A model generated the notes under the pieces. It was not told where the DNA came from. It ran no database searches and saw only the letters and a list, made by a program, of their open reading frames with translations. Both the position numbers and the translations under genes were made by a program. Positions 1 to 64,000 of a DNA stretch of 64,000 bases are shown piece by piece. Within the stretch, counting starts at the first letter, position 1. Every line of letters starts with the position of its first letter. The stretch lies in contig NZ_JACNML010000005.1 in assembly GCF_020005365.1 (NCBI RefSeq), positions 62,001 through 126,000 of the forward strand. The letters are read 5' to 3'. The DNA is from Kangiella shandongensis. Its GTDB lineage: Bacteria; Pseudomonadota; Gammaproteobacteria; Enterobacterales; Kangiellaceae.

Positions 1-223
1 AGAGACGGATAGACTGAGTCGCTTCCGGCGTTGGCTTAAAGCTTTCCGATGTTGCCAGCACTAAACCATCCAACCAGTCGATTGCACCTTTAATCTCACC
101 ATCGGTAAAACCAACGTCCTCAAGGGCCTCGACTAACGTATCGTTCGCCAGAATATGGTTGTTTTCTTCGTCTTGGAAGTTTTCAAAGATATAAAGTAGT
201 ACGTCAAGTACGTCTTCTTTCAT
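1..223 (-). CDS. smg: Smg family protein (DUF494), C-terminal part off the left edge
   Basis: The leftward frame starts with ATG at 221-223 and stays open to the window edge, giving 74 residues that begin MKEDVLDVLLYIFENF and continue with an acidic, helical stretch. This matches the N-terminus of the Smg/DUF494 family (about 157 residues in E. coli), so roughly half the protein is missing here. The function is unknown. The gene lies directly downstream of dprA on the same strand, an arrangement common in Gammaproteobacteria, which supports the call. An AGAG motif lies 5 nt before the ATG. Confidence 0.85.
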   Translation of the reverse strand, partial: MKEDVLDVLLYIFENFQDEENNHILANDTLVEALEDVGFTDGEIKGAIDWLDGLVLATSESFKPTPEATQSIRL

Positions 224-304
224 TGGACTCTCTTTTGTCTAGGCTATACGCCCATTAAAAGTCAGTTGTGCCACTTGCTAAGCGTCCCGAAGTGTCTGCT
301 TTCT

Positions 305-1432
305 TCAGTTAGACCGGCGCTGATAACCACCAGCCACGCTCACAATATGGTTATTCAATTCTAACAGTAATAACATGTGGCTGACTACATCTATTTCAAG
401 CCCGGAGCGCTCGACAATGCTATCGATAGGGGTCACATCATAGTCAATGCAGCCAATAAGCTCTTGATATTCCTCACCCAATTCAAATTCCTCTACTTCA
501 TTGCCACCGGCTATCATGGTCGCACCTTGACTTTCCGCTTGCCATAATGCCAGTGCCTGTAGCTCTTCGATTATTTCTTCAGCCGTCTCCACTAATTTGG
601 CCCCTTGTTTAATCAGAGCATGGCTACCGCGAGCCAGTGGGTTATGGATCGAGCCAGGGATGGCAAACACCTCGCGACCTTGTTCCATGGCCAGTCGCGC
701 CGTGATCAAAGAACCACTCTTTATTGCCGCCTCAACCACCAATGTGCCCAGGCTCATGCCCGAAATGATACGGTTACGGGCCGGGAAGTGAGTGGCGCGA
801 ACACCCGTTCCCAGTGCAAACTCCGATACCAGAGCACCCTGTTCAACAATCTCCTGCGCCATCGTTTTATGGCGGGCAGGGTAGACGCGATCCAACCCGG
901 TACCAGCCACTGCGATGGTTGGCAGTCCTACATCCAGCACAGCCTGGTGCGCGTAGCCATCCACCCCTAACGCCATTCCACTGGTTATCACGGCTCCGGC
1001 GCGAGCCAGAGTTCTGGCAAACTCGGCAGCATTGTCTTTACCTTGCGGGGTTGGGTTGCGACTGCCAACGATAGCAATCTGGTGTTGATTCAGCAGACTC
1101 TTATTGCCCTGCACAAAAAGCAATTTTGGCGCCGAGTCGGCCTGTTTTAATAGTGCAGGGTAGTCAGAACTGGTAAATGGTATCAGGTGTTTATTTTCAT
1201 CGTCGAACCAATTGAGATCCTGTTCAATGGTTTCCTCAGAAACAGACGATAACCGCTGTTTTAACCCTTCACGAAACCCAAGCTGTATCAGCTGTTTCTC
1301 AGAAAGTTCGAACAACTGACAAATGGATGAATAGTGCTCAAAAAAGGCTCGCAGCTTTCCACTGCTGATATTGATGCGGGAGAGTGCCAACCAGGCACGT
1401 TTTTCTTCATGAGTCATATCCTTATACTCCAT
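305..1432 (-). CDS. dprA: DNA-processing protein DprA (Smf), natural transformation
   Basis: DprA binds incoming single-stranded DNA in the cytoplasm and loads RecA onto it during natural transformation. The central Rossmann-like domain is clear: IAIVGSRNPTPQGKDNA, then VITSGMALGVDGYAH, IAVAGTGLDRVYPARH and SGSLITARLAMEQGREV, all family hallmarks. A C-terminal winged-helix-like segment follows. I start at the ATG at 1432 (375 aa, E. coli has 374), which has GAAGGA 6 nt upstream. The frame is open to a TTG at 1468, but that codon sits on the upstream terminator hairpin. It is separated from the LysM gene by that terminator, so it may have its own promoter. Whether this organism is competent cannot be told from this window. 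Confidence 0.95.
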   Translation of the reverse strand: MEYKDMTHEEKRAWLALSRINISSGKLRAFFEHYSSICQLFELSEKQLIQLGFREGLKQRLSSVSEETIEQDLNWFDDENKHLIPFTSSDYPALLKQADSAPKLLFVQGNKSLLNQHQIAIVGSRNPTPQGKDNAAEFARTLARAGAVITSGMALGVDGYAHQAVLDVGLPTIAVAGTGLDRVYPARHKTMAQEIVEQGALVSEFALGTGVRATHFPARNRIISGMSLGTLVVEAAIKSGSLITARLAMEQGREVFAIPGSIHNPLARGSHALIKQGAKLVETAEEIIEELQALALWQAESQGATMIAGGNEVEEFELGEEYQELIGCIDYDVTPIDSIVERSGLEIDVVSHMLLLLELNNHIVSVAGGYQRRSN

Positions 1433-1465
1433 GATATATCCTTCAAATCGAATTTTTGTTGCTTC

Positions 1466-1502
1466 CAATAAAAACTGACCTTGTCATAACAACAAGGCCA
1501 GT
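1466..1502 (-). terminator. Rho-independent terminator of the LysM gene
   Basis: Read leftward, arms ACTGGCCTTGT and ACAAGGTCAGT form an 11-bp stem with one G-U pair around a 7-nt loop, followed by TTTTTATT. It lies between the LysM gene end and the dprA start. Confidence 0.7.
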
Positions 1503-1531
1503 TAGTAAGAGATCTATAACCGAGAAAGCTC

Positions 1532-2581
1532 TTAGTATGGGTTTCTGGCCACATCAAACAAGTGTATCGGACGCTGCGCATCCATAATCAATGCCAAGCT
1601 TACTTTCTCGTAGGTTCGGAAAACCATCAAGGTACCCGCACGCTCTTCTGGTAAAGTGACGTATGGATCTTCTTCGCCACGCTTTTCGGCTACCTCATCG
1701 AGTACTTTCTTGCCACGCTGATAAACCGTTAAGACATGGCCTTCTTCCATACCGTCCCGTTGACCTTTATTGATCGTCACTACGTTATATTGACCAATTT
1801 GCGAAACACCACCGTAAACAGATATCAACTGCGCTTCGACGTCGTGTGACGGCGCGCGAGGAGCATAGACCGGCGGTAAAGGATCTTCATTACGCGGCAG
1901 TGCGACATCGCCCTTTCGAACTTCAAGCTTTGACTTTTTAACGTCAAGTGTCGCTGGATCACCATTTTTCTCAATAGAACCATTAGCCAGATAACGCGCT
2001 TCAACCCCCAGAAGTTCATTCGTCACAGGGTCGCGATACTCCTTGCCTTTGCGATAAACGCCATAGGCAGAGCCACGAGCAGCGTCCAGACCACGAAGGT
2101 AGATTCGGTCATCAAGACCACCACTAACAATTCGCTCATCAGCCAAAGCAACCACATAAGGCGCTGTCTCAAATACCGAAGGATCAACCACCAGTTCATT
2201 AATCAGGAACGGACGAATGATATCCATAGGAATAGTGGTGATCGCGTCACCTTCTGACAAAACACGGGCCTTTGGACGCAACTTGATGGTACCGTCCGAT
2301 GCTTTAACCAGATACGGCTTACCGTCAATATAAACTAATTTTAGAATATCGCCGGGATAGATCAGGTGCGGATTTTCCACCTGTGGATTCACATGCCAGA
2401 TCTCTGGCCAGTTCCAGGGCCTGGTTAAAAAGCGCCCGGAAATGTCCCATAAGGTATCCCCTTTTTCGACGACATAAGTATCTGGATGATCGGCGCGCAG
2501 CTCGGCTGCCTGACTCGATTGCGCGATACTCCCCAATAATAGAGCTGCTGTTGCAGCTGCTGCTGTAAGTATTTTTTTCAT
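1532..2581 (-). CDS. LysM domain-containing periplasmic protein
   Basis: The 349-residue product begins with a clear signal peptide (MKKILTAAAATAALLLGS, cleavage near SQA-AE). It carries one LysM domain at about residues 33-85 (YVVEKGDTLWDISGRFL, then the WPEIWHVNPQ and IYPGDILKL segments), so it probably binds peptidoglycan in the periplasm. The remaining 260 residues include charged and beta-rich stretches without a motif I can assign. ATG at 2581 has AAGGA 6 nt upstream; the frame extends to 2671, but that would bury the signal peptide. LysM proteins of this kind are usual neighbours of dprA and lie divergent to def. No catalytic motif is visible, so an enzymatic role is not claimed. Confidence 0.88.
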   Translation of the reverse strand: MKKILTAAAATAALLLGSIAQSSQAAELRADHPDTYVVEKGDTLWDISGRFLTRPWNWPEIWHVNPQVENPHLIYPGDILKLVYIDGKPYLVKASDGTIKLRPKARVLSEGDAITTIPMDIIRPFLINELVVDPSVFETAPYVVALADERIVSGGLDDRIYLRGLDAARGSAYGVYRKGKEYRDPVTNELLGVEARYLANGSIEKNGDPATLDVKKSKLEVRKGDVALPRNEDPLPPVYAPRAPSHDVEAQLISVYGGVSQIGQYNVVTINKGQRDGMEEGHVLTVYQRGKKVLDEVAEKRGEEDPYVTLPEERAGTLMVFRTYEKVSLALIMDAQRPIHLFDVARNPY

Positions 2582-2886
2582 GGCTTTCCTTTGTAATTTA
2601 CTGATAGTCGGATCCCATTGGCTCACTATACCCCGAATATACCGCGAAACATAGCCAAGGGAAACAGCCAAAACCCAAACGTAGACCGTCTAAAGTCTAT
2701 AAGGATCATCATCTTATCAACATTTCTTAGCAGATTACTACAACTTAATCACAGTCTATTCATTATTTTAGAGCTTTTGTTTGCTTTTTTTGCCTTAAAA
2801 ATGGTCTTTACCGGTCGAATTGATTATGATCGCCCCCATATATTTATTTATAGATAGCTTGTACTCAATTTACACAGTATTTATCC
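2582..2886. promoter_or_regulatory. Divergent intergenic region between the LysM gene and def
   Basis: This 305-bp stretch separates leftward and rightward transcription and must hold both promoters. It is AT-rich near def, but I could not place convincing -35/-10 pairs. A 79-codon frame at 2618-2857 looks non-coding. No repeat or RNA structure stands out. Confidence 0.5.
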
Positions 2887-3390
2887 ATGGCTAAATTAGA
2901 CATTTTAGAGTTTCCAGATACACGACTGAGAACCAAGGCGGAGCCTGTTACCGACTTTGGTGATAAGTTTCAGCAACAAATTGATGATATGTTCGAGACC
3001 ATGTACGAGGCTCCCGGCATCGGCCTGGCTGGTGCCCAGGTCAATTTCCACCAGCGCCTTTTCGTGATTGATGTCTCCGAAGACAAGAGAGAACCTCTTG
3101 TCTTCGCCAATCCAGAAATCATCGAAAAACGGGGCATCGAAGAAATGGAAGAGGGCTGCCTGTCCTTCCCCGGCGTCTACGCCAAAGTACAGCGCGCTAA
3201 CGAAGTAGTCGTTAAGGCACAGGATCGCCATGGTGAAGAATTCGAGCTGGATACTAACGGGTTGTTAGCGGTATGCATTCAACATGAATATGACCATATC
3301 GAAGGCAAGCTCTTTGTCGACTACTTGTCGCCGTTGAAGCGCAACCGTATCCGTAAAGCGCTTGAGAAACAACATAGACAGAACAAGTAA
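2887..3390 (+). CDS. def: Peptide deformylase
   Basis: It removes the formyl group from the initiator methionine of nascent proteins in the cytoplasm, the step after the Fmt reaction encoded next door. All three metalloenzyme motifs are present: GIGLAGAQ (residues 44-51), EGCLSFP with metal-ligand Cys91, and QHEYDH with His133, Glu134 and His137. Length is 167 residues against 169 in E. coli. No clear Shine-Dalgarno sequence precedes the ATG (upstream is AGTATTTATCC). It is the first gene of a def-fmt-rsmB run with short gaps (24 and 28 nt), probably one operon. Confidence 0.98.
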
Positions 3391-3414
3391 GTACAAACTA
3401 ACGAGCACCTGTAT

Positions 3415-4368
3415 ATGAATCAACCCCTAAAGGTAATTTTCGCGGGTACGCCCGACTTTGCGGCAACCAGTTTACAGTCATTAATTGATTCACCGCACCA
3501 GGTTATTGCTGTTTATACGCAACCGGATCGACAGTCCGGTCGTGGCAAGAAAATTCACATGAGCCCGGTCAAAGAGTTAGCGTTAACGCACCAGATACCG
3601 GTCGAGCAGCCGCAAAACTTTAAGTCGGAGCAGTCACGCCAGATTCTGGCCGGATATAATGCCGATGTAATGGTCGTGGCTGCCTATGGTTTACTCCTGC
3701 CACAAGCTGTTTTAGATATCCCACGATTAGGCTGTATTAATGTCCACGGCTCATTGCTACCGCGCTGGCGTGGCGCAGCTCCAATTCAGCGGGCGATACA
3801 GGCGGGCGACAGTGAAACCGGCGTTACCATCATGCAAATGGAAGCAGGTCTGGATACCGGACCTATGTTGGCCAAAGCCATTACTCCCATCACTGCCGAG
3901 GATACCGGTGCAACCTTGCACGATAAGTTGGCGGCGCAGGGTGCCCAGCTTTTAGTTAGGGCTATGGATGAAATTGCCGGGGGCACAATCGAAGCGGAAC
4001 CACAGGACGATGGACTCACGACCTATGCTCATAAGTTGAGTAAACAGGAAGCTTTCATCGACTGGTCTCTGGATGCCACTACGATTGAAAGAACCATTCG
4101 TGCTTTTAATAGCTGGCCGGTAGCACAAACCCAGATCGACGATAAAACCATTCGTATCTGGCAAACTCAAGTCATAAATGAAGCTTCAAACGAGCAAGCC
4201 GGTACTATCGTTCAGGCTGATAAACAGGGCATTGTGGTTGCCTGCGGTCAACACCAGCTACGACTCACCGAGCTACAATTGCCGGGTTCGCGCAGAATGT
4301 CGGTTAAAGATCTGCTAAATGCCCCCAAAAACCGCGAACTTCTGCAGCCAGGCAGTCGCTTTCATTAA
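3415..4368 (+). CDS. fmt: Methionyl-tRNA formyltransferase
   Basis: It formylates Met-tRNA(fMet) using 10-formyl-tetrahydrofolate, needed for normal translation initiation. The N-terminal catalytic fold shows VIFAGTPDFAATSL, the substrate motif NVHGSLLPRWRGAAPIQ, and GVTIMQMEAGLDTGPM, all diagnostic. The C-terminal OB-like tRNA-binding domain follows from about residue 210. The 317 residues match the family (315 in E. coli). It sits between def and rsmB as in most Gammaproteobacteria. Confidence 0.98.
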   Translation: MNQPLKVIFAGTPDFAATSLQSLIDSPHQVIAVYTQPDRQSGRGKKIHMSPVKELALTHQIPVEQPQNFKSEQSRQILAGYNADVMVVAAYGLLLPQAVLDIPRLGCINVHGSLLPRWRGAAPIQRAIQAGDSETGVTIMQMEAGLDTGPMLAKAITPITAEDTGATLHDKLAAQGAQLLVRAMDEIAGGTIEAEPQDDGLTTYAHKLSKQEAFIDWSLDATTIERTIRAFNSWPVAQTQIDDKTIRIWQTQVINEASNEQAGTIVQADKQGIVVACGQHQLRLTELQLPGSRRMSVKDLLNAPKNRELLQPGSRFH

Positions 4369-4396
4369 TGTCTTATCTTGAATCCAGGGCCTACTT

Positions 4397-5713
4397 TTGA
4401 GTCTGTTAACTTCCAACCATATTCGCAGCCAGGCTGCACAATCACTACAACTCATCGCTTACGAGGGCCAGTCCGCCAGCGAAGTATTGGCTGCCGTGGA
4501 ATTCGAAAATCCCAGCGATACTTCCTTATATAAGGCTCTGGTACTGGGTTGCTGTCGTTATTTTATTCGACTGCAAGCTTCTGCTCAGCAGTTGTTACGC
4601 AAAAAATTTAAGAACAAAGATAGCGATCTGTTTTGTTTATTACTGATCGGCCTGTACCAGATCGAATACAGCCGGGTGCCCGATCACGCTGCTATCAGCG
4701 AAACGGTAGACGCTTGTCGCCTGTTGAAAAAAGAGTGGGCGACGAAGCTTCTTAACGGCGTTTTACGTAATTTTTTACGCCAGAAAGATCAATTGAATCA
4801 AGAGCTTGATAAAGACTGGCATACCCGTTTCGCTTTCCCCGAATGGCTTATTCAACGCATTAAGCCGCACTATAAGGGCCAGGTCGAGAGCATTCTTGAA
4901 CACTCCAACCAGCAGGCTCCAATGGCATTACGGGTCAATGTGATGAAAATCAGCCGTGATGATTTCTGCCTGCTGTTAGACGAGGCCGGACTGGCCTACC
5001 GCAAACACTCCCTGGCCGATAGTGCTGTGGTCCTGGAGCAGGCCATACCGGCTTTTTCCATCCCAGGCTTTGCCGACGGTCTTTGCTCGGTTCAGGACGT
5101 AGCCGCCCAACTGGCCGCTTCACTTTTACGCCCCAATAAACATGATAAGGTATTGGACGCCTGTGCTGCGCCGGGCGGTAAAACGGCTCATTTGCTGGAA
5201 CAGAGCGCAAACACTATTTCACTCGATGCGGTCGATATCGATCCCAATCGCTGTTTTCGGATCCAGGAAAATCTGGAACGACTCGAGCTATCCGCCGAGA
5301 TTCATGCCGAAGATGCCTTATTCTTTATGCAAACTAGGAAAGAGCATTATAACGCCATACTGCTGGACGTTCCCTGTAGCGCTACGGGCGTGATCCGTCG
5401 CCACCCCGATATCAAGCTGTTGCGTCGAAATAGCGATATCCCTGAGCTGCAGCAGATACAGCAACAACTACTGACCGCAGCATGGCAGGCTCTAAAACCC
5501 GGCGGAAAACTGCTATATGCCACCTGTTCGATTCTGTTTGAGGAAAATTGCCAACCAATAGAGACATTTTTACAGCAAAACTCTGACGCTCAATTGCAAC
5601 CCTTACCGTCACCGCTGGCCAAAATTAGCCAATCTTCCATTGGTTGTCAGATTCTTCCCGCAACTGAAGATATGGATGGCTTTTACTATGCCTTGCTAGA
5701 AAAGGCGGGTTAA
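4397..5713 (+). CDS. rsmB: 16S rRNA (cytosine967-C5)-methyltransferase RsmB
   Basis: It methylates C967 of 16S rRNA with S-adenosylmethionine. The N-terminal NusB-like RNA-binding domain spans about residues 1-140; the methyltransferase domain shows VLDACAAPGGKTAHLLE (SAM binding), DVPCSATGVIRRHPDI with one catalytic cysteine and LLYATCSI with the second. The product is 438 residues (E. coli 429). The start is TTG at 4397 with CAGGG about 9 nt upstream; no in-frame ATG lies nearby upstream, so the rare start seems real and may keep expression low. Its place upstream of trkA is conserved. Confidence 0.96.
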   Translation: MSLLTSNHIRSQAAQSLQLIAYEGQSASEVLAAVEFENPSDTSLYKALVLGCCRYFIRLQASAQQLLRKKFKNKDSDLFCLLLIGLYQIEYSRVPDHAAISETVDACRLLKKEWATKLLNGVLRNFLRQKDQLNQELDKDWHTRFAFPEWLIQRIKPHYKGQVESILEHSNQQAPMALRVNVMKISRDDFCLLLDEAGLAYRKHSLADSAVVLEQAIPAFSIPGFADGLCSVQDVAAQLAASLLRPNKHDKVLDACAAPGGKTAHLLEQSANTISLDAVDIDPNRCFRIQENLERLELSAEIHAEDALFFMQTRKEHYNAILLDVPCSATGVIRRHPDIKLLRRNSDIPELQQIQQQLLTAAWQALKPGGKLLYATCSILFEENCQPIETFLQQNSDAQLQPLPSPLAKISQSSIGCQILPATEDMDGFYYALLEKAG

Positions 5714-5839
5714 ACCCGACATTTAAGCTAAATTATTGATGTTTAAGCCTCAAACAGGCAAAAAAACCTTCCGATCAAGAGCCGTTAGCGTTAGCATAAG
5801 CAACAGATAACGTAAGAATAAGGTTATAAATTTGTCGTT

Positions 5840-7213
5840 ATGAAAATCATTATTCTCGGTGCCGGCCAGGTTGGCACCAGTCTGGCCTTAAGCCTCGAAG
5901 GCGAAAATAACGACATCACCCTGATCGACTCGGATCCGAAACGCCTACGCTATATTCAGGATCATCTGGATCTAAGGACGATTGTCGGTCACGCCGCCTA
6001 TCCCGATGTACTGGCTAACGCCGGTATTGATGACAGTGACATGCTGGTCGCCGTCACCAGCAGCGATGAAGTCAATATGATCGCCTGTCAAATCGCCCAC
6101 ACGCTTTACCAAACCCCAAGCAAAATTGCCCGGATCCGTGCCGGCAACTATCTCAGTAATGAGAAGCTGTTTGCTCATCAGCACATACCGGTTGATGTGG
6201 TTATCAGTCCAGAGCGCCTGGTCACCGAATACATTGAGCGCTTGGTCGATAATCCCGGCGCCTTTCAGGTACTCGACTTTGCCAAGGGGTTATTACGTCT
6301 GGTCGCGGTCAAGGCCTACTATGGCGGGCCACTCGTGGGCAACGCGCTATCAGAGTTAAAGCAGCACCTGCCAAACGTTGAAACGCGCGTGGCAGCCATC
6401 TTCCGCCGCGGCAAACCGATAGTGCCAACCGGTCACACCATTATTGAGGCTGACGACGAAGTGTTCTTCCTGGCGGCCCGAAAACATATCCGCTCCGTCA
6501 TGAGCGAGTTGCAACGACTGGAAAAGAAATACCAACGGGTGATTATTGCCGGTGGCGGTAATATTGGTGAAGGCTTAGCCAAAAAGTTAGAAAAGAAAAT
6601 GCTGGTCAAAATCATCGAGCGTAACCCGCAACGTGCCGAGGAATTAGCCCACAATCTTGAAGATACCCTGGTGCTGCAGGGAGATGTCTCAGATGAGGAC
6701 CTGCTTACTGACGAAAACATCAATGAATTTGATCTGTTTATTGCCGTAACAAACGATGATGAAGCCAATATTATGTCGGCATTATTGGCTAAACGGCTCG
6801 GCGTTCGCAAAACCATGGTTCTAATCAATCGCACCGCTTACGTCGACCTGATACAGGGGCATGAAATCGATATTGCCATTTCTCCACAACAAGTCACCAT
6901 TGGCAGTCTGCTGACCCATATCCGACGAGGTCATGTCTCCAGTGTGTACTCACTCCGCCGAGGTGCCGCCGAGGCAATCGAAGCCATCGCTAAAGGTAAT
7001 GAGCAAACCTCATCAGTCATTGGTCGAACTATTGGTGAAATAGCATTGCCGCCGGGCACATCCATTGGTGCAATAGTTCGTGATGAACAGGTAATTATTG
7101 CTCACGATAATGTCATCATTCGCGAAAACGATCATGTTGTACTCTTCATGGTCGACAAGGGTTATATCCGTGATGTTGAACGCCTATTCCAAGTCAATGT
7201 AACCTATTTTTAA
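5840..7213 (+). CDS. trkA: Trk potassium uptake regulator TrkA (NAD-binding RCK protein)
   Basis: TrkA is the cytoplasmic, nucleotide-binding gating subunit of the Trk K+ system. Two tandem RCK units are visible: the first begins [16 protein letters not shown] (GxGxxG), the second at about residue 230 begins [17 protein letters not shown]. Each N lobe is followed by a C lobe with the usual short beta segments ([21 protein letters not shown]). The 457 residues match E. coli (458). The gene is 126 bp after rsmB and 12 bp before trkH, so trkA and trkH are likely co-transcribed and assemble together. Confidence 0.98.
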
Positions 7214-7225
7214 GGTTTTACGACG

Positions 7226-8677
7226 ATGCAGTTTGCAACCATTACCCGAATTTTAGGCATCTTAATTATGGTCTTTAGTATGACCATGATCCCGCCCAGC
7301 GTGGTTGCCTTAATTTATCAGGATGGTGGCGGCAGTGCGTTTTTCATAACATTTATTCTCACCCTGATCTCAGGCTTCCTGATCTTTCTGCCAAAGCGAC
7401 ATGCCAAACAAGAACTAAAGATTCGCGACGGCTTTATCGTGGTCTCCTTATTCTGGACCGTTCTCAGTCTCTTCGGTTCGATTCCATTCATGCTGATTGA
7501 AAATCACGCCTTATCGTTAGCCGATGCCGTTTTTGAATCATTCTCAGGCATTACCACCACTGGTGCAACCGTGATCAGCGGCATTGATGAATTGCCACAC
7601 TCGATTCTGTTTTATCGCCAGCAGCTTCAGTGGCTCGGCGGAATGGGTATTATTGTCTTGGCGGTCGCCATTCTACCAATGCTTGGAATTGGTGGTATGC
7701 AGTTGTATCGTGCTGAGACACCTGGCCCCATCAAAGACTCAAAGTTAACCCCAAGAATTGCCGGTACTGCAAAAACCTTGTGGTTTATCTATGTCGGATT
7801 GACCGTTGCCTGTGGTATTGCCTACTGGTTAGCCGGTATGTCTGCGTTCGATGCAATTAGCCATAGTTTCAGCACCATTGCCACGGGCGGCTTTTCAACC
7901 CATGACGACAGTATCGGTTATTTTCAAAGCGATCTGATTGAGATGCTCTGTATCTTCTTCATGTTCCTTGGTGGCGTTAACTTTTCACTGCACTTTTTCG
8001 CTGTGCGTAAACTCAGTATGGGTCCTTATCTCAAAGATCCAGAGTTCCAGGTTTACACCATGATATTACTCAGTGTTGCCCTGATTGGTGCTGTGGTGTT
8101 ATTGGTCGACCATGACTATACTTCATTTTACGAAGCCTTTTTGCACACGCTTTTTCATACCGTTTCGTTCGCTACATCTTCTGGTTTTGCCACTGCTGAA
8201 TATCACATTTGGCCGTTAGCAGTTTCGGTATTATTAATCTTCGTCAGCTTTCCTGGAGGCAGTGCCGGTTCAACTTCGGGCGGTATGAAGGTCATTCGTA
8301 TTATTTTGCTGTTCAAACAGGGTTTCCGCGAAATTAAACGTCTGATTCATCCCAATGGGGTTTTTATTATTAAATTAGGTAAGGAGTCGGTAAACGATAG
8401 AATCGTTAATGCTGTCTGGGGCTTCTTCGCCACTTACATTATGTTTTTCGTTCTCTTTATGTTTATTTTGTTATCGCAGGGACTCGATCAGGTTACGGCA
8501 TTTTCCGCTGTCGCAGCGACCATGAATAACCTTGGCCCAGGTCTGGGAGAAGTCGCTCTGAATTACAGCTCTCTCAATGATCTCACGAAATACGTTTTGA
8601 GTTTTGCGATGCTACTTGGACGCCTGGAAATATTTACATTACTGGTCTTGTTTACGCCTTACTTCTGGCGCCGTTAA
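7226..8677 (+). CDS. trkH: Trk-type K+ transport membrane subunit TrkH
   Basis: This is the membrane channel-like subunit that moves K+ and docks TrkA at the inner membrane. The 483 residues equal the E. coli length. Selectivity-filter-like loops are visible: SGITTTGATVI, FSTIATGGFSTHDD, SGFATAE and the last one at AATMNNLGPGLG. About ten hydrophobic segments alternate with them, and FPGGSAGSTSGGMKVIR before the last membrane helices is a family hallmark. In E. coli trkA and trkH are unlinked; here they are adjacent. Confidence 0.98.
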   Translation: MQFATITRILGILIMVFSMTMIPPSVVALIYQDGGGSAFFITFILTLISGFLIFLPKRHAKQELKIRDGFIVVSLFWTVLSLFGSIPFMLIENHALSLADAVFESFSGITTTGATVISGIDELPHSILFYRQQLQWLGGMGIIVLAVAILPMLGIGGMQLYRAETPGPIKDSKLTPRIAGTAKTLWFIYVGLTVACGIAYWLAGMSAFDAISHSFSTIATGGFSTHDDSIGYFQSDLIEMLCIFFMFLGGVNFSLHFFAVRKLSMGPYLKDPEFQVYTMILLSVALIGAVVLLVDHDYTSFYEAFLHTLFHTVSFATSSGFATAEYHIWPLAVSVLLIFVSFPGGSAGSTSGGMKVIRIILLFKQGFREIKRLIHPNGVFIIKLGKESVNDRIVNAVWGFFATYIMFFVLFMFILLSQGLDQVTAFSAVAATMNNLGPGLGEVALNYSSLNDLTKYVLSFAMLLGRLEIFTLLVLFTPYFWRR

Positions 8678-8683
8678 TCAAAC

Positions 8684-9613
8684 TTATTGACAGTAAGGAT
8701 TGGGACCGCCGCAGGAGGTGGTTTTAAAACGTTTATAAGACCATTGATACTGCTCAGGATAACGCCTTATCATACTCTCAAGACCTGCATTCACTTTCTG
8801 TGCATACACTTTCTCATCCAATTCCGGCTTCAGGTCAATCGGCTCCATTCGGATATCGTAACTACCGCTTTCATTTTTTACGGCCGCAATTTGAAACAGC
8901 TCGGCACCACTTTTCTGTTGAACCTTTTGTACCAGAGTCATGGTCAACGCATCTTTGCCACAAAAGGGCACAAACACGCCTGCACCACGGCCCGGCTCCT
9001 GATCGCTTAAGACCGCAGCCACTTCTCCGCCTTTTAAGGCCTTGATCAGCTGCATTACACCGCGACTGTCGCCACGAACCATTGAGGTCTGGTTCTGACA
9101 ACGGCCATGACAAATGACCTCGTCCATCTCGAGCTGACGAGGAGGGCGGTACATGCAATGAAAAGGAAAACGACTTCCCAGATAATATAGGGCAACTTCC
9201 CAGTTGCCGATATGTGCACCTGTAAAAAGCACCCCTTTACCTTGTGCCAGGCAGGCTTTAACCTTGTCCTCACCGTAAACAGAATCAATAAACTGCTCAC
9301 CCTGACACTTTCTCCATATTTTGGCCACCTCAAAAAATAGCAGTCCGGTATGCCGTAAACTTCGCTTCGCTAATAGCTCTCTCTCTGCCTGCGAATAGTC
9401 TGGAAAACAAATGGCCAAATTGGTTAATGACGTCGTATAGGAGCGGGTCTTAAAAAGTTTCGAGCAGAAGGAAAACAAGTTACCAAAAGATCGACCGACA
9501 AACTTTGGCATCCGCGCAAAAATGCCAATTAGAGTACAGATCAACTTTACTTTTTTGGGGTTGGAGTGGACCGCTTTACCTTTGGGTAATGCTTTAGACT
9601 TTGGACTCACCAT
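8684..9613 (-). CDS. LpxL/HtrB-type lysophospholipid acyltransferase
   Basis: The product (309 aa) belongs to the lipid A biosynthesis acyltransferase family, inner-membrane enzymes that add a secondary acyl chain to lipid A from acyl-ACP. The HX4E catalytic motif is GAHIGNWE (His134, Glu139). Other family segments are FHCMYRPPRQLEMDEV and AAVLSDQEPGRGAGVFVPFCG, the latter forming the substrate pocket. A basic N-terminus (about 20 residues) precedes a hydrophobic helix. It converges on trkH with 6 bp between stops. Which chain it transfers (LpxL, LpxM or another donor) cannot be decided by eye. Confidence 0.88.
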   Translation of the reverse strand: MVSPKSKALPKGKAVHSNPKKVKLICTLIGIFARMPKFVGRSFGNLFSFCSKLFKTRSYTTSLTNLAICFPDYSQAERELLAKRSLRHTGLLFFEVAKIWRKCQGEQFIDSVYGEDKVKACLAQGKGVLFTGAHIGNWEVALYYLGSRFPFHCMYRPPRQLEMDEVICHGRCQNQTSMVRGDSRGVMQLIKALKGGEVAAVLSDQEPGRGAGVFVPFCGKDALTMTLVQKVQQKSGAELFQIAAVKNESGSYDIRMEPIDLKPELDEKVYAQKVNAGLESMIRRYPEQYQWSYKRFKTTSCGGPNPYCQ

Positions 9614-9690
9614 ATACTGCGCTACAACTATAAAATTAATTTATCAATGCCGAGACTTTTCAGTTATTTTTATTATCCCTTTTAGTATAC

Positions 9691-9720
9691 CCATAAAAAA
9701 TGCCAGTGAATACTGGCATT
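9691..9720 (-). terminator. Rho-independent terminator of dsbA
   Basis: Arms AATGCCAGT and ACTGGCATT form a 9-bp stem with a 4-nt loop. Read leftward it is followed by TTTTTTATGG, ending the glmU-glmS-dsbA unit. Confidence 0.85.
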
Positions 9721-9747
9721 AAAAAATATTTTTTACTAATGAACAGC

Positions 9748-10362
9748 TTACTTGGTGTTTTTTACCGCAAAGTTGCCTAACATCTCATTCAGGTTTTTAT
9801 AGCTTTCGACCTTATATTTCTTGTTCACAATAACCATTGGGAAGCTGATCACTTTAAAGTCACGCGCCAGTTTCTTGGCGTATTGCACTTTACTCTCGAC
9901 ACCGAATGAGTTGTACGCTTTTTCAAACTCTTCTTTGGAAACACCTGCTTCTTCAAAAATTGGAATGAGCTGCTCTTTGCTGCGAATGATATTCTTCTCA
10001 GCATGCCACTCGTGAAAAATAGCCGGGTGTACTTTATCTTTAACGTCAAGAACTTCCGCAACATAATAACCGTAAGTTAAGTGAGGCACCTGGCTCATAA
10101 AGACCGGAACCTGTTCAAACTTCACGCTGTCTGGCTTTTCATTCGCTTTCCACTTTTGTAACACCGGTTCTAAGTTGTAGCAATGAGGGCAGGTGTAAGA
10201 GAAAAACTCATAAACATGGGGTTTTGACGTTGCTTCTTTACCACTAATTACCGAATAGTCGGTGCCTTCTTTTACAGATGCCTTGCCCGTTGTTTCAGCA
10301 CAAGCCACCTGGCTCATAGCCAATAAGGCTAATACACCGCTCAATAATACTTTTAACTTCAT
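9748..10362 (-). CDS. dsbA: Thiol:disulfide interchange protein DsbA
   Basis: DsbA introduces disulfide bonds into exported proteins in the periplasm. A signal peptide covers about residues 1-22 (MKLKVLLSGVLALLAMSQVACA). The catalytic motif is CPHC at residues 58-61 inside YEFFSYTCPHCYNLEP, and the cis-proline loop is ISFPMVIVN near residue 175. Length is 204 residues (E. coli 208). It lies 14 bp after glmS and ends at a terminator, so it may be read from the glmU-glmS promoter. Residue Cys21 is at the signal cleavage region but lacks a proper lipobox context. Confidence 0.95.
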   Translation of the reverse strand: MKLKVLLSGVLALLAMSQVACAETTGKASVKEGTDYSVISGKEATSKPHVYEFFSYTCPHCYNLEPVLQKWKANEKPDSVKFEQVPVFMSQVPHLTYGYYVAEVLDVKDKVHPAIFHEWHAEKNIIRSKEQLIPIFEEAGVSKEEFEKAYNSFGVESKVQYAKKLARDFKVISFPMVIVNKKYKVESYKNLNEMLGNFAVKNTK

Positions 10363-10376
10363 TTATGACTCCTAAC

Positions 10377-12206
10377 TTATTCTACTGTAACTGATTTTGC
10401 TAGATTTCTCGGCTGATCAACATCGGTTCCTTTGATCACGGCCACGTAATACGATAATAACTGCATCGGAATGGTATACACCATTGGTGCTGTAATCGTG
10501 TACTGACTATCCACAGGGAACACTGTTATACCATTGGAAGCCTGAATATTAGCTGACTTATCGGCAAAAACAAAGAGGTTACCGCCGCGCGAGCGAACTT
10601 CCTCAACGTTTGATTTCAGTTTTTCCAGCAAGTTATCGTTCGGTGCAACCACAACCGTTGGCATTTCTTTATCGATTAAAGCTAATGGGCCATGCTTTAA
10701 TTCACCGGCAGCATAGGCTTCCGCGTGAATATAGGAAATTTCTTTAAGTTTTAATGCTGCTTCCATGGCAATTGGATATTGCTGGCCCCGTCCCAGAAAT
10801 AGCGTATGGTGCTTTTCGGAAAAAGCTTCCGACAGCTTTTCTATTGCATCCGCCTGATCCAGTGACAACTGAATTTCATGCGGTAAATGCTCCAGTGCTT
10901 CCACGATCTCTTTTTCCACCGCTTTATCCATGCCTTTGGCTTTACCGATGGATACCATTAACAACAGCAGGGAAACCAGCTGCGCGGTAAAGGCCTTAGT
11001 CGAAGCCACGCCAATTTCTGCGCCAGCTCGAGTTAAAAGGGTTAGATCGGACTCACGCACCATTGATGAAGCAGGGGAGTTGCATACGGTTAAGCTGGCT
11101 AAATACCCCTCATTCTTCGCTTTCTTCAACGCTGCCAAAGTGTCAGCCGTTTCACCGGATTGCGAAATGGTCACAAACAAGCTGTTTGGTAACACCGCGG
11201 TATCGCGATAACGGTACTCACTAGCAATCTCCACCAGACAAGGCATTTTCAGGTACTGTTCAATCCAATACTTGGCAACCAGCGCGGCATGATAGCTGGT
11301 ACCACAGGCAATAATCTGGATAGCATCTAACTGCTCAAATATCTTTGCTGCATTCTCACCGAGCGTTTCGATATAGACCTGATGATCGACAATGCGACCT
11401 TCAAGCGTTTCAGCAACCACGTTAGGCTGCTCGAAAATTTCCTTCAGCATAAAGTGGCGGTATTTGCCTTTATCCACCGCATCGTGCTGCAGATCAGACT
11501 CTTCAAATTCACGCTTGACCAGTTCGCCATCGCTACTGAGCAGTGTCATGCCATCACGACGAACTTCCGCCACCTCACCTTCTTCCAGATAAAGAAACTC
11601 CCGTGTCACCGGCAACAAAGCCAACTGATCGGAAGCCACAAAATATTCGCCAATGCCTTTACCGACTACTAACGGGCTACCGGAGCGAGCCACGACCATT
11701 TTGTCTGGCTGGGTGGCATCAATAGCGACTGTGCCGTAGGCACCCTTCAATTTTTTTGTGGTCGCTAATAATGCTTTTAGCAGGCTATCATGCTCCTTCA
11801 ATGCCTCATGTAAGCAGTGCGCAATCACTTCGGTGTCGGTATCTGATTCAAACTTATAGCCTTTTGCCTTAAGCTCATCCCTCAGTTCATCGTGATTTTC
11901 AATAATACCATTATGAACGATCGCGATATTATCTTCTGACATATGGGGGTGAGCATTAGTTTCATTAGGCTCGCCATGAGTGGCCCAGCGGGTATGAGCA
12001 ATACCGAGGCCGCCACCAATCGGAGTTTCTTTCAACGCATCTTTCAGCTCCGAAACTTTACCCGCACGGCGGATCCGTTCGATTTGATTGTCGTGATAGA
12101 TGGCAACACCTGCCGAATCATAGCCCCGATATTCCAGTCGCTTTAATCCTTCGACCAGAATATCGCTGACGTCTCTTTGTGCAATTGCACCTACAATGCC
12201 ACACAT
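10377..12206 (-). CDS. glmS: Glutamine-fructose-6-phosphate aminotransferase GlmS
   Basis: It makes glucosamine-6-phosphate from fructose-6-phosphate and glutamine, the first step toward UDP-GlcNAc for peptidoglycan and LPS. The N-terminal glutaminase domain starts [12 protein letters not shown] with the nucleophile Cys2, then [13 protein letters not shown] and [17 protein letters not shown]. Two SIS isomerase domains follow ([29 protein letters not shown]), and the C-terminus [13 protein letters not shown] is the family signature. At 609 residues it equals E. coli. Only 2 bp separate it from glmU. No glmS ribozyme is present or expected in this group. Confidence 0.99.
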
Positions 12207-12208
12207 TA

Positions 12209-13582
12209 TTATTGTTCCTCTTTAACTTTTTTGACGGGTCTCTGCCAGCCTGAAATATGTTTCTGCGGCGTCCGGCTGATACACAGCTCTTCTGCCTGTA
12301 CATCCTTGGTTACGGTTGTCCCAGCACCCACCGTTGCATTTTTACCAACGTTAACCGGCGCCACCAGCTGACAGTCCGAACCAATAAATGCACCATCTTC
12401 TATAACCGTTTTATATTTATTGGCACCATCATAGTTACAGGTAATGACCCCAGCACCGATATTAACGCCCTGGCCAACATCGGCATCACCGAGATAAGTC
12501 AGGTGGCTGGCTTTGCTGCCTCGGCCGAGAGTGGTTTTTTTGACTTCAACAAAGTTACCAATAAAGGCTTCATCTTCCAGGATAGTACCCGGGCGAATTC
12601 TGGCAAAGGGCCCGACTGAGCAGGCCTTTCCAATCTGCGCCTGTTCGATCATGGTATTGGGTTTAACCTGACTATCGGCACCTACGACACAATCTTTTAA
12701 TATGACGTTAGCGCCAATAACCGCACCGCTTTCTATGTTCACTCGCCCCTCGATGATCACGTTGACATCTATCAAGACATCACTGGCACAATTTAGTTCG
12801 CCACGGATATCCAACCGTGCCGGATCGATCAGGGTCACGCCCTGTTGTAAAAGCTGCTCGGCTTTTGCTGCCTGATAACGACGTTCCAGACTGGCCAGTT
12901 GCACGCGGCTATTGACGCCTTCCACTTCGATCTCCGACAACGGATGACAGGCCTTAACGCCGGCACCTTGCGCCGCCATGGCAATGCAGTCGGTTAAATA
13001 ATACTCTCCCTGAGCATTGTTGTTATCAATATTGCTTAACCATGCCTTCAGCGATTTTGCCTGTGCACATAAAATACCAGTATTAACTTCATTTACCTTC
13101 AGCTGCTCTTCGGTGGCATCTTTTTGCTCAACTATAGCAGTAATACTATCGGCAGAATCTCTAATGATGCGGCCATAGCCAGTTGGATTGTTGAGTTTTA
13201 CGGTAAGCAGACCGATCCCAGATTCAGGTTGAGTGGCCAATAATTGTCGTAGCGTCGAAGTTTCTATCAAAGGCACGTCACCATACAGTACCAGCACCTG
13301 GTGATTGTCTTCTATTACCGGCAGCGCCTGATCAACGGCGTGTCCAGTTCCTAACTGCTGCGCCTGTTCGACGATGGTGACATTGGTTTCTGAAAGTTGC
13401 TGTCTAACTTGATCGATGCCGTGCCCGGCAACTACTACAAACTGTTCGGGATGCAACTGCTCGGCGGAGTGGATTACATGCTCCAACATCGAACGACCAG
13501 CTATGGGGTGCAATACTTTCGGCAGCTTTGAGCGCATACGGGTTCCCTTACCCGCCGCTAATATCACTACACTTAATGGCAT
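12209..13582 (-). CDS. glmU: Bifunctional UDP-GlcNAc pyrophosphorylase / GlcN-1-P acetyltransferase GlmU
   Basis: GlmU performs the last two steps of UDP-GlcNAc synthesis. The N-terminal uridylyltransferase domain opens [19 protein letters not shown], followed by YGDVPLI. The C-terminal left-handed beta-helix shows hexapeptide repeats from about residue 250 and the acetyl-CoA site region ([30 protein letters not shown]). Length 457 aa against 456 in E. coli. It is the first gene of a glmU-glmS-dsbA run; its promoter should lie in 13583-13770, after the atp terminator. Confidence 0.99.
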
Positions 13583-13770
13583 AATTATTTTAGTTAGAAA
13601 AATTTAAGCTCGTATTCTAACATTATTATGGTTAGATGACTCAAACCCTTCACCCTTTTTTACATAACGGATACTTTTACCGATTTAAAACGACTAAAGT
13701 CCTAAACAACAATGAGATACAATGTTATCCATCATTTCAACCAATCAGATCCATCTATTTTATAGAGGCA

Positions 13771-13798
13771 TAAAAAAAGGTGGCCGAAGCCACCTTTT
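13771..13798 (-). terminator. Rho-independent terminator of the atp operon
   Basis: A perfect stem AAAAGGTGGC / GCCACCTTTT with a UUCG-type 4-nt loop on the leftward transcript, followed by a run of T. It lies 27 bp after the atpC stop. Confidence 0.92.
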
Positions 13799-13824
13799 GG
13801 TCGATCTCAATCGAAAAGCAGGAG

Positions 13825-14250
13825 TTATTTTCCACTTTTCTTTTTAATCGCGCGTAAGGTACGTAATTGAGCCACCGCCTCAGCCAATTCTGCTGCCGCT
13901 TTAGAGTACTCAATTTCAGAGTTCTGATCAGACAGCGCTTCACGAGCATCTTTTTCTGCTTCTAAAGCTTTCGCTTCATCAACGTCTTCCGCTCGGATTG
14001 CTGTATCAGCCAGTACCGTTACCATGTGCGGTTGAACCTCTAACATTCCACCAGAAACGAAGAAGAGTTCTACCTCACCGCCAGGCAAGGTCACTTTGAC
14101 CGGACCTGGGTTTAATGACGTTAGCAGGGGAGCGTGGCCAGGCTCAACACCTAGCTCACCCAATTCACCCGTTGCAATCAAGCGCTCAACCTTTCCGGAG
14201 AAAATCGAGTCTTCTGCGCTAACGATGTCTAAATGTACTGTCATTGCCAT
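13825..14250 (-). CDS. atpC: ATP synthase F1 subunit epsilon
   Basis: Epsilon is the rotor-stalk subunit that couples F1 to the c ring and can inhibit ATP hydrolysis. The beta-sandwich domain ([51 protein letters not shown]) is followed by a two-helix C-terminal hairpin from about residue 88. It has 141 residues (E. coli 139). It is the last gene of the atp operon, 37 bp after atpD. ATG at 14250 or the ATG two codons later are both possible; a GGGGGAG stretch sits upstream. Confidence 0.98.
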
Positions 14251-14287
14251 CAGTCTCCCCCTTTCTTAGAGAATAAGCAAGGGTTCA

Positions 14288-15688
<1,401 letters not shown>

Positions 15689-15727
15689 TTAAAAACTTGT
15701 CTTTCTACTTTACGAAAAAGTAATGTA

Positions 15728-16588
15728 TTAAACCGCAGCTGCACCAGCACTAATTTCAGCCAACTCTTGAGTAATCGCTGCCTGACGTGCTTTATTGTAA
15801 ACAAGCTCAAGGTCATCAATAAGATCACCTGCATTATCCGAAGCAGCTTTCATCGCTACCATTCGTGCGGCCTGCTCACATGCAATATTTTCTACAACTG
15901 CCTGATAAACCTGAGACTCGATGAAACGAACCATTAACTTATCTAGCAATGGTTTTGCTTCTGGTTCATACAAGTAGTCCCAGTGATGACGCAATTCTTC
16001 ATCTTGACCAACCGGTAGCGGTAATAATTGATCTACCTTCGGGTCTTGCGTCATCGAGTTTACAAACTCATTCGTTACGATAAATAACCGATCAATGCGA
16101 CCTTCGTCGTAGGCTTTTAACATCACCTTAACTGCGCCGATCAAATCTTCAATCTCTGGTGTATCACCAAGATTAGAAGTTTTAGCTACAACCGAACCAC
16201 CAAATTTCTTAAAGAAGCCAGTTGCCTTGCTACCGATCAAACACATGTCGACTTCAATCTCTTGCTCCGACCATTGCTTCATGTCGTTTAGAGCTTTCTT
16301 GAACAAGTTAATGTTCAAGCCGCCACATAAACCACGGTCAGTCGACACAACGATATATCCTACACGCTTAACATCACGCTCATTAATATAAGCATGACGA
16401 TACTCAGGCGTACCCTGAGCAATATGCTTAATTACTGTGCGAATCTTTTCAGCGTAAGGGCGTGATGACGCCATACGATCTTGCGCTTTACGCATTTTAC
16501 TCGCTGCAACCATTTCCATTGCAGAAGTAATTTTTTGCGTATTTTTAATCGATCCAATTTTGGTACGAATCTCTTTAGCGCCTGACAT
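15728..16588 (-). CDS. atpG: ATP synthase F1 subunit gamma
   Basis: Gamma is the central rotating shaft of F1. Its two long helices flank a Rossmann-like core: the N-terminal helix [20 protein letters not shown] and the C-terminal helix with [18 protein letters not shown] and [13 protein letters not shown], both highly conserved. The core contains [17 protein letters not shown]. Length 286 aa (E. coli 287). It is the seventh gene of atpIBEFHAGDC. Confidence 0.99.
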
Positions 16589-16666
16589 ATTCTATTTCCA
16601 GTCTAAAATTAGTGTTTGGTAAGTAGGGAAGGGTGCCACAAGCACCCGTCTCTTAATAAAACTTTC

Positions 16667-18214
16667 TTACCAAGTTTGCGTAGACTTAAACTTTGTTAGA
16701 GCTTCTTCAAGTTTGGCCTTAACGTCGTCGTTGTAATCACATTTTTCATTGATTTCATCCAACAAGTCTTTGTGCTCATTCTTAAAGTAGTCCAACAATG
16801 CAGATTCAAAGTCACCGACTTTGCTGATTTCTACGTCTTTCAAATGACCTTCTTCAGCAGCGTATAGCGAAACCGCCATTTCACCGACTGATAATGGAGC
16901 ATATTGATTCTGCTTCATCAGTTCAGTGACACGCTGACCGTGCTCAAGCTGTTCACGAGTCGCATCATCAAGATCCGAAGCAAACTGTGCGAACGCCGCC
17001 AACTCACGATACTGTGCCAAGGCCAGACGAACACCACCACCAAGCTTCTTAACGATCTTGGTCTGTGCTGAACCACCCACACGCGATACCGATAGACCGG
17101 CGTTAACCGCTGGGCGGATACCGGCGTTAAACAAGTCAGTTTCCAGGAAGATCTGACCGTCCGTAATCGAAATTACGTTAGTTGGTACGAATGCAGATAC
17201 GTCACCAGCTTGCGTTTCAATAATCGGCAATGCTGTTAAAGAACCTGTTTGACCTTTGACTTCACCGTTAGTGATCTTTTCAACGTGATCTGCATTAATT
17301 CGTGCAGCACGCTCAAGAAGACGCGAGTGTAAGTAGAAAACATCACCAGGGTATGCTTCACGACCCGGAGGACGACGAAGAAGCAATGAAATCTGACGAT
17401 AAGCCCAGGCCTGTTTTGTCAAATCATCATAAACGATTAAGCTGTCTTCACCGCGGTCACGGAAATACTCACCCATCGTACAGCCAGAGAAAGGAGCGAT
17501 GAACTGCAATGCTGCCGCATCAGATGCTGCCGCCGCAACCACAATGGTGTGGTCCATTGCACCGTGCTCTTCCAGCTTACGCACGATGTTGTTAATAGTT
17601 GACGCTTTCTGACCAACTGCAACATACACACAAGTCACGCCTGTGCCTTTCTGGTTGATGATAGCGTCAATTGCGATGGCTGTTTTACCAGTCTGACGGT
17701 CACCAATGATCAACTCACGCTGACCGCGACCGATTGGAATCATCGCATCGATAGATTTAATACCTGTCTGTACGGGTTGATCAACCGATTGACGGGCAAT
17801 TACACCAGGTGCAATTTTTTCGATTGGAGAGAAACCGTCATTCTCGATTGGACCTTTACCGTCGATAGGGTTACCCAGGGCGTCAACAACACGACCTAAA
17901 AGACCACGACCTACTGGCACTTCAAGAATACGGCCAGTACATTTAGCAGTCATACCTTCAACGATGTCAGTGTAGTCACCTAGAACTACCGCACCGACAG
18001 AGTCACGCTCTAGGTTCAAAGCCATACCATATTTACCGCCTGGGAGTTCGATCATCTCACCAGCCATGACTTCTTCTAAACCGTGAATACGTAAAATACC
18101 GTCAGATACGCTGACGATAGTACCTTCATTGCGAGCTTCGCTAACAACTTCAAAAGAGTCGATGCGCTTTTTGATTAGCTCGCTAATTTCAGATGGATTC
18201 AGTTGCACACTCAT
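16667..18214 (-). CDS. atpA: ATP synthase F1 subunit alpha
   Basis: Alpha alternates with beta in F1 and carries the non-catalytic nucleotide sites. The Walker A motif is [17 protein letters not shown], and [12 protein letters not shown]-type signature appears as [15 protein letters not shown]. An N-terminal stretch ([18 protein letters not shown]) binds delta. Length 515 aa (E. coli 513). It is 12 bp from atpH. Confidence 0.99.
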
Positions 18215-18226
18215 GCTTCTTCCTCA

Positions 18227-18763
18227 CTAAGCTCTTAGCGTTTCGGAAAGCTTGTTGAGCTTACCGCGTATTGATCCGTCAATAACCATGTCACCTGCTC
18301 TGATAAGCAGGCCACCAATCATTGAAGAATCCACTTGTGTTTCAATGTTAACCTTACGACCAAGTTTTGTCGTCAACTTGTCTGTTAGTCGTTGCAATTG
18401 CTCATCGCTTAAGGCCACTGCCGATGTTACTTCAACATCAACTGTTTTCTCGTAATTCGCTTTTAATACGTCGAAACGTTGGCGAATTGCTGGCAATGCT
18501 TCTAAGCGATTATTTCTTGCAAGCAATTTAATAAAGTTTTGGACTTTATCAACCAAGTGCCCTTCGCCGATCTTTAATACCACTTCACCTTTCTGTTCAG
18601 ACGAAAGGGAAGGGTCAGTAATCAGTGATGCCACTTCGTCGTTGCTAACGGCTTGAGCGACAAAATCTAACATGCTTGCCCACTCAGACACAGTCTGAGA
18701 ACCAAGAGCATATTCGAATGCTGCTTTTGCGTATGGTCTTGCAATAGTAGATAGCTCTGCCAT
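18227..18763 (-). CDS. atpH: ATP synthase F1 subunit delta
   Basis: Delta links the top of F1 to the peripheral stalk formed by subunit b. The N-terminal helical domain starts MAELSTIARPYAKAAFEYA, the usual family opening, and the C-terminal region ends with VDSSMIGGLLIRAGDMVIDGS, also a signature. Length 178 aa (E. coli 177). It is tightly packed between atpF (9 bp) and atpA (12 bp). Confidence 0.98.
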   Translation of the reverse strand: MAELSTIARPYAKAAFEYALGSQTVSEWASMLDFVAQAVSNDEVASLITDPSLSSEQKGEVVLKIGEGHLVDKVQNFIKLLARNNRLEALPAIRQRFDVLKANYEKTVDVEVTSAVALSDEQLQRLTDKLTTKLGRKVNIETQVDSSMIGGLLIRAGDMVIDGSIRGKLNKLSETLRA

Positions 18764-18772
18764 AGTTAACCC

Positions 18773-19243
18773 TTATAGATCTTCGACTAGCTTGTCGAAC
18801 ATATCATTGTTCGCTGCATCGTCGATGTTGCGCTCAATAACTTTCTCAGCGCCAGCAACTGCTAAAGTAGCCACTTTAGCGCGCAACTGTTCGCGTGCAC
18901 GGTTAACTTCCTGCTCAATCTCAGCTTCAGCACCGGCTTTAATCTTATCAGCTTCGGCACGAGCATCATCTTTCGCTGAATCAACAATTTCAGCATGACG
19001 CTTCTTAGCAGAATCAACCAGCTCAGCTGACTGACCTTTAGCATCACGAAGAATCTCAGATGCTTTTTCTCGAGCAAGCTCTAGATCTTTTTGACTTCTT
19101 TCAGAAGCCGCAAGACCTTCGGCAATTTTATCTTGACGTTCTTTGATTGCCTTCATGATTGGAGGCCATACGAACTTCATGCAGAACCACACAAAGCCGA
19201 CAAAGAAAATCATGTTGATTAATAGGGTAGCGTTAATATTCAC
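18773..19243 (-). CDS. atpF: ATP synthase Fo subunit b
   Basis: Subunit b is the peripheral stalk. An N-terminal membrane helix ([20 protein letters not shown]) is followed by a long charged alpha-helix rich in Ala, Glu, Lys and Arg, as expected for the b dimer coiled coil. Length is exactly 156 residues as in E. coli. Confidence 0.98.
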
Positions 19244-19307
19244 GTCTATTCCCCCTCTCTTAAGTTAGTCATCATTTTGGTATAAATACCAGTTCGCAAT
19301 CTCTTAA

Positions 19308-20532
<1,225 letters not shown>

Positions 20533-20589
20533 TTAAACCCTATACTCGTTAAAAGTTAAGCACTAGGCTCCGTCGAGCCCCACTTAAAA

Positions 20590-20964
20590 TCATTTTATAA
20601 TCAACGGTGCAAACCACTGGGATAATACAATTACTGAAAAACCTATCAATAATGCCCCTGCATGCACTGGTAATATAGTAAACGCAAGCACAAGCAATAC
20701 GATGGTGAGCATCAATTTAATACTCTCACCAAAAGCAAAGGCTCTTTTAACCTGTTGAGCCGCCTGTGCACCTGACTTGCGAAATACGATTGTGGCAAAG
20801 ACAAAATTGACTAGCACCACAATGAGACTACCAACCCCTAGTGAAAGGCTGATGGTTCCTGATATTAATAGACCTATCAGAAACAAGATAAAACTGATTA
20901 CCAATTGCACGAGAACCATCTTATAGGCCTGCATACGGCCCTTTCGCGCTAACGATTGACTCAT
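20590..20964 (-). CDS. atpI: ATP synthase subunit I
   Basis: AtpI is a small membrane protein made first from the atp operon and thought to help assemble the c ring. The 124 residues contain four hydrophobic segments and a basic N-terminus (MSQSLARKGRMQAYKM). Position ahead of atpB, with the same direction and 63 bp spacing, gives the call; the sequence itself is weakly conserved in this family. Confidence 0.9.
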   Translation of the reverse strand: MSQSLARKGRMQAYKMVLVQLVISFILFLIGLLISGTISLSLGVGSLIVVLVNFVFATIVFRKSGAQAAQQVKRAFAFGESIKLMLTIVLLVLAFTILPVHAGALLIGFSVIVLSQWFAPLIIK

Positions 20965-21105
20965 GCTAATTTAACCAGTTTCACCACTTATTCGGGCGGC
21001 AAGTATAAAGATTTACCCGCCTTTTATCAACCAAACCACTGCCACATTGGCGTTTTTTTTATCGATGAACTGAGCTTGGCTTTTAGCAACACCATACCTT
21101 GTGTT

Positions 21106-22002
21106 TTAATCTTCTTCGATACCTAAATGTTGTAAGATACCATCCAACTCATCCAAGCTATGGTAATTAATCACCAAGTTACCTTTGCCCTTATTGCCAT
21201 GGTTAATATTAACCGTGGCGCCAATTTTGTCGGCCAACCGTTGCTCCAGGGCCACAATATGGTGATCTTTCTCAGCCTTTTTGGGCTTCTTCTTCGGTTC
21301 ATTAATGTTACGGATCAGTTTTTCCGTCTCGCGCACCGTCAAACCTTTCTGCACCACCGTTTTTGCCGTATCAGACTGCTGAGTACCATCTAGCGCCAAC
21401 AAGGCCCGGGCGTGGCCCATCTCCAGATCACCGCGCTCAAGCAGGGTTTTACAGGGCTCCGTAAGCTGCATCAGGCGGAGTAGATTGGTCACCGTGGTGC
21501 GACTTTTACCCACGGCATCAGCGGTTTGCTGGTGCGACAGCTTAAACTCTTCTTTGAGACGGTGCAGCGCATTCGCTTCTTCCATGGCATTGAGATCTTC
21601 ACGCTGAATATTCTCAATCAAGGCCATGGCAATCGCAGCTTCATCCGGCACTTCTTTAATTAAAACAGGAACCTGATGTAACTCAGCCCGTTGCGCGGCA
21701 CGCCAGCGGCGCTCACCGGCAATGATTTCATAGAGTTGTTTGCTGATCGGACGGACCACAATCGGCTGGATCATACCCTGCGCGCGGATCGAGTCAGCCA
21801 GCTCATCCAGACCTTCTTCGGTCATAACGCGACGTGGTTGGTATTGACCGGGTTGTAAAAACTCTATCGGCAATTCCTTAAGCAAGCCATCCTGCTCCAG
21901 CAGCGAGTCAGCCGCTTCCGAGCTGGAAGCCTGTTTTACCGATTTGCTGCTACTCGAACTCAACAGCGCATCCAACCCTTTGCCCAAACCTCGTTTACTC
22001 AT
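21106..22002 (-). CDS. parB: Chromosome partitioning protein ParB
   Basis: ParB binds parS sites near the origin, spreads as a CTP-dependent clamp and directs origin segregation with ParA. Order of parts: a basic N-terminus (MSKRGLGKGLDALLSSS), the CTP-binding motif region with IIAGERRWRAAQRAEL, the helix-turn-helix (LSHQQTADAVGKSRTTVTNL), a lysine-rich linker and a C-terminal dimer domain. Length is 298 residues. The gene is 32 bp after parA. Two perfect parS palindromes are found 15 kb away inside recF. Confidence 0.98.
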   Translation of the reverse strand: MSKRGLGKGLDALLSSSSSKSVKQASSSEAADSLLEQDGLLKELPIEFLQPGQYQPRRVMTEEGLDELADSIRAQGMIQPIVVRPISKQLYEIIAGERRWRAAQRAELHQVPVLIKEVPDEAAIAMALIENIQREDLNAMEEANALHRLKEEFKLSHQQTADAVGKSRTTVTNLLRLMQLTEPCKTLLERGDLEMGHARALLALDGTQQSDTAKTVVQKGLTVRETEKLIRNINEPKKKPKKAEKDHHIVALEQRLADKIGATVNINHGNKGKGNLVINYHSLDELDGILQHLGIEED

Positions 22003-22034
22003 GAAAAATCCTCTAAGTTCCTGACTGTCGTCAA

Positions 22035-22805
22035 TTAGGCTGCTTGACGACGTTTAATAATTTCTCCGGCCAATGCCAAATACGCTTTGGAGCCGTTAGA
22101 GCTGCGATCATAAAACAATACGGGAACGCCATGACTGGGTGCCTCTGCCAGACGTACATTTCGTGGTATCACTGTGCGATAGACCTTATCGGCAAAGTGA
22201 CTGAAGAGCTGACGCGACACCTCGAGGGATAAACGGTTCCGTGGATCATACATGGTGCGTAAAATCCCTTCGATCTGTAGATTCGGGTTTACGTGTTCCT
22301 GCACCTGACCAATGGTATTCAATAAGGCCGACAACCCTTCCAGCGCATAATACTCACACTGCATCGGGATAATCACCGAATCCGATGCTACCAGCGAATT
22401 CAACGTCAGCATATTGAGTGAAGGAGGGCAGTCAATCAGAATATAGTCATATAGATCTTCGATTCGCTGCAAAGCTTTTTTCAAGCGCTGCTCTTTATCG
22501 TCAAACTCGAGTAGATGAACTTCGGCGGCTGTTAAATCCCCGTTAGAAGGTAGCACGTCATAACCGGCAACGTTCGAGGTCACAATATGGCTCTTGATTT
22601 CTTCGGGTTCCATTAAAGAGTCATAAGTAGATAATTCCAAATCTGACTTTTCGATACCGGAGCCCATGGTGGCATTACCCTGTGGATCCATATCAATCAT
22701 CAACACTCGTTGATTTTCTTGAACCAGCGACGCCGCCAGATTCACACTCGATGTCGTTTTACCGACTCCACCTTTTTGATTGGTAATGGCAATAATGTAA
22801 GCCAC
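22035..22805 (-). CDS. parA: Chromosome partitioning ATPase ParA
   Basis: ParA is the DNA-binding Walker ATPase that moves ParB-parS complexes. The deviant Walker A motif is NQKGGVGKTTSSVNLA, Walker B lies in YDYILIDCPPSL. I start at GTG 22805 (256 aa, beginning V/M-AYIIAITNQ), which has GAGGTG 5 nt upstream; the frame reaches a TTG at 22817, but that codon overlaps the ribosome binding site. It follows rsmG by 20 bp, so rsmG-parA-parB is probably one operon. Confidence 0.97.
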   Translation of the reverse strand: MAYIIAITNQKGGVGKTTSSVNLAASLVQENQRVLMIDMDPQGNATMGSGIEKSDLELSTYDSLMEPEEIKSHIVTSNVAGYDVLPSNGDLTAAEVHLLEFDDKEQRLKKALQRIEDLYDYILIDCPPSLNMLTLNSLVASDSVIIPMQCEYYALEGLSALLNTIGQVQEHVNPNLQIEGILRTMYDPRNRLSLEVSRQLFSHFADKVYRTVIPRNVRLAEAPSHGVPVLFYDRSSNGSKAYLALAGEIIKRRQAA

Positions 22806-22825
22806 GAAACACCTCAAATTTGCTG

Positions 22826-23470
22826 TTATGATATTTTTTGCAGATAGATAAAATACCGTGTTGCGTCCAAATTGGGAACCTTTACTTGCCTCGATTCGAC
22901 TAATTTAACCGAATCAGCCAATTCATCGATCTCATCCTGCGGATAGACTCCTTTCATTGCCAGCCACTGGCCGTCCTGCGCAAGTAAATGCTGTGTCCAG
23001 TCTGTCATATCCTTTAACGACGCAAATGCACGCGAAAGTATGCAAGCATACCCTGATTCATGAGCAAAGTCTTGCACCCGCTCGTTGACAACCGTGACAT
23101 TGCTTAGTCCTAATTCATAGACCACCTGTTTTAAAAAACGGGTTTTCTTACTATTGGTATCGAGCAGAGTAAACTCCTTATCCGGGTTTAACACCGCCAA
23201 AGGAATTCCCGGCAAACCGCCGCCCGTACCCACATCCAGACAACTCGCAAACTGCTCTATTACCGGCGAAACTACCACAGAATCCAATAAATGCAGGTAT
23301 AACGCTTCCTTCGGAGTGCGGATTGCAGTCAGGTTAAACGCCTTATTCCACTTCAATAAGGAAGATAGGTAACTAAGTAACTGCTCACTTTGCTCATTGG
23401 TCAAAGCGATACCCAGCTGGTCACACTCTTGATTAAATTCAGGCTGAAGTTGTTTTAATTGAGGATTCAC
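22826..23470 (-). CDS. rsmG: 16S rRNA (guanine527-N7)-methyltransferase RsmG
   Basis: It methylates G527 of 16S rRNA. The SAM-binding core is visible: CLDVGTGGGLPGIPLAVLNPD, then LLDTNSKKTRFLKQV and LSRAFASLKD. Length 214 residues (E. coli 207). The start codon is GTG at 23470 with only a weak purine-rich site upstream. In most relatives rsmG follows mnmG closely; here 583 bp of repeat-rich DNA lies between them. Confidence 0.97.
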   Translation of the reverse strand: MNPQLKQLQPEFNQECDQLGIALTNEQSEQLLSYLSSLLKWNKAFNLTAIRTPKEALYLHLLDSVVVSPVIEQFASCLDVGTGGGLPGIPLAVLNPDKEFTLLDTNSKKTRFLKQVVYELGLSNVTVVNERVQDFAHESGYACILSRAFASLKDMTDWTQHLLAQDGQWLAMKGVYPQDEIDELADSVKLVESRQVKVPNLDATRYFIYLQKIS

Positions 23471-24053
23471 TATTTTATTTTCTCTTTAACTTAATTTTGT
23501 CATTCCGTACTGTGACCAACGGGAATACCTTTAGGTAATACGGAATCTAGTGACTTTATCCACTGTCATTACGAGAAGTCGTAGACTTAGTGGCAATCTC
23601 GTTCACCTTTTAAGGGCCCTTAATTGAAGAAGGGTTCTTAGTTTGTTTTACCCTTTTCTTTGGCGACCCAAACATCAGGCTAAAGGCTACCCTATGATTT
23701 TAATTCATGCGGCTAATGTTTATGGGGTTATTGATGCTAACTTTAACAATTTAGTTAACTTCCCCTTCACTAGGTTAATGACAAATTCTGACACTTCGCA
23801 CCGAATTCCTATATATTGAGCTGAGTACAATTCAAGTTATAGTAATTTGAATCTTGGATGATTCAAATAGCTAAATTCATACCATGGAAGGGCTGTATTT
23901 AGCGATACGTCAATAACTTGAGTTTTACGAAGGAAGTCATATATGACCTCAATATCGGGTGTCTTTTCTTTTGGTTCATTTTCTTTGGACAAGCAAAGAA
24001 AATGAACAGCTCAATACTCTGTCACTAACCACAAAACACCAACACAAATAATA
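23471..24053. repeat. Palindrome-rich intergenic region between mnmG and rsmG
   Basis: No plausible gene is seen in these 583 bp. Three structured modules stand out. Module A (23502-23546) has outer arms ATTCCGTA / TACGGAAT and an inner hairpin TACCT-tt-AGGTA. Module B (23571-23602) has arms ACGAGA / TCTCGT within a sequence of the GTCATTACGAG...GGCAATCTCG type, a kind of short dispersed element common in bacterial genomes. Module C is the hairpin listed separately. A segment near 23650-23675 (CCCTTTTCTTTGGCGACC) resembles part of module C. Confidence 0.6.
23974..24007. repeat. Perfect 14-bp inverted repeat
   Basis: GTTCATTTTCTTTG and CAAAGAAAATGAAC form a perfect 14-bp stem around the 6-nt loop gacaag. 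No T tract follows directly, so it is not a typical terminator, although it lies 47 bp past the mnmG stop on the leftward strand and could stabilise that 3' end. The form suggests a dispersed palindromic repeat. Confidence 0.8.
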
Positions 24054-25952
24054 CTATGCTGACTTCAAATGTTTCCGCTTCTTTAAATACACCAACAATA
24101 ACGATATCGCCGCTGGGGTCACCCCTGAAATTCGGCTGGCCTGGCCGATGGTTTCAGGTTTTAAGTTTTGCAATTTCTGCGCCACTTCATTCGACAGACC
24201 TTTTACCTGAGTATAGTCAATATCGTCTGGCAGCGCCGTATGTTCATTCTTCAGATTGCGCTCAATCTCGTCTTTTTGGCGGTCAATATAGCCAGAATAT
24301 TTGGTCTGAATCTGCACCTGCTCAGCGACTTTAATATCGTCAACGGCCGGACCGAGCTCTGGCTGCGCCATCAACAATTCATAATTAATATCAGGACGAC
24401 GTAATAATTCCTGCGCTTTATAGGCACGACTCAACGGTTTTTCAATCGACTGATTTAAGCTTTTTGCTGCGTCGCTCTCCGGCGTAATGACCAGTTTAGA
24501 GATTCGTTTTAGTTCGTTATCGATGGCATCGCGCTTTTGATTAAACGCCACCCAACGAGCTTCATCGACCAGGCCAAGCTGGCGGCCACGCTCGGTTAAG
24601 CGTAAGTCGGCGTTATCTTCACGCAGGATCAAGCGGTATTCCGCGCGCGATGTGAACATGCGGTACGGCTCTTGCGTACCGCGGGTGATTAGATCGTCAA
24701 TCAGTACACCAATATAAGCTTCATCTCGGCGTGGCGACCAGCTGTCTTTACCTTGCACCTGTAGCGCCGCATTCATGCCCGCTATCAAACCTTGCGCACC
24801 GGCTTCTTCATAGCCAGTAGTGCCGTTAATCTGACCCGCAAAGTAGAGACCGTCAATAAACTTGGTTTCCAGCGATGCTTTGAGATCGCGCGGATCGAAG
24901 AAGTCGTACTCGATGGCATAACCCGGACGCGTAATATGGGCGTTTTCAAACCCTTTAATTGAACGTACAAAGTCCATTTGCACATCAAAAGGTAAACTGG
25001 TCGAAATGCCATTAGGGTAGAGTTCGTGCGTATTTAACCCTTCAGGCTCAACGAAGATCTGATGACTGTTTTTATCGCTGAAACGCATCACCTTATCTTC
25101 GATCGACGGGCAGTAACGCGGTCCCACTCCTTCGATGTCTCCGGAATACATTGGCGAACGATCCAGTCCACCGCGAATAATATCGTGTGTCTGTTCACTG
25201 GTGTGAGTAATCCAGCACGAGATCTGCTCTGGGTGCTGCGACGCATTGCCCATAAACGAAAAAGTTGGTACCGGTGTATCGCCCGGCTGCTGTTCGAGCT
25301 GAGAAAAGTCTACCGATTTAGCATCAATTCGCGGCGGCGTCCCAGTTTTTAAGCGATCCACGCGAAACGGTAGTTCACGTAACCTATCGGCCAATGCAAT
25401 TGACGGCGGATCACCGGCACGGCCGCCCGAGTGGTTTTCCGTACCGATATGAATTTTACCGCCAAGGAAGGTGCCCACCGTCAATACCACGGCATTGGCG
25501 TAGAAATCCAGACCCATCTGGGTCTTAACACCGATAACCTTCTGAGCTGCACCTTCGTTTTCCACAATCAGGTCCACTACTGCATTCTGGAAAATGCTCA
25601 GATTTTCCTGATTTTCCAGAATCTCGCGAATAGCCGATTTATATAAGGCGCGATCCGCCTGAGCACGTGTCGCACGTACCGCAGGACCCTTGCTCGCATT
25701 CAAGGTACGGAACTGGATGCCCGCACAATCAATCGCCTGCGCCATGGCGCCGCCCAATGCATCGATTTCTTTGACCAGGTGGCCTTTACCGATCCCGCCA
25801 ATAGCCGGGTTACAGGACATCTGACCCAACGTATCAATATTATGCGTCAATAACAGGGTGTTAACGCCGATGCGCGCAGAAGCCAGAGCCGCTTCTGTTC
25901 CTGCATGGCCGCCGCCAATAATAATGACTGAATAATCTTCTGGGTAACGCAT
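24054..25952 (-). CDS. mnmG: tRNA uridine-5-carboxymethylaminomethyl modification enzyme MnmG (GidA)
   Basis: With MnmE this FAD enzyme modifies the wobble uridine of several tRNAs. The FAD-binding motif is [21 protein letters not shown] near the N-terminus; [20 protein letters not shown] with its catalytic cysteine and [17 protein letters not shown] are hallmarks; the C-terminal helical domain binds MnmE. I use ATG at 25952 (632 aa; E. coli 629), where family similarity begins. The frame extends to ATG 25997 ([11 protein letters not shown]), which has AAGGGG 7 nt upstream, so a 15-residue longer form is quite possible. Confidence 0.97.
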
Positions 25953-26118
25953 AAACTGACTATCTTTCCTGTGTAACTTAAATCGCGACAAAGGCATATT
26001 GTAACCCCTTGTCGATATGGGTGCGAGATCATACTCTGATCTGATTAACTTTTGAACAGATTTTTCACTATCTTTTCGCTGCCGTTGATCCTAAAATCAA
26101 TACCTTAGCAAGGTAATA

Positions 26119-26823
26119 ATGGCATCCATAGCTTTGATACCCTCAGCATCGACTCAAAATCAACAAAATGCTCAGCGGCTTCCTTATTATTTATGGTTGG
26201 CCTTAGCAACGTTATTATGCTTATCCCTAACCACCAATATTCTATTGCTGTTCCTTTCCGACTCTCCTCAACCCAATGGGTTACAGCTGATCGTCGCCAT
26301 CATTGGTGGCATGCTGATCACCTACCCTTTGTTGATGTTACTGACCAAAGACTTCTTTTATCAACAGTTTACACCTGCTCTCCGGACCAGCTTTTCATGG
26401 TCGATATGCTCCGTTGGCATCGGTGTCATGCTTGCCTTACTGATCCACTGGTTCAGTCGGCAAATTCCCGGGCCACTGGATCCAACCAATACCTTTGACC
26501 TCATTAAACAACACAGCTTCTTAGCTGAACTTTTACTCATTATAGTGGTTAGCATTTTTGCACCGTTTTTTGAAGAATACCTGTTTCGTGGTCTGATTCT
26601 CGGCTCTCTTGCCGCAAGATTTGCTACATTTAATGCAATCTTTACCTCGGCAGTTGTATTTATGGGCTTTCACCTAATAGAATACTACGACTATTGGGTA
26701 GGGCTATTAGCAGTGTTTTGCCTCGGAATACTGCTCGGATGGCTCAAACAGATGAGCCGATCCATGTTAGCGCCAATATTGTGTCATGCCAGCTATAACT
26801 TCTGTATTATTCTGTTGGCATAA
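26119..26823 (+). CDS. CPBP family intramembrane metalloprotease
   Basis: The 234-residue protein has about six to seven membrane helices and the three CPBP (CAAX protease and bacteriocin-processing) motifs: EEYLFRG (Glu152, Glu153, Arg157), FMGFH (Phe181, His185) and HASYN (His223, Asn227). These would bind the metal and cut substrates within the membrane. The substrate is unknown. It is the first of three rightward genes between mnmG and mnmE, 47 bp before the next. There is AAGGTAATA just before the ATG. Confidence 0.88.
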   Translation: MASIALIPSASTQNQQNAQRLPYYLWLALATLLCLSLTTNILLLFLSDSPQPNGLQLIVAIIGGMLITYPLLMLLTKDFFYQQFTPALRTSFSWSICSVGIGVMLALLIHWFSRQIPGPLDPTNTFDLIKQHSFLAELLLIIVVSIFAPFFEEYLFRGLILGSLAARFATFNAIFTSAVVFMGFHLIEYYDYWVGLLAVFCLGILLGWLKQMSRSMLAPILCHASYNFCIILLA

Positions 26824-26876
26824 CCGACTAACTCAGCTTATAGACTATTACGCAAACAATAACGAAGGAGATGCTG

Positions 26877-28199
26877 GTGAAGTTTTTTACTCGACTACTG
26901 ATCATAGTTTTAATTTTAGCAGGACTGGCCTACGGCTATATCTGGTATAAAAACAAACAAATGATCGATGACATCTTTTCCATGGTGAAGATGCAGGCAC
27001 CGGCCAGTTACGACAATACCTACGTCAGCTTTGATGGCAAGTCGGTTACTACCGGTATCGAAATAACCATTCCAGGGACATCGCAAAAAGCTACCATTGA
27101 AGAGTTACGTTTTGGTACTGACAGCTTACTTCAGTCTTTTAAGCTGGTTCGCTCCATAGAGTCCGGACGAATTCTGGAGTCATCGCAGAGTATGAATATG
27201 AGCGCCGAAGTGAAGCAGCTTCAGTTCCCTCTGACAACGGCAATGGATACCGACTCCGGCTATGCCTCCCAACCCGATCTGATGACACAAATACAGCTGG
27301 CAGGGTGTAATCACAAGGATTCCATAGAGGTTGGAGACTTAATGGACATGGGTTATCAACAGGTTACGCTCGATTTCAGCACGGCACTAACGACTGACGA
27401 ACATATTAATCAGGCCAACCTTAATCTTTACGTCAACGCCGGTGCTTATGGTAGTCTCAACGTTGACTTCCTGCTCGACCAATTTGATCCTAACGCACCA
27501 ATCCCTAATCCGAAGTTAAAGTCGATCAAAGCGGAAATGCTTAACTCTGAGTTTAGCAAGCGCCTGACCAAATACTGTGCCGAGCAGGAAGGCCTGGAAC
27601 TGGCTCAATACTATCCGCGCCATATGGATTACCTGCGTCACGTGTTGTACAACAACAACCTTCATTTCAGCGAAGACTTCTACAACACCTATAACGACTA
27701 TATTCAAAAGCCACGGAGCGTCAGAATCGAAAGCTTCCCATCCGATGCCATTAATTCCATGGAGTTAATGAGCATGTCACCACAGCGTATGGTCAGCTCA
27801 TTGAACATGCAAGTTTTCCTTAATGATCACCGCATTCAACCCTTGTTTGGTAACCCACCGCTACCATCGGAACTGCCGGAACTGGATGAAGTGGTTGAAC
27901 TGGAAGACGATAACTTAACTCGCGTTCAGGGCTTAACCTTACAGCCAACCTCACTAGACAAACTTGGCTCTTACATTGGTTATGAGGCACGCTTCGATTA
28001 TCGCGGCAAAAGCTTCAAGGGCAAAGTCAGTTCCGTATCCGGCTCGACCGTTCGCGTTAATACCATTATCTCTTCGGGTAATTACCTGGAAATGCCGTTT
28101 CGAATCAATGAAATCAAAAACTTGAAAGTTCGACGCGAAGTAACCCCCGTCGCGGTAAAACGAGAAGAAGTGGAGCAAGAAGAACAACCGCCTGAATAA
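26877..28199 (+). CDS. Hypothetical membrane-anchored protein
   Basis: I do not recognise this protein. It has one N-terminal membrane helix (FFTRLLIIVLILAGLAYGYIWY) and a large probable periplasmic part of about 400 residues, mixed alpha/beta, with a Pro- and Glu-rich C-terminal tail (EEVEQEEQPPE). Two cysteines lie in the outer part (in LAGCNHKD and KYCAEQ) and might pair. The start is taken as GTG at 26877, since GAAGGAG ends 6 nt before it; an ATG at 26871 touches that site with no spacer. A terminator follows. Its link to the CPBP protease is positional only. Confidence 0.75.
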   Translation: MKFFTRLLIIVLILAGLAYGYIWYKNKQMIDDIFSMVKMQAPASYDNTYVSFDGKSVTTGIEITIPGTSQKATIEELRFGTDSLLQSFKLVRSIESGRILESSQSMNMSAEVKQLQFPLTTAMDTDSGYASQPDLMTQIQLAGCNHKDSIEVGDLMDMGYQQVTLDFSTALTTDEHINQANLNLYVNAGAYGSLNVDFLLDQFDPNAPIPNPKLKSIKAEMLNSEFSKRLTKYCAEQEGLELAQYYPRHMDYLRHVLYNNNLHFSEDFYNTYNDYIQKPRSVRIESFPSDAINSMELMSMSPQRMVSSLNMQVFLNDHRIQPLFGNPPLPSELPELDEVVELEDDNLTRVQGLTLQPTSLDKLGSYIGYEARFDYRGKSFKGKVSSVSGSTVRVNTIISSGNYLEMPFRINEIKNLKVRREVTPVAVKREEVEQEEQPPE

Positions 28200-28226
28200 T
28201 ATCTCCCTCTGTCCGTCAGGTTCCCG

Positions 28227-28257
28227 GCTTGTAGCCCTTGGGCTACAAGCTTTTTTT
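28227..28257 (+). terminator. Rho-independent terminator
   Basis: Arms GCTTGTAGCC and GGCTACAAGC close a short loop and are followed by TTTTTTT. It ends the CPBP/hypothetical transcript 28 bp past the stop. Confidence 0.92.
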
Positions 28258-28348
28258 GTAATTTTGTTTAATACATCGCTCTGCAAGTTGCCTTAAATTT
28301 AAGCGATAAGGTACTCTAAGATACGATATCCAGTGTAGAGGCTCCCCA

Positions 28349-29203
28349 ATGAAATGGAAAAACCGCAGACGAAGCAGTAATGTCGATGATCGCCGCGCCC
28401 AGCGCATGAAATCCGGCGCTAAATTCAGTATCGGCGGCATTATCATGGCGCTAATCGCCATTTTTGTGTTTAAACAGGATCCGATGCAGGTGGTAACCGG
28501 CATGGTTGGCGGTCAATCATCGAGCACCATAACCGAACAGACCAACTATGAGCCGTCGGCCGAAGAACAGGAAGTGTACGATTTTGTCAGTGTGGTTCTG
28601 GCCGACACCGAAGACACCTGGGCCAATTTTTTCAAGCAGTCCAACCAGCGCTATCCACAACCGACCTTGGTGGTTTACCGCGATATGACACCGACCGCCT
28701 GCGGCACCGGCCAGGCCGCATCCGGGCCGTTTTACTGCCCGGCGGATCAAAAAATTTATCTGGACTTAAGTTTTCTCGGCGAACTCAAGCGCATGGGCGC
28801 CAGCGGTGACTTTGCCGTGGCTTACGTTCTGGCGCACGAAGTAGGGCACCATATTCAGACCATTTACGGCATTTCCGACAAGGTTCGCAGCGCCCAGCGC
28901 CAGACCAACAAAGCCGGCCAAAACGCGCTGCAAGTCAAAATGGAACTACAGGCTGATTGTCTGGCCGGTGTCTGGACTAATAGAACCCAGCAAAGAACGC
29001 AATTTCTTGAAACCGGAGATTTAGAAGAAGCACTTTCTGCGGCGGAAGCCGTCGGCGACGACACCATAATGAAACGCGCCGGTATGCCACCACGTCGCGA
29101 AGCCTTTACCCACGGCTCCGCCCAGGAACGTATGTACTGGTTTAATCAAGGCGCCAATAGCGGTAACGCTAACGCCTGCAATACGTTTCAGGGAACAATC
29201 TAG
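28349..29203 (+). CDS. YpfJ family neutral zinc metallopeptidase-like protein
   Basis: A 284-residue protein with a charged N-terminus, one membrane helix (about residues 27-42) and a C-terminal zincin-like domain. The HEVGHH motif (His163, Glu164, His167) and the downstream MELQADC (Glu199) fit the PF04228 neutral zinc metallopeptidase family, of which E. coli YpfJ is a member. PTACGTGQAASGPFYCPAD, with a cysteine pair, is another family signature. No substrate is known for this family. It has its own upstream region after the terminator. Confidence 0.92.
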   Translation: MKWKNRRRSSNVDDRRAQRMKSGAKFSIGGIIMALIAIFVFKQDPMQVVTGMVGGQSSSTITEQTNYEPSAEEQEVYDFVSVVLADTEDTWANFFKQSNQRYPQPTLVVYRDMTPTACGTGQAASGPFYCPADQKIYLDLSFLGELKRMGASGDFAVAYVLAHEVGHHIQTIYGISDKVRSAQRQTNKAGQNALQVKMELQADCLAGVWTNRTQQRTQFLETGDLEEALSAAEAVGDDTIMKRAGMPPRREAFTHGSAQERMYWFNQGANSGNANACNTFQGTI

Positions 29204-29236
29204 CTGCAAAGAGAAGTTAAACAGGTCCCTCAAGCA

Positions 29237-29536
29237 TTAAGCAGGCTGCAGTGTGAATAATGCCGATGGTCTGAAAAAAGTCGACAACATAGCGAGCAGA
29301 AAAAACTGCGTTTCGATTTCTAGTTTCACCGATTGCTGCTCAATGATTGTGATTTGACAGGCTTTGCTTTTACACCAGTCCATCGATACTTTTACCTGAT
29401 GCTCGCCCGGCGGCAGTTCAAACGATTGCTCTTTGCCAATCGCTAATTTACCGACACACTCATCATTAATCCACAGTTTGATTTTTCTGGCAGCACCAAA
29501 GTAGGCAGGTTTTCTTTTGATAAAAAGTTTTGACAT
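29237..29536 (-). CDS. Hypothetical 99-residue protein
   Basis: I do not recognise a function. Residues 1-70 are beta-rich (KIKLWINDECVGKLAIG, FELPPGEHQVKVSMDW), resembling a small PEGA-like sandwich with Cys in DWCKSKAC; residues 72-99 are hydrophobic and could be a membrane segment (FFLLAMLSTFF). ATG at 29536 has GAGGG 6 nt upstream, which is why I prefer it to 29569. It converges on the ypfJ-like gene. Confidence 0.7.
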   Translation of the reverse strand: MSKLFIKRKPAYFGAARKIKLWINDECVGKLAIGKEQSFELPPGEHQVKVSMDWCKSKACQITIIEQQSVKLEIETQFFLLAMLSTFFRPSALFTLQPA

Positions 29537-29626
29537 GATTCCCTCTTTCTTTGTGATTTCCGTGTCCATCGTTCAAGCATTGTAATACTAACAATGCTCA
29601 GACGGGCTATGCAATTCGACTATTAA

Positions 29627-30994
29627 TTATTTCCCGATACAAAAACTAGAGAAAATTCGCCCTAACAAGTCATCGGCGGTAAATTCGCCGGTAATTTCCG
29701 CCAGGGCGTTTTGTGCCTGGCGCAGTTCGTCGGCGAGGAGTTCGCCGGCATTAAAATCGACCAGCTGTTCTTTTCCGAGGTAGCAGAAGGAGAGGGCGCG
29801 CTCGATGGCATCGAGGTGACGGCGGCGGGCGAGGAAGGCGCCTTCGGTATTTTGCTGGTAACCGACGATCTGCTTGAGTTCACTTTTTAATTCACTAATG
29901 CCGGAACCATCTTTGGCGCTGATGGCAATGGTTTTGTAATTGGAATCCAAGGATTTATTGTTCAGCTTTGATAAATCAATTTTATTGGCGACGATCAGTA
30001 GTTTTTCTTTAAACTGCTCAAAGCGTTCAAAGGCCGGATCGATGGCGTGGGGCGTAAACTCGGTGGTTTCGTTGGAGTCGGCGACCAGAATAATTTGATC
30101 GGCCTGTTCGATTTCGTTCCAGGCGCGTTCAATACCAATTTTTTCGACCTGATCTTCTGATTCACGCAAACCGGCCGTATCAATAATATGCACCGGCAGG
30201 CCGTCGATGTGAATATGCTCTCGCAGCACGTCACGCGTGGTGCCCGGAATATCGGTGACGATAGCGGAATCTTTGCCCGCCAGGGCATTGAGCAGACTGG
30301 ATTTTCCAGCGTTCGGTTTACCGGCAATCACTACGGTCATGCCTTCGCGCAGGATCGAACCTTGCTGCGCCTGACCTTGTAGTTCCTGGATATTGTTAAT
30401 GATGGTCTCTAAATCGCCAAGCACTTTGCCGTCGGATAAAAAATCGATTTCTTCTTCAGGGAAATCGATGGCCGCTTCGACATAAATTCGCAGGTGGATC
30501 AGCGCTTCGACCAGTTCATGAACTTTACCGGAAAACTCACCCTGTAACGATCGAACCGCGGAGCGCGCGGCATGTTCGGAAGTCGACTCGATTAAGTCGG
30601 CAATGGCCTCGGCCTGAGCCAAGTCGAGCTTGTCGTTAAGGAAGGCGCGCTCGGAAAATTCGCCGGGCTTAGCCAGACGCACGCCAAGGTTTAAAATTTC
30701 CTTGAGCAACAGATCGAGGATAACCGGCCCGCCATGGCCCTGCAATTCTAAAACATCTTCGCCGGTAAAGGAGTTGGGCGCTTTAAACAAAAGGGCTATG
30801 CCTTCGTCTAAAACGGTACCGTTTCTATCATAAAAGGGGAGATAGCTCGCTTCGCGAACCTTGGGGATTTTTTTAAGGATTTTTTCGGCAACGGTTTCTG
30901 CCAGCTTTCCGGAAACCCTGATAATGCCAACGCCCCCACGACCGGGAGGCGTTGCAATCGCTGCGATAGTGTCTTGCGTATTATTGGCTGACAC
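29627..30994 (-). CDS. mnmE: tRNA modification GTPase MnmE (TrmE)
   Basis: MnmE is the GTPase partner of MnmG in wobble uridine modification. The N-terminal formyl-THF binding domain ([21 protein letters not shown]), the G domain (P-loop [42 protein letters not shown]) inserted in the helical domain, and the C-terminal FCIGK with its conserved cysteine are all present. Length 455 aa (E. coli 454). It lies 20 bp after yidC. Confidence 0.99.
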
Positions 30995-31014
30995 AATGAT
31001 TCCTTTTACCGCTG

Positions 31015-32643
31015 CTATTTGTTCTTAACCGCTTTTTTACCGCTGGCGTCCTGGCGCTCGATCTTCTTGGTAATGTACTGCTGCTGTGCCACGGAAATCA
31101 AGTTGTTACACAACCAGTACAGGACCAGACCGGCAGGGAAGAACAGCATGAACACGGTGAATAGTACCGGCAGGTAACTCATGATTTTCTGCTGCATCTG
31201 ATCCATGGTCGGTGACTTTGGCTGTAGACGCTGCATCAACCACATGCTGCCACCCATTAATAATGGAAGCACAAAGTAGGGATCGGCTACCGATAAATCC
31301 TGAATCCAGCCGAAAAATGGTGCGTGACGCAACTCAACCGCTTCAAACAATACATAATACAAAGCGATAAAGATCGGGAACTGCAGTAACATCGGTAAAC
31401 AACCACCGAACGGATTAGCCCCTTCTTCCTTGTACATCTTCATCATTTCCTGCTGCATGCGCTGCTTATCGTCGCCATAACGCTCTTTCAGGCGTTGCAT
31501 TTTGGGTTGTAATTTACGCATGTTGGCCATCGAGCGATACTGTGCCGCCGATAGTGGGTATAGCAAAGTTTTGATCACGATGGTGACGAGAATAATCGCC
31601 AAGCCCCAGTTGCCGAGGAAGCTGTAGAAGAACTGCATCATTTTGTACAGCGGTAAACCAATCCACCACACCCAGCTTAAGTCCAATGACTTATCAAGGC
31701 CTGGGGCGGCTGCTTCCAACTGCTCCAGATCTTTAGCGCCCACATAAAGGCTGGCTGATACCGTCTTGCTTTGGTTGGCAGGTACTGAAACAGTCGGCTG
31801 TACAAAACGGATAGTAGTATCTTTATTTTGCTTGACTGAGCTGGTGATGCTTACCTGTTGATCCTGCTGCGGGATCCAGGCAGAAACAAAGTAGTGTTGC
31901 AAGAAACCGATCCAGCCACCTTGGCGCGAAGTGTCGATCGGCTCTTCGGCCAGATCTTCAAAGTCAATCTTTTCGTACTGTTGCTCTTCTGGGGAGTAAG
32001 CGACGCCCATAAACGGCTTCATGCCGAAAGACGATTTTTCTTCGAGACCAGTTGGTTTTTGATCACGCGTTAACTCGGCAACAAAATTATAGGTGCGATC
32101 GTTCGACGACTGGTTGTCAATGGTGTAATCCATTGCTACCAGGTATTGTCCGCGCTTGAATGTATAAGTTTTAGTAAAAGTTACACCTTCTGCATTCTGC
32201 CAGGTGAGTGGCACCACTAGTTCATCCTGATCTTCGGCTAAGTGGTATGAAGCCTGCTCTGTCTGGTAATCGGCACGAGGTAACTGGTTATCTGGAGCAC
32301 CTTGACCTAATAGCGCACTTTTGGCCTGGTACAAACGATCACGGTAATCGAATAAAACCACCTTGCTATCAGTATTGTCTAACTCAACGTTATAGTTTTT
32401 CAGCTCAGCATAGATGATATCGCCGCCGTTTGGCTTGATCTTAAACTTGACCAGATCAGTTTCGACGTTAATCAGGTTATCGTTTGAAATTTTTCCATCA
32501 TCAGTAGCTACCGCAACATCTTTCTGCTCTGCTACTGCAGCCTGCTGAGCAGGCTTTGGGCCATAATCTTTTTGCCAAGCCTGGTATAATAGAAATGTAC
32601 ATACCGCTAGGCCCAGAATAAAAAATCCGCGCATTGATTCCAT
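31015..32643 (-). CDS. yidC: Membrane protein insertase YidC
   Basis: YidC inserts proteins such as Fo subunit c into the inner membrane, alone or with SecYEG. Structure: N-terminal helix ([18 protein letters not shown]), a large periplasmic P1 domain (about 30-330), then the conserved five-helix core with [17 protein letters not shown]-type segment, [18 protein letters not shown] in the cytoplasmic hairpin and [20 protein letters not shown]. The tail is basic ([17 protein letters not shown]). Length 542 aa (E. coli 548). Adjacent to yidD (3 bp). Confidence 0.99.
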
Positions 32644-32646
32644 AAT

Positions 32647-32895
32647 TTACTCTTTTACAGTTTCTGTCTGTTGAATCGTATTCTTTGGTGGTACCGGATC
32701 GTGCCCACCTTCGCAGCCTGGATGACAACGTGCAATACGTTTAACTGTCAACCATGATCCTCTGATGGCACCATGCTGTTGCAATGCTTCGATGGAATAC
32801 TGAGAACAAGTCGGTGCAAAACGGCACTGATTCCCCATCACGGGACTCAGTACGATTTGATAAAGCCGGACTAATTTAATCAGCAACCACTGCAT
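32647..32895 (-). CDS. yidD: Membrane protein insertion efficiency factor YidD
   Basis: YidD is a small membrane-associated protein that improves insertion by YidC. The signature [26 protein letters not shown] with three cysteines, and [17 protein letters not shown], identify it. ATG at 32895 gives 82 residues (E. coli 85); the longer frame starts with a TTG at 32916 inside rnpA. Its first 16 bases overlap the rnpA end, suggesting translational coupling. Confidence 0.96.
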
Positions 32896-33266
32896 TTTTT
32901 CTTCGCTCGCGACCAAAGTCGATTGAGGTGCTCGAATAATACCGCATTCGACATATCACTACTACCGCGACGCGCTAATAAAACCATGTCGTAGTGTGGC
33001 AGGTTATGTTGCATCAACCGGAAAGACTGTCGACAAATCCGTTTCAGTCGGTTTCGTTCAACGGCGTATTTCACATGCTTTTTAGCAACGATTAGCCCAA
33101 TACGAGGATGATTTAATGAATTTGGCGTAACGAGGAGAGTGAAAGGAGGGCAAACCAACTTGAGCGGCTTACTAAAGACATTTTTATAATCCTCAGCTGT
33201 GAGCAAACGACTATCACGCGGAAAGCTTAGTGAATCGCTTTCACGTTCAGTCGATGTATTGCTCAC
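32880..33266 (-). CDS. rnpA: Ribonuclease P protein component
   Basis: RnpA helps the RNase P RNA process tRNA 5' ends. The RNR motif is [16 protein letters not shown] and the segment [15 protein letters not shown] is typical. The protein has 128 residues (E. coli 119) and a basic charge. It lies between rpmH (29 bp) and yidD (overlap of 16 bp). Confidence 0.98.
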
Positions 33267-33295
33267 ATCAAGGAATTCAAATCGGTACGGTACTA

Positions 33296-33430
33296 TTAAG
33301 CGCTTAGACGCTTACGACCTTTAGCGCGACGATTAGCTAAAATCTTACGACCGTTTTTAGTTGCCATACGCGCACGGAAACCGTGAACACGCTTACGCTT
33401 AATGACGCTTGGTTGAAATGTTCTTTTCAT
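33296..33430 (-). CDS. rpmH: 50S ribosomal protein L34
   Basis: The 44-residue basic protein [20 protein letters not shown]... is a clear L34. The open frame extends 141 nt further upstream, but the family start is the ATG at 33430. It is the first gene of the leftward rpmH-rnpA-yidD-yidC-mnmE run beside the origin. Confidence 0.99.
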
Positions 33431-34250
33431 CTGCTTAACCCAATCAACAGTTACTTCTACACATAGCGAAACGCTACGTGACTCAAGGACGCGGAATTTT
33501 ATAGGAATTATAAGACGAATGCAATGCTCTGAGCCCTGTTTTTTCAAGGGTTTGCTGCAATAATTCCGCATTTTACTTATTTAGTGCTCGTCAGGGCACA
33601 GGAATACCACATCTAGTGTTTTTTAGATAACCTCTTTCCAGGAGGTGTGGATAACTTTAACACAATAATTGAAAAGATCTAATAGGAAAAACCTATAAAA
33701 ATAAGAAAAACTGGGCTTTCGAGCAGAAAGCCTCAAAATAAAGCTATTATCTTTTTATTTTTAATCCAATCTGAACAAGTTGTCGTGTAATAAATATAAA
33801 TAAATATTTAAAGATCTTATTATTATTATTAGTCAAGCTGTTTTCTGTTGATAACTCTTTTTTATTATATAATTTCAAAAGCTTATCAAAATGATAAACC
33901 CGTTAATTAATTGTCTTTAAGCTAGTGTTTAAATATTTAATAAGTGTTGTTTTTTTACATTTTAGGCTCTTTTGCACAGTTTTTTGCTTTTTTTATACCT
34001 TATTTAATAACAGATTGTTCTTTTGGGCGGTGTTTGTTTTGCTTTTGTGTAATTAGTCCCCGATCCTGGTTTTGATACGGTTGACCTATATTTTAATATT
34101 TTTCCTAAAACTGTGGATATTTAGTTCATATGGATCTACACTAGCCTGACGCTGTGGAAAAACAGAAGGGTATCCTTAACATTAGCCAATTTTCTATGGT
34201 ATGTCGTTTTTTAAAACAATATAATAATCAAGGACTTGGAAGCTATTACT
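33431..34250. other. oriC: Probable chromosomal replication origin oriC
   Basis: This gap of about 800 bp holds no gene and is very AT-rich, especially 33660-34020. A consensus DnaA box (TGTGGATAA) lies at 33646-33654, with one-mismatch forms at 33846-33854 (TGTTGATAA) and 34112-34120 (TGTGGATAT) and a weaker TGTGGAAAA at 34153-34161, all in the same orientation. The run at 33787-33835 (ATAAATATAAATAAATATTT followed by GATCTTATTATTATTATTAG) is a good candidate unwinding element. Transcription diverges here, rpmH leftward and dnaA rightward, as at gammaproteobacterial origins of the Pseudomonas type. Promoters of rpmH and dnaA must also lie inside. Confidence 0.85.
33714..33732 (-). terminator. 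Hairpin at the left side of oriC, terminator-like leftward
   Basis: GGCTTTC and GAAAGCC flank a 5-nt loop. Read leftward, it is followed after three bases by TTTTTCTTATTTTT. It could stop transcripts leaving the origin leftward before rpmH, but the T run is not immediate. Confidence 0.35.
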
Positions 34251-35657
34251 ATGTCCAATAGCATCTGGCGTAACTGCCTACAACGATTACAATCTGAGTT
34301 ATCGGTTACCGAATTCAATACTTGGATAAAACCATTGCAGGTTCGAGAGACAGATAAGGAAATGGCTCTATTTGCGCCAAATCCTTTCTTCGTTGACTGG
34401 ATACGACAGCAATACCTCGATCGAATTACTGAAGTTGTGAGCAGCAAATCTGAGCAGGCTCAACTGCAAATATCATTGCATGTTGGTAATGCGCAAATAG
34501 AAACAGTCAGTAGGCAACCTGCGGCTACGCCATCAAAAAGTAATGGTACGAATGGTCATTCCGCTTCCGGTCAGTCCATGGCTAATGCTTCTGGAGCTAA
34601 CACCAACTTCAATCAGGTAGCGAAGTCGAGTTTTCCTCAGAATAATCTCAATAATAAGTTTACTTTCGGTAACTTTGTTGAAGGTAAGTCTAACCAGCTA
34701 GCGCGGGCCGCCGCCGAACAGGTCGCTGAAAATCCCGGCATCTCGTATAATCCGTTACTGATCTATGGCGGTGTTGGTCTCGGTAAAACTCACCTGATGC
34801 ACTCGGTGGGTAACTTGATTCTTAATGACAAGCCGGATTCCAAAATTGTTTACCTCCATTCTGAGCGTTTTATGGCTAATATGGTTAAAGCGCTACAGAG
34901 TAACAGTATGGATGCCTTTAAAAATTATTACCGTTCGGTGGATGCGCTTCTAATTGATGATATTCAGTTTTTTGCCAACAAAGGGCGGACTCAGGAAGAG
35001 TTTTTCCATACTTTCAATAACTTAATTGAAAAGAATAAACAGGTTATTATTACCTGTGATCGTTATCCCAAAGAAATTGAGGGGCTGGAGGAAAGGTTAA
35101 AATCACGCTTTGGTTGGGGACTAACGGTCGCTATCGAACCGCCGGATCTGGAAACGCGAGTGGCTATTCTAATGAGTAAAGCCAATCAGTCTAAAATCGA
35201 GCTGCCGCATGAAGTTGCTTTCTTTATTGCAAAACGCATCCGCTCTAATGTACGTGAACTGGAAGGCGCGCTAAAGCGAGTTATTGCCAACGCTCAGTTT
35301 ACCGGCCGTGCCATTACCCTGGACTTTGTAAAAGATGCTTTAAAAGATTTGATTGCTGCGCAAGATAAACTGATATCCATTGATAATATTCAAAAAACTG
35401 TCGCCAGCTATTACAAGATTAAAGTTTCTGATCTATTATCTAAGAGGCGTAGCCGCTCTATTACTCGGCCGCGTCAGATGGCTATGACGTTAGCTAAAAA
35501 ATTAACCAATCATAGCTTGCCAGAAATCGGGGATGCATTTGGCGGTCGTGATCACACTACGGTATTACATGCCTGCCGAAAAGTTGACGAATTAAAAAGT
35601 GAAAGTGTTGATATTGAAGAGGATTACTCTAATCTATTAAGAACACTATCAACATAA
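34251..35657 (+). CDS. dnaA: Chromosomal replication initiator protein DnaA
   Basis: DnaA binds oriC boxes and melts the origin. Domain I is at the N-terminus ([23 protein letters not shown]), domain II is a Ser/Asn-rich linker (about 85-135), domain III is the AAA+ ATPase with Walker [16 protein letters not shown] and Walker [12 protein letters not shown], and domain IV ends with the DNA-reading signature [19 protein letters not shown] at 34251 gives 468 residues (E. coli 467); the frame also opens at a TTG five codons upstream. GGAAG lies 8 nt before the ATG. It heads dnaA-dnaN-recF-gyrB. Confidence 0.99.
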
Positions 35658-35694
35658 TAATTTTCAATAAGGGCTTTCTATAAAGGGTATTCTT

Positions 35695-36798
35695 ATGCGT
35701 TTTACCATTACACGGGAACAGTTATTAACACCATTACAATCGGTTAGTGGCGCGGTCGAAAAGCGTCAAACGTTACCAGTTTTATCCAATGTTTTAATGG
35801 TGGTTGACGATAGTAAGCTCTCACTAACTGCTACTGATTTGGAGATTGAGCTCAAAGCGCATGTGGAGCTTGAAGGGGAGTTCGAACCAGGAGAAATTAC
35901 AGTTCCTGCGCGAAAATTACTGGATATCATTAAAAGTCTGGGGGATGGAGAAAGCGTCAAAATTGAGATGGGTGAAAATCGTTTGCGAATTACCACTCCA
36001 GGCAGCCGCTTCAATCTGTCGACCATGCCAGCCAATGAATTCCCCAGCCTTGAAGAAACTGCTAGTCTGGCGTCGTTGAATGTGTCACAGCATACCTTAA
36101 AAGAATTGATTGAAAAAACACAATTCGCTATGGCGCAGCAAGACGTTCGTTATTATCTTAACGGAATGTTATTTGAGTTTGATGAAGATAGTTTGACCTC
36201 GGTGGCTACAGACGGACATCGCCTGGCGCTGTCAAGGGAAGCCGTTAAACTCGAGTTGGATGAACGTGTCAATGCCATTATCCCGCGTAAGGGCGTGGCA
36301 GAGCTTGGTCGCCTGTTAGAACACTCAGAAGACGATATCACTTTAAGCCTTGGCTCAAACCATATAAAAATAACCGATTCGGGTTATTCCTTTACCTCTA
36401 AACTGGTGGATGGTCGTTTCCCTGAATATGATAAGGTGCTGCCGAGAAACGGTGATAAAGTTGTCATTGCGGATCGAGAAGTATTAAAGGAGTCTCTGTC
36501 GCGAGCATCTATTCTCTGTAATGAAAAGTTTCGTGGCGTTCGCTTCATGTTATCCAATGGACAAGTACGCTTGCATGCTAACAATCCCGAACAAGAAGAA
36601 GCCGAAGTCGAATTCAGTGTTGAGTACCAGGGGCCGGATCTCGAAATTGGATTCAACGTCAGTTATATGATCGATGTTATGAATACCATTAAAACGGATC
36701 AGGTCAAGCTGACTTTTATCGATGCCAATAGCAGTACTCTGATAGAAGAGGTTGATGGCGGCGAAAGTATGTATGTCGTTATGCCGATGCGACTTTAA
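35695..36798 (+). CDS. dnaN: DNA polymerase III subunit beta (sliding clamp)
   Basis: The clamp encircles DNA and tethers polymerase. The start MRFTITREQLLTPLQSVSGAVE, the block RRTLPVLSN-like KRQTLPVLSNVLM, and the C-terminal YVVMPMRL (pocket for clamp-binding peptides) are standard. The 367 residues match E. coli (366). It lies 37 bp after dnaA. Confidence 0.99.
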   Translation: MRFTITREQLLTPLQSVSGAVEKRQTLPVLSNVLMVVDDSKLSLTATDLEIELKAHVELEGEFEPGEITVPARKLLDIIKSLGDGESVKIEMGENRLRITTPGSRFNLSTMPANEFPSLEETASLASLNVSQHTLKELIEKTQFAMAQQDVRYYLNGMLFEFDEDSLTSVATDGHRLALSREAVKLELDERVNAIIPRKGVAELGRLLEHSEDDITLSLGSNHIKITDSGYSFTSKLVDGRFPEYDKVLPRNGDKVVIADREVLKESLSRASILCNEKFRGVRFMLSNGQVRLHANNPEQEEAEVEFSVEYQGPDLEIGFNVSYMIDVMNTIKTDQVKLTFIDANSSTLIEEVDGGESMYVVMPMRL

Positions 36799-36857
36799 AT
36801 GCTTCCGCACTTTACCAGAACCGCATTTTCACTTGTTTTAATCGTTAGTCACTGATA

Positions 36858-37964
36858 GTGCACATTCATCAATTATCTCTTTCCAATGTGAGAAACCTGG
36901 AGCAAACCTCCATGGATTTCTCACCTCGGCTCAATATTATTTATGGTCCCAATGCCGCCGGAAAAAGCAGTATTCTTGAGGCGTTGTATTTATTGGGCAA
37001 TGGCCGCTCTTTCCGAACAAGCAAACATAGCAAAGTTATTGCTGACAACGAACAACAATTAACCCTGTTCTCACGTTTGAACTCCTGTGGCGTAAATCAT
37101 CAGCTTGGCGTGTCGCGTAACCGTAGTGGCGATGTCACTATCAAGCTCAACACTGAGTCGGTTAAACAACTTTCCCGTTTAGCAAAGTTATTCCCAACCG
37201 AGCTTCTGTCACCGGAGCAGTACGACTTATTGGTGAAGGGCCCAAGCGGTCGACGCAAACAGTTGGACTGGGGAGTGTTCCACGTGGAACATTCTGTCCT
37301 TGGTTTGTGGCAAAAGAGTCATAAGCTCCTACAGCATCGGAATCAGTTGCTGAAGCAAAGAGCACCTTATAGTGATGTTGCTGTCTGGGATAAGCAGTTA
37401 GTTGACTTATCCACACAAGTTACTCAACTTCGGCGGCAGTATTGTGATAAAATAAGGCCTTTATTTAAACAGTTAAGTCAGCGCTTTTTAACAGGTTTGG
37501 ACGTCGATATTGATGTCTACCCCGGCTGGTCGGATAAAGACGAGCAGGGGTTAGAAACCCTTTATAAGGTTCAGTTTGTTAAAGATCAGCAACTGGGTTT
37601 TACCCAGTCAAGCATTCATAAAGCTGATTTAAAGTTTTACATTGATGAGAAGAAGAAGGCCGGAGATTATCTTTCTCGCGGTCAGCAAAAACTGTTAATA
37701 ACCGTTTTTAAGCTTGCTCAATTACAGGCAATGCAGCAGTTCGGGCAGCAGACACCGGTATTCTTATTAGATGATATTGGTGCAGAGCTGGATACCCGTC
37801 ACCAGGAAGCTCTGCTCAACGTATTGGCGGAGCAGCCTCTGGAGCAGCAGATTTTCATCACTTGCGTACATTTAGAACCCCTCAAGGCCTTAATTAGAAG
37901 GTATAATGAGGTCAAAGTGTTCCACGTGGAACATGGGGCTATACAAACAGTGACAGAGCTGTAG
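36858..37964 (+). CDS. recF: DNA replication and repair protein RecF
   Basis: RecF is an SMC-like ATPase that loads RecA at gaps with RecO and RecR. Walker A is IIYGPNAAGKSSILEALY, the signature motif is DYLSRGQQKLLITVFKLAQ and Walker B is VFLLDDIGAELD. Length 368 aa (E. coli 357). The start is GTG at 36858. The gene carries two perfect parS palindromes (37276-37291 and 37918-37933), both encoding the peptide VFHVEH, and a consensus DnaA box at 37407-37415. Confidence 0.98.
   Translation: MHIHQLSLSNVRNLEQTSMDFSPRLNIIYGPNAAGKSSILEALYLLGNGRSFRTSKHSKVIADNEQQLTLFSRLNSCGVNHQLGVSRNRSGDVTIKLNTESVKQLSRLAKLFPTELLSPEQYDLLVKGPSGRRKQLDWGVFHVEHSVLGLWQKSHKLLQHRNQLLKQRAPYSDVAVWDKQLVDLSTQVTQLRRQYCDKIRPLFKQLSQRFLTGLDVDIDVYPGWSDKDEQGLETLYKVQFVKDQQLGFTQSSIHKADLKFYIDEKKKAGDYLSRGQQKLLITVFKLAQLQAMQQFGQQTPVFLLDDIGAELDTRHQEALLNVLAEQPLEQQIFITCVHLEPLKALIRRYNEVKVFHVEHGAIQTVTEL
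37276..37291. other. parS: parS centromere site 1 (inside recF)
   Basis: TGTTCCACGTGGAACA is a perfect 16-bp palindrome identical to the parS core used by chromosomal ParB in Pseudomonas and related to the Bacillus site. ParB and ParA genes are in the same window. Confidence 0.9.
37407..37415 (+). other. Consensus DnaA box inside recF
   Basis: TTATCCACA matches the strong DnaA box exactly, about 120 bp from parS site 1. A single 9-mer can occur by chance (about 0.5 expected in 64 kb on both strands), so a role is uncertain. Confidence 0.35.
37918..37933. other. parS: parS centromere site 2 (end of recF)
   Basis: A second perfect TGTTCCACGTGGAACA palindrome, 642 bp from the first, in the last 16 codons of recF. 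Confidence 0.9.
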
Positions 37965-37974
37965 GTAGCCCTGA

Positions 37975-40431
<2,457 letters not shown>

Positions 40432-40460
40432 CACCAAACTTATAGTAAGTCTCAAGCATT

Positions 40461-40487
40461 AAAAAAGGGTCGCTAAGGCCCTTTTTT
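40461..40487. terminator. Bidirectional rho-independent terminator between gyrB and ppk2
   Basis: AAAAAAGGG and CCCTTTTTT form a 9-bp stem around a 9-nt loop. It has T runs in both directions and lies between two convergent genes. Confidence 0.85.
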
Positions 40488-40505
40488 ATAACAAGCACAG
40501 AATAT

Positions 40506-41396
40506 CTAAACGATAAGCTGGGACTTATAGTGTTCAAGCTTGTTTGCAACTTCTTCATCAAGAGATGGGTATTGCATATCAAGACTGTTTAAGGTTTCAA
40601 GAATGATATCAGAGACTGCGGCTCGCATCGCTGGTTTGTCATCAGCTGGAATAGAGTACCAGGGCGCCCATGGCGTTGATGTGGACCGTAAACAGTCTTG
40701 ATAAGCAGACATATAACTATCCCAGAGTTCGCTTTCTTTAAGATCGCTTGGTGAAAACTTCCAATTTTTGTCAGAACATTCGATACGCTTTTTAAAGCGG
40801 CGGTGTTGCTCTTCACGTGAAACGTTTAAAAAGAATTTCCGAATAATAGTACCGTTAGTGGCCAAGTGATGTTCGTGATCATTGATAGAGCGAAACCTTT
40901 GTTGCCATAAGTTTGTTAAACTATTGTGGCCAAAAGGGTCTTGCTCTAAATCATAATCGAAAGGTAGTTGTTGGGAAGATAGATATTGCGGATGAACTCT
41001 AACAACTAAGACTTCCTCGTAATAACTTCGGTTGAAAATGCCAATTCGACCTCGTTGAGGTAATAGTTTATTGGTTCGCCATAAGAAGTCATGGTCTAGC
41101 TCTTTCTTAGAGGGCTGTTTAAAGCTGGATACTTGAAAACCCGCAGGATTGACTCCGCGAAAAACGTGACGAATGGTGCTGTCTTTGCCTGCGGCATCCA
41201 TAGCTTGAAAAATTAAAAGTACCGAAAACTTATCATGCGCATAAAGTTTTTGTTGTGCCTCATAAAGTTTTTTACGGTTCGTTTTATATATTTTCTTATA
41301 GTGATCTTTATCTTTTAAATCCTTAACCGAGGTTGAGGCTGACTTTAAATCAAAAGAATTATCACACAAAAAAGGATGGTCGGTTACAGGAAACAT
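40506..41396 (-). CDS. ppk2: Polyphosphate kinase 2 family protein
   Basis: PPK2 enzymes transfer phosphate between polyphosphate and nucleotides, mostly phosphorylating AMP, ADP or GDP. The 296-residue protein has the P-loop LIFQAMDAAGKDSTIRHV, the conserved RIGIFNRSYYEEVLVVRVHP and, in the lid region, FFLNVSREEQHRRFKKRI. These fit the single-domain short PPK2 group. Whether AMP or ADP is used depends on a few residues I cannot judge with certainty. ATG at 41396 has AAAGGAG 5 nt upstream. Confidence 0.93.
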   Translation of the reverse strand: MFPVTDHPFLCDNSFDLKSASTSVKDLKDKDHYKKIYKTNRKKLYEAQQKLYAHDKFSVLLIFQAMDAAGKDSTIRHVFRGVNPAGFQVSSFKQPSKKELDHDFLWRTNKLLPQRGRIGIFNRSYYEEVLVVRVHPQYLSSQQLPFDYDLEQDPFGHNSLTNLWQQRFRSINDHEHHLATNGTIIRKFFLNVSREEQHRRFKKRIECSDKNWKFSPSDLKESELWDSYMSAYQDCLRSTSTPWAPWYSIPADDKPAMRAAVSDIILETLNSLDMQYPSLDEEVANKLEHYKSQLIV

Positions 41397-41514
41397 AAAA
41401 CTCCTTTAATATGAATATTTTACAAAACTTATGCTTTGCTTCCTTGTTTATACCTTAAAAATACGTAATATGAAAAGAGTTAATGGTTAACGATAAAAAA
41501 CAAAGGAGAAAAAT

Positions 41515-41718
41515 ATGTCAGTAGCAAAGGTTACCGAAATTATTGTTGAGTCGGAAAAAAGTTTTGAAGATGCTGTAGTGCAAGGGGTAAAACGAGCAAA
41601 CAAAACCCTTGATCAAGTTAAAGCAGCATGGATTAAAGAACAACAGGCTGTCATCGACAACGGTGAAGTGGTTGGTTTCCGAGTAGTACTAAAAGTAACA
41701 TTCTTACTAAAAGATTAA
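41515..41718 (+). CDS. Dodecin family flavin-binding protein
   Basis: This 67-residue protein (MSVAKVTEIIVESEKSFEDA, then VKAAWIKEQQAVIDNGEV, GFRVVLKVTF) is a typical dodecin, which forms hollow 12-mers that store or buffer flavins. The Trp of the flavin-stacking pair is at KAAWIKEQ and the conserved Gln in QQAVI. AAGGAGAAAAAT precedes the ATG. It is monocistronic, followed by a terminator. Confidence 0.93.
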   Translation: MSVAKVTEIIVESEKSFEDAVVQGVKRANKTLDQVKAAWIKEQQAVIDNGEVVGFRVVLKVTFLLKD

Positions 41719-41761
41719 AGATAACTTTATAATAAGTTTTTACTTAGAACTATGTATAAAG

Positions 41762-41785
41762 AGGGTGCATAGCGCACCCTTTTTG
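41762..41785 (+). terminator. Rho-independent terminator of the dodecin gene
   Basis: AGGGTGC and GCACCCT form a 7-bp stem with a 5-nt loop, followed by TTTTT. Confidence 0.9.
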
Positions 41786-41840
41786 CTGTTTAAATTTTAG
41801 ATGTTTTTTATATAGTTGTGCTTCGTAAAAACAGCGTTAA

Positions 41841-43328
41841 TTACTTACTACCCGTTAAAGAGCCGAGTATTCCGCGCAGAAGTTTTTTTCCTAAATTAGA
41901 GCCCAGTGTTCTGACTAGAGTTTTTAAGAAGGCTTCTCCAATTCCCTGGCGGTTAGAACGGCGCGTTTTTTTCTTGCGCGCGGCTTTGGCTTTTTCTTCT
42001 TTTTCGCGCAGGCGTTTGGCTTCTTCCATTTCTTTTTGCTGACGCTCTTTAAGTTGTTCTTCTTTTGCCAGTAAAATTTCGTAAGCTGACTCACGATCAA
42101 CCGCTTCATCATAAAGACCATGGACGGGCGAGGCTTTAAAGACCGTTTCACGTTCTTTATCGTCCAAGGGGCCGATGCGTGATTCCGGCGGACAAATTAA
42201 GGTTTGTTCGACGATACTGGGCCGTCCTTTTTCATCCAGTACCGATACCAATGCTTCACCAACGCCAAGTTGTGTAATAAGTGATTCGGTATCTAGTTCA
42301 GGATTCGGTCGAAAAGTTTCTGCGGCAGTTTTAACGGCTTTAAAATCTCTAGGGGTGAAAGCTCGAAGCGCATGTTGAATGCGGTTACCAAGTTGCCCCA
42401 AGACATCGTCTGGGATATCGGTTGGGTGCTGGGTAATAAAGAAGACCCCAACACCTTTAGAACGAATTAAACGAACCACTTGCTCAATACGGTCGAGTAG
42501 TGCTTTAGGGGCGTTTTCAAATAACAGGTGAGCTTCGTCAAAAAAGAATACCAGGCGAGGTTTATCAGGATCACCCACTTCTTCCATCTCTTCGAACAGT
42601 TCTGATAAAAGCCATAGCAAAAACGTGGAGTAAATCCGCGGGTTCAGCATCAGTTCTTTACTGTGCAGGATATTAATCAGGCCTCGCCCTGAGGTGTCGG
42701 TTCGCATCATATCCTGAATATTCAAAGCAGGCTCACCAAAAAACTGATCACCGCCTGAGTTTTCGAGAACTAGTAAGCGACGGACAATTGCAGCAACGCT
42801 TTGCGGTGAAACGTTACCGTATTCGCGCATAATCTCTTTGCGGTTATCGCTAAGCCAGTTGAGCATCGACCGTAAGTCCTTGATGTCCAATAATAAAAGG
42901 CCTTGTTCATCGGCAATATCAAAGGCAATATGGAGGACGCCCTCCTGGGTATCGTTAAGCTCTAAAAGGTTAGAAAGAAGGATTGGGCCCATTTCGGAAA
43001 TCGTGGTGCGTACCGGGTGGCCATGCTTGCCAAAAACGTCCCAAAAAATAACCGGATTATCGTGGGGCTGGTAGTCGGGGATGCCGATTTTTTCGATACG
43101 CTCGTCAATCTTAGGGTGGGAACCGGCGGCGCTGGCAATGCCAGATAAGTCGCCTTTAACGTCTGCGGTAAAGACTGGCACCCCCATTTTGGAGAAGCCT
43201 TCGGCCAGAACCTGCATGGTCACGGTTTTACCGGTACCTGTTGCGCCTGCAATTAAACCATGGCGGTTGGCCATTTGCGGCTTGAGCCGGATCTGTTTCT
43301 GTTGAGGGTTAGCGCCAATTAACAGCAT
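41841..43328 (-). CDS. HerA-like ATPase, YjgR/DUF853 family
   Basis: The 495-residue protein has a HerA/FtsK-type P-loop ([21 protein letters not shown]) near residue 27, then [12 protein letters not shown], Walker [17 protein letters not shown] and an arginine-finger-like stretch [20 protein letters not shown]. The C-terminal part has a highly charged coiled coil ([20 protein letters not shown]) and a basic tail with [10 protein letters not shown]. The family, typified by E. coli YjgR, has no established function. Single gene between two terminator-bounded units. Confidence 0.9.
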
Positions 43329-43656
43329 GGTGGTTGTCTGGTTATGATTATTAGAATTAGGTTATACCAAGACTAGGAAAAGGCAAGTGTGTATTTGGTT
43401 CGTGAGGCTAATAAAAGAGTAGGTATAAAGGTGTATTTTAAATGTGGGATAACATAAGGAAATGCTAATAAAAGCTATAGCTGAGAGTTAACTAATTGAT
43501 TATTAAAATAAAAACACCTCTGGTAAGACCTCTTTAAAATGTTAAATTTATCACAAAATAAATCTGTGGAACTTCTTGTAAAGAAGAGTTAAATCCTTTG
43601 CTATGTTTAAGTCACTAAAAAAGTGATGGATTAATATACAAAAACAAGGAGATACC
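43329..43656. other. Intergenic region upstream of the lipoprotein-subtilase pair
   Basis: The 328-bp gap is AT-rich and has no plausible gene. It holds the promoter candidate listed separately, a small hairpin TCACT-aaaaa-AGTGA near 43611-43625 and the motif CTAATAAAAG twice (about 43408 and 43463). Confidence 0.5.
43576..43604 (+). promoter_or_regulatory. Candidate sigma70 promoter of the lipoprotein-subtilase operon
   Basis: TTGTAA and TGCTAT are 17 bp apart, about 50 bp upstream of the lipoprotein start. Spacing is ideal, but the hexamers are imperfect. Confidence 0.35.
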
Positions 43657-44211
43657 ATGTTTCAAAGCAAGTCTATGAAAACGGTTGTTGCGTCTGCGAT
43701 AGCCATACTTGTCGTTTCAGGATGTGAACTCACTGGTGAAGGAAAGTTTACTGGCGGTGGTCATATGAACTCTGCTGGTGGCGATAAAAATGCTGTCTTC
43801 ACGTTTAACGTAAAAAAATGTGATGGTATGGATGCCACGGGAAAAGTGAACTATCAGGATCAGTCCGCGATTGATTTTGAAGACATTGGCGGTGTGAAGT
43901 TAAAGGCCGAGGTGACGGATTTTGGTTTGTGTACTATGGACCTTTCGAACCCTGATTTAGCTTTTGAATGTAGCTGTCTAGATCAGTATGAAGCGCAATT
44001 TACTTATGAATCGAGTAATCCTGGTGCACCTGGCAGTGGCACTGGTTATGCCTGTTTCGTTGATACCGGTGAAGGTAAAGGCAACTTTCACGGTGCGATA
44101 ACAGCATTCAGTTTAAGCGATGGTCCATTCGATGGTTATTTAAACCACGGTACTTTAAATGGGAACGTACAGGATCATGGCTGCCCAAGCAGCGATGAAG
44201 AAACAGAATAA
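43657..44211 (+). CDS. Secreted lipoprotein, post-COAP-like beta-rich domain
   Basis: The 184-residue product has a lipoprotein signal ending in VVSGC (acylated Cys23), and a beta-rich mature part beginning GEGKFTGGGHMNSAGG. The glycine-rich GGGH start resembles the domain family called post-COAP-1, often found in surface proteins of unknown role. Six further cysteines (for example KKCDG, FECSC, DHGCPS) may form disulfides. AAGGAG precedes the ATG by 6 nt. It sits 14 bp before the subtilase, so the two are co-expressed and may act together, for example as anchor or inhibitor. That pairing is inference. Confidence 0.75.
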   Translation: MFQSKSMKTVVASAIAILVVSGCELTGEGKFTGGGHMNSAGGDKNAVFTFNVKKCDGMDATGKVNYQDQSAIDFEDIGGVKLKAEVTDFGLCTMDLSNPDLAFECSCLDQYEAQFTYESSNPGAPGSGTGYACFVDTGEGKGNFHGAITAFSLSDGPFDGYLNHGTLNGNVQDHGCPSSDEETE

Positions 44212-44225
44212 ACAAGGAGTGAATA

Positions 44226-45383
44226 ATGTTTAAGAAAAGTTTAATAACGTTATTAATAAGCGGTGCCGTTGTGGCACAGGCGGATCAAACTGATGATATA
44301 CGTCTGGTGTTCGAATACAACCAGGGCAAGAAAGAAGCCTTGGTTAATCAAGTGAAAGCTGCTGGAGGGCAAATTAATATTGAGCTGGATGAGGATAATT
44401 CTTTTGCAGCCACCATTAGTAAACACACCTTCAAGCAATTAAAAAAGTCTAAGGTCATTAAATCCGTAGAAATAGATGCGGTAAGAAAATTTATTCCGTC
44501 AGACTTTGAGACCGAAAGCTTCACCGATTTTGCGCCTTATGGTTTAGCCATGGTACAGGCCGATCAGCTGACGTATCAGGGCGGCGTCAAAGTTTGTATT
44601 ATGGATACGGGCTATTCGTTAGGACATTCGGATTTACCGGCTACCGGTGTTGATGGCGAGAGTGAAGGGGCGGGTCCCTGGAACGTTGATGGTCACGGTC
44701 ATGGTACCCATGTTGCAGGTACCATTGCTGCGCTGGACGGCAACGGTGGCCTGACTGGTGTACTCGGTTCGGGTTCTCCTGAACTGCATATTGTACGCGT
44801 ATTTGATAGTGGCGGTGGCTTTGTCTATGCCTCTGATTTAGCCGGTGCTGCTTCAGACTGTGCGGATGCTGGTGCAAAAGTTATCAATATGAGCCTAGGC
44901 GGTGCTTTTGCAACTAAAGTTGAACAGCGTGCGTTCGATAGAGTGGAAAAAGCAGGTGTTATTTCTGTCGCTGCAGCCGGTAACGATGGTAACTCTACTC
45001 ACTCCTATCCTGCGTCCTATGACTCGGTCGTGTCAGTCGCTGCAGTAGATGATACAGAGACGGTTGCAGACTTCTCGCAGACGACGACACAGGTTGAGTT
45101 AGCAGCGCCGGGCGTGGACGTACTATCAACCTATCCAGGAGATGCGTATGCATATGCTTCGGGTACTTCAATGGCATCGCCGCATACGGCGGGTGTAACG
45201 GCGTTGGTATGGAGTCATTTCCCTAACTGTAATAACTATGAGATCCGAAATGCGTTAGGCGCATCGGCGAAAGATCTGGGCGATCCAGGTCGAGATTACT
45301 CTTATGGTTATGGTCTGGTACAGGCTAAAGCTGCTTATGACTACCTGATGGCTAATGGCTGTGATGGTAAAGGCAAGAAGTAA
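44226..45383 (+). CDS. Secreted S8 family serine peptidase (subtilase)
   Basis: An exported protease of 385 residues. Parts: signal peptide about 1-19 (MFKKSLITLLISGAVVAQA), an inhibitor-type propeptide about 25-90, and the catalytic domain. The triad is Asp127 (CIMDTGY), His159 (HGTHVAG) and Ser315 (GTSMASPH) with oxyanion Asn253 (AAAGNDGN). The protein stops soon after the catalytic domain with a short Cys-containing tail. AAGGAG lies 8 nt before ATG. Its targets are unknown; extracellular protein degradation is the usual role in marine bacteria. Confidence 0.95.
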   Translation: MFKKSLITLLISGAVVAQADQTDDIRLVFEYNQGKKEALVNQVKAAGGQINIELDEDNSFAATISKHTFKQLKKSKVIKSVEIDAVRKFIPSDFETESFTDFAPYGLAMVQADQLTYQGGVKVCIMDTGYSLGHSDLPATGVDGESEGAGPWNVDGHGHGTHVAGTIAALDGNGGLTGVLGSGSPELHIVRVFDSGGGFVYASDLAGAASDCADAGAKVINMSLGGAFATKVEQRAFDRVEKAGVISVAAAGNDGNSTHSYPASYDSVVSVAAVDDTETVADFSQTTTQVELAAPGVDVLSTYPGDAYAYASGTSMASPHTAGVTALVWSHFPNCNNYEIRNALGASAKDLGDPGRDYSYGYGLVQAKAAYDYLMANGCDGKGKK

Positions 45384-45403
45384 TCCAGAAAACTCACCAA
45401 ATA

Positions 45404-45427
45404 AGGGGCCTGTGGCCCCTTTGTTTT
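45404..45427 (+). terminator. Rho-independent terminator of the subtilase operon
   Basis: AGGGGCC-tgt-GGCCCCT stem followed by TTGTTTT. It may also serve ubiK in the other direction, with a weaker T run. Confidence 0.85.
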
Positions 45428-45429
45428 AT

Positions 45430-45666
45430 TTATTTTTCGAACTCTTGCAGTTTTTTCTCGAGATCGTCAAGTTTTTGACGGGTACGCAACAGTACCTGCG
45501 TTTGCGTATCAAACTCTTCGCGAGAAACCAGATCTAATTTCGTCAGCTGAGTTTGTAAAACTTGCTTGAACTGCTGACTCATTTCATTTTTTGCCGTTTT
45601 AAGACGCTCTGGAACAGCGTCCGATAATTTTTGAGCGATATCATCGAGTTTTTTAGGATCAATCAT
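45430..45666 (-). CDS. ubiK: Ubiquinone biosynthesis accessory factor UbiK (YqiC)
   Basis: A 78-residue, mostly helical protein with a C-terminal coiled coil (TRQKLDDLEKKLQEFEK), matching the BMFP/YqiC family. UbiK helps the aerobic ubiquinone biosynthesis complex with UbiJ. The start MIDPKKLDDIAQKLSDAVP is typical. It is 4 bp after the SirB2-family gene. Confidence 0.88.
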   Translation of the reverse strand: MIDPKKLDDIAQKLSDAVPERLKTAKNEMSQQFKQVLQTQLTKLDLVSREEFDTQTQVLLRTRQKLDDLEKKLQEFEK

Positions 45667-45670
45667 AGTA

Positions 45671-46033
45671 TTACCATAAAGCAGGTTTGATGCGTGCTAA
45701 ATATAAAATGGTGGCAAAGCTGATAATTGCAAGGGTAAAGCTAGTGCCCCGAATAGCTGCACTTTGGGTTTTAAAGGCTACGATACCAAAGACAATATAA
45801 AGCACGATCATGACAAGCTTAATCGCAAGCCAGGAAGTCACGACACCGCCATACCAGGTAGCCAACAGGACAATACCACTGGTGAGTAACAAAGTATCGA
45901 TCACATGGGGAGTAATTTTCACCCACTTTTTATTCAGCATCGGACTTTGTTTGAAGAGCCAGACGCTACGCACTAAAAAACCAATAATGGTAATAAAAGC
46001 CAATGTCATGTGGATGTGTTTAAACGCTATCAT
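45671..46033 (-). CDS. SirB2 family membrane protein
   Basis: This 120-residue protein has four membrane helices and the SirB2 pattern (FKHIHMTLAFITIIGFLVRS, then KITPHVIDTLLLTSGI). SirB2 proteins have no clear biochemical role. The gene overlaps the start of ubiK-side spacing by 4 bp on one side and overlaps yigZ by 14 bp on the other, so the pepQ-yigZ-sirB2-ubiK run is probably one transcript. Confidence 0.88.
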   Translation of the reverse strand: MIAFKHIHMTLAFITIIGFLVRSVWLFKQSPMLNKKWVKITPHVIDTLLLTSGIVLLATWYGGVVTSWLAIKLVMIVLYIVFGIVAFKTQSAAIRGTSFTLAIISFATILYLARIKPALW

Positions 46034-46691
46034 CGGACACCTTTATGCTTAATTGTTGTTTGTTTTGATACGCCTCAATCGAGGACAGAAATGAATCGAG
46101 CTGATCTTGCGGTACTTCGGCGTGAATAGCAACTTTATCGCTAAAGTTTTCGCTAATGTTTTGTGCCTGATGCTCTTCCAGTAGATAGCGCAGCTGATTT
46201 TGCAGTTCATAGCTGGTGATGAGATCGATCTCGCTAGTGTATATTCGATTGTGAGCGCTCACTCTCTCTAGAGCTTCTTTAACACCACTACTATAAGCAC
46301 GGGCAAGGCCACCAGTACCTAATTTGGTGCCACCAAAATAGCGGGTAACGACGACGGTAATATCACCCAGATCAGAGTGTTTTAACACGTTTAACATCGG
46401 CATCCCGGCCGTGCCGCTTGGTTCACCGTCATCGGAACAGGCCATCAACGTCGTGCTTTCCGGATTGCCGACGATATAAGCCCAGCAGTGATGGGTTGCA
46501 TCGGGTTCGTCGATATTGAGCTGTTTGATAAAGGCCTTTGCCTGCTCAACGGTAGGTGTGAATACCGAGCGTGTGATAAAGCGGCTGCCTTTAATGATTT
46601 CTTCAAAGGTACAAGGCTCGCTTACCGGATGGGCTGGCACCCGGTAAGCGGCCAGAGGAGACGCCCCTGACGCGGCGGAAGTTTTGCTCAT
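46020..46691 (-). CDS. yigZ: YigZ family protein (IMPACT/UPF0029)
   Basis: The 223-residue protein shows the family signatures KGSRFITRSVFTP, DATHHCWAYIVG, SDDGEPSGTAGMPML and VTRYFGGTKLGTGGLARAY. YigZ proteins are related to the eukaryotic IMPACT protein; their bacterial role is unclear. It begins exactly after the pepQ stop, as in E. coli where pepQ and yigZ are adjacent. Confidence 0.95.
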   Translation of the reverse strand: MSKTSAASGASPLAAYRVPAHPVSEPCTFEEIIKGSRFITRSVFTPTVEQAKAFIKQLNIDEPDATHHCWAYIVGNPESTTLMACSDDGEPSGTAGMPMLNVLKHSDLGDITVVVTRYFGGTKLGTGGLARAYSSGVKEALERVSAHNRIYTSEIDLITSYELQNQLRYLLEEHQAQNISENFSDKVAIHAEVPQDQLDSFLSSIEAYQNKQQLSIKVSDDSV

Positions 46692-48014
46692 TTATTTGAG
46701 GTGAGCTCGAGTCAGGTTGCGATGACCATCCGCTGTTACCGCGATGTCATCCTCAATACGAATGCCGCCAAATGGACGGAACTCTTCAATTCGATCCCAG
46801 TTAATGCTGGAGCTGTGTTCGCTTGCTTTCAGATCGGCCAGCAATGATTTGATGAAATACAGGCCAGGCTCAACCGTTAAGAGCTGGTTCTCTTCGATTG
46901 GGCGTGTGTTACGCAAGAACGGATGCTCTTGTGGTGGTGGCGCTGGATCGCCGTCGGCATTAGACTGGTGACCGCCTACATCGTGAACCTGAAGCCCTAT
47001 CTGGTGACCGAGGCCATGTGGGAAGAAGGTGCGGGTAACGCTATTTTCGACCATTGCTTCTGGGCTCATGTCGCAGATCTTGAACTGATTCAGTACCTTA
47101 GCAATCGCAAGGTGGGTATCAATATGAAGATCAACGTATGACTGACCTGGCTTGACGCGATCGACAATGCTCAGGTGCAGTTTTTCCATGGTATCGATCA
47201 ATTCAGCAAACTCAGTATTTTTATCAAAAGCGTAAGTCCGAGTGATGTCCGCATCATAGCTGTTATAACGGGCACCGGCGTCGATGAGGAAAGTGCGGTG
47301 CTCGCTTGGGCGCTCAGTATCGTAATGCATATAGTGCAGAATCGAAGCGTTTTCATTCAAAGCAACAATGCTGTTGTATGGCAGCTGCGCTTCGTGGTGG
47401 CCGCTGGCCAATAAATAAGCCAAATGAATCTCGAGCTCGGAACCCTGGTTGTAGAACATGTCACGTGCTGCCATGTGGCCCATGGCGGCACGTTTATTAG
47501 CTAATGCCGAACACTCGATTTCGTAAGCGGTCTTAGTCGCACGATGCCAGTTGATCTCATTGATCAGGTTGCCCGGGTTAATGGCGTCGAAATCTTCGTC
47601 GAGGAATGGATAAGCCATTTCTCCAATAAAGGCAATATTGCCGCTGGAAGGCATAAAAGCACGCACTTCATCTTTCTTACGCATCATTTTGATGTCGAAG
47701 TGTTCAACCCAGAAGCCATCCGGATCTCCGGCAACTTTATGCCAAAAATCAACAGGTTGGTAATAACATAAGGTACGCTCACCCTTGGCCGAGATGATGA
47801 CGGTACTGTCGTGCAGATCATCGTGCGGTATAAAGCTATTAAAGTGGAAGTTAGACTTGAACGGGTAAGACATGTCGTCCAGAAAAATTCCGTGCATGGA
47901 ACCGGCCGGGATCAACAGATGATCAAAGCCATGACGCTGCATCGCTTCCTGATAACGCTTGGTGATCGTTTCAATGTGTTGATCGTACAATGGTTTTAGC
48001 TGTGAATCGGTCAT
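46692..48014 (-). CDS. pepQ: Xaa-Pro dipeptidase PepQ
   Basis: PepQ hydrolyses X-Pro dipeptides in the cytoplasm using two metal ions. Ligands are seen in LIDAGARYNSYDADITRTY (two Asp), FFPHGLGHQIGLQVHD (His), TVEPGLYF (Glu) and FGGIRIEDDI (Glu). ATG at 48014 gives 440 residues (E. coli 443); the frame runs on to 48053 but family similarity starts at MTDSQLKPLYDQH. It is divergent from fadB, as in E. coli. Confidence 0.97.
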   Translation of the reverse strand: MTDSQLKPLYDQHIETITKRYQEAMQRHGFDHLLIPAGSMHGIFLDDMSYPFKSNFHFNSFIPHDDLHDSTVIISAKGERTLCYYQPVDFWHKVAGDPDGFWVEHFDIKMMRKKDEVRAFMPSSGNIAFIGEMAYPFLDEDFDAINPGNLINEINWHRATKTAYEIECSALANKRAAMGHMAARDMFYNQGSELEIHLAYLLASGHHEAQLPYNSIVALNENASILHYMHYDTERPSEHRTFLIDAGARYNSYDADITRTYAFDKNTEFAELIDTMEKLHLSIVDRVKPGQSYVDLHIDTHLAIAKVLNQFKICDMSPEAMVENSVTRTFFPHGLGHQIGLQVHDVGGHQSNADGDPAPPPQEHPFLRNTRPIEENQLLTVEPGLYFIKSLLADLKASEHSSSINWDRIEEFRPFGGIRIEDDIAVTADGHRNLTRAHLK

Positions 48015-48146
48015 AAAAACTACCGTGTTGGCTATGAATATAATAGGCGTCATTATTCCAGATCCAGCGGTTGATCAGCAAGGAAAGAATAACTTTGTGA
48101 TGCGACGCTAGCAACATGCTTTCGATCTGTGGAAAAGTTCGCTATG

Positions 48147-48162
48147 ATTGGTCAGACCAGAT
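48147..48162. promoter_or_regulatory. FadR-like operator upstream of fadBA
   Basis: The sequence ATTGGTCAGACCAGAT contains the palindrome TGGTC-a-GACCA. E. coli FadR sites follow TGGT-NN-GACCA, and the fadBA operator ends GACCAGAT exactly like this one. It lies 125 bp before the fadB ATG. Binding by a FadR homologue is inferred; no fadR gene is in the window. Confidence 0.55.
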
Positions 48163-48170
48163 AAAGCCAT

Positions 48171-48187
48171 TGAGTCCATAAGACTCA
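48171..48187. promoter_or_regulatory. Inverted repeat near the fadB promoter
   Basis: TGAGTC-cataa-GACTCA, 9 bp after the FadR-like site. It has no T run. It could be a second regulator site or chance. Confidence 0.3.
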
Positions 48188-48286
48188 TTGCAGTACACTG
48201 GTTTGTTAATGTATCGGTCATCTAGAAATGAGCCGAGCTCCAGAATGTGATAAGCCAGTTTCTGATAACCCAAATGGAGAAACAGA

Positions 48287-50452
48287 ATGATTTTCGAAGG
48301 TCAGTCTATTCAATGCAGGCTGAGCGATAAAGGTATCGCTGAAGTCTGTTTTAATAATCAAAAAGAATCGGTGAATAAATTCGACCGAAACACCCTAGAC
48401 GAATGGAACCAGGTTAACCAGCTATTAAAGGATAATAAAGAGGTTAAAGCAGCAATAGCAACCAGTGGCAAGCCGGTGTTTATTGTCGGTGCCGACATTA
48501 CCGAGTTTAATGAGCTGTTTGCTTCGAGCCGTGAACAATTGATTGAGTGGCTGGTTGAAGCTAATAAGGTATTTAGTGGCTTTGAAGACTTGCCGTTCCC
48601 AACTGCCGCGGCGATCGATGGTATTGCGTTCGGTGGTGGACTGGAAATGTGCCTGACTTGCGATTTCCGTGTGGCAAGCCCTAAAGCCCAGCTAGGTTTG
48701 CCTGAGTCGAAGTTAGGCTTGGTACCAGGCTTTGGTGGCAGTGTCCGTTTGGCAAGACTGATTGGCCCGGACAATGCCTTTGAATGGCTGTCTACGGGTA
48801 AAGGTTATAAACCACAAAAAGCATTGGCGGTAGGCACTATTGATGCCATCGTCGATTCTGAGAACCTGATCTCCAGTACAGAAGAGATGTTGTTAAAAGC
48901 GGTCGAAGGTGAACTTGACTGGCAGGCCCGCCGTGCTGAGAAAAAAGCACCGCTGCAGCTGAATAAAACTGAAGCCACCATGTCGTTTATGACATCGAAG
49001 GCTTACATTGCGAGTCAGGCGGGCCCACATTACCCAGCACCGGTGCGTGGTGTACAGTTGATTGAAGACAGCGCTGCTATGAAGTTGGAAGATGCGATTA
49101 AAGCAGAGCATGAAGCGTTTGCCGATATGGCACAAACCTCCCAGGCTTCAGCCTTAATCCAGCTCTTTTTAAATGATCAGATATTAAAGAAGAAAGCTAA
49201 GATTGCCTCGAAGACGGCTGACGTTGAGGTCAAGAACGCTACCGTTTTAGGCGCCGGCATTATGGGCGGTGGCATCGCTTATCAATCAGCATCTCGTGGC
49301 GTGCCGGCGATCATGAAAGATATTAATCCCGAAGCGCTTGAGCAAGGGATGGAAGAAGCGATCAAATTGTTTGGTAAGGGTGTTAAATACGGCAAAATTT
49401 CCAATGAAAAGATGGCCAAAGGCATTGCCAGCATTAAACCGACGCTGAGCTATGACGAAATAAAGCATACCAACATCGTGGTCGAGGCTGTTGTCGAAAA
49501 CCCGAAAGTGAAGGAAGCGGTATTGTCGGAAGTCGAAGGCTTAATGCCGGAAGATGCGATCATTTGCTCTAATACATCCACTATATCGATTGACCGTTTA
49601 GCGAAGTCATTAAAGCGTCCAGAAAAGTTCTGCGGTATGCACTTCTTTAACCCGGTACACAAAATGCCATTGGTGGAAGTCATTCGCGGAGAAAAAACCT
49701 CCGACGAAACTATTGCCAGCGTGGTCGCTTACGCCAGCAAGATGGGTAAGTCACCAGTAGTGGTTAATGACTGTCCCGGGTTCTTTGTAAACCGTGTATT
49801 ATTCCCTTACTTCGGTGGCTTTACCAAGCTGATCCGTGATGGTGCTGACTTCCAAAAAGTCGACAAGGTCATGAGCAAGAAATTTGGCTGGCCGATGGGA
49901 CCTGCTTACTTACTTGATGTGGTTGGTATGGACACGGGTCGCCACGCTGCTGAAGTGATGGCGGAAGGTTTCCCAGATCGCATGAGCAAAGAAGAAAAAG
50001 ATGCGATTGATGTCATGTTTGAGCATGATCGTTATGGGCAGAAGACGGGGAGCGGTTTCTATGTGTACGGTAAAGATAAAAAAGGCCGCCCGACGAAAGA
50101 AGCCGATCCGAAGGCCTATGAATTGCTCAAAGAAGTGGCGACCGAGAAAAAAGACTTCGACGATGAAGAGATTATTGCTCGAACGATGTTGCCGATGATC
50201 ATTGAAACCGTTCGTTGTTTGGAGGAGGGGATTATTGGTAGTCCTGCCGAAGGCGATATGGCGTTAATTTATGGTCTAGGCTTCCCTCCATTTAGAGGTG
50301 GCGTCTTTAAATATGTAGACGAGCAAGGTATTGAGGCCATCGTTGAGTTGGTTAAGAAATACCAACACCTGGGTAAAGCTTATGAGCCAACCGAAGGTAT
50401 GTTGGAAATGGCCAAAGCCGGCAAAAAGTTTTACCAATCAGACTTATCCTAA
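48287..50452 (+). CDS. fadB: Fatty acid oxidation complex subunit alpha FadB
   Basis: FadB is the multifunctional beta-oxidation subunit (enoyl-CoA hydratase, 3-hydroxyacyl-CoA dehydrogenase, isomerase). The crotonase-like N-terminus shows VGADITEF and [20 protein letters not shown]; the dehydrogenase part has the NAD motif [20 protein letters not shown], the catalytic [15 protein letters not shown] and [12 protein letters not shown]. Length 721 aa (E. coli 729). GGAGAAACAG lies upstream of ATG. It forms an alpha2beta2 complex with FadA, encoded 23 bp downstream. Confidence 0.99.
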
Positions 50453-50472
50453 GAGAAACCATAGGGGATTAA

Positions 50473-51642
<1,170 letters not shown>

Positions 51643-51662
51643 TACAGCCAATAATCATCACG

Positions 51663-51687
51663 AAAGGCTTCTTCGGAAGCCTTTTTT
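51663..51687 (+). terminator. Rho-independent terminator of fadBA
   Basis: AAAGGCTTC-ttcg-GAAGCCTTT, a 9-bp stem with the very stable cUUCGg loop, then a T run. It ends at the stop codon of the mini-protein gene on the other strand. Confidence 0.95.
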
Positions 51688-51823
51688 ATTGGTGGTTACT
51701 TTTGTGATTGTTCTTATGATTATTCTTATAAGAAAAAAAAGATTTGCCTGTAACGCCAGCGTAGCCAAGTCCAACAATAAAAATACAGGCTACGATAACG
51801 ATAATCCATTCAACCAGTGACAT
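51686..51823 (-). CDS. 45-residue single-helix membrane mini-protein, uncharacterised
   Basis: Leftward from ATG 51821-51823 the 46 codons read MSLVEWIIVIVACIFIVGLG, then YAGVTGKSFFSYKNNHKNNH and KSNHQ, stop TAA at 51686. One strong membrane helix (about residues 4-24) is followed by a basic Lys/Asn/His-rich tail of about 18 residues. The ribosome binding site AGGAGG lies 6 nt before the ATG, the best in the window. I do not recognise a family. Topology is probably N-out/C-in from the positive tail. It lies between fadA and rep and ends on the fadA terminator. Confidence 0.6.
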   Translation of the reverse strand: MSLVEWIIVIVACIFIVGLGYAGVTGKSFFSYKNNHKNNHKSNHQ

Positions 51824-51940
51824 AGCTCACCTCCTGTGTCCTTTGTACGTCTTTATTATTGACTGATTTGTAAGTAATAAGCAAGTGAGGCTTTGTAAGA
51901 AACTGCAAAATCGGTGCCGACAGGTAACGGCGGCTAAAGT
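51824..51940 (-). other. Gap between rep and the mini-protein gene
   Basis: The space from fadA to rep (51643-51940) holds the fadBA terminator, the mini-protein gene and this 117-bp upstream stretch, which should carry the mini-protein promoter. No other structure seen. Confidence 0.4.
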
Positions 51941-53965
51941 TTAATCACCAAGCAAAGCCTTTAACATGGAAATGTTATCGTCGGCGAGTTCCTGCTGTTC
52001 AGTTTCAGACAAGGGCTTTCGTTTTTCATCCCAGTCAAGATCGGCTTCCGGCAGCTCTTCTAAGAAACGGCTGGGTTCGCAGCGGATCACTTCACCAAAC
52101 TTATTGCGTTTTTTACACAAGCTGAAGACCAGCGTTTGCTGTGCTCGAGTAATGCCTACGTAGGCCAGGCGTCTTTCTTCTTCGATATCGTCGTTTTCGA
52201 TGCTGGACTTATGCGGTAAAAACTCTTCTTCCATACCGACCAGGTAAACGTGATTGAATTCCAAACCCTTGGCAGCATGTAGTGTCATTAACTGAACTTC
52301 GTTGCTGTTCTCTTCCTCTTCTTCGTTACGGTCCAGCATGTCGCGTAACATAAGGTTCGCGACGGCTGCGGCGAAAGGGTTTTCATCGTGTTCATTTTCG
52401 TCAACGTATTTTTCAACCCAGCCAAGCAATTCTTGAATATTGTTCCAACGAAACTCGGCCGCTTTAGGTGTGCTGGATGTTTCATGCAACCAGGAGTGAT
52501 AGCCGATTTTGGCGATTAACTCGTGCATCACTCCCATGCTGTCGCCGCGCTTGATATTATCGGCGGCACGAGAAATGGTATCGGCAAAGCGGCGAACCGA
52601 ATCCAGCCCTTTGCCAGTTAGATATTGTTCTAATCCTAACTCGAAGCAGGCAGCGTATAAGCTGATGTGACGTTTTTGAGCATAAGTACCAAGCTGCTCG
52701 AGAGTCGTCGGCCCGATGGAACGGCGCGGCGTATTGGCGATCCGCAAGAAGGCGTTATCGTCGTCTTCGTTAGTCAGTAAGCGCAGATAAGCCATGATAT
52801 CTTTAATTTCTGCGCGACCAAAAAAGGAGGTGCTGCCTGAAATTTTATATGGAACCTTGTTCGCGATTAGTGTTTTTTCAAAAAGTTTGGCCTGATGGTT
52901 ACCGCGATACAAAATAGCAAAGTCTGAGTATTTACCGTTTTTGGTTCTGGCTTTTCGGGTGATGATTTCAGTGACAACTTTTTGTGCTTCTTCATCTTCG
53001 TTGGCACAGGTAACGACACGCAGCGGATCACCATAGGGTTTATCAGACCACAGCTTTTTCTCGAAAACGTGGGGGTTGTTATCAATCAGAACGTTAGCGG
53101 CTTTCAGTATTCGTCCATAAGAGCGGTAATTCTGTTCGAGCTTGATGACTTGGAGTTTCGGATAATCTTTGGCGAGCTGGTCGAGGTTTTCTGGACGCGC
53201 GCCGCGCCAGGAATAGATCGACTGATCATCATCACCAACCACGGTAAAGTTGCCGAACTGGCCAACCAGGTTTTTAATCAATTCGTACTGGCTGGTATTG
53301 GTATCCTGGTATTCGTCAACCAACAAATATTTAATCTTATTCTGCCATTTTTCTCGAACTTCCAGGTTGTCCCGTAATAGCAGCGTCGGGATCAGGATCA
53401 GATCATCAAAATCCACCGCATTATAGGCTTTCATGCTGCGTGCATACTTTTCGTAGACCTTAGCAAACACCAACAGTTCCTGATCATTAGCCTGAGCAAT
53501 CGCTTGTTCTGGCAGTATTAAATCATTCTTCCACGTGGAGATTTGGTTTTGGAGTTTTGAAAGCAATGCCTTATCACTTTCTGCTTCTTTGAAACCGAGA
53601 TCTTTGAGCAGGGCTAAACTGTCCTGATCATCAAAGATAGTGAAGTTGGATTTCATGCCGAGGGTTTTATATTCGCGGCGAATGAAGTTGAGCCCGAAGT
53701 TATGGAAAGTTGATACGGTAAGCCCCTTGGTAGCGTTCTGTCCGGCAATTTTCCCCACCCGCTGTTTCATTTCACGTGCTGCTTTGTTGGTAAAAGTTAC
53801 AGCGACGATGTTTCGAGCAGGGATCTGTTTCTGCTTAATCAAGTAAACAATTTTACGAGTAATAACGCTGGTTTTGCCACTGCCTGCACCTGCCAGTACT
53901 AATAGGGGCCCGGAGGCACTAACCAGAGCCTGTTGTTGGCGTTCGTTTAATTGCGGAAGAGACAA
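51941..53965 (-). CDS. rep: ATP-dependent DNA helicase Rep
   Basis: Rep is a 3'-5' superfamily 1 helicase that clears proteins from the path of replication forks. Motif I is LVLAGAGSGKTSVITRKI, Ia AVTFTNKAAREMKQRVG, II YLLVDEYQDTNTSQYELI, III GDDDQSIYSWRGARPENL, V LMTLHAAKGLEFNHVYLVGM and VI RRLAYVGITRAQQTLV. Length 674 aa (E. coli Rep 673), and the sequence resembles Rep more than UvrD or PcrA (for example ISTWKNDLILP, QDTNTSQYEL). Confidence 0.97.
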   Translation of the reverse strand: MSLPQLNERQQQALVSASGPLLVLAGAGSGKTSVITRKIVYLIKQKQIPARNIVAVTFTNKAAREMKQRVGKIAGQNATKGLTVSTFHNFGLNFIRREYKTLGMKSNFTIFDDQDSLALLKDLGFKEAESDKALLSKLQNQISTWKNDLILPEQAIAQANDQELLVFAKVYEKYARSMKAYNAVDFDDLILIPTLLLRDNLEVREKWQNKIKYLLVDEYQDTNTSQYELIKNLVGQFGNFTVVGDDDQSIYSWRGARPENLDQLAKDYPKLQVIKLEQNYRSYGRILKAANVLIDNNPHVFEKKLWSDKPYGDPLRVVTCANEDEEAQKVVTEIITRKARTKNGKYSDFAILYRGNHQAKLFEKTLIANKVPYKISGSTSFFGRAEIKDIMAYLRLLTNEDDDNAFLRIANTPRRSIGPTTLEQLGTYAQKRHISLYAACFELGLEQYLTGKGLDSVRRFADTISRAADNIKRGDSMGVMHELIAKIGYHSWLHETSSTPKAAEFRWNNIQELLGWVEKYVDENEHDENPFAAAVANLMLRDMLDRNEEEEENSNEVQLMTLHAAKGLEFNHVYLVGMEEEFLPHKSSIENDDIEEERRLAYVGITRAQQTLVFSLCKKRNKFGEVIRCEPSRFLEELPEADLDWDEKRKPLSETEQQELADDNISMLKALLGD

Positions 53966-54035
53966 GGTGTATCATTATGGTTATTCGAGATTGGCGGCAA
54001 GTTTAGCAACTCGCCGCCAGCAAGACCATTCAAAT

Positions 54036-54893
54036 TTATGTATTATCGATAGAAAACGGAAGTTTCAAATACTTACGTCCATTAGGTTCATCGTCAGGAA
54101 ATTGGCCTGCCCGAATATTGATCTGAATTGATGGGAAAATCAATCGAGGAACGGCCAGCGTACTATCACGTTTTTGTCGTAGCTCGACATAGGCTGCTGG
54201 GTTACCGCCGGACTGTTGAAAGTGGACGTTATTTTTTTGTTCGGCGACTGTGGTTGCGGCGACCGGATCACGGCCTTTAGGATAGTCATGGCAGAGCCAT
54301 AGCCGGTAATCTTCGGGAAAAGAGGTTAAAAACTGAAGACTGTCGAAGAGCTTGTCTGCGCTACCGCCGGGAAAGTCGCAGCGGGCGGTACCGGTATCGG
54401 GGTGGAAAAAGGTATCACCGATAAACAGGTTACCGTCGATTTCATAACTCATGCTGTCGTCGGTATGTCCCGGCGTTTCATGAGCGATGAACTCAAACTG
54501 ACCCAGACGGAGGCTATCACCGGCTGAGACCAAAATATCGAACTGGCTGCCGTCTGTGTTAATGTCCAGGTTGAGCTGCTGTGCAAAATGCTGCTGAACA
54601 TCTTTAATGCCAGCACCGATAACGATTTTTCCACCGAGCTGTTGCTTAACATACTGGGCGGCGGTGAGGTGATCGGCATGAGCGTGGGTTTCAAGGATCC
54701 ATTGAAGCTGGAGCTTGTGCTGACGAATGTATTCAACCAGCTGGTGTACTGACTGGTAGCTGCTTTCGCCAGAATGGAGATCAAAATCCAGCACGGGATC
54801 GATAACAGCGCTGTTGCCGCTTTGGGTATCATGAACCACGTAACTCCAAGTACTGGTATCCTTATGATAAAAGGATTCAATGTGAATAGACAT
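54036..54893 (-). CDS. MBL-fold metallohydrolase, persulfide dioxygenase-like (Blh/ETHE1 group)
   Basis: The 285-residue protein has the metal motif THAHADHLTAAQY (His70, His72, Asp74, His75), a further His in HETPGHTDDSM, and FIGDTFFHPDTGTARCDFPGGSADKL, a stretch typical of the Blh/ETHE1 persulfide dioxygenases that oxidise glutathione persulfide to sulfite. The lower-affinity iron-binding pattern (mono-iron) cannot be proved by eye. It is near a sulfide module (sqr, rhodanese, arsR) about 5 kb away, which agrees with a role in sulfide oxidation. Confidence 0.8.
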   Translation of the reverse strand: MSIHIESFYHKDTSTWSYVVHDTQSGNSAVIDPVLDFDLHSGESSYQSVHQLVEYIRQHKLQLQWILETHAHADHLTAAQYVKQQLGGKIVIGAGIKDVQQHFAQQLNLDINTDGSQFDILVSAGDSLRLGQFEFIAHETPGHTDDSMSYEIDGNLFIGDTFFHPDTGTARCDFPGGSADKLFDSLQFLTSFPEDYRLWLCHDYPKGRDPVAATTVAEQKNNVHFQQSGGNPAAYVELRQKRDSTLAVPRLIFPSIQINIRAGQFPDDEPNGRKYLKLPFSIDNT

Positions 54894-54994
54894 AGCTTAT
54901 GGGGTTAATAGGTTTATACTGAAGAATAAATCATCTGTTGAATATTAGCAATAACTAATCTACAATATATTAGAGTTTTCTAATGGAAGGTTTT

Positions 54995-57502
54995 ATGAAA
55001 CAATCGCTGCTGACTTTCACCATGCAAAAACCGAAGTGGGTTTTTGTCATTACTTTACTGTTGACCGCTATTGCCGGGGCCATGATCCCAAGCATTGTAG
55101 TCGATACCGATCCCGAGAATATGTTGGCTGAAGAGCAGCCGGCCAGGGTGTTCCATAATAAGGTGAAGGAGCGCTTTAATCTGTATGACGCAATCGTGGT
55201 TGGGGCTGTCACGGAGCAGGGGGTCTATAATCCACAGTCGTTGCAGGCCATTCATCAACTCAGTGAAGGCATTGCCCGAATCGAAGGCGTGGTGGTACCG
55301 GATATGATGGCATTGTCGACGGTCGATAATATTAGCCAGGAAGGGCCTGGCACTATTCGCTTTGAGTGGATGATGAAGCAGCCGCCACAGTCCGAGCAGG
55401 AGGCTGAAACCATCGCTCAACAAGTGCAGCGTTTGCCATTATTGCAGGAAACGCTGGTATCGGGTGATGACAAAGCAACCGCGATTTACGTGCCAATTGA
55501 GGATAAAGACGAGAGTTATCGTATTTCGCAGGAAATCCAGACACTGATCGATAAACTCGACTCCAGCGATGCCTACCACATTACGGGGTTGCCAGTGGCA
55601 GAGGACACCTTCGGTTACCAGATGTTTGTGCAGATGGGGATTTCCGCACCGTTAGCCGCTCTGATGATCTTTGTGTTGATGTGGTTATTTTTCCGCAACT
55701 TAAAGTTTGTGGCGGCGCCGATGATCATCGCCATGACGACGGTGATCATTACCATGGGCGCGCTCATTGGGATGGGCTTTACGGTGCATATTATGAGCTC
55801 GATGATCCCGATCTTCCTGATGCCGATCGCGGTGGTGGACTCGATCCACATCATGTCGGAATTTGCCGATAACTATAAGGAAGGGCAAGATCGTAAAACG
55901 GTGGTGAAAAAAGTTGTCGGTCACTTATTTACGCCCATGCTCTACACCAGTATTACTTCGGCGGTAGGCTTTTTCTCATTAATGTTAACACCGATCCCTC
56001 CGGTGCAGGTATTTGGTGCCTACGTTGGTTTTGGTATTTTGCTGGCCTTCATCCTGACCATCGCATTCATTCCAGCTTATTTATGCGCCCTGAAACCTAA
56101 AGCACTGGCATCATTACAGTCTGATGCAGGCAAGAAAAGTTGGCTACAGAAACTATTGCCCAAAGTGGGCAGTAAAAGTCTGGCTTTAAGTAAACTGGTA
56201 ACTGTTGGATTTGTTGTTGTCATTGGGTTGAGTCTATGGGGAATTACTCAGATTCAGATTAATGACAACCCGGTTCGCTGGTTTAAGTCCGATCATGAGA
56301 TCCGGATCGCGGATAAGGTTTTAAATGAGCATTTTGCCGGAACCTATAATGCCTATCTGGTGCTGGATTATGAGCAAGGTGCGGCGAGAGAGCAGTGGCT
56401 GGACGCGGTGAATGCCATAAAGCATCGTGTGCTGAAAAGTGACTTGCTCGAACTGATGCACACGGATGAAGATCTTGGTACTCAACTGAATGAGGCGATC
56501 ATTACACTGGAAGACAGGTTGTTCGAAGCTAATGATGCTCAGGCTAAAATTATTGAAGACTTGCTGACAGAGGCGGAGCAGGCGCGGCGTTCGCTGGCTT
56601 ACTTTCAGCAGCCGCAAGCACTGGAAAACATCGAGCAATTACAACAGGTGCTACAGGATAGCGGCCTTGTGGGTAAGAGCAATTCGCTGGCGGACGTTGT
56701 TAAAACGGTGACTCGTGAACTGAAAAGTGGCGAGCAGGAAGACTTTGTGATCCCCGCCAGTCAAAGAGGTGTGGCGCAGGCATTATTGCAATACCAGTCA
56801 TCGCACCGCCCTCAGGATTTGTGGCATATGGTGACGAAGGATTACAGCTCAACGGCGCTGTGGTTACAGCTGAAAAGCGGTGATAATCAGGACATGACAC
56901 GGGTGGTAGAGTACGTAAACAACTACTTGGCGGAGAATCCACTGCCGGAAAACGTCAGTGCAAAGTGGGCCGGTAAAAGCTATCTGAACATGGTGTGGCA
57001 GGATGAAATGGTGGCAGGCATGCTGGGCAGCTTGATCAGCGCCTTTGTGGTGGTTTTTATCATGATGATCATACTCTTCCGCAGCTTATTGTTTGGTGTG
57101 CTGGCGATGTTGCCGCTAAGCATTACCATCCTGTTCATCTACGGCTTAATCGGTTGGGTTGGTAAGGATTATGACATGCCGATCGCAGTGCTATCGTCAT
57201 TAACCCTGGGGTTGTCGATAGACTTCGCGATTCACTTTTTAGAGCGGGCGCGAGATATTTATAAACAGACGAAAGACTTCAAGTTAACCATGCAGCGAAT
57301 GTTTGGTGAACCGGCGTCGGCCATCAGCCGTAATGCGATTGTTATTGCGGTGGGTTTTACCCCGTTACTGTTCGCTCCATTGGTACCTTACATTACGGTG
57401 GGCTTTTTCCTGGCCACCATTATGGCAGCTTCGGCAGTGGTCACCTTAATTCTGTTACCGGTGGCATTAAAAGCAACACGCCGTTGGGCCTTTAAACCTT
57501 AA
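54995..57502 (+). CDS. MMPL/RND family transporter
   Basis: The 835-residue inner-membrane protein is a two-repeat RND permease of the MMPL/COG1033 type: helix 1 (WVFVITLLLTAIAGAMIPSI), a first large periplasmic loop, helices 2-6 with the family motif DSIHIMSEFADNYKEGQDRK, a long second loop containing a coiled-coil-like stretch (about 495-580), and a second six-helix block with SLTLGLSIDFAIHFLERA. The start is ATG 54995 (GGAAGG 5 nt upstream); the frame also opens at 54983. No periplasmic adaptor gene is nearby; instead the next genes encode a LolA-like protein and a beta-barrel. Confidence 0.9.
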   Translation: MKQSLLTFTMQKPKWVFVITLLLTAIAGAMIPSIVVDTDPENMLAEEQPARVFHNKVKERFNLYDAIVVGAVTEQGVYNPQSLQAIHQLSEGIARIEGVVVPDMMALSTVDNISQEGPGTIRFEWMMKQPPQSEQEAETIAQQVQRLPLLQETLVSGDDKATAIYVPIEDKDESYRISQEIQTLIDKLDSSDAYHITGLPVAEDTFGYQMFVQMGISAPLAALMIFVLMWLFFRNLKFVAAPMIIAMTTVIITMGALIGMGFTVHIMSSMIPIFLMPIAVVDSIHIMSEFADNYKEGQDRKTVVKKVVGHLFTPMLYTSITSAVGFFSLMLTPIPPVQVFGAYVGFGILLAFILTIAFIPAYLCALKPKALASLQSDAGKKSWLQKLLPKVGSKSLALSKLVTVGFVVVIGLSLWGITQIQINDNPVRWFKSDHEIRIADKVLNEHFAGTYNAYLVLDYEQGAAREQWLDAVNAIKHRVLKSDLLELMHTDEDLGTQLNEAIITLEDRLFEANDAQAKIIEDLLTEAEQARRSLAYFQQPQALENIEQLQQVLQDSGLVGKSNSLADVVKTVTRELKSGEQEDFVIPASQRGVAQALLQYQSSHRPQDLWHMVTKDYSSTALWLQLKSGDNQDMTRVVEYVNNYLAENPLPENVSAKWAGKSYLNMVWQDEMVAGMLGSLISAFVVVFIMMIILFRSLLFGVLAMLPLSITILFIYGLIGWVGKDYDMPIAVLSSLTLGLSIDFAIHFLERARDIYKQTKDFKLTMQRMFGEPASAISRNAIVIAVGFTPLLFAPLVPYITVGFFLATIMAASAVVTLILLPVALKATRRWAFKP

Positions 57503-57513
57503 GGAGGTTGATT

Positions 57514-58326
57514 ATGAGTTTATTGAAACGAGCTTTGGTGCTGATGGTGGCAGCAATGCTGTTGCCACAGGTTCAGGCCGCTGACGAAAGTGATTCATTA
57601 TCAGTCGACATGATCGTCAGTAAAGTAAATAAGGCATCTTACTATGCCGGCGACGATGGGCGCAGCGACGCGCGTATGATTATTGTCGATAAGGATGGCA
57701 ATAAACAGTTACGACAGTTTGTGATTTTGCGCAAAGATGAGAAAGATGAGGGTGATCAGGATTTTCTGGTGGTATTCAGCCGACCTTCGGATGTGCGCGG
57801 AACGGTATTTTTAGTCAATAAGCATGTGGATAGTGACGATGATCGCTGGTTGTATTTACCGGGGCTGGATCTGGTCAAGCGCATTTCGGCAGGCGATAAG
57901 CGAACCAGTTTTGTCGGCTCGGATTTCTTTTATGAAGATGTTTCGGGACGTAACCCGGCTTTGGATACTCACGAATTGCTGCAGGAAAGTGATGAGGCTT
58001 ACCTTCTAAAGAGCACACCAAACGATAAGGCGAATGTAGAGTTTGCCTATTATCAGGCCAGTATCAACAAAGAGACCTTCTTGCCTATGGTTGTAGACTA
58101 TTACAATGAGCAAGGTGAGATCTATCGCAAAATGGAAGTGGTCGAGGTGGAAGAGGTACAGGGTATCCCAACTGTCATGAAGTCGAAGATTTTGAACCTG
58201 GAGACAGACAGCGTCACTTATATGCAATTCAGACGGCCCACCTATGACATTGGTGTGCCACAGGAAGTATTTACCTCGCGGTCATTACGTAACCCTCCTC
58301 GTGAGTGGTTAGAAGCTAAGCAATGA
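57514..58326 (+). CDS. Outer membrane lipoprotein-sorting (LolA-like) periplasmic protein
   Basis: The product has a signal peptide (MSLLKRALVLMVAAMLLPQVQA, cleavage before ADES) and about 248 mature residues of beta-rich sequence: KDGNKQLRQFVILRK, FLVVFSRPSDVRGTVFLV, DRWLYLPGLDLVKRI and FVGSDFFYEDVSGR. This is the pattern of the LolA-like family PF17131 (COG2834), often encoded after MMPL permeases. LolA proteins carry lipid groups through the periplasm. ATG 57514 has AAGGAGG 6 nt upstream; the MMPL stop is 11 bp before it. Confidence 0.85.
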   Translation: MSLLKRALVLMVAAMLLPQVQAADESDSLSVDMIVSKVNKASYYAGDDGRSDARMIIVDKDGNKQLRQFVILRKDEKDEGDQDFLVVFSRPSDVRGTVFLVNKHVDSDDDRWLYLPGLDLVKRISAGDKRTSFVGSDFFYEDVSGRNPALDTHELLQESDEAYLLKSTPNDKANVEFAYYQASINKETFLPMVVDYYNEQGEIYRKMEVVEVEEVQGIPTVMKSKILNLETDSVTYMQFRRPTYDIGVPQEVFTSRSLRNPPREWLEAKQ

Positions 58327-58330
58327 GCGA

Positions 58331-59647
58331 GTGAAGACTATGCGTAAGATGACAGGGGCCTGGTCACAATCGATCCTGATCGCTGTGCTGTCGGCTCTAT
58401 CTTTGGCAGCCTCGGCAGCAGAGGATGAATTTGATGCATGGGGCGATGAGTGGACCGAGGAAGAACAATCCAACTGGCTGTGGGGCGGTTTTATTGAAGC
58501 AGCCTATGGTCAGCGCCTACAGACCGATCCGCTGTTTGCGGATAAACAGACGTTAAGTGAGATACGAAGTCATGTGGAAGGCGATTATAGTGGAGACGAT
58601 ATTGATTTTAGTTTTCGCGGCGATCTTTGGTATGACGATGTCCTAAATGATACCGAACTCGACATTCGGGAGCTGAGTATCAGTTTCTCTGCGTTTGGTA
58701 ACACGGACTTTAAGCTGGGTCGGCAGATTTCAACCTGGGGAACCGGTGATCTGCTGTTCCTTAACGATTTGTTTCCGAAGGACTGGAAGTCGTTCTTTTC
58801 TGGTCGCGAAGATACGTACCTGAAGGCGCCGGCAGACGCCGTACGTATCACCAGCTACTTTGATGCGGTCAATGTGGATCTGGTGTGGATGCCTGTATTT
58901 ACAGACGATCGTTATATCGATGGAGAGCGGTACTCGTTCTTTACCCCATTGGCGGGCCAACATGTCGGCGGTCGTGATCTCATTGAGCCGGTGATGCCGG
59001 ACAAAAACATCGGCAACAGTGAAATTGCGCTACGCCTGTATAAAAACATCGAGGGGACTGAATACGCCGTATACGGTTACCGCGGCTTTGATAAACAGCC
59101 GGTGGGGTTAACGACCAATTTTGAACCGACGTTTCACCGTCGTGATGTTTTGGGTGCCAGTGTTCGCGGCAATGTTGCAGATGGTTTGTATAACCTCGAG
59201 GTTGCCTATCACGATGCGATTGAAGACCCAGATGGAGCTGATCCCTTAGTCAAGAATTCACAATGGCGCTTTTTAATGGGCTATGAAACCGAATTGATGG
59301 CGCGTATGACGTTAGGCGTCCAATATTACCTTGAGTGGACGCAGGACTATGACGCGTTATTAGCAAACTCACCTACGCCACTATTTGAAGCAGAAGAAAA
59401 GCGGAGCGTCGTGACGGCGAGACTTACCTATCGCACCGTGAAAGATAAGTGGATCTGGTCATTGTTCGCCTTTTATTCGCCCACTGATGAGGACAGTTAT
59501 ATTCGTCCGAGTGTCAATTATCGGTTAAGTGATGAATGGCAGTTTACGGCTGGAGCCAATATTTTTAATGGCCAGAAAAGGCATACCTTCTTTGGTCAGT
59601 TTGAAGACGCGACCAACGCTTACTTGCGCGTCAGGTACAACTTTTAG
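58331..59647 (+). CDS. Predicted outer-membrane beta-barrel protein (DUF1302/alginate-export-like)
   Basis: The protein (438 aa) has a signal peptide (ILIAVLSALSLAASA-AE), an acidic Trp-rich start (DEFDAWGDEWTEEEQSNWLW), and many amphipathic strands such as IDFSFRGDLWYD, TDFKLGRQISTWGTGD, and the C-terminal phenylalanine in AYLRVRYNF, a beta-barrel assembly signal. It looks like DUF1302/alginate-export type porins, but I am unsure of the family. It follows the LolA-like gene by 4 bp. The start may be GTG 58331 or ATG 58340. Confidence 0.72.
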   Translation: MKTMRKMTGAWSQSILIAVLSALSLAASAAEDEFDAWGDEWTEEEQSNWLWGGFIEAAYGQRLQTDPLFADKQTLSEIRSHVEGDYSGDDIDFSFRGDLWYDDVLNDTELDIRELSISFSAFGNTDFKLGRQISTWGTGDLLFLNDLFPKDWKSFFSGREDTYLKAPADAVRITSYFDAVNVDLVWMPVFTDDRYIDGERYSFFTPLAGQHVGGRDLIEPVMPDKNIGNSEIALRLYKNIEGTEYAVYGYRGFDKQPVGLTTNFEPTFHRRDVLGASVRGNVADGLYNLEVAYHDAIEDPDGADPLVKNSQWRFLMGYETELMARMTLGVQYYLEWTQDYDALLANSPTPLFEAEEKRSVVTARLTYRTVKDKWIWSLFAFYSPTDEDSYIRPSVNYRLSDEWQFTAGANIFNGQKRHTFFGQFEDATNAYLRVRYNF

Positions 59648-59658
59648 GAGGTCATCCT

Positions 59659-59877
59659 ATGTCAAAGAAAACGATGAGTGCGGAACGAGTACTAATGGCT
59701 TTTGCCGGAAGTATGGTATTAATCTCAGTGCTTTTAACCTGGTTTGTTCACCATTACTGGTTATGGTTAACGGTCTTTGTTGGCGCTAATTTATTTCAGT
59801 CAGCGTTTACCGGCTTCTGCCCGGCGATGATGATGATTAAAAAACTCGGGTTTAAAACGGAAAAAGAACTGGCGTAA
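59659..59877 (+). CDS. DUF2892 family inner-membrane protein (YgaP C-terminal-like)
   Basis: A 72-residue protein with two membrane helices and the pattern ERVLMAFAGSMVLISVLL, WLWLTVFVGANLFQSAFTGFCP and MMMIKKLGF, matching DUF2892. In E. coli YgaP this domain is fused to a rhodanese; here the rhodanese is a separate gene on the other strand just beyond. AGGAGG lies 6 nt before ATG, and the barrel gene ends 11 bp before it, so it is probably the last gene of the MMPL operon. Note the Cys in GFCP. Confidence 0.85.
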   Translation: MSKKTMSAERVLMAFAGSMVLISVLLTWFVHHYWLWLTVFVGANLFQSAFTGFCPAMMMIKKLGFKTEKELA

Positions 59878-59888
59878 GCAGGGCTGGT

Positions 59889-59913
59889 AAAAAAAGCAGC
59901 TTGAGAAAGCTGC
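59889..59913 (-). terminator. Rho-independent terminator of arsR-rhodanese
   Basis: GCAGCTT-gaga-AAGCTGC, 7-bp stem; leftward it is followed by TTTTTTT. Rightward the T run is poorer, but it could also end the MMPL operon. Confidence 0.85.
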
Positions 59914-59933
59914 CTTTGATGAACTTTATTAAC

Positions 59934-60317
59934 TTAGGGCTGGGTGCAACCCCCATCGCGCTCGACCCATTTTTTAAAGCCGCCATCGACCGAGTAGACG
60001 TTATTGAAGCCAAGCTGTTGTAAAGTATGGGCACAACAGGCAGAGCGGCCGCCTGAAGCACAGTACAGATAAATAGGCTTATTAAATAAGTCTTCATCAC
60101 ACAGGCCGTTAACGCAGTCGTGGGCAAAGAGTTTAAACTCAAGCACACCGCGTGGAATGTTTACCGCACCTTCAACCATGCCCTGTTGTGTCTCCGCCGG
60201 CTCACGAACATCAATAATCAAGGCATCCTGTGGCAGGTTATGCTTAACATCCTCGACGGATACTTCGTTAATCTGTTGCTTAATATTTGAAAGGTAATTG
60301 GCAACGCAAGGTTTCAT
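59934..60317 (-). CDS. Rhodanese-like domain protein
   Basis: Single rhodanese domain of 127 residues with the active-site loop YCASGGRSACCA (nucleophile Cys in CASGGR) and DALIIDVREPAETQQGMVEGAVNIPRG. Rhodaneses move sulfane sulfur between carriers such as thiosulfate, glutathione persulfide and proteins. The ATG at 60317 overlaps the stop of the ArsR gene by one base (TAATG), so the two are translationally coupled. With the DUF2892 gene it equals a split YgaP. Confidence 0.93.
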   Translation of the reverse strand: MKPCVANYLSNIKQQINEVSVEDVKHNLPQDALIIDVREPAETQQGMVEGAVNIPRGVLEFKLFAHDCVNGLCDEDLFNKPIYLYCASGGRSACCAHTLQQLGFNNVYSVDGGFKKWVERDGGCTQP

Positions 60318-60634
60318 TAACAACTCTCCTTACAGAATAGTTCGTGAAGTAAATGGATCACTTTAGCCGCTTCAGTCGAGGCTAGTTTGTAATAAATGGT
60401 CTGTGAGTCACGTCGAGTTGTCACCAAGCCATCTTTACGCAGAACGCCCAGATGTTGGGATAAAGCGGACTGGCTCAGGTTGGGCAGTAATTCATTCAGT
60501 TTACCGACAGACAGTTCTTGATCGTGAAGAATACATAAAATTAATAAGCGCTGCTCATTGGAGATGCTTTTAAGAAATTGGGCTGCTTGCGATGAGTGTT
60601 TGGCCATCTCATCAGTTATTGGGGCAACTTCCAT
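60317..60634 (-). CDS. ArsR family transcriptional regulator, candidate persulfide sensor
   Basis: A 105-residue winged-helix protein of the ArsR type (NEQRLLILCILHDQELSVGKL, then LSQSALSQHLGVLRKDGLV and TRRDSQTIYYKL). It has cysteines at 34 and 101, close in place to the persulfide-forming pair of SqrR/BigR (41 and 107; 67 against 66 residues apart), plus Cys105. Its neighbours (rhodanese, sqr) match those of YgaV, BigR and SqrR. So it is probably a repressor released by sulfide or persulfide. AGAGGAAAAC lies before the ATG. Confidence 0.88.
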   Translation of the reverse strand: MEVAPITDEMAKHSSQAAQFLKSISNEQRLLILCILHDQELSVGKLNELLPNLSQSALSQHLGVLRKDGLVTTRRDSQTIYYKLASTEAAKVIHLLHELFCKESC

Positions 60635-60677
60635 CAGTTTTCCTCTATATGGTGATCAAGTATCTTCTATGTGTATA

Positions 60678-60700
60678 TAATTTAACATACAACTAAATTA
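60678..60700. promoter_or_regulatory. Inverted repeat, candidate regulator site 1
   Basis: TAATTTA-N9-TAAATTA, in the divergent arsR-sqr region, 44 bp from the arsR ATG. It shares the TAATTTA-N9-TAA layout with site 2. Confidence 0.5.
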
Positions 60701-60746
60701 GAAAAATTATAAACTATATTGTGACAAAGAAGGGAGATGTTTTCAA

Positions 60747-60778
60747 ATAGCTAATTTAGCATTTGCTTAATTAGCTAT
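60747..60778. promoter_or_regulatory. 32-bp near-perfect palindrome, candidate regulator site 2
   Basis: Outer arms ATAGCTAATT (60747-60756) and AATTAGCTAT (60769-60778) are perfect; the core TAGCATTTGCTT continues the symmetry, so 14 of 16 base pairs match. It lies 38 bp upstream of the sqr ATG, where a repressor would block transcription. Confidence 0.65.
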
Positions 60779-60815
60779 ATTTAATACAATGAGTTTATCA
60801 TAGTAGGAGGTTATT

Positions 60816-62093
60816 ATGGCTCATATAGTCGTTGTCGGTGGTGGAATTGGCGGTATACCTGCTGCTTACGAAATGAAAGATCTGGTTGGTAGCAATCACC
60901 AGGTGACCTTAATTAGCGAATCGGAATGCTTTCAGTTTACCCCTTCTAACCCCTGGGTTGCCGTTAATTGGCGCAAAAAAGAAGAAATCCAGGTCGAGTT
61001 ACCTCCCATTATGGCAAAAAGGAATATTAACTTCTCAGCGGTTGGGGTTAAACGTGTCGAACCTAAGGATAACAAGCTGGTTCTCAATGATGGATCTGAA
61101 CTTACTTATGATTATTTAATTATTGCGACTGGGCCTAAGCTGGCGTTTGATGAAATCGAGGGCATGGGGCCCAATCATTTTACGTACTCAGTTTGTACCA
61201 CCAGTCACGCAGGTGGATGTGGCAGAGACTGGCAGAAGTTCGTTATGAACCCTGGACCCATAGTGGTTGGCGCGGTGCAGGGAGCATCCTGCTTTGGACC
61301 TGCTTATGAGTATGCCTTAATTCTGGATACCGATTTAAGAAAGCGGGGCATACGTGATCAGGTGCCTATTACTTTTATCACTTCTGAACCCTACATTGGA
61401 CACCTGGGGCTGGATGGTGTGGGCGATACCAAGTCATTACTGGAGTCGAAACTAAGAGACCGCAATATTAAGTGGGTCGTTAACGCTTCAATCAACAGCG
61501 TGCAAGAAGGCGCGCTATATTACCAGGTAACCAATGAGCAGGACCAAACCAGTGAAGAAAAAAAACTGGAGTTCAAACATAGTATGTTACTGCCAGCGTT
61601 TAAGGGGGTTGATGCTGTAGCTGGTATCGATGACCTGGTTAACGCGAGAGGATTTGTTCTGACCAATGACTTCCAGCAAAATCCGACCTTTGGCAATATC
61701 TTTTCAGTTGGCGTTTGCGTAGCCATTCCGCCGGTAGGTGAAACTCCGGTACCTGTCGGGGTGCCTAAAACGGGTTATATGATTGAGTCGATGGTAACCG
61801 CGGCAACCAATAATATTAAGCAGCTGATTAATGGTGAAGAACCCAGCCATAAACCGAGTCTTAATGCTATCTGTTTAGCAGACTTCGGTGATGGGGGCGT
61901 TGCCTTCGTCGCTAAACCACAGATAGGGCCTAGAAATCTGAACTGGGCTGGTGAAGGGAAGTGGGTCCACTGGGCTAAAGTGGCTTTTGAAAAATACTTC
62001 CTGAGAAAAATCCGTAAAGGAAAATCTACAACCGTTTGGGAGACCATCATGTTGGACTGGATGAACATCAAACGGTTGAAGAAGAAGCCTTAA
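60816..62093 (+). CDS. sqr: Sulfide:quinone oxidoreductase
   Basis: Membrane-bound flavoprotein that oxidises sulfide to sulfane sulfur and passes electrons to quinone. The FAD motif is VVVGGGIGGIPAAYEM. The three catalytic cysteines line up: Cys127 (YSVCTTSHAG), Cys159 (GASCFGPAYE, 32 residues later, the spacing of Aquifex and Acidithiobacillus SQR) and Cys353 (NAICLADFGD). The basic C-terminus (FEKYFLRKIRKGK, then MNIKRLKKKP) fits an amphipathic membrane anchor. TAGGAGG precedes the ATG by 6 nt. 425 residues. Divergent from arsR. Confidence 0.9.
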   Translation: MAHIVVVGGGIGGIPAAYEMKDLVGSNHQVTLISESECFQFTPSNPWVAVNWRKKEEIQVELPPIMAKRNINFSAVGVKRVEPKDNKLVLNDGSELTYDYLIIATGPKLAFDEIEGMGPNHFTYSVCTTSHAGGCGRDWQKFVMNPGPIVVGAVQGASCFGPAYEYALILDTDLRKRGIRDQVPITFITSEPYIGHLGLDGVGDTKSLLESKLRDRNIKWVVNASINSVQEGALYYQVTNEQDQTSEEKKLEFKHSMLLPAFKGVDAVAGIDDLVNARGFVLTNDFQQNPTFGNIFSVGVCVAIPPVGETPVPVGVPKTGYMIESMVTAATNNIKQLINGEEPSHKPSLNAICLADFGDGGVAFVAKPQIGPRNLNWAGEGKWVHWAKVAFEKYFLRKIRKGKSTTVWETIMLDWMNIKRLKKKP

Positions 62094-62095
62094 AA

Positions 62096-63559
62096 CTACA
62101 AAGGGCTGAAGTCTTTAAGTGATCGAAGTTCTGGCATGCTCTTTTTCGGACGAAACTCGCCTGAAGTCTGATCAAAATCGTACTCCTGGGACCAAGTTTC
62201 AGCATTTTCGATGACTTTGTGGATAGATTCTACCAGAAATTGGGCTTCTTCATCGCTATTAGTTGGGTGTAATGAGACGCGTACCCAGCCAGGCTTGTCG
62301 GTTAAATCACCCTGATCGATACGGTTTGTAATTTCATGGCTTTTTAACTGATCGACACCTAATAGCAGGTGACCATAAGTGCCCGCACAGGAACAGCCGC
62401 CACGTGACTGGATACCAAACTTGTCGTTGAGTAGTCGGACTAGCAAGTTATGGTGAATGCCTAATACGTAAAACGAGACGATACAGAGGCGATCATCTTG
62501 TTGATCTTCGAGGATACGGATATCCGGGTGTTGACGCAGTCCTTCCAGTAAAATCGCCACCAGCTGCTCTTCGCGTTGCTGAATTTTATCGACCTGCATG
62601 GCGTCTTTCAGCTTGATTGATAAGGCTGACTTTATGGTTTGTAGAAATGCTGGCGTACCGCCATCTTCCCTTGCCTCGATATTATCGAAAAACCGATGTT
62701 CACCCCATGGGTTGGTCCAGGAGACAGTACCGCCGCCCGGCTGATCTGGGACTTTGCAATCATAAAGCTTGTCGTCAAAAATCAAAATACCGCTACTGCC
62801 AGGCCCGCCTAAAAATTTATGCGGTGACATAAAGATCGCATCCAGACGTTGCGCCGGGTTCGCTGGGTGCATATCAATATCGACATAAGGCGCGGAAGCG
62901 GCGAAGTCGACAAAACACAGACCGTCATACTCATGCATGATTTCGGCCATCTCATGGTAAGGCGTGGTGATGCCGGTAACGTTACTGCAGGCGGTAAAGG
63001 AGCCAATTTTAACTGGGCGCTCTTTATACTGCTCGAGCAGTTGGCGCATATGCTTGAGATCGGGACGCCCATCATCATCCGAACGAACAATCTCCAACGT
63101 CACTTCACATTCATGCCAGGTCGTCTGGTTGGAGTGGTGCTCCATATGAGTCACCAGCACCAGAGGTTTTTCGTGCTCTGCGATATCGAGTCGTTCACGC
63201 CACTTTTCCGGAACACGTAGGCCCAGCATGCGCTGGAACTTGTTGATAACCAGCGTCATTCCTGAGCCGGCGGCAATCAAAACGTCGCTATCGTGTGCAT
63301 TGACGTGCTGCTTAATGATTTTCTGTGCATCGTGATAGGCTTCGGTCATGGTGGTGCCGGTGAGCGTGGTTTCCGTATGCGTATTGGCGACATAGGGGCC
63401 TAACTCATTGATAATAAACTCTTCAATGGGACGGTATAAGCGCCCGCTGGCGGTCCAGTCGGCGTACAGAATATCTTTACTGACGTTATGTTCGGAGTAA
63501 TCGTGTTGTTCCCCGATAATATGTTGTCGAAAGCGCGAAAAGTGCTCGGTTAAGCTCAT
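62096..63559 (-). CDS. Class V aminotransferase / cysteine desulfurase-like PLP enzyme
   Basis: The 487-residue protein has the class V fold: TASGRLYRPIEEFI near the start, GSGMTLVINKFQRML, HHSNQTTWHE, the PLP lysine in MSPHKFLGGPGSSG and a cysteine loop SRGGCSCAGTYGH, which resembles the catalytic Cys of cysteine desulfurases and selenocysteine lyases. It is longer than SufS or IscS (about 405). The substrate is unknown. Its stop is 2 bp from that of sqr (convergent). GTTAACCTT lies upstream, with no strong ribosome site visible. Confidence 0.85.
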   Translation of the reverse strand: MSLTEHFSRFRQHIIGEQHDYSEHNVSKDILYADWTASGRLYRPIEEFIINELGPYVANTHTETTLTGTTMTEAYHDAQKIIKQHVNAHDSDVLIAAGSGMTLVINKFQRMLGLRVPEKWRERLDIAEHEKPLVLVTHMEHHSNQTTWHECEVTLEIVRSDDDGRPDLKHMRQLLEQYKERPVKIGSFTACSNVTGITTPYHEMAEIMHEYDGLCFVDFAASAPYVDIDMHPANPAQRLDAIFMSPHKFLGGPGSSGILIFDDKLYDCKVPDQPGGGTVSWTNPWGEHRFFDNIEAREDGGTPAFLQTIKSALSIKLKDAMQVDKIQQREEQLVAILLEGLRQHPDIRILEDQQDDRLCIVSFYVLGIHHNLLVRLLNDKFGIQSRGGCSCAGTYGHLLLGVDQLKSHEITNRIDQGDLTDKPGWVRVSLHPTNSDEEAQFLVESIHKVIENAETWSQEYDFDQTSGEFRPKKSMPELRSLKDFSPL

Positions 63560-63672
63560 AAGGTTAACACTGAAGAATAAATATTAATGATTGCTAATAT
63601 AACTTTAGTGGCAACGGGAAGCAAGCCTAGCAGACGCTGGTTGGTGTAGTTTTTGTTGCAACACCTGATCAA

Positions 63673-64000
63673 TCACTGTTGGTAGGCATCGAAACTCTTG
63701 GCCCCGTGCGGTCGCATCCCGCGCCCCATGCGGATCTGTAAAATGGCTTCTGTGGTGACCGTTGGGGTCGACTCTTTAAACTGCTGCCTGAAGTATGGGT
63801 TGTCATAAGAGCTTTGCTGGCACTGGCCATTATCGCAGGTGAGACGGATAATTTTATCGGAACTGCTGTTAATCGGTTGCTCGGTGATCATTTGCTGCCT
63901 GAGAACAACAAACCAGTCGAGTTGTTGTTGACGAGTGAGTTTTGCAGCATGTTGCAATGCCAGTTGACGGGCTTGCTTTTGGTCGTCCTTTAGCAGCTTG
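63673..64000 (-). CDS. Hypothetical protein, N-terminal part off the right edge
   Basis: Leftward frame open to the window edge, with at least 108 residues seen; the start lies beyond. The visible part is Gln-rich and hydrophilic (LTRQQQLDWFVVLRQQMIT), has Cys in LTCDNGQCQQSS that may pair, and ends GMRPHGAKSFDAYQQ. I do not recognise it. A periplasmic location is possible from the CXXXXC pattern. Confidence 0.6.
   Translation of the reverse strand, partial: KLLKDDQKQARQLALQHAAKLTRQQQLDWFVVLRQQMITEQPINSSSDKIIRLTCDNGQCQQSSYDNPYFRQQFKESTPTVTTEAILQIRMGRGMRPHGAKSFDAYQQ

Follow-up and report, generated by a model that had tools for sequence, protein, structure and literature searches.

The chromosome of Kangiella shandongensis is predicted, with a probability of roughly 94%, to carry its parS sites as two palindromes within recF, where selection on the DNA would keep the bases and the hexapeptides of RecF would be largely a by-product. 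The recF gene (36858..37964, + strand, GTG start; TIGR00611, 331 bits) in the window (the whole stretch of 64,000 nucleotides that was analysed) contains the perfect palindrome TGTTCCACGTGGAACA as candidate parS site 1 (37276..37291, no strand) and the same 16-mer as candidate parS site 2 near the C-terminal end of the protein (37918..37933, no strand), at a spacing of 642 bp. Both copies are exactly where a preliminary description of this DNA had placed them, each encoding V-F-H-V-E-H in an identical reading frame, and they are the only matches with up to three mismatches in the window, where the mean expected by chance is 0.31. A count over the whole assembly (2,803,650 bp in 26 contigs), proposed in the same description, gives two perfect copies, both in recF and none elsewhere, and no copies with one or two mismatches; matches with three mismatches number six versus four for a control pattern, i.e., near the control level. 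Given the peptide VFHVEH, the codon usage of 14 ORFs of the window yields the exact 16-mer with a probability of 0.0082 at one site and 6.7e-5 at the two together. The wider parS consensus also fits. Both copies are identical to the sequence given for parS2 and parS3 of Pseudomonas aeruginosa in the accessible text on that organism, and thus have the form of a 16-bp parS palindrome.

On the evidence of the sequence, this pair of 16-mers is almost certainly the set of parS sites of the host chromosome, given that the genome encodes ParB, a ParA-like protein and SMC and that oriC lies approximately 3-4 kb from the pair. The presumed reader of the sites is the ParB/Spo0J family protein encoded by parB (21106..22002, - strand; TIGR00180, 193 bits), which matches solved ParB/Spo0J chains and, with residue numbering mapped onto the host protein through a chain offset of 10, retains seven of the eight parS-contact residues named in the accessible part of PMC7383237, Q162 being replaced by H. 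Between parB and rsmG is a gene for a parA-like ATPase (22035..22817, - strand, TTG start as listed), of which the ORF matches ParA-family models, with a top score of 110.8 bits (E 6.3e-32) and none of the matches reaching the curated cut-off of its model. The parAB pair had been reported at 21106-22805 and is present, but its end is placed at 22817 here, the choice of start codon being different. SMC is encoded in the genome (1108.6 bits), and MukB has no match in it.

The gene layout is parB, the parA-like ORF, rsmG and mnmG on the left and dnaA (34236..35657, + strand), dnaN (35695..36798, + strand), recF and gyrB (38005..40431, + strand) on the right, with dnaA, dnaN and gyrB assigned by profile match and rpmH, near the probable oriC, named by eye. 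The probable oriC region (33572..34235, no strand, limits approximate) is the gap before dnaA, which contains an exact DnaA box (33646-33654); cumulative GC skew reaches its minimum in the 30-34 kb windows. The skew minimum and this DnaA box place oriC approximately 3-4 kb from both recF sites, which are thus clustered near the origin. The only other exact DnaA box in the window (TTATCCACA, 37407-37415, in recF) had been remarked upon between the two palindromes; it is there, but the aligned place carries a box in one of 19 recF genes of the genus, that of the host, so it is probably due to chance and a link to parS was rejected. The preliminary picture of a centromere within recF, 3-4 kb from oriC, holds for the sites, parAB and the distance, with binding of ParB predicted by homology; its description of recF as an essential gene is not supported, recF being generally non-essential.

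The homology in question is to P. aeruginosa, for which the accessible portions of three papers state that parS1 and parS2 are "within the recF gene" (PMC5521831), that ParB sits on parS1-4 in ChIP-seq (PMC5098823), that amino-acid-preserving changes of parS lower ParB binding, and that any one of parS1-4 suffices (PMC4368675). Since ParB binding in vivo and disturbance of segregation upon loss of sites are reported for P. aeruginosa in the parts available (PMC4368675, PMC5098823), homology argues strongly that the host sites would likewise bind ParB and function in segregation. As far as the accessible descriptions of P. aeruginosa PAO1 go, its parS1 and parS2 resemble the host sites in their location within recF, in the 16-mer of site 2, which is identical, in their distance of approximately 4 kb from oriC and in the position of parAB across oriC from them; they differ in that both host copies are perfect whereas parS1 of PAO1 ends in C, and in that the host has recF sites only whereas PAO1 adds parS3 and parS4 outside recF. 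PAO1 itself is outside the alignment of relatives, but of the 24 named Pseudomonas recF loci, 19 have a pair of the PAO1 type (site 1 ending ...GGAACC, site 2 ending ...GGAACA) at the host's two codon positions; the remaining loci comprise two in which both sites are perfect and three in which site 2 is perfect but site 1 has decayed (TGTTCCACGTCGA..). The 16-bp parS sites near oriC of Bacillus subtilis and Caulobacter belong to the same palindrome family as the host sites, which would be read by a ParB of the same family, but differ from them in location: the host sites are within recF, and a search with one mismatch allowed gave no site in any of 28 recF genes sampled from the phylum's other classes. 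The location of parS within recF is therefore already known from Pseudomonas, is not peculiar to this host and is widespread in the class sample, and as a centromere the pair is ordinary. The fixing of two codon positions across the class and the imprint on the RecF peptide were not found in the literature searched, although Livny 2007 may note recF sites widely; the evolutionary side, overlapping selection with the protein following the DNA site, is instructive and perhaps unreported.

The comparison set consisted of 251 recF genes, one per genome: 19 from the genus (host included), 104 from the order and 128 from the class. A RecF match was found in 19 of 20 genomes of the genus, all of which were analysed (the remaining genome is 55% complete), in 111 of 119 genomes of the order, of which all 104 outside the genus were analysed, and in 228 of 276 genomes of the class, of which 225 are outside the order and 128 were analysed; the 97 class genomes left out are mostly lower-scoring (78, plus 19 more), so the class figures favour RecF proteins like that of the host. 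The other classes are represented by the recF genes (20 fetched and 8 loci) of 28 out of 90 genomes, not sorted by ParB state. Among the best named RecF loci listed is that of a Kangiellaceae metagenome-assembled genome (L258), at 40% identity. The relatives' sites were scored against TGTTYCACGTGRAACA, and the 251 genomes were labelled as 222 with ParB (100 families) and 29 without ParB (10 families), absence meaning no match or weak matches only (E 9e-8 to 3e-24) to one ParB query. Absence in some genomes of the order was assigned by elimination (seven no-match genomes), such that a very divergent ParB could escape, and presence was assumed for genus members G392-G404 (13 of the 19, minus those in the order sample).

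Within the genus, every genome with a recF match (19 of 19, five of them single-contig assemblies) has exactly two sites within one mismatch of the pattern, both in recF. This observation bears on the possibility that the recF sites bind ParB but are minor, with the working centromere elsewhere in the genome, for which may be cited the parS3 and parS4 sites that the accessible P. aeruginosa text places outside recF, and the draft state of the host assembly. That possibility is very unlikely, given two recF sites and no others in all of these genomes and the failure of the search for further parS sites within two mismatches in a host genome estimated to be 99.98% complete.

Among the 222 recF genes of genomes with ParB, site 1 is exact in 106 and within one mismatch in 151, and site 2 is exact in 149 and within one mismatch in 191. 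At least one site within one mismatch is found in 206 of these genes, both sites in 136 and neither in 16, and 93 of the 100 families have at least one site-bearing member; when the genus is set aside, at least one site remains in 187 of 203. The 29 recF genes of genomes without ParB have no exact copy at either site, and within one mismatch none at site 1 and three at site 2. In the order outside the genus, at least one site is present in 72 of 80 genes with ParB versus 2 of 24 without, but site 1 is mostly absent despite ParB (within one mismatch in 23 of 80), which implies that it is dispensable there. Of the 80 named loci, which were not sorted by ParB, 49 have site 1 and 67 have site 2, so that 46 carry the two together, 70 carry one or more and 10 lack both; six named recF genes of Shewanella and Vibrio (L257, L267, L289, L292, L295, L303) have CAT as the H codon of site 2 (one mismatch) and no site 1. 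In the 28 recF genes of the other classes, neither the two places nor the rest of the fetched stretch holds a site within one mismatch, so that the recF location characterizes Gammaproteobacteria as far as this sample goes.

Of the 16 genomes with ParB in which alignment revealed no recF site, one (G384) is an artefact, its recF ORF being split with a perfect site near the end, and in 14 the genome contains one or more sites with no more than one mismatch. The latter number weighs against the idea that the pair is a regulatory site of the dnaA-dnaN-recF-gyrB operon rather than a centromere, being what is expected if the site is needed somewhere and not in the operon specifically. Excess ParB in P. 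aeruginosa does lower the expression of the neighbours of parS1-4, but genes beside the intragenic parS1 and parS2 were not raised in parB-null or parS-null strains, according to the part of PMC5521831 that is accessible, and a purely regulatory role is accordingly hard to credit. One family with ParB and no recF sites (f160) includes a genome with nine parS-like sites of one mismatch each, several of them approximately 180 bp apart (G277:C3:54284-56366), an apparent parS array judging by this spacing and number; the remaining four genomes of the family that were searched have 3, 5, 10 and 11 parS-like sites. In genomes without ParB, the pattern within one mismatch occurs eight times in 7 of 29 genomes, three of the eight being site 2 of recF, and the reversed control occurs three times; the single parS-like sites elsewhere in these genomes may be due to chance. 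The three at site 2 of recF, each one mismatch from parS (G283:C1:3423-3438, G370:C10:93856-93871, G249:C1:326093-326108), could be fossil centromeres, or a product of chance plus constraint on F-x-V.

The preliminary description had supposed that codon choice at the two sites is constrained at the level of DNA, and the comparison of relatives supports this. Where the peptide FHV[EK] is present in genomes with ParB, its codons are CAC-GTG-RAA for H, V and E/K in 151 of 162 genes at site 1 and in 181 of 198 at site 2, versus expectations of 16.6 (sd 3.8) and 19.8 (sd 4.2) calculated from each gene's own codon usage, site codons included. At site 1, 158 of 162 genes have G as base 2 of the palindrome, as do 197 of 198 at site 2, and the palindromic mate, base 15, is C equally often (again 158 and 197 genes), while several different residues are encoded at these bases (in front V, M, L, W, R, T, K or A; behind H, Q, P or R); thus it is the base that is kept and not the residue. 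A V, M or L in front of FHV[EK] is always encoded by NTG at site 2 (173 of 173 genes) and nearly always at site 1 (156 of 160), ATG being the only codon for M. Free synonymous variation in close relatives, which had been named as an observation that would speak against the sites, is not seen: at both sites, the codons for H, V and E do not differ at all among the 19 genes of the genus, versus just 2 uniform columns among the 105 conserved degenerate codon columns outside them; the F codon is TTC in 18 and TTT in one at each site, and no invariant stretches of recF are longer than the two site cores. Diversity as low was reached in 0 of 100,000 residue-matched draws, for which each residue had just 2-4 columns to draw on. 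At site 2, the opening codon, which has its first base outside the palindrome, varies in the genus (L, V or M). Association with ParB, codon fit and invariance within the genus all indicate evolutionary constraint on the DNA site.

The opposite arrangement, in which the hexapeptides are kept for a need of RecF and codon preference yields the palindromes incidentally, is scarcely probable, being largely contradicted by codons fixed far above the expectation from usage, including the NTG codons in front. It draws on residues that do appear to belong to RecF: F141, H142, F355 and V357 are invariant in an alignment (A1) of 12 sequences that includes one from a genome without ParB, all four are common in genomes without ParB (F and H of site 1 in 26 and 22, respectively, of 29), and FHVE is found at site 2 in 2 of 28 RecF proteins of other classes (L374, with six mismatches to the site, and L375, with four), so that FHVE at site 2 can arise without parS. 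Nevertheless, residue 4 of site 1 is V in none of the 29 genomes without ParB, FHV at site 1 is found in none of the 28 RecF proteins of other classes, and the complete FHV[EK] peptide, found in 162 of 222 (site 1) and 198 of 222 (site 2) genomes with ParB, is found in 0 of 29 and 3 of 29, respectively, without it. Thus the earlier suggestion that FHVE was already common in RecF at these places and permitted the site is not supported beyond F-H at site 1 and F-x-V at site 2, the peptide-first reading is mostly rejected by the codon data and the genomes without ParB, and the relation between peptide and site seems for the most part to be the reverse of that suggested, with most of the peptide imposed by the DNA site. 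At site 1 of genomes with ParB, parS (up to one mismatch) and peptide occur together in 150, neither in 59, the peptide alone in 12 and the site alone in one; at site 2 the corresponding numbers are 190, 23, 8 and one. Because the peptide necessarily results from a perfect site, what is informative is how few peptides lack a site; these 12 and 8 peptides with at least two site mismatches, together with L374 and L375, imply that peptide and site are not coupled in every case. On a FastTree tree of RecF with the site columns removed, ParB state changes approximately five times, the sequences being related; the three supported independent pairs of genomes with and without ParB, too few for a sign test to reach significance, agree or tie where seen, none being opposite.

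The favoured reading, that the recF palindromes are parS sites held by selection on the DNA, can be framed as a pathway. ParB of this family is a CTP-dependent clamp. It would load onto the two parS sites in recF, spread across the region near oriC and hand the replicated origins to ParA and SMC. The sites would be in recF because this position was adopted early in Gammaproteobacteria, and selection on the DNA site, not on RecF, would hold the bases, so that the hexapeptides [VML]-F-H-V-[EK]-[HQ] would be largely a by-product of parS. The share of RecF itself would be F-H (site 1) and F-x-V (site 2), the remainder following the DNA, with residues that track the palindrome (V, M or L from NTG; H or Q from CAN), and the conservation of RecF at both places would be mostly conservation of DNA. 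An early origin of the recF sites and the direction of cause, from DNA site to peptide, are what we infer from the distribution of sites and codons, and the comparison suggests that the DNA sites dictated part of the RecF sequence. It is quite probable that parS settled at these two codon positions of recF early in the history of Gammaproteobacteria and has stayed there, writing two hexapeptides of RecF, and that the peptide decays after loss of ParB, with some genomes without ParB keeping a decayed site 2.

Strong conservation of amino acids can stem from a DNA-binding site located in a gene, and residues of RecF that look functional may be by-products of a centromere. Lineages with and without ParB amount to a natural experiment on overlapping constraints on DNA and protein. 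Engineered parS insertions in Caulobacter have a hot spot at recF-gyrB, according to the accessible part of the report, which is an independent hint that parS favours recF, and a genus in which every parS site found is in one coding sequence offers a simple system in which to ask why.
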